A DNA stretch of 20,263 nt from a virus, in the IMG/VR virus record IMGVR_UViG_3300046001_008761, positions 1 to 20,263 of that record; one strand, given 5' to 3'. The position numbers and the translations under genes were made by a program. This document shows positions 1-20,263 of this stretch, in pieces (within the stretch, counting starts at the first letter, position 1; each line of letters starts with the position of its first letter). The notes beneath the pieces are model-generated. The model had not been told where the DNA came from. It searched no databases and was given only the letters and a program-made list of their open reading frames with translations.

Positions 1-1
1 G

Positions 2-262
2 AGTAATCTTGATAATTGGCAATTAAATCAACCTATATTTTTAAGAGACTTATATATTCTTTTGGATAAAATTAAAGGAGTTCAAACTGTAAAAAATATA
101 TCTATTGCAAATAAGGTTGGAACTTCAACAGGATATTCACAATATGCTTATGATATAGAGGGAGCTACCCAAAACCAAACAATTTATCCTTCATTAGATC
201 CTAGTATATTTGAAATTAGATACCCAAATTCAGACATAAAAGGTAAAGTAGTTCCTTTATAA
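2..262 (+). CDS. C-terminal end of a probable baseplate wedge protein (gp6/gpJ-like), 5' truncated
   Basis: The reading frame is open from the left edge to a TAA at 260-262, so only the last 86 residues are seen and the gene starts outside the window. The visible part has a helix (about residues 10-26 of the fragment) with DLYILLDKIKGVQTV followed by beta-type sequence and a short tail. The pattern of a helix, then 'GVQ.V', then strands near the C-terminus resembles the ends of baseplate J/T4 gp6-type wedge proteins. The call is supported mainly by context: a gpI/gp7-like gene follows three genes on, as in the J-I order of contractile-tail phages. The ATG-less TTG at 62 is an internal codon and not a start. 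A generic structural protein remains possible. Confidence 0.45.
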   Translation, partial: SNLDNWQLNQPIFLRDLYILLDKIKGVQTVKNISIANKVGTSTGYSQYAYDIEGATQNQTIYPSLDPSIFEIRYPNSDIKGKVVPL

Positions 263-266
263 CGCT

Positions 267-282
267 ATATTTATAATAAAAT
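267..282 (+). promoter_or_regulatory. AT-rich candidate promoter motif, copy 1
   Basis: The 26-base gap before the gene at 289 contains ATATTTATAATAAAAT, which differs at one position from the 16-mer at 17159-17174. It sits 6 bases before the ATG. It may be a phage promoter element, but AT-rich intergenic DNA can produce such matches by chance. Confidence 0.22.
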
Positions 283-288
283 ATATTA

Positions 289-1401
289 ATGGCTGTATAT
301 AAAATATTTCCTACCCAAGACGCTACATTATATTCCGCATATCCTACCATGAATACGGGGTTAGATGCTATCTTAGAAACATCTAATAAACTAGATATTA
401 GTGGAAACCCAGATGTAGCTAGATATTTAGTAAAATTTGATACCAATGAAATCATAGATATTATTAGTAATAAAATATCTGGAAACACATATGATATATA
501 TTTTAAAAATTTTATAGCAGAAGCTCAAGGAATTAATTTAGATACTTCTTTAGAAATATTACCTGTTGCTCAAAATTGGAATAATGGAACAGGATATACT
601 TTAGATTCCCCAATCATTAAAGATGGTTCATCTTGGGCGTATTCAAGTTACAGTGGATCTAATCCTTGGAATATGTCAGGCTCTGGATTTACAGGATCAT
701 ATAATGCAACTTATTCCCCCCAAGGAGGAGGTAACTTTTTTACAGGATCTATTTATAAAGTAACTCAATCCTTTGAATTACGTAGTGAAAAAGATATTGA
801 AGTAAATGTTAAAACTACAGTAAATGCTTGGTCTAGTTCAATACTTCCAAACTATGGATTTATAGTAAAATTAACAGGATCTCAAGAATTTAATCCAAGT
901 GAATATATTCAACCTCAATTTAAATACTATAGTGTTGACACAAATACAATTTATCCCCCATGTTTAGAATTTAGATGGAGAGACTACCAATCTGTACTAA
1001 CAGGATCACTAACCGGAAGTATAGTAACTACCTCAGACATTAAAATGTCTTTATCTCAAAATTCTGGTATATTTTATCCAACAAGTATAAATAAATTTAA
1101 CCTAAATGTAAGTCCTTTATACCCAAATCGTGTATATCAAACGTCTTCATTATTTACTAATTTAAATTATTTACCTACTTCTTCATATTATGCCATAAAA
1201 GACTTGGCTACCAATGAATTTGTTGTTAACTTTGATAATCAATACACCCAGATTAGTTCTGACTCAACAGGAAATTATTTTAGTGTTTATATGAGTGGCC
1301 TTGAACCAGAAAGATATTATAAAATTTTAATTAAAACTATAATTAATAGTTCAACATTAATATTTGATGATAATTATTATTTTAAAGTTATAAACGGATG
1401 A
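289..1401 (+). CDS. virion structural protein with DNRLRE-like N-terminal domain
   Basis: A 370-aa beta-rich protein, probably a baseplate or tail component at the cell-facing end of the particle. Residues about 4-55 (IFPTQDATLYSAYPTMNTGL, then a run ending in RYLVKFD) fit the start of DNRLRE-type beta-sandwich domains, in which an 'Asp-Ala-x-(V/L)-Y ... N-x-G' pattern precedes an 'R-x-L-(V/I)-x-F-D' strand. A Gly/Ser-rich stretch at about 115-155 and several Thr-Gly-Ser motifs follow. The middle (about 170-245) has Trp-rich beta sequence including CLEFRWRDYQ, and the C-terminal third reads like a fibronectin-like beta domain. The ATG at 289 is the first in frame after the preceding stop and has no Shine-Dalgarno sequence. 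The next gene overlaps the stop by 4 bases. The structural role comes from family resemblance and location; ligand binding is not shown. Confidence 0.7.
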   Translation: MAVYKIFPTQDATLYSAYPTMNTGLDAILETSNKLDISGNPDVARYLVKFDTNEIIDIISNKISGNTYDIYFKNFIAEAQGINLDTSLEILPVAQNWNNGTGYTLDSPIIKDGSSWAYSSYSGSNPWNMSGSGFTGSYNATYSPQGGGNFFTGSIYKVTQSFELRSEKDIEVNVKTTVNAWSSSILPNYGFIVKLTGSQEFNPSEYIQPQFKYYSVDTNTIYPPCLEFRWRDYQSVLTGSLTGSIVTTSDIKMSLSQNSGIFYPTSINKFNLNVSPLYPNRVYQTSSLFTNLNYLPTSSYYAIKDLATNEFVVNFDNQYTQISSDSTGNYFSVYMSGLEPERYYKILIKTIINSSTLIFDDNYYFKVING

Positions 1402-1829
1402 GTGAAAATATAGAATTAAATAAAAAAGTATATAGTAAAGCGGCATATGATCAAATAATTGATACTGATTTTAATCAATTAGGGATAAAACCTATTCAAA
1501 CTCAAATAGATACTCAACCAACTGTAAATGAATTTTTTGATTTATATAATGAATTATTTTATACTATTCCTGAATTAGGTGAAATTGATTCTCATGAATA
1601 TTTAATTACTAAAAGTAGTGAATATATTAATTTTTCTGCTAATCAAGATGAAATAATAGCTTTACAAAATGAAATATTTCAATTAAGAACAGAATTACTT
1701 GACACTCAAAAACAAAATATAGAATTACAAACCGGAGCACCACTTTCAAATTCTTCTAATATTGCTTCTCTTGAAGGCGGAATTTCTACAAGTGCAGGCG
1801 GAATTGCAAGTGGTGGAGGAGGCTATTAA
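1398..1829 (+). CDS. small coiled-coil virion protein with Gly-rich tail
   Basis: A 143-aa protein translationally coupled to the preceding gene by an ATGA overlap. Residues 1-80 contain VNEFFDLYNELFYTIPELGE and SHEYLI, a pattern I associate with small tail/baseplate proteins of marine T4-like phages. Residues about 83-112 form a predicted coiled coil with Leu/Ile heptads (EIIALQNEIFQLRTELLDTQ), suggesting an oligomer. Residues 127-143 are almost only Gly, Ser and Ala and end SGGGGY, which suggests a flexible terminal tail. Its place between two structural genes supports a virion role. The exact position in the particle cannot be told from sequence. Confidence 0.6.
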   Translation: MSENIELNKKVYSKAAYDQIIDTDFNQLGIKPIQTQIDTQPTVNEFFDLYNELFYTIPELGEIDSHEYLITKSSEYINFSANQDEIIALQNEIFQLRTELLDTQKQNIELQTGAPLSNSSNIASLEGGISTSAGGIASGGGGY

Positions 1830-1861
1830 TTTAAACTTAAAATTTTAATTACACAATAATA

Positions 1862-4800
1862 ATGGCTGCAATAATTACTCCAATATTTTTACCTAATATA
1901 TCCCCTCAACAATATTCTATTGAAGAATCTAATTTAATTTCTTCTTTTCAAATAAATACTTCTTTAAATGAAGATAGTTATATTGAATATTATGTATTTG
2001 ATATTAATAATAATATTTTATCTTCAACATTAAATTTTACATCCTTTACAGTTCAAAATGATGGTCAATCTGTAGGAAGTAATGGATCTTTATCTAAAAT
2101 AATTATTGATCCTGAAAAAGATTTAATAGATTATGGATTTAGTGATGGAGAATATATATCATTTTATAATTTTTTAAATAAAAAAATTGGTTCAAATTTT
2201 GAGCAACTTTACATTTCTGAAATTTCTTCGGATAGAAAAGAAATAAGATTAAATAGTACATCTCTCACAGCATATGATATAATAAGTGCTACTGAAGATT
2301 TTATAATAGAAAGAGAATCATCTCCTTATTTTTTAGATTTTTATTTAAATTTTGGAGATAATAAATTATCAATAGCTAATAATATTGTATTAGATGATGA
2401 AAATCCTAATTCTCCTACTATTTTAATTAAACTTTACCAACCTCTTTTAGAGGAATTTAATATTAATAGCCTTTTATGGGTAGTTACATCTGTAGAAGAA
2501 CCTAGAATTTATAAAGTTACTTTTCCTTATGTACCTATTACTTTTACAGGAGACATTACTAAATCTTTATTACCAAATTTTAATTTAAATTTAAAAGATC
2601 AAGTAAATAATTCAACTTTAGAACTATCATATACTAATTTATTACTTACTTCTGTAACTAGCTCTGCTAACCAGTTAAATAGTTTACTTGAAGAAAAAGA
2701 AATAGATATAAATGTAGATTATACTAATTTTTCTAACTTTATTCATTTTAGTTCTGCACAAACACGACTTGAAAATTTTTATTCTAAAATAAAATTAATT
2801 GAAGAATATACATCTAATATTTCTATATTAAATACAATAACTACTTCTCCTGTAACAATTAATGAAAGCATATTAAATTATGAAAATAAAATAAATAGTA
2901 TTATAACTAATTTTGATGGATATGATTATTATTTATATTATGAAACTGGTTCAAAATCATGGCCTAAAACATCAACTTTTTTACCATATACTTTAGCTAA
3001 TTCTACTAGTGATCAAGTGTTATCATGGTTAGGTACTACAAACCCTTCTAGCCCTTTTTATGGTGGACAAATTTTATCTGCTTCTCTTTATGACAATGAC
3101 AACCAAAATAATCTATATTATTCTATCCCAGAATATCTAAGAGAAGATCCTGCAAATGATCCATATCAATTATTTATTGAAATGATAGGACAACATTACG
3201 ATAATATTTGGATATATTATAGAGATGTTACTCAAAAATATAATGCAGATAATCGTTTAGAAAATGGTATTTCAAAAGATATAGTAGCGGATGCAATTAG
3301 AGATTTTGGAATTAAATTATATCAAAATAATTTTTCAAACGAGGATTTATATACAGCATTTTTAGGTTTAACACCTGAAGGTGGTTTATTTCCATTTCCA
3401 AACATAACAGGATCTTTACCTACCCCTAGTGGGTACGAGTATATTAATACAAAAATATCTGCTTCAAATGATTATTTACCGTTAGATGACGTTAATAAAT
3501 CGTTATATAAACGCATATACCATAATTTACCATACCTATTGCAAACAAAAGGTACATTGCCTGGTTTGCGTGCACTTATTACCTCATATGGTATTCCTGA
3601 TACAATATTAAGGATTAATGAATATGGTGGAAAAGATAAAATAAATACAAATGATTGGGATTATTGGCAAAATGAATTTAATTATGCTTATAAACAAAAT
3701 GGAGATAATTTTATTTCCTCTAGTTTTGAATTAAATAGTGAATTTGATAGCCCTAAAACAGTAATGTTTAGGTTTAAAACTAATGGTTTACCAACCTCCT
3801 TAATTCCATATTCTCAAAGCTTATTTACTCTTCAAAATAGTTTTAACACCCCATCAGCTCATATAACTCTTCGTTATACCGGATCAGCTTATACTTCTGG
3901 TTCTTATAATGGTTCAATTATTGACCCATATTATCAACATGCCTATTTAGATTTTTATCCTAACTACACAAATTTCCCTACCTTAAGTGCTAGTATTTAT
4001 TTACCATTCTTTAATGGTAATTGGTGGTCAGTAATGGCTAAAAGAACAGGGACTGGAGGATCAACTAATTTTGAATTATACTCTGGAAATAAAATGTATG
4101 AGGGTGGTGAAAATGGAACCTCTATTGGATTTATAACTTCATCCTCCATTATTGTTAGCCCTACAGTATGGAATAATTCAATAACAGCACTTTTTGGTTC
4201 TGGATCAATTACTATAAGTTCTAATGTTAATGCTGGTATATACAATAAATTTTCTGGGTCTTTTCAAGAAATTAGATACTATAATGAACCTATAAGTGAA
4301 AGTGTATTTAAAGATTTTGTAATGAATCCTTCCTCAATTGAAGGAAACTCTATAAATTCTGGAGCAGATCAATTAGCTTTTAGATTACCTTTAGGGGGAG
4401 AATTATATACAGGATCAAATTCAATCCATCCAAAAGTTACGGGTTCATGGATTACTACTTCCTCTTTTGCCTCTGACAGTTCTGCTTATATTAATTCAAC
4501 ACCTACATTTATACCTAATACAGAATATTTTTATTACGATCAACCAATAGTAGGAATTAAAAATGCAATTGCTGATAAAATTAGAATAGAAAATAATGTG
4601 ATACCTGAGGGAGATATTTTATCTCCATTTATGTCTTTATCTCAACAAGCTAATATATCTCAAAGTTATACAGCAAACACAAATTTACTTGAGGTAGCAT
4701 TTTCACCACAAGATGAAATAAATGATGATATTAATTCCTCTCTCGGATATTTTAATATAGGAGAATATATTGGAGATCCAAGACTACGTTCTTCTTCTGC

Positions 4801-7800
4801 TGAATTTTACCCAGACTTAAATGCTTTAAGAGATTCATATTTTCAAAAATATACTAAAAATTATAATTTAGTTGATTTTGTTCGTTTAATTAAATTTTTT
4901 GACAATTCATTATTTAAAATGATAAAAGATTTTGTACCTGCTCGTACAAGTCTTGCTTCGGGAATTGTAATTAAACAACATATTTTAGAAAGAAATAAAG
5001 TTCCACAACCACAAGTTGATACTAATTCTCCTATAGCATATTATACTAGTGGATCTGTAAACAATCAACCACTAACATTCCAAGATATATCTGTTTCTGG
5101 TACATTATTACCTCAATGGAACGACTATAATGCTGGTACAGTAGAAAATTTTGATGGAGGTACTGCAGGAACATTTGAAATGTTTAATGGAACCGCTTTT
5201 GCTCCATCCGGCTCTAATATATTTAATTTAACACAAAGTTGGAGTGAATCATATAATTCTCCTTTAGGACTTGTAAATATAATTCATAATTCACAAGATG
5301 AATTTTATAATGGTGAATTTGAAGGTTCAGTTTTAACTGTAACTACTCAAAGTTTAAATTTACCCTTTCCAATAAGTAATGAAATATTTGACTATACTCC
5401 TGTAAGATATAGTCCACAAAATTATGATTTAAATACTACAAGTTCTTTTGCAGAGTCCCAATTTTTAAATGTATTAACAGTACCTGATCAAGGTGAAATT
5501 TTACTTTTAAGAGCTTACAGTAAACTTCAAAAAGATGGTAGTACTGGATTGTCCTCTCTATATGTAAAAATTCATAAAAAAGATAATAATGGATTTGATA
5601 ATTCTGTAACTTTAGGACAAGCTACTAGATTAAGAATTAAATACACTACTGAAATAGATTATTTAACTATTGGAGATATTTTAACAAAAACAGAATATCC
5701 AACATATTGGCTATATAAAGTTCAATCATTAGGTTCTAATACAGCAGATAATTATGTTGTAGATTATATGACCTCAGCTTCATTTACATCTTCAATATTT
5801 GAAGTTCCTTTTACTCTTAACCCAGCTATAGGAGGAAAACTTTTTCCTTATTATACAACCTCATCAAATAACCAATTTTTTAATCAAACTGATGGAATAT
5901 ATACTATTCCTTCCTCTCCATCTCGCACACCAAATATCGCTATTACTCTTTCAGCATCATTATTTATTAGTGGTTCCGTTGGTGGGAATTTTTATTTTAT
6001 GTTACTTAAACCAGGTCTTCCAGAATCAGAAGCTACATTTTTAATAGACCCATTTACTAATAATTTAATTCAAGGATCTTGGGAAGCTGGTGGTGAAGAT
6101 TTACCACCAACTTTTTTTGGAATAACTTCAGCTAGTGGAAAATTTATTCCAACTCCTGAAGATCGAATTTTTCTTGCTGTTACAAAAACTGGAGATATCC
6201 CATGTAGAGTTTTATCCGGCAGCTTTTTAGTTACTCAAAGTATAGCCCCTTCATCACAAAAAAATGATTTTGTTATAATTGAACCTTATATTACCAAACC
6301 TAATTTTTATAACAGCGATGACAATGCTCTTTTAAATAGCGTTAGTGATCAAAGAGAAAGTACTTTTGCTCTAGATGCCGATTATTCAGATGGAACAACT
6401 CCTATAAATTTTGCACTATTAGTTTCAGGAACTGCAACCCCAGCTACTGTACCTGATTCAAATTATACTTCTAAAAAATCAATACTCTCTAAATACGAGG
6501 GATCTAAATCAACTTCACAATTTTTAAATCAATGGACCCTAGGAGATACAGGAACATATGGTAAACTACCTACAGTAGAAAGTTTAAGAAATGCTTTTAT
6601 AATTGCGGGATGGATTGGAGGATGGCCCCCAGAAATTGAGGGAGCATCAGCAGCAAATATTAATTATATAGTTAGAGAAGATGGTACTTTAATTAAACCA
6701 TGGTCAACACCAAATGCACTATCAGATTTAAGACAATATTTTACCGATGGTGAAAAAGTAACTATATCTACATTAGAAAATATTCAATCATCAAATAAAA
6801 ATTATTATAAAATTCTTAAAAGTGGATATCAAGTTAAAAATATTTTATATACTCAAATAGGACAATCCCCCTCTCAAACATTTACAGCTTCTTTAAGTTT
6901 AGTAGATAAAGGAAATTCTGCTACATCTATTGTAGAAGATTATCAAATTAAAGTAGCATCTGACTGGTCATCACCAACACCTTGGTTAAATAATAGTATG
7001 ACTAGTACTTTTGAGGAAATAAATTTTCCTATACTATTAACCTCCGGATCATTTGCTAATATTCAAACTGTAACAAATCCTAGGAGATCCCCAGGTACGG
7101 GTAATACTACAAATACAAGATATTATGTTTCTCAATCTCTTGTAGATGATAAAGTAGATCTTACTTTTAATTTTAAGTTATTCTGGTCATATTTTCCCAA
7201 TAATGCTGCATATGCAATTTTATTAGCTAATAAAGAATTTAGACCCCCCGCCCCAACTTCTGTTAAAGTTTATTATCAATTAATAAGATTAAGAAATGGA
7301 TCTGAAACAATAATATATGATAATCCAAATGGGATAGAATTAAATAATCCCTCAACTCTTTCTGGGGGAACATTAAATATTTCTTATAAAGAAACATCAG
7401 ATTCTTTTACAGTTTTATCTACTAATTTAAAAAAAGATGATGTATTTTATTTAAAAGCTAAAGCAGTATTAAACGCTAACTCTCCTGAAGATCAATATAT
7501 GTATATTGAAGCTGGATCAGAATTAAATATTATTCAAAATCCAATTTCTAATCAAACTATTAGTATAGGAAATTTTTGGATATCTTCTTCTTATCTTCCA
7601 CTTACTGCTTTTTCTAATTCCTTTTCTAATGCCTTTTTTCAAACTTCATCAGTCTCTCTCTTTTCAGATCCTGTTTCCTTAAACCAAATTAACTCAGGTG
7701 GATTTGCTGGCACTAATATATTATATACTACATCTTCAGTTTTTAAAAATAATTTTGATAATAAATTTGCTTGGGGAAAAGATATTCCTAGTTCGGGTTT

Positions 7801-8155
7801 TAATACAATTGAAACTCATTGGGATATTATTCCAGGAGATGAATTTAAATTTGAAGGAAAAGAAAACCAAAGGTATAGAGTTCTTAAAGCAGGTATTGTT
7901 TCTTGTTCTGGATATGTTTCAAATTCAGTATTAGCTGTAGAATTTGATAGACCCTTACCAACATCAGGATCACTTAATTATGATAAATTTTCTATTCAAA
8001 GATATATTGATTTTGAAGGAAATTTAATTTTTGAAGGATTTAAACCTAGCGCAACTGGTCCATTTATTATTACACCAGAGTTTATAACTCCAAATTTAAA
8101 TAAAAATATAGGTAAGATTCTTGAAGATTTTACTTCAAAAGGTTTGCTTACATAA
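1862..8155 (+). CDS. giant baseplate protein with P2 gpI/T4 gp7-like core and LamG-like domain
   Basis: At 2097 aa this is about twice T4 gp7 and far longer than P2 gpI. Residues 1-420 are acidic and Asn-rich with no recognised fold. Residues about 424-595 read like a wedge core: DPYQLFIEMIGQHYDNIWIY, then a long helical stretch, then LLQTKGTLPGLRALITSYGI (from 559), matching the 'K-G-T ... l ... G' signature of the P2 gpI tail family. Residues about 619-830 have a LamG/concanavalin-like strand pattern, including WWSVMAKRTG and a closing FSGSFQEIRYY. Residues 1024-1034 carry FVPARTSLASG, followed by VIKQHILERNK, a block I recognise from large Bacteroidota and marine phage structural proteins. 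The rest is repetitive beta sequence with many Thr-Gly-Ser motifs. The partial gpJ-like gene upstream supports the wedge call. The frame is intact; the start is the ATG at 1862, without a Shine-Dalgarno sequence. Confidence 0.7.
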   Translation: MAAIITPIFLPNISPQQYSIEESNLISSFQINTSLNEDSYIEYYVFDINNNILSSTLNFTSFTVQNDGQSVGSNGSLSKIIIDPEKDLIDYGFSDGEYISFYNFLNKKIGSNFEQLYISEISSDRKEIRLNSTSLTAYDIISATEDFIIERESSPYFLDFYLNFGDNKLSIANNIVLDDENPNSPTILIKLYQPLLEEFNINSLLWVVTSVEEPRIYKVTFPYVPITFTGDITKSLLPNFNLNLKDQVNNSTLELSYTNLLLTSVTSSANQLNSLLEEKEIDINVDYTNFSNFIHFSSAQTRLENFYSKIKLIEEYTSNISILNTITTSPVTINESILNYENKINSIITNFDGYDYYLYYETGSKSWPKTSTFLPYTLANSTSDQVLSWLGTTNPSSPFYGGQILSASLYDNDNQNNLYYSIPEYLREDPANDPYQLFIEMIGQHYDNIWIYYRDVTQKYNADNRLENGISKDIVADAIRDFGIKLYQNNFSNEDLYTAFLGLTPEGGLFPFPNITGSLPTPSGYEYINTKISASNDYLPLDDVNKSLYKRIYHNLPYLLQTKGTLPGLRALITSYGIPDTILRINEYGGKDKINTNDWDYWQNEFNYAYKQNGDNFISSSFELNSEFDSPKTVMFRFKTNGLPTSLIPYSQSLFTLQNSFNTPSAHITLRYTGSAYTSGSYNGSIIDPYYQHAYLDFYPNYTNFPTLSASIYLPFFNGNWWSVMAKRTGTGGSTNFELYSGNKMYEGGENGTSIGFITSSSIIVSPTVWNNSITALFGSGSITISSNVNAGIYNKFSGSFQEIRYYNEPISESVFKDFVMNPSSIEGNSINSGADQLAFRLPLGGELYTGSNSIHPKVTGSWITTSSFASDSSAYINSTPTFIPNTEYFYYDQPIVGIKNAIADKIRIENNVIPEGDILSPFMSLSQQANISQSYTANTNLLEVAFSPQDEINDDINSSLGYFNIGEYIGDPRLRSSSAEFYPDLNALRDSYFQKYTKNYNLVDFVRLIKFFDNSLFKMIKDFVPARTSLASGIVIKQHILERNKVPQPQVDTNSPIAYYTSGSVNNQPLTFQDISVSGTLLPQWNDYNAGTVENFDGGTAGTFEMFNGTAFAPSGSNIFNLTQSWSESYNSPLGLVNIIHNSQDEFYNGEFEGSVLTVTTQSLNLPFPISNEIFDYTPVRYSPQNYDLNTTSSFAESQFLNVLTVPDQGEILLLRAYSKLQKDGSTGLSSLYVKIHKKDNNGFDNSVTLGQATRLRIKYTTEIDYLTIGDILTKTEYPTYWLYKVQSLGSNTADNYVVDYMTSASFTSSIFEVPFTLNPAIGGKLFPYYTTSSNNQFFNQTDGIYTIPSSPSRTPNIAITLSASLFISGSVGGNFYFMLLKPGLPESEATFLIDPFTNNLIQGSWEAGGEDLPPTFFGITSASGKFIPTPEDRIFLAVTKTGDIPCRVLSGSFLVTQSIAPSSQKNDFVIIEPYITKPNFYNSDDNALLNSVSDQRESTFALDADYSDGTTPINFALLVSGTATPATVPDSNYTSKKSILSKYEGSKSTSQFLNQWTLGDTGTYGKLPTVESLRNAFIIAGWIGGWPPEIEGASAANINYIVREDGTLIKPWSTPNALSDLRQYFTDGEKVTISTLENIQSSNKNYYKILKSGYQVKNILYTQIGQSPSQTFTASLSLVDKGNSATSIVEDYQIKVASDWSSPTPWLNNSMTSTFEEINFPILLTSGSFANIQTVTNPRRSPGTGNTTNTRYYVSQSLVDDKVDLTFNFKLFWSYFPNNAAYAILLANKEFRPPAPTSVKVYYQLIRLRNGSETIIYDNPNGIELNNPSTLSGGTLNISYKETSDSFTVLSTNLKKDDVFYLKAKAVLNANSPEDQYMYIEAGSELNIIQNPISNQTISIGNFWISSSYLPLTAFSNSFSNAFFQTSSVSLFSDPVSLNQINSGGFAGTNILYTTSSVFKNNFDNKFAWGKDIPSSGFNTIETHWDIIPGDEFKFEGKENQRYRVLKAGIVSCSGYVSNSVLAVEFDRPLPTSGSLNYDKFSIQRYIDFEGNLIFEGFKPSATGPFIITPEFITPNLNKNIGKILEDFTSKGLLT

Positions 8156-8171
8156 TATTTATTAGTATAAT
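8155..8171 (+). promoter_or_regulatory. AT-rich candidate promoter motif, divergent copy
   Basis: The 36-base gap between the giant gene and the gene at 8192 begins with ATATTTATTA, then G and TATAAT. The first ten bases equal the start of the motif at 17159; the TATAAT is a plausible -10-like element. The evidence is weak because the local sequence is almost all A and T. Confidence 0.22.
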
Positions 8172-8191
8172 ACAATATATAATACAACAAT

Positions 8192-8857
8192 ATGGGATAT
8201 TTAAATAATAGCGTCGTTACAGTAGATGCAATTTTAACATCAAAAGGAAGAGAACTTTTAGCAAAAAATGATGGTTCTTTTCGAATTACACAATTTGCTT
8301 TTGCAGATGATGAAATAGATTATACTTTATATAATCCAACACATCCTTCTGGATCTGCATTTTATGGAGAAGCTATCCAAAATATGCCTTTACTTGAGGC
8401 TTTTCCTCAAGAAACTCAAACTATGAAGTATAAATTAGCTACTTTACCTCGTGGAACATCTAAATTACCTGTTTTAAATTTAGGCTACTCAGCTATTACT
8501 TTAAATCAAGGTGCTTCGTTAGCTATTACCCCACAAACTTTAAATTATTTAGGTAATTCACAAGCATATGAATCTAGTGGATATTCAGCTACAATTTCTG
8601 ATGTTAGATTAATGGGTACATTTACTGGAGTTGGAATTAATACAGCAGGAGCACAAGCATCAAATGTTACTACAACAACAACTTTAGGAACTAATGTTTC
8701 TCAAACTATAATTGGCTCTCAAATTAATTTAAGAGCAACAACAGTAAATACTTTATTTGGTTCTAATACTCAACTTTCAGCTACTTTAACTGTTGTAGGT
8801 TTAGATAGTGGGGCTCGTTTAACAATTCCAATTTTAATTAATAAAACAATAGTTTAA
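8192..8857 (+). CDS. conserved phage virion protein (MGYLNNS family), function unknown
   Basis: A 221-aa protein whose N-terminal 70 residues are the distinctive part: MGYLNNSVVTVDAILTSKGR, ELLAKNDGSFRITQFAFADD and then EIDYTLYNP. I recognise this block as recurring in structural modules of marine and Bacteroidota T4-like phages, without a known function. The 'LTSKGRELLA' helix followed by 'FRITQFAFADDEIDY' suggests a compact alpha/beta domain. Residues 140-221 are Thr/Asn/Gly-rich beta sequence. It lies between the giant wedge-like protein and two tandem fibre-like paralogues, so a baseplate or tail-tip role is likely. The start is the ATG at 8192 after an A/T/C leader; no in-frame alternative start improves it. 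Confidence 0.65.
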   Translation: MGYLNNSVVTVDAILTSKGRELLAKNDGSFRITQFAFADDEIDYTLYNPTHPSGSAFYGEAIQNMPLLEAFPQETQTMKYKLATLPRGTSKLPVLNLGYSAITLNQGASLAITPQTLNYLGNSQAYESSGYSATISDVRLMGTFTGVGINTAGAQASNVTTTTTLGTNVSQTIIGSQINLRATTVNTLFGSNTQLSATLTVVGLDSGARLTIPILINKTIV

Positions 8858-8867
8858 ATCATAAAAT

Positions 8868-9887
8868 ATGTCATTTAAAAGATTAGACCCAGAAGATTTT
8901 TTAGTAAGTAGTGATTCAATTACCTCTACTATGTGGTCAACGGGTGTACCAACATTAACTTCTTTTTTTACTTCATCTACTCAAATTGCTTCATCTGCTG
9001 GTAGTTTTTATTATAGTGTTTATCAAACTGGATCGGGGGAATTAAATGCTGAAGTTCAATTTGATATAGCATATGGTGACTCTTTAGGAAGTGGAAGTGT
9101 CTTATACAATAGTTCAGTACCTGGAGTATCTCCAACAAAAACTATATATGGCCAATATCGTTCTTTAATTTTAGAGGATGAAAATTCATCTTTCATTTTT
9201 GGAAAAGGTAATAATACTTACACAACTAATAATTTTTGGGTAATAAATCTTGAAAGAGCAAGATATAAACAATCAATTTTTCCTGGATCATTAAATTTAG
9301 AACTTTCTGGATCTGGTGGGATTGGATCTATATATTTAACAGATGACTCATTAGATAATCCTGTATCTGAATTTTTAGGTTCAACTAGAGTATACCAATT
9401 AATTTCTGGATCTAATGGAACTGCAGGAACTTTAGCAAATAGTGGATATGTAGCCGGATCTGGTTCATATGGTTTAGTGTTCCCTGATTTAGGAACTATA
9501 TTAATTAATCCTGCTGCTGTATCTCAATCAATTAGATTATCTCCAAGTAGATCAAATAATTCTGATGGTTTAAATAATGCAAAATTATTTAATGCTATTT
9601 CTAAGGGTGCTCTCTTTACATTAAACTCCCAAGAAACACTTACTTCAGATTATGTTTTTGTTAGAGCACGCAATAGTGAATTTAATTACTCTGAAAATCC
9701 ATCATTTATTGCAGGTTCAACAGGTGAGGTAATTTATAGTCAATTTATTAATTCTCCTCAAGTATATCTTACTACTATAGGAATGTACAATGACAGTAAT
9801 GAATTAATAGCGGTGGCTAAAATGTCAAGACCATTATTAAAAGATTTTACAAAAGAAGCTTTAGTTAGAGTAAAATTAGACTTTTAG
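8868..9887 (+). CDS. virion structural protein, first of two tandem paralogues
   Basis: A 339-aa, Ser/Gly-rich, beta-type protein. Distinctive blocks are AEVQFDIAYGDSLGSGS (61-77), SPTKTIYGQYRSLIL (88-102), ERARYKQSIFPGSLNLELSG (129-148) and a C-terminal block from 270 on: SEFNYSENPSF, then YLTTIGMYNDSNELIAVAKM. The C-terminal block is shared with the next gene, so the two are paralogues or share a fused domain. I associate these blocks with tail/baseplate proteins of large marine phages of unknown detailed role. The gene follows its upstream neighbour by 10 bases and precedes the paralogue by 5, consistent with one late operon. A fibre or fibre-connector role is inference from context and composition. 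Confidence 0.65.
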   Translation: MSFKRLDPEDFLVSSDSITSTMWSTGVPTLTSFFTSSTQIASSAGSFYYSVYQTGSGELNAEVQFDIAYGDSLGSGSVLYNSSVPGVSPTKTIYGQYRSLILEDENSSFIFGKGNNTYTTNNFWVINLERARYKQSIFPGSLNLELSGSGGIGSIYLTDDSLDNPVSEFLGSTRVYQLISGSNGTAGTLANSGYVAGSGSYGLVFPDLGTILINPAAVSQSIRLSPSRSNNSDGLNNAKLFNAISKGALFTLNSQETLTSDYVFVRARNSEFNYSENPSFIAGSTGEVIYSQFINSPQVYLTTIGMYNDSNELIAVAKMSRPLLKDFTKEALVRVKLDF

Positions 9888-9892
9888 AATGA

Positions 9893-10885
9893 ATGAGCGT
9901 ATTCAAACCATTTACAACTTCAGATGTTATTGTTTCTCCTTTTAAGGTAAATAAATTATTTACTTTTACAGGAAACGAGCTTACAGGCTCAAACGTACAA
10001 ATTGATAGATTTCTTGGAAAAAATATTACAGCATCTTTATGGATATCTGGTTCAAATCCTACTGGGTATATTACATCCCAATCAAGCCAATTAGTATATC
10101 GTTCTATTAGAGAACTTTATTACTCTAATTATATTGGTGGAGATGATGGAGCTCCTGCAGCAACGGCTTCATTTAATAATGATGGAACAATAACAGGTTC
10201 TGTTTATACCCCAAATTACTATAACTATTTATCAAATACTTTACCTCCAAGTAGATATTTCCCAACAGGATCAAATGAAGCTATTACAGTAATTTCAATC
10301 CCCTCAAATTTATTTGGTGAATATTTAAAACCTGGATCTGTAAGCATTTCTACAGGAAGTATAAATTTACAAGATGATGGATTAGGCAATTTATTACATG
10401 GAGTTTTAAAAGTAGGAGATGTTATTTATGAACATGGAATAGTAATTATAACTAATAGTGGAATAACAGGATCACTAGATGGATATGGATATGTGCAATA
10501 TGGATCTACATTTTATGGGGGAGATGATTATGATTTTACAAATAATTTTTATAGTGGTTCATTAACTTGTTCATTTGAAAGTACAGTTACTATCTATGAG
10601 ACCCAATATAAATGCACTATTAGAGAAAATGAATTTAATTTTTCAAATAATCCTTCTCTACTTTCAGGATCAGTAGCTATAAGTAATGGTAGTGGTAGTT
10701 CATTCCCCCAACCAGGAAGTGGAAAATTAAACGATAACGTAACAGGTTCATATTTTTCCCCATATATTACAACTGTTGGATTATATAATAATAATAAAGA
10801 ATTATTAGCGGTAGCAAAACTTGCTCAACCGTTACCTGTATCCTCTGTTACAGACACATCAATATTAATAAACTTTGATTTTTAA
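9893..10885 (+). CDS. virion structural protein, second of two tandem paralogues
   Basis: A 330-aa protein related to its upstream neighbour. Shared features are a 'KPGSVSIS' segment (146-153) matching the neighbour's 'FPGSLNLELS', a following 'DDGLGNLL' matching 'DDSLDNPV', and the C-terminal block ENEFNFSNNPSLLSGS (245-260) and YITTVGLYNNNKELLAVAKL (291-310). The N-terminus (MSVFKPFTTSDVIVSPFKVN) differs from the neighbour and resembles N-terminal blocks of other marine phage structural proteins. GDVIYEHGIVIIT (175-187) is typical beta sequence. The start is the ATG at 9893; another ATG at 9889 is in a different frame. The product is probably a tail or baseplate component. The divergent N-termini with a common C-terminus suggest different docking sites and a common distal or trimerising part. 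Confidence 0.65.
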   Translation: MSVFKPFTTSDVIVSPFKVNKLFTFTGNELTGSNVQIDRFLGKNITASLWISGSNPTGYITSQSSQLVYRSIRELYYSNYIGGDDGAPAATASFNNDGTITGSVYTPNYYNYLSNTLPPSRYFPTGSNEAITVISIPSNLFGEYLKPGSVSISTGSINLQDDGLGNLLHGVLKVGDVIYEHGIVIITNSGITGSLDGYGYVQYGSTFYGGDDYDFTNNFYSGSLTCSFESTVTIYETQYKCTIRENEFNFSNNPSLLSGSVAISNGSGSSFPQPGSGKLNDNVTGSYFSPYITTVGLYNNNKELLAVAKLAQPLPVSSVTDTSILINFDF

Positions 10886-10890
10886 AATTT

Positions 10891-11349
10891 ATGTCAAATT
10901 GGTTATATAAAGATAAAAGAATACAAGACATAACAGATTTTCCCCAAGGAACCTATGGTTTTATTTATATTTCTGTTCATATCCCTACTGGTAAATCCTA
11001 TTTAGGTAAAAAATCTTTATATCACAATGTAAAGAAAAAACTAGGTAAAAAAGAATTAGCTGAACAACCTGTAACTAGAGGAAGAACATCTCTTACAAAA
11101 CAAATCATAAAAGAATCCGACTGGAAAACTTACTATGGCTCAGCAAAACCTATACTTGAACTTATAAAATTAGGAAAACAAAAAGATTTTGACCGTAAAA
11201 TTTTATGTGTTGTTCCAAATAAAAAATTATTGACATACTATGAATGTAAATATTTATTTAAATTAGGTGTTTTAGAAAATCCAAACGATTGGATAAATGA
11301 TAATATTTTAGGAAAGTTTTTTCGAAAAGACTTTGTTCCCCAAGATTAA
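10891..11349 (+). CDS. SegE-like GIY-YIG endonuclease
   Basis: A 152-aa protein fitting the SegE-like branch of the GIY-YIG nuclease superfamily, which cuts DNA and is often free-standing homing or exclusion machinery in T4-like phages. The GIY and YIG elements appear as FIY (24-26) and YLG (37-39), ten residues apart, in GFIYISVHIPTGKSYLGKK. Next comes ESDWKTYYGSAKPILELI (74-91), the conserved 'ESDW..YyGS' segment of the family, then a Lys/Arg-containing strand and TYYECKYLF, which supplies the candidate metal-binding Glu. Length is normal for a single nuclease domain; no separate DNA-binding domain is present. It sits exactly at the border between structural and replication genes, a typical place for a mobile nuclease, but its tight spacing (5 bases after the upstream gene) makes it look integrated in the operon. 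Confidence 0.8.
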   Translation: MSNWLYKDKRIQDITDFPQGTYGFIYISVHIPTGKSYLGKKSLYHNVKKKLGKKELAEQPVTRGRTSLTKQIIKESDWKTYYGSAKPILELIKLGKQKDFDRKILCVVPNKKLLTYYECKYLFKLGVLENPNDWINDNILGKFFRKDFVPQD

Positions 11350-11366
11350 TATTGTATCTTACATTT

Positions 11367-12296
11367 ATGGTAAATGAATTACTAGTTAATTTAGTTAATT
11401 CTGTTCTAGGAGCAGGCAAACGTACTGCAAGAGGAAATCAATCTTATACTTGTCCTTTTTGCCATCACCACAAACCCAAACTTGAAGTTAATTTTACTGA
11501 AAATAAAGATGGCATAAATCAATGGGCTTGCTGGACATGTAGTAAAAAAGGAAAATCAATAAAAAGTCTTTTTAATCAAATTAAAGTTGATGCTAATCAC
11601 TTTCATGAATTAAGTAAATTAGTTAAAAATGTATCTTTACATAATATAGGTGAATCAACCTCAACTACATTAGAATTACCAAAAGAATTTAAAACATTTA
11701 CAAATAGTAAGGATATTGTAGCAAGACATGCTTGGTCTTACCTTAAAAAAAGAAATATAACTCAACAGGATATCTTAAAGTATAATATTGGTTACTGCAA
11801 TTCAGGCCAATATAATAATATGATAGTTATACCATCATATGATAGCACCGGTAAATTAAATTATTTTACCGCTAGATCATTCGAACCAAATCCCTACACC
11901 AAGTACCGCAACCCAGAAACGTCTCGCGATATTATACCGTTAGAACTGTTTATTAACTGGGATTTACCTATTATATTATGTGAAGGGCCATTTGATGCTA
12001 TGGCAATAAAACGAAATGCGGTTCCATTATTTGGAAAAAATATTCAACCTAGTTTAATGAAAAAATTAGTTGAATCAAAAGTACAAAAAATATATATTGC
12101 TTTAGATAACGATGCTATAAAGCAAGCACTTAGATTTTGTGAACAACTCTTAGATGTTGGAAAGGAAGTTTATTTAGTAGAATTACAAGGGAAAGACCCT
12201 AGTGAATTAGGTTTTGAAAATTTTACAAAACTAATACAAACAGTGTCTCCATTAACACAATATAAACTTATGGAGAAGAAATTATCAACCATATGA
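11367..12296 (+). CDS. DNA primase, T4 gp61-like (zinc finger plus Toprim)
   Basis: A 309-aa protein that should make RNA primers for lagging-strand synthesis together with a replicative helicase. The N-terminus holds a zinc-binding module: C29-P-F-C32-H-H-H and C55-W-T-C58. The C-terminal half has a Toprim fold with the catalytic Glu in LCEGPFDAMA (E206) and the metal-binding pair in ALDNDA (D247, D249). A TARSFEPNPYTKYRNP segment (168-183) precedes it, as in phage and DnaG-type primases. Length is close to T4 gp61. I chose the ATG at 11367 over the TTG at 11352 because the family domain starts just after it and TTG is not otherwise used here. The last 4 bases overlap the next gene (ATGA), suggesting coupled synthesis with the nuclease. 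Confidence 0.85.
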   Translation: MVNELLVNLVNSVLGAGKRTARGNQSYTCPFCHHHKPKLEVNFTENKDGINQWACWTCSKKGKSIKSLFNQIKVDANHFHELSKLVKNVSLHNIGESTSTTLELPKEFKTFTNSKDIVARHAWSYLKKRNITQQDILKYNIGYCNSGQYNNMIVIPSYDSTGKLNYFTARSFEPNPYTKYRNPETSRDIIPLELFINWDLPIILCEGPFDAMAIKRNAVPLFGKNIQPSLMKKLVESKVQKIYIALDNDAIKQALRFCEQLLDVGKEVYLVELQGKDPSELGFENFTKLIQTVSPLTQYKLMEKKLSTI

Positions 12297-13066
12297 CAAA
12301 AAGAAACATTAAAAGATCTTATAATAGAATCTTAGAAATTTCAGAAGATGCAAAACAAATAACATTACCAGATTCAAGATATTATCGTAGAAATGGTAAA
12401 TATTACCCCTCTATTACTTATGTTTTAAGTTATTACCCAAAAGGCAAATTTTTTGAAAATTGGCTTAAACAAGTAGGATTTGCCTCAGAACACATTGTAA
12501 AAAAAGCAGGTGAAGAAGGTACTCAAGTGCATGAAATGATTGAAGAGTATTTAAACGGAAAAGAACTTAACTTTTTATCCCCAAGTGGAACTCCATTATT
12601 TAATCCAGATGTATGGCAAATGTTTTTACGTTTTGTAGATTTTTGGGAAGAATATAAGCCAACCCTAATTGAAGCAGAAGTGCATTTATTTTCAGATGAA
12701 ATAAAAGTAGCAGGTACTTGTGATATGGTTTGCGAAATTAATGGTGAAATTTGGATTATTGACTTTAAAACATCAAATAATTTACAAACAACATATGACT
12801 TACAAACTGCAATTTATGGTAAATGCTATGAAGAATGTTTTGGTAAAAAAGCAGATCGTTACGGAATTTTATGGTTAAAATCAAGCAAACGTAAAAGTGC
12901 TAAAGATAAAATACAAGGTAAAGGATGGGAAATGTATGAATCATCTCGTACACAAGAGGAAAATATTGATATTTTCTTAACAGTTAAAAAATTATTTGAT
13001 TTAGAAAATCCAACTCACTCACCAATATTTACTGAATTTAAAACTAGCGTTAAGCGAGAGTTGTAA
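12293..13066 (+). CDS. PD-(D/E)XK nuclease, RecB/Cas4-like exonuclease
   Basis: A 257-aa protein with the ordered motifs of RecB/Cas4-type nucleases: a His in EEGTQVHEMIEEYL (H80), an acidic strand IEAEVHLF (E129), the Asp in GTCDMV (D144), the D-x-K pair in WIIDFKTS (D157, K159) and the Q-x3-Y motif in DLQTAIYG (Q171, Y175). These residues form the two-metal active site that degrades or resects DNA ends. I see no four-Cys iron-sulphur cluster arrangement like that of Cas4, so a RecB-type or phage-exonuclease-like single domain is more likely. Start overlap with the primase (ATGA) argues for a shared job in replication or recombination. Whether it has single-strand or double-strand polarity cannot be told. 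Confidence 0.85.
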   Translation: MTKRNIKRSYNRILEISEDAKQITLPDSRYYRRNGKYYPSITYVLSYYPKGKFFENWLKQVGFASEHIVKKAGEEGTQVHEMIEEYLNGKELNFLSPSGTPLFNPDVWQMFLRFVDFWEEYKPTLIEAEVHLFSDEIKVAGTCDMVCEINGEIWIIDFKTSNNLQTTYDLQTAIYGKCYEECFGKKADRYGILWLKSSKRKSAKDKIQGKGWEMYESSRTQEENIDIFLTVKKLFDLENPTHSPIFTEFKTSVKREL

Positions 13067-13077
13067 TATGTATAATT

Positions 13078-13878
13078 ATGATAAGTCTTATCCAATTATT
13101 AAAGGAAGTGCAAGATAGTCCTAAAGCTATTATATTAGCGGGGGCACCAGGATCTGGAAAAGGAACTATTCTAAGAGATTTAAACTTAAGTAAATTTAAA
13201 ATTCTTAACATTGATGATACTATAGCAGCTTTATCAAAACAAGATCAATTTACACTAAACCAAAAAACAGCAGATTCCGAAGATAGAAGTAAATTTATGT
13301 CGGCAATGCAAACTGCTGCAAAACAATTAAAAACCCAAGATTTACCTCAAACTATATTAAATAAAGAATCATTTATTTTAGATGGTACGGCTTCATCTCC
13401 AAACCAAACTTTAAAACTAAAATCCCAACTTGAAGAAGCGGGATATAAAGTAATGATGTTATATGTTTATACTGAACTAGAAACATCTTTAAAACGCAAT
13501 GAAGAACGATTTGAAAAATCAGGTGGAGAAGATAGAAGTTTACTTCCTGGTGCTGTATTAGGAACATGGCTTATGGTAGCTAAAAATTTTCCTTTATATC
13601 AACAATTATTTGGTAATAACTTTGTATCTGTATCCAATACTGGTAATGAAGAAACATTAAAAGATATTGATCAAATTATTCAAAAGTATGTTACTCCATT
13701 TGATCCAAAAGATCCAAAACAAAAAACTGAAAAAGAACAAGAAAAATCTAATAAATTAAAAGAAAAATTAAATATAGAAATTCAAAATTTCCTTGATTCT
13801 AATCTAGCTCAAAATATTATAAACTCCTCTGTTTCCAAAGAAGAAGCTCAATCTAAAATAAATGAATTCATTAGTTAA
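13078..13878 (+). CDS. P-loop kinase, zeta-toxin-like, with capsid-targeting-like N-terminus
   Basis: A 266-aa protein. Walker A is GAPGSGKGT (22-30, K28). NIDD (44-47) is the likely substrate/metal-binding acidic element, FILDGT (99-104) is Walker-B-like, and LKRNEERF (138-145) supplies lid-type arginines. The layout fits small P-loop kinases related to zeta toxins and nucleotide kinases; the substrate is not identifiable. Residues 1-10 (MISLIQLLKE) form a short hydrophobic helix ending in L-K-E directly before the catalytic domain, a pattern repeated in several neighbours. Residues 208-266 are a highly charged, probably helical tail. The 3' end overlaps the next start by 17 bases. Zeta-type toxins act on UDP-sugars, but no antitoxin gene is seen nearby, so a toxin role is unproven. 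Confidence 0.7.
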   Translation: MISLIQLLKEVQDSPKAIILAGAPGSGKGTILRDLNLSKFKILNIDDTIAALSKQDQFTLNQKTADSEDRSKFMSAMQTAAKQLKTQDLPQTILNKESFILDGTASSPNQTLKLKSQLEEAGYKVMMLYVYTELETSLKRNEERFEKSGGEDRSLLPGAVLGTWLMVAKNFPLYQQLFGNNFVSVSNTGNEETLKDIDQIIQKYVTPFDPKDPKQKTEKEQEKSNKLKEKLNIEIQNFLDSNLAQNIINSSVSKEEAQSKINEFIS

Positions 13879-15382
13879 ATCACTTATATTTCCACTTTTA
13901 GAATCTGAACAAAAAGGTGTTGCTTTAATCCCTGGTGGTTTTAAACCCCCAACTATAGGACATTTTGTATTAGTTGATGAAGTAGCACAAAATCCAAATT
14001 TTGATAAAGTAATTGTTTTAATAGGCCATAAAATAAGAGATGGTGTAACTAAAGAAGAAAGTTTAGCAGTATGGGATATCTATAAAAAATACCTTCCCTC
14101 TAACGTTGAAATTAAAACTTCAGATAACTCTTCACCTATTGCAGATATTAGCTCACTTATAAAAAACAACCCATCCACATATTTTTACCCAGTAGTGGGT
14201 ATTAGAGGTGAAATGGATTTAGGTGATATAAAACGATTTGATAGTTTAGAAGGTAAATATCCTAACTTTAAAACAATAGTAATTAAAACAGAAGAAGGTA
14301 AAGATCGAGTTAGTGGAACAAAAACAAGAGCTGCTTTAATTAGTGGTGAAAAAGACAAATTTCAATCATATCTTCCAACTGAATTATCACAAGAAGAAAA
14401 AGATGGGATTTGGTCTATTTTAACTAAAACCCCACTAAATGAAATAAAGTATGCTGAACCTAGCAAATTTGATTATCCAAAACAACTAAAAGCACTTACT
14501 GAATTTATGTTAGATAAGGGAATGAATATTAAACCTTTACCTAAAGTAAAATTTATAGAAGATGATGTTGAAAATGCTAGGAATTTTTTTGGTAAAACGG
14601 CGTATTACGATCGGAATCAACGCGTTATAGTACTTTATACAATGGATCGTCATCCAAAAGACATTATGCGTTCATTTGCGCACGAAATGATTCACCACAT
14701 GCAAAACTGTGAAGATCGTTTAAATGGTATTTCTACTCAAGACACAAACGAAGAAGGTGATTTGCCTGAAATTGAAAGAGAAGCATATGAAAAAGGAAAT
14801 ATGACTTTCCGAAACTGGACAGATACATTAACTGAAGGTGTATTTGAAGATAGAATTGAATGTGATAATTGTGGGTGGAGTTGGAAAATAAAAGATGGTG
14901 GAGATGACTTATATGTTTGTCATAAGTGTGGTACTAATAATACACCTAAACCATTAAACGAAGAAAAAGAAGAGGATAATGGCACTTTATTATATAAAAG
15001 CATATTTAAACCAGATATAAACATATTAGTTGCTTTTGGAAATTATGAAAATTATAAAATTTTAAAACCTTTATTTAATAAATATGGATATGGTTTTTAT
15101 TCCCCAGAAGATAAAACAATAATTCTTAATGGTGAACGTTTTATAAATTCTAATTTAGATTTTAGGGATTTTAAATTTGTTGAAGCACACGAAATAACCC
15201 ATTTACTTTTAGGACATACAGGACCATATTCTGAAGAAGATGAAATGGATGCTGATTTAGGAGCATATATTTTATTAAAAAATAAAAAGTTATCAACAGA
15301 TAGACTTGTAAACGAATTTGAAAATAGACATGGTGTACCATTTACTGAAGAATTACTTGAACGAGTAAAAAATAGGTTGTAA
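13862..15382 (+). CDS. four-module fusion: nucleotidyltransferase, zincin, zinc ribbon, second ImmA-like zincin
   Basis: A 506-aa protein with four recognisable modules. (1) Residues 19-190 are a cytidylyltransferase/NMNAT-like fold: GGFKPPTIGHF (25-35) gives the (H/T)-x-G-H motif as T31-I-G-H34, and SGTKTRAAL (151-159) is the C-terminal substrate-binding loop. (2) Residues about 196-320 form a zincin: AHEMIHHMQN (H274, E275, H278), with a candidate third ligand in EIEREAYE (303-310). (3) Residues 334-357 form a zinc ribbon, C334-x2-C337 and C353-x2-C356. (4) Residues about 375-506 form a second zincin with HEITHLLLGH (H443, E444, H447) and EMDADLGA, the arrangement of ImmA/IrrE-type peptidases. 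L-x-E tripeptides lie at the borders: LLE 12-14, LNE 192-194, LTE 323-325 and LNE 365-367. No frameshift is visible. Possibly a polyprotein; the nucleotide substrate and protease targets are unknown. Confidence 0.75.
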   Translation: MNSLVKSLIFPLLESEQKGVALIPGGFKPPTIGHFVLVDEVAQNPNFDKVIVLIGHKIRDGVTKEESLAVWDIYKKYLPSNVEIKTSDNSSPIADISSLIKNNPSTYFYPVVGIRGEMDLGDIKRFDSLEGKYPNFKTIVIKTEEGKDRVSGTKTRAALISGEKDKFQSYLPTELSQEEKDGIWSILTKTPLNEIKYAEPSKFDYPKQLKALTEFMLDKGMNIKPLPKVKFIEDDVENARNFFGKTAYYDRNQRVIVLYTMDRHPKDIMRSFAHEMIHHMQNCEDRLNGISTQDTNEEGDLPEIEREAYEKGNMTFRNWTDTLTEGVFEDRIECDNCGWSWKIKDGGDDLYVCHKCGTNNTPKPLNEEKEEDNGTLLYKSIFKPDINILVAFGNYENYKILKPLFNKYGYGFYSPEDKTIILNGERFINSNLDFRDFKFVEAHEITHLLLGHTGPYSEEDEMDADLGAYILLKNKKLSTDRLVNEFENRHGVPFTEELLERVKNRL

Positions 15383-15400
15383 ATTTATTAAAATTAATAC

Positions 15401-15964
15401 ATGAAAAAAATACCAACTTTACTTGACTTATATGAAGCAATCAAACCATACACTATATATTGTGATATGGATGGTGTGCTTTGTGATTTCGATCAAGGAT
15501 ATGAAAAGTTAACAGGAGAATCTACAGATGAAGCTAATGCTAAAGGTAAATCTTATTTTTGGAAACTTTTTAGAGAAAGCGTTGGAAAAAATGAAAAAGA
15601 TTTTTGGGCTAACTTACCATGGCAACCGGGAGGAGAAGAACTTTGGAATCATATTAAATCTTCTTCCCCAAATATCCTATCAGCTCCCGCAGTAGATTTT
15701 AATTTACCTCAAGACCAACAATTAAATCCCGAATTCAACCAAGCTATTCAAGGTAAAAAAGAATGGATTTCTAAACACCTTAATGGTGTAAATAAAGAAA
15801 TATTTGTTCCTGCTCCTCAAAAATCAACATTTGCAACATCAAAGCATATACTTATAGACGATATGCAAAAAAATATAGATGCTTGGAAGGCAGCTGGTGG
15901 TAAAGCAATTTTACATACTTCTGCTTCAAAAACTATAGAAGCTCTTAAAAAATACGATTTATAA
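15401..15964 (+). CDS. HAD-superfamily 5'-nucleotidase-like phosphatase
   Basis: A 187-aa protein of the HAD superfamily, closest in pattern to 5'(3')-deoxyribonucleotidases (NT5C type). Motif I is YCDMDGVLCDF with nucleophile D22 and acid/base D24. The motif II Ser is probably in NILSAPA (S94). Motif III Lys is probably in KST near 141. Motif IV is HILIDDM with D153 and D154. The insert between motif I and II (about 35-80, including FWANLPWQPG) is the cap that contacts the nucleotide in this family. The N-terminal MKKIPTLLDLYE is an extra hydrophobic helix ending L-Y-E, directly before motif I. The protein would dephosphorylate nucleoside monophosphates, in line with the kinase and nucleotidyltransferase upstream. 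It abuts the next gene with no gap. Confidence 0.8.
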   Translation: MKKIPTLLDLYEAIKPYTIYCDMDGVLCDFDQGYEKLTGESTDEANAKGKSYFWKLFRESVGKNEKDFWANLPWQPGGEELWNHIKSSSPNILSAPAVDFNLPQDQQLNPEFNQAIQGKKEWISKHLNGVNKEIFVPAPQKSTFATSKHILIDDMQKNIDAWKAAGGKAILHTSASKTIEALKKYDL

Positions 15965-16537
15965 ATGTCAGATTCAGTTTTAAAAAAAGAATTTCAAAAA
16001 AAAGACGTTGAACGTTTACGTAACCTTGTTAAAGGTAAATATGGAGACAGAACAACTGTTGGAATAGGTTATAGTAAAACTCCTGAAGGAGAACATAAAG
16101 AAGGTGACATTTGGAAATCAGATGGTAAAGAATGGACTATCAAAGATGGTTTAAAAGAAAATATTACTAAATTAGATAAATTTAAAAATCTATCTATTCC
16201 TATATTTTGTCCAAAATGTAAACAAAACATGGACAAACAATTAGACATACACTATTTTAAATCTTATGGTGAATGTTTAGATTGTAGAGCTACAACAGAA
16301 ACCCAACTAAAAGTATCTGGAAAGTGGGAAAATTATGTAAATCAAACATTTAATAAAGAAATTGATCTTCATATAGAAGATTATAAAAGTTTCATGGATA
16401 ATAAGTTGTCAGAAAGTAATAATGGCTTTGTAACAGAAGCTGGTGATGTGCAAAAATGGGTCGGTGGGATTGATAAAGATCGTGCATTAAAGGCTATGGA
16501 AGAATCTATTAATTATTTAAATTCACTTAAAAAATGA
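15965..16537 (+). CDS. conserved phage zinc-ribbon protein, function unknown
   Basis: A 190-aa protein. Residues about 14-70 are a conserved block (RNLVKGKYGDRTTVGIGYSK, EHKEGDIWKSDGKEWTIKDG) that I recognise from hypothetical proteins of T4-like marine phages. Residues 82-107 form a zinc ribbon, C82-x2-C85 and C104-x2-C107. The C-terminus (about 150-190) is separate in character: after KLSE (147-150) and a linker, DVQKWVGGIDKDRALKAMEE begins a small helical segment. The protein is probably soluble and nucleic-acid or protein binding, by the ribbon. It starts 1 base after the HAD gene stop and overlaps the following gene by 4 bases, so it is made as part of the same transcript. Confidence 0.6.
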   Translation: MSDSVLKKEFQKKDVERLRNLVKGKYGDRTTVGIGYSKTPEGEHKEGDIWKSDGKEWTIKDGLKENITKLDKFKNLSIPIFCPKCKQNMDKQLDIHYFKSYGECLDCRATTETQLKVSGKWENYVNQTFNKEIDLHIEDYKSFMDNKLSESNNGFVTEAGDVQKWVGGIDKDRALKAMEESINYLNSLKK

Positions 16538-17154
16538 CAACAACTGTATTTACAACAATTTTAGTAGCATTAATAACTGCTGTACTAGGTCCTATTATAG
16601 TAGCTTGGTTTAAACTAAAAATGGAAAAAAAATCCCAAAATACTTTAATGTTTGATGCTCTTGAAACTTCAACTTTAGTAGATAATCAACTTGAAATTGT
16701 ACTAGAAGAACTAGAATGTGATAGAGTATGGATTGCCCAATTCCATAACGGAGGTCATTTTTACCCTACAGGTAAATCCATTCAGAAATTTTCTATATTT
16801 TACGAAAAATGTACCCCTGAAACTCCAAACATACAAGGTACATTTCAAAATATTCCTGTATCTTTATTTCCTAGAGTACTTTCTAAAGTATATAAAGACA
16901 ATGAACTGTATGTTTCTGATGTAGAAAATGATGAGGATACATATGGGTTAGAATTTTTTACTAACCAATGCGGTACTAAATCAGCTTGCATAGTGGGCTT
17001 ACATAGTTTAGATGACCATTTAATAGGAATAATGGGGATATCATTTAAAGAACCACATCATTTAGAAAAAGATAAATGGATATTCCTTAGACAAAAAGTA
17101 GGAGTTATAGGAACATTACTTTCTGAATATTTATACGCGACAAACAAAAAATAA
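16534..17154 (+). CDS. membrane-anchored GAF-like protein
   Basis: A 206-aa protein with one N-terminal transmembrane helix (about 5-26) followed by a basic stretch (KLKMEKK), which by the positive-inside rule places the C-terminal domain in the cytoplasm. Residues about 40-200 look like a GAF-type sensory domain: a first helix with LVDNQLEIVLEEL, the strand DRVWIAQFHNGG (63-74), a variable ligand-side segment with many Tyr/Phe, and the last strands KSACIVGLHSLDDHLIGIMG (149-168) before a C-terminal helix. GAF domains bind small molecules such as cyclic nucleotides. No catalytic effector domain is fused. A role in sensing host state, lysis timing or superinfection exclusion is possible, and none is shown. 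It overlaps the upstream gene by an ATGA junction. Confidence 0.6.
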   Translation: MTTTVFTTILVALITAVLGPIIVAWFKLKMEKKSQNTLMFDALETSTLVDNQLEIVLEELECDRVWIAQFHNGGHFYPTGKSIQKFSIFYEKCTPETPNIQGTFQNIPVSLFPRVLSKVYKDNELYVSDVENDEDTYGLEFFTNQCGTKSACIVGLHSLDDHLIGIMGISFKEPHHLEKDKWIFLRQKVGVIGTLLSEYLYATNKK

Positions 17155-17158
17155 TTTA

Positions 17159-17174
17159 ATATTTATTATAAAAT
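17159..17174 (+). promoter_or_regulatory. AT-rich candidate promoter motif, copy 2
   Basis: The 18-base gap before the acidic-protein gene contains ATATTTATTATAAAAT, one mismatch from the copy at 267-282. Its last two bases are the first two of the ATG at 17173, so a promoter here would give a leaderless or nearly leaderless message, or the element acts in translation. Confidence 0.22.
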
Positions 17175-17652
17175 GAAAGATACTTTTGACTTAACAAAAT
17201 TTTTAAAAGAAAATAAATCTCTTGAAAATTTAAACCCAACATTTAAATCCCTTAATGAAAATAAGCATGTAAAAGATAAAATTAAAGAAATGATTTTAGC
17301 TGAATTAGGCGACCCAGATGATGAGTATGATACTGTTGATCATGGAGGAGATGAACTTGAAGAAGCTAAAAAAGATAAAAAAGTAGAAGACGTTGAAACA
17401 ACTGATGTTGAAACAACTGATACAACTGAAGAAGTTCCTGCAGAAGATGCACCGGCTGAAGAAGCACCTGCTACAGGTGGTGGCTTAGAAGACATAGCTG
17501 CAGACATGGAAGGTACAGAAGGCGATTTAATGGACTATTTAATGAAAGCCCTTAAAGTTGCTAAAGGAATGAACAATGAAAAACTAGAAACACAAATAGG
17601 AAACACACTAAAATTTTTCGTTAGCGAATATATTGGTGGAGAAGAACAGTAA
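17173..17652 (+). CDS. acidic low-complexity protein, possible prohead core or internal head protein
   Basis: A 159-aa, strongly acidic protein. It begins MKDTFDLTKFLKE, a hydrophobic/basic helix ending L-K-E (11-13), followed by a second site SLNE (26-29). Residues 31-45 form a helix (HVKDKIKEMILAELG). Residues about 46-105 are Asp/Glu/Ala/Thr/Pro-rich with the tandem repeat VETTD-VETTD and the pairs 'APAEEAPA'. The C-terminal part (about 112-155) is helical: DLMDYLMKALKVAKG and a closing FFVSEYIGG. I do not recognise a family. Small acidic proteins with L-x-E sites form the prohead core of T4 (gp67, gp68 type), so such a role fits, but composition alone is weak evidence. It opens the last gene run of the window. 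Confidence 0.5.
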   Translation: MKDTFDLTKFLKENKSLENLNPTFKSLNENKHVKDKIKEMILAELGDPDDEYDTVDHGGDELEEAKKDKKVEDVETTDVETTDTTEEVPAEDAPAEEAPATGGGLEDIAADMEGTEGDLMDYLMKALKVAKGMNNEKLETQIGNTLKFFVSEYIGGEEQ

Positions 17653-17684
17653 ACAATTAAATCTATATAAACAATCAAATCTAT
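17653..17684 (+). repeat. 18-base direct repeat before the mini-histone gene
   Basis: The 30-base gap holds two copies of ACAAT(T/C)AAATCTAT, at 17653-17666 and 17671-17684, with one mismatch and an 18-base period. The second copy runs into the ATG at 17683. It may be an operator or a translational control element, or the trace of a small duplication. Confidence 0.6.
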
Positions 17685-17856
17685 GAACACAACAGAAATT
17701 TTTAACGCAATTCAAGAACAATTAGCTACTTTAGAAGCTGAACATGGTAAAACATCAAAAGCCGCTCGTGGTAGAGCACGTAGCGCCGCTAACAATATTA
17801 AAAAATTAGCAGCAGAATTTAAGAAAACTTCAACTGCAGAAGACAAAGCAGCTTAA
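17683..17856 (+). CDS. histone-H1-like (Hc1-like) small DNA-binding protein
   Basis: A 57-aa, basic, Ala/Lys-rich, all-helical protein beginning MNTTEIFNAIQEQLATLEAE and containing KTSKAARGRARSAANNIKKL, then EFKKTS. The pattern 'LE.EH.K..KAA..RAR......KKLA.EF(K/R)K.S' is that of the short Hc1-type histone-H1-like proteins of Bacteroidota and of their phage relatives, which bind and compact DNA. No Shine-Dalgarno sequence is present; the ATG at 17683 follows the direct repeat and is the only in-frame start. The next gene begins 3 bases after its stop. In a phage it could bind phage DNA in the cell or be packaged with it. Assignment rests on a short sequence, so a generic helical basic protein is the alternative. 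Confidence 0.6.
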   Translation: MNTTEIFNAIQEQLATLEAEHGKTSKAARGRARSAANNIKKLAAEFKKTSTAEDKAA

Positions 17857-17859
17857 AAA

Positions 17860-18657
17860 ATGGAACAACCTATTAATGAACCTTTTACTTCAGAGGAATC
17901 TCAAGAGATTTACCAGAATTTTAAGACCATTATTAATAGTCGTTTAGATAAACTTTACAACTCAAAAGGCTCAGACGGCGAACAATACGCATATAGTATC
18001 GCCGTTAAGCAAATGAGAAAAAAACAAGCTGAGAAATTAGCAGAACCAACAACTGAAGAACCTATGAAACAAGGAGACAAATTAAAAGAAATGATTCAAT
18101 CAGCATTATCTAAACCCTTATCTGAAAAGAAAAAAGCATCTTCATTTACATCTCAATATGATGATAAATTTACTGATGGGAGGAAAAAATTACCGGATGG
18201 TTTACAAAAGTCTATTTTAAAAAAACAAGGTAATTTAGATGAAGATCTTGATCTAGGCCATGAAGATAATGAACCACATATGCTTAAAGCGGATCTGTAT
18301 CGTATTGGAAAATATGCTATGGAACTTTATAAAATGGTTGATCAATTTGAAGGTGAACAAGAAGTTGATTTCCCACATTGGTGGCAAGCAAAAATTATCG
18401 AAGCTAAAAATATGTTAGTTTCAGCTAAACATTACCTTGATTTTGAAATAAAAGAACCTCAACTAGATGCTATGGTAGACGTAGCTTCTGAAGAAGGAGC
18501 TATTGATGAAATGTCAAAAAAACAAATCAAAAAACGTGGTGAAATATTTGATACTTTAACAGCTAAAGGCATGCCCGATGAAAAAGCAGGTAAAATTGCT
18601 ACATCAACAGCAATGAAGAAAAAAATTAAAGAAGCTATTTTAGCTAAACTTAAATAA
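17860..18657 (+). CDS. conserved phage protein with DLGHEDNEP motif, probably virion-associated
   Basis: A 265-aa, largely helical, charged protein. The N-terminal 90 residues are a charged helical region ending in a SKPLSEKKK linker. The conserved core is about 127-196: DLDLGHEDNEPHMLKADLYR, then GKYAMELYKMVDQFE, EVDFPHWWQAKIIEAKNMLV and SAKHYLDFE. I recognise this core from large marine phages, where it is a protein of unknown function, often several helices containing the 'WWQ-K-I' segment. The C-terminus (about 217-265) looks like a separate small helical unit, KKRGEIFDTLTAKGMPDEKA, with basic ends, that could bind DNA. The closing helix KKKIKEAILAKLK is similar to helices found at ends of other proteins here. 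The gene is 3 bases after the mini-histone and 2 before the next gene. Confidence 0.55.
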   Translation: MEQPINEPFTSEESQEIYQNFKTIINSRLDKLYNSKGSDGEQYAYSIAVKQMRKKQAEKLAEPTTEEPMKQGDKLKEMIQSALSKPLSEKKKASSFTSQYDDKFTDGRKKLPDGLQKSILKKQGNLDEDLDLGHEDNEPHMLKADLYRIGKYAMELYKMVDQFEGEQEVDFPHWWQAKIIEAKNMLVSAKHYLDFEIKEPQLDAMVDVASEEGAIDEMSKKQIKKRGEIFDTLTAKGMPDEKAGKIATSTAMKKKIKEAILAKLK

Positions 18658-18659
18658 AA

Positions 18660-19127
18660 ATGACTAAAGATCAACTTAAGAGAAGAATTCAAGACTTAGC
18701 TCGTCAAGTATACTCTGCTAACACTATTACCCCAGCAGAAGCTATCGAATACGATGAGTTAACTAAATTCCCTGAACTTAAAAAAGTTATAGTTGATTTA
18801 CTTACTTTAGAATATGATAATTTTTTATCCTCAATTGATTGGGTAGCACCCCGTCCTTCTACATTTAGAATTAATTTAAAAAACGACCAAAATTTTTATT
18901 TAATTTATGGAAGACGTAGTTGGATTGCTCAAGTAGAAGGTAAAAAATACTATTTACTTAATTTACCTGAAGAAGAAAGAGCTTCTCAATCTATAGCAAA
19001 CATGCTAAGGTATGGCGTTAAAGGAGAAGAAGGTGATAGTGAAACTGGAGCGGGAATTGAAAGTATAGAAGCACCACCTGCAGAAATCCCTCCTTCAGAA
19101 ACACCCCCAGAAGAAACACCAGCATAA
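18660..19127 (+). CDS. conserved phage protein of unknown function with Pro/Glu-rich tail
   Basis: A 155-aa protein that I do not assign to a named family. It begins with a basic helix (MTKDQLKRRIQDLARQVYSA). Residues about 36-115 form a small alpha/beta domain: FPELKKVIVDLLTLEYDNFL, SSIDWVAPRPSTFRINLKND, QNFYLIYGRRSWIAQVEGKK and YYLLNLPEEE. Residues about 122-155 are low complexity (Glu, Pro, Thr: APPAEIPPSETPPEETPA), probably disordered. Spacing of 2 bases after the upstream gene and a 1-base TAATG overlap with the downstream gene show tight operon membership. A role with the flanking genes in head or packaged DNA is only inferred from position. Confidence 0.5.
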   Translation: MTKDQLKRRIQDLARQVYSANTITPAEAIEYDELTKFPELKKVIVDLLTLEYDNFLSSIDWVAPRPSTFRINLKNDQNFYLIYGRRSWIAQVEGKKYYLLNLPEEERASQSIANMLRYGVKGEEGDSETGAGIESIEAPPAEIPPSETPPEETPA

Positions 19128-20125
19128 TGGATATTTTAGAACAATTTATACGTGATGTATCTTACAAATTCCCCAAAGGATATCCTGACATGAAGGATCC
19201 TAAGGATGTTGAATTACTTCATAAATTATTAAATGAAGTAGTTGATACTAAACCTTCACTTAATGAACAACAAGCTGATTACGACGATCGAATTAAAGAT
19301 GCCTTAAATGTTGAACAAATTCCAATATGTCAAACCCCCCTTGAATTAGGTAACGACTTTAACTTAAATGGTAAAGATGGAGAAATTTGGGGTAAATTAT
19401 TTGGTGTTAAACCACTAGCATCTAGAACAGGAAAACAATCAGGTGGATCAGGTAATGGAGAAGTTTCAGTTTATTGGGCTTTTCAATACAATAAATCTAA
19501 TAAATTCCAAGTTCAAGATCAAAGAGGAGATGAAAATCCTGATTTAATCATTAATGATTTAGGTGTTGAAATTAAAGATTATAGTTCTAAACAAATCACA
19601 TTAGGTAAATTTTTTAAAGATAAAAAATCATATGGATTATTAAGTAATCTATTTGGATTTAAAAGTTTACTTGAAGCCCTTAAAGACAAAAAATTCCCAG
19701 AAGGATCAGCATCCAACCCAGGAACATTTAAACCTTCAGAACTAGTAGAAGCATCTACTTTAATGTTAGAATTTTATAAAGAATCAAAATTAAAAGAATT
19801 TGCTACAAAATATGAATTTAATATGATTATTAACATATTTGAAAGAATAGAAGCTATATTACAAGAACTTAAATTAAATAGTAATGCTTCTCCCGAAGAT
19901 ATAGCTGCTGGGATTCTTAAAGTAATGATTAAAACTAAATTAAATAAAAAACCTATGCTTGGCCAAGATCAAGGATATGTTTTAAATGTTAATGTTGGAG
20001 GAAAAGGAGATTTTGTATCAATAACAAATGAAAAAATAGATTCCCTTGATAGTAAATCTTTACTTGATAATATAGCTGTAGCCTCTTCAGAAATGAAAAT
20101 GAATTTTGACGCTTTATTTAAATAA
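19127..20125 (+). CDS. putative PD-(D/E)XK-fold protein
   Basis: A 332-aa protein. Residues 1-47 are a charged, possibly disordered leader containing two LNE tripeptides (35-37 and 45-47). Residues about 85-155 suggest a restriction-endonuclease-like fold: a Gly-rich segment (GKQSGGSGNGE), the strand SVYWAFQYNK, then DENPDLIINDLGVEIKDYSS, in which P138-D139 and E148-x-K150 are spaced like the two catalytic strands of PD-(D/E)XK nucleases. An acidic residue on the preceding helix could be E112. The remainder (160-332) is mainly helical with no recognised motifs, ending in a beta segment YVLNVNVGGKGDFVS. DNA cleavage is a prediction from the motif; an inactive structural relative is possible. 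It starts inside the stop of the previous gene. Confidence 0.5.
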   Translation: MDILEQFIRDVSYKFPKGYPDMKDPKDVELLHKLLNEVVDTKPSLNEQQADYDDRIKDALNVEQIPICQTPLELGNDFNLNGKDGEIWGKLFGVKPLASRTGKQSGGSGNGEVSVYWAFQYNKSNKFQVQDQRGDENPDLIINDLGVEIKDYSSKQITLGKFFKDKKSYGLLSNLFGFKSLLEALKDKKFPEGSASNPGTFKPSELVEASTLMLEFYKESKLKEFATKYEFNMIINIFERIEAILQELKLNSNASPEDIAAGILKVMIKTKLNKKPMLGQDQGYVLNVNVGGKGDFVSITNEKIDSLDSKSLLDNIAVASSEMKMNFDALFK

Positions 20126-20126
20126 C

Positions 20127-20263
20127 ATGGACAAATCACGTTTAAAACACCTTATTAAAGAAGTATATTTAAAAAAAGATACTTGCAATTGTGGTTGCCA
20201 CGATTGTGACAATGTAGGTAATACTGGTGTTGTACTAAATGAAAGTTTAGTTAAAAAAGACTT
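20127..20263 (+). CDS. Cys-rich phage protein, 3' truncated by the window edge
   Basis: Only the first 45 residues are seen. It starts at the ATG 1 base after the previous stop. The N-terminus MDKSRLKHLIKEVY is a basic/hydrophobic helix ending I-K-E, like other proteins in this cluster. A metal-site-like motif follows, CNCGCHDC with C20, C22, C24 and C27, then GVVLNESL with another LNE. I have the impression that this C-x-C-x-C-x2-C module is common in large marine phages, but I cannot name a function. The frame remains open at the right edge. Confidence 0.6.
   Translation, partial: MDKSRLKHLIKEVYLKKDTCNCGCHDCDNVGNTGVVLNESLVKKD

Follow-up and report, generated by a model that had tools for sequence, protein, structure and literature searches.

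The window, the whole 20,263-nucleotide stretch of DNA analyzed here (IMG/VR virus record IMGVR_UViG_3300046001_008761), contained an open reading frame (ORF) of 2097 aa, confirmed at positions 1862-8155 on the plus strand, directly downstream of the end of a gp6-like baseplate wedge gene and two conserved neighbors. The features of the locus, with residue numbers referring to the 2097-aa protein, were as follows:

2..262, +, 3' end of the gp6-like baseplate wedge gene (a longer copy lies in the relative L005, 2644-4500)
289..1401, +, 370-aa neighbor, syntenic in relatives
1398..1829, +, 143-aa neighbor, syntenic in relatives
1862..8155, +, the whole ORF, a putative modular wedge/adhesin protein of 2097 aa, with relatives
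1862..2527, +, N-terminal beta domain, residues 1-222 (AF2 model, identity)
2528..3073, +, helical linker, residues 223-404 (AF2 secondary structure; 59% identity)
3074..3667, +, first half of the core, residues 405-602 (conservation; motif alignment to P2 gpI)
3674..4540, +, predicted LamG/pentraxin-like domain within the core, residues 605-893 (predicted structure, fold search)
4568..5041, +, second half of the core, residues 903-1060 (75% identity over 896-1060)
5084..5371, +, conserved module M1, residues 1075-1170, close to where the wedge gene ends in split relatives
5465..5560, +, fusion junction, residues 1202-1233, where split relatives have a stop, a spacer, and a new ATG
5756..6247, +, first predicted C1q/TNF-like jelly roll, residues 1299-1462
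6224..6961, +, conserved module M2, residues 1455-1700 (conservation, HMM)
6938..7552, +, second predicted C1q/TNF-like jelly roll, a hypervariable cassette, residues 1693-1897
7733..8152, +, conserved C-terminal module (Cend), residues 1958-2097 (39% identity)

The same arrangement was present in an open frame in 74 complete fused sequences (1438-3093 aa, median 1996.5; L003, the window's own copy, included), and therefore the ORF is not a chance reading frame. It is a member of a large family of phage proteins for which neither Pfam nor PHROGs has a name. The family was frequent in IMG/VR, where two overlapping scans gave 146 and 142 confirmed stretches and a third at least 569, and three relatives were found in bacterial genomes, each in a metagenome-assembled genome, one of them labeled Winogradskyella. 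Profile searches against Pfam and PHROGs returned scattered rows, mainly from single members (best Pfam E 0.0035, from one member), and neither collection gave a hit, to a tail-fiber family or otherwise, for the window protein (P0001, at E 0.01) or the second ORF of the split relative L080 (at E 0.05). In a viral structure library, the best rows for the first half of the protein were uncharacterized phage proteins, and those for the second half included phage tail proteins as well as others. The match list of each fold search was filled by one domain, and these searches hardly covered the N-terminal domain, M1, M2, and Cend. Identity and entropy per segment were calculated between the window protein and the 50 other sequences of alignment A3; A1 and A3 omit near-identical rows (>95%; 54/58 retained) and L052, which was placed in A4, and alignment A5 consists of 31 rows picked for diversity. 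The N-terminal domain had a mean identity of 58% over residues 36-222 and was modeled by AF2 with a pLDDT of 77-90 across most of residues 41-222, with a dip at 61-80.

In L005, the gene order was gp25-like, gp6-like, 370 aa, 143 aa, and then the window-type gene, and the order in Flavobacterium phage immuto (NC_055915) agrees; in both, the window-type gene follows gp25- and gp6/J-type genes, with two genes intervening. The gp25-like gene of L005 matched PF04965 (4.8e-8), and the gp6-like gene matched phrog_219 (2.1e-10) and phrog_10646 (2.5e-14). The record of another relative, L028, carries a tail-sheath gene. Immuto gp109/gp108 resemble the window in core and in gene order, with genes annotated as baseplate assembly and wedge at that locus; gp109 is shorter (1265 aa) and lacks the LamG insert. 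Among the matches listed, papers on phages immuto and Mel-JY01 yielded nothing useful.

Residues 405-602 were the most conserved of the segments measured, with a mean identity of 85% and an entropy of 0.43. The earlier note had confined the wedge core signature to residues of about 424-595; these do lie within the most conserved segment, but conservation restarts at about 903-1060, beyond the LamG-like domain. A KRIYHN...KGT...EYGG motif at residues 550-590 aligned weakly to P2 gpI, and the gpI profile was aligned by hhalign to the core at the KGT motif with a score of 25.7 (E 0.0036, probability 9%). This score was reached by 2 of 500 column shuffles, including one shuffled alignment that scored oddly at 133, and the reversed control scored 12.2; with a larger alignment, the score was 22.8, equaled by 1 of 150 shuffles. 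The exact KGT was present in 9 of the 14 gpI sequences fetched, from which the motif was defined. The relatives of P2 gpI found in viral_contigs shared 99-100% identity, which made them unusable for a profile, so 13 diverse gpI sequences were taken from named phages. Seven other segments of the protein scored 10.9-14.4 against gpI and five neighboring families 11.8-16.2, so that the core was the highest of the six locus families tested; the shuffle controls cover segments of the window protein only. The second core block had no gpI similarity of its own (score 12.1, with 47 of 150 shuffles as high). P2 gpI itself lies after gp25/W- and gp6/J-type genes, as the window core does, although it is only 176 aa long. 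The motif alignment and the gene order thus support a wedge reading, in which the core would belong to the baseplate wedge.

Family-level searches for known wedge proteins gave a different picture. The PF09684 (Tail_P2_I) HMM matched none of six relatives' records at E<=10, nor did any of 31 core sequences match this family at E<=1. Sequence and profile searches of the PDB with the core gave nothing or single rows at E 0.19 and 1.4, none of them relevant. T4 gp7 resembles the window protein in its place in the wedge operon directly after gp6 and in its size relative to gpI (1032 aa), but no profile similarity to the core was detected: the gp7 profile scored 14.7 and 18.3 against the core, compared with 15.5-21.9 for the neighbors against gp7 and just 16.7 for gp7 against gpI itself. 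The gpI motif and the gene position agree with the gpI/gp7 likeness that had been suggested from the sequence; the Pfam family and T4 gp7 were not recognized. Structure prediction by segments, proposed earlier as a check, produced the LamG-like and two jelly-roll folds but no usable fold for the core (pLDDT about 30 at 432-601). Residues 903-1060 were helical in the model (951-960, 984-998, and 1003-1024, at low pLDDT), and a helical hairpin modeled in the linker (299-324/330-349) is possibly the core-bundle hairpin. We propose that the core works like gpI/gp7, without filing it as a Tail_P2_I/gpI member.

The lack of a match to gpI/gp7 family HMMs, the missing core fold, the C1q/TNF type of the predicted heads, and the two genes separating the gp6-like gene from the window gene would also be consistent with a peripheral appendage or tail-fiber protein. 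In that case, the core would be a distinct type of domain for docking to the baseplate, and some other, unrecognized gene would encode the genuine gpI/gp7. We consider this rather improbable, as the core gave the best score against gpI among the locus families, its conservation is higher than we would expect for a fiber, and immuto retains the core though it lacks LamG. With somewhat better than even confidence, we favor the reading that a wedge scaffold of gpI/gp7-like type carries adhesin heads that are covalently fused to it and can be swapped.

The LamG-like domain was claimed to follow the core directly, and the prediction agrees, placing a sandwich fold of LamG/pentraxin type immediately behind the first core block. 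The model of residues 605-893 was similar to PAPP-A (VIA-align: Z 18.0, rmsd 4.3, 213 residues aligned) and to Bacteroides 4dqa (Z 16.4), with a best Foldseek E of 2.9e-7; some patches inside the domain had a pLDDT below 50. Because the conserved sequence restarts after it (~903-1060), the domain represents an insert with a conserved block on either side. In 147 of 150 ORFs, it sat inside the core; it was missing in phage immuto, in which the core blocks are separated by just 15 residues. The comparison of related phages for domain gain or loss, suggested in the earlier note, shows this difference and the fused or split arm described below. This predicted domain would likely contact envelope polysaccharide. 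The more than 1200 beta-rich residues supposed to follow it were found in part: the protein is beta-rich from about residue 1170, including both jelly rolls, but residues 903-1060 are helical, and residues 1481-1571 of M2, though conserved, received no AF2 prediction.

The C-terminal half of the protein, from about residue 1234, formed a gene of its own in 33 of 118 scored sequences and was fused to the core in the other 85. The window gene therefore does the work of two genes of other phages. In 23 of the 33 split loci, the alignment of the second ORF started at most 14 residues from its first Met, at residue 1221-1234 of the window protein, and several of these ORFs open with MAxGVxYIK. Fusion or fission changed at least 11 times on a tree of 146 of 154 loci (those with complete core blocks), 28 of which were without a state. 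The HMM of Cend matched both fused and split relatives, and the gene following gp109 in immuto has an M2 match, as the window arm does, although there the M2-bearing part is a separate 403-aa gene. It is highly improbable that the two forms are assembly artifacts caused by frameshifts or spurious stops: L074 (208-nt gap) and L243 (overlapping ORFs, with the break within LamG) do look broken, but the recurrent restart with a new ATG at one homologous point and the split form of a cultured phage, immuto, argue against such an origin.

The first jelly-roll model was similar to 4oul (Z 14.1, rmsd 2.0, 123 residues aligned) and had 21% identity within the family. The second was similar to 1jtz (Z 12.7, rmsd 3.0, 142 residues aligned; the sole listed row) and, with 14% identity, was the most variable part of the protein. 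In 24 pairs with a core identity of at least 93%, drawn from 62 of the 85 fused sequences (those with all modules and with M1 and M2 separated by at least 100 residues), the median identity was 29% in the second head, 95% in the core, and 71% and 53% in the flanks; of the eight segments compared, the second head had the lowest identity in 20 of the 24 pairs. The DNA of L018/L020 and L019/L028 was mostly about 90% identical, fell below 60% solely at the second head, and then recovered. Such localized hypervariability between conserved flanks is a mark of receptor-binding proteins, and the DNA pattern resembles that of an exchanged receptor-binding head, which suggests that the second head is likely the specificity determinant and that the heads may bind receptors. 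The tail-fiber protein gp24 of myocyanophage Pam3, whose TNF-like and glycine-rich domains are named as responsible for receptor recognition in the available part of that paper (PMC9608196), differs in being a separate trimeric fiber unjoined to the wedge. The separate arm gene, the predicted jelly rolls, and the cassette-like variation together uphold the view that a wedge-like core is united with appendage-type domains.

The arm could instead be a docking platform for separate fibers, with heads that vary because they change together with the exchanged fibers. XM1 gp17 and A-1(L) gp32 grip spikes or fibers via C-terminal parts, and the record of L028 contains candidate separate fibers, namely two YadA-head proteins and one tail-fiber family match. 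We regard this as unlikely, considering that the 2.5 kb downstream of the L018/L020 gene, the region covered by this comparison, were 94% identical although the head differed, and that a similar jelly roll contributes to receptor recognition in Pam3 gp24, according to the same partial source. In addition, the slot bounded by the 330-aa gene and the GIY-YIG gene, which in immuto holds four extra genes (three annotated as fiber or spike) and in the window none, was at most 30 nt long in 58 of 77 loci (42/56 fused and 13/18 split loci, together with the window, L005, and L002, the assignment of the last being doubtful). We dropped the idea of a fused arm that stands in for the fiber genes of this slot, as the slot was short in both fused and split loci; its length was unrelated to protein length among complete fused sequences (rho -0.09, p 0.52, n=53). 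A reading as sole adhesin was likewise rejected in view of the candidate fibers of L028. The suggestion that the protein does the work of several T4 genes proved too specific, because single T4 gp6, gp8, gp9, gp10, and gp53 sequences aligned by hhalign to the core and five neighbors gave a best E of 0.08, and because of those same fiber genes.

On the favored reading of a wedge scaffold with fused heads, the window protein would be one of the structural subunits that make up a contractile phage baseplate. The core (405-602 and 903-1060, probably plus the preceding helical hairpin) would act as a one-copy member of the wedge heterotrimer, like gpI/gp7, and adjoin the gp6-like and gp25-like subunits, whose genes lie just upstream. 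It would bear two binding parts: the LamG/pentraxin-like domain set into the core, which would likely be in contact with envelope polysaccharide, and an adhesin arm at the C-terminus (about 1234 to 2097) with two C1q/TNF-like heads flanking M2, ahead of Cend. Binding of a head to its receptor might then pull through the covalent chain on the wedge core and help to trigger the baseplate. C1q/TNF heads are usually trimeric, whereas the gpI/gp7 counterpart in Vibrio phage XM1 is present once per wedge, a mismatch in stoichiometry that counts against this reading. It is conceivable, though we put this forward tentatively, that each wedge contains a single covalent chain extending from its sheath-proximal core to a TNF/C1q-like head that can be exchanged, giving a direct pull without a fiber joint, with repeated fusion or fission and heads swapped as cassettes.

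There are precedents for this kind of architecture. Bacillus phage Vp4 Gp119 (baseplate wedge 3) carries carbohydrate-binding modules (CBMs) that its relative Deep-Blue Gp177 lacks, and it decorates cells whereas Gp177 does not (PMC11406892, available part); it differs from the window protein in size (831 aa), in its CBM folds, and in being another wedge protein (A511 gp105 type), and the same part reports no C1q/TNF arm. XM1 gp17 (242 aa) holds peripheral parts, the spikes, by a loop and its C-terminus, resembling the built-on domains of the window protein, although these spikes are separate proteins. A paper on Pseudomonas phage K8, available in part, concerns putative wedge protein variants and host range (PMC9887876). 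Among the matches listed in the open-licence literature, in the portions available, no wedge protein with LamG or C1q/TNF heads was found.

If this reading is true, the wedge scaffold of these phages, rather than a separate fiber, would carry an adhesin head that can be exchanged. The fused, split, LamG-bearing, and LamG-less relatives would constitute a natural series for the question of how the receptor signal reaches the baseplate, and our results propose a role for a large protein family that is frequent in IMG/VR.

The virus record (20,263 bases) carries a large ORF whose 2097-aa product, P0001, matched no Pfam or PHROG family at E 0.01. Six phage-collection records matched it: four of Flavobacterium phage immuto, Microcystis phage Mel-JY01, and LR756508. 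Relatives were encoded in 146 IMG/VR stretches in one scan, with further loci from two more scans; among the matches listed, 154 loci containing the first core block remained after removal of duplicates, the window's own copy included. Among the papers listed by searches of one open-licence library, none described a protein of this kind. Added here are a LamG domain inserted within the core, a junction at which fusion or fission recurs, and a jelly-roll head that varies like a cassette. The following features of the window were considered:

2-262: 3' end of the gp6-like gene, by comparison with the longer contig L005
1862-8155, + strand: whole ORF of P0001, 2097 aa
8868-9887: 339-aa gene
9893-10885: 330-aa gene
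10891-11349: endonuclease gene of the GIY-YIG family (SegE-type), immediately following the baseplate genes
13078-13878: P-loop protein resembling zeta toxin/polynucleotide kinase (PF06414, E 1.6e-17)
13862-15382: 506-aa protein with an N-terminal cytidyltransferase-type match and a C-terminal metallo-protease family match in one ORF

Contig L005 encodes an identical protein, preceded by genes for a gp25-like protein (PF04965, E 4.8e-8), a gp6-like wedge protein (618 aa; phrog_219 and phrog_10646), and proteins of 370 and 143 aa. The same gene order is found in immuto, where baseplate genes are annotated. The 166-kb record of relative L028 contained a tail-sheath gene (phrog_23, E 2.2e-70), and this relative is therefore presumably contractile. 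In one relative (G003), two adjoining genes had sheath-like starts (567 and 588 aa, the first at L344:16587-18287), with tail sheath confirmed for the first gene only. The 339- and 330-aa genes are likely paralogues, because their homologue sets are equally large (196 matches each). PHROG names the family of the GIY-YIG gene 'NAD synthetase', as is the gene at the corresponding place in immuto, which is probably a misnomer.

Compared with 50 other sequences (alignment A3), mean identity was 85% for residues 405-602, including the motif KRIYHN...KGT...EYGG (550-590), 75% for 896-1060, and 56% for the LamG region between them. The earlier note had placed a LamG-like domain directly after a single core segment. 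This was confirmed in part: the ORF is as stated and the predicted structure supports a LamG-like fold at that place, but the core resumes after LamG. The predicted model of residues 605-893 matched PAPP-A (Z 18.0, rmsd 4.3, 213 aligned), 4dqa, a putative carbohydrate-binding protein from Bacteroides (Z 16.4, rmsd 4.0, 205 aligned), and also pentraxins and the LG domains of laminin and neurexin. The spacing of the core blocks is 15 residues in immuto; in the 149 other ORFs holding both, it ranges from 271 to 370. The LamG module lies between them in 147 of 150 ORFs; the exceptions are immuto and, with inserts of 293 and 370 residues at the same place, Mel-JY01 and LR756508. The two inserts show weak similarity to the LamG profile (E 1.6e-5 and 0.0018; N-terminal parts of the same proteins as controls, 0.31 and 0.93). 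The insertion is therefore probably old, and immuto, which lacks LamG, suggests that the domain is dispensable to the core.

The reading of this protein as a gpI/gp7-like wedge core with appendage domains was supported in part. Against a gpI profile built from P2 and 13 phages, the first core block (alignment A5, 31 rows) scored 25.7 in hhalign (E 0.0036, KGT aligned), although the program's printed probability was just 9%. This score was reached by 2 of 500 column shuffles, one being an outlier at 133, and the reversed profile gave 12.2; a larger alignment scored 22.8, with 1 of 150 shuffles as high. Seven other segments of P0001 scored 10.9-14.4 and five neighbouring families 11.8-16.2, while the second core block was without gpI similarity (12.1; 47 of 150 shuffles as high). 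PF09684 was unmatched in six records of relatives, the 31 core sequences had no relevant match in Pfam or PHROGs, and no relative of the core was found among PDB sequences. No resemblance of the core to T4 gp7 was seen (14.7 and 18.3; five neighbours, 15.5-21.9), although gp7 against gpI also scored low there, at 16.7. In the AF2 model, pLDDT was about 30 over the core, the alignments of which were shallow (Neff 2.1 and 2.5). We therefore propose a gpI/gp7-like role for the core, but not membership. The low confidence for these most conserved parts could indicate that their folding requires partners. Residues 1481-1571 (window 6302-6574) are also conserved (59% identity), yet were not predicted by AF2; they may be an interface whose folding depends on a partner.

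Residues 1070-2097 of the protein were modelled by AF2 with a mean pLDDT of 71.7 and pTM of 0.46. Residues 1299-1462 (head 1) formed a C1q/TNF-like jelly roll in the model (best Z 14.1, rmsd 2.0, 123 aligned), with the phage phi812 central spike as a lower-ranked match (Z 13.0). A second such jelly roll was predicted at 1693-1897 (head 2), with RANKL (Z 12.7, rmsd 3.0, 142 aligned) giving the only clean coverage among the best 50 matches listed. Heads of the C1q/TNF type are usually trimers. The two heads were the most variable well-filled regions (head 1, 21% identity, entropy 2.28; head 2, 14%, 2.65), compared with 1481-1571 (entropy 1.12) and 1958-2097 (39%, 1.35). The linkers were also variable (1171-1233, 26%, 2.25; 1898-1957, 6%, mostly gaps).

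Among the 62 of 85 fused rows with all modules, 24 pairs had core identity of at least 93%; these pairs share members and are not independent. Their median identities were 84% (N-terminus), 95% (core), 78% (LamG), 81% (M1, residues 1075-1170), 44% (head-1 region), 71% (M2, residues 1455-1700), 29% (head-2 region), and 53% (C-terminus). The head-2 region was the lowest segment in 20 of the 24; head-2 identity was 84% in L009/L069 and 62% in L232/L234. DNA identity was computed per 50 codons for four pairs. Outside the head-2 region it was 77-98% in L018/L020, except one 50-codon stretch at 69, and ran 69-50-42-54-66 across the region before returning to 83-90; in L019/L028 it was 79-100% outside, 61-44-50 across, and 83-89 after. 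Upstream DNA (1.5 kb) was 90% identical in both pairs, and downstream DNA 94% (L018/L020, 2.5 kb) and 90% (L019/L028, 316 nt). In L006/L079 and L006/L012, identity fell likewise across head 2 and was also reduced in stretches of LamG and head 1. Local variability of this kind is expected of an exchanged host-recognition domain in phage adhesins, and the sequence pattern of head 2 matches that expectation.

The C-terminal arm was encoded in the same ORF (fused) in 85 and in a separate ORF (split) in 33 of 118 scored rows; 28 further rows were truncated or M2 was not found, and remained unscored. Complete fused proteins (n = 74) had a median of 1996.5 aa and a maximum of 3093, and complete wedge ORFs of split loci (n = 32) a median of 1254.5 aa. 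Five giant versions (L232, L234, L242, L244, and L245; 2920-3093 aa) had an M1-M2 spacing of about 930-1170 residues, versus about 285 in the window, and the split locus L217 had a wedge ORF of 2039 aa with about 880 residues from the second core block to M1. A quick ML tree (146 rows, 347 columns) required at least 11 fused/split changes, with many inner branches weakly supported, a program warning of long branches (immuto, Mel-JY01, and LR756508), and the direction of change not inferred. When only well-supported branches are counted, at least nine changes of the split label are required, with unscored rows taken as not split. The split state is found in the scored rows closest to the outgroup, immuto and L256, which sit at an unresolved fork. 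For 23 of the 33 split loci, alignment of the second ORF starts at residues 1221-1234, at most 14 residues from the first Met of that ORF, with a stop-to-start gap of 2-33 nt; several of these ORFs start MAxGVxYIK, and many have an A-rich leader. Ten split loci deviate, nine by other architecture (immuto, L218, L221, L235, L236, L254, L258, L259, and L305) and L074 probably through a broken contig.

XM1 gp17, the gpI/gp7 counterpart, is present once per wedge; six spikes are attached to an internal loop of this protein and another six to its C-terminus (PMC10457771). The long fibre of A-1(L) is contacted by the gp32 C-terminal loop (PMC10966104). Cells of Bacillus cereus are decorated by the Vp4 wedge protein Gp119, which has CBM folds, but not by Gp177, a relative lacking CBMs (PMC11406892), and Pam3 gp24 recognizes its receptor by a TNF-like and a glycine-rich domain jointly (PMC9608196). 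The internal insertion and C-terminus of P0001 would be the same two kinds of places; whereas an internal loop (XM1) and C-terminal parts hold spikes or a fibre in those phages, P0001 would carry its binding domains there covalently. Heads that are usually trimeric are not easily reconciled with a single copy per wedge. P0001 may serve in both receptor binding and force transmission.
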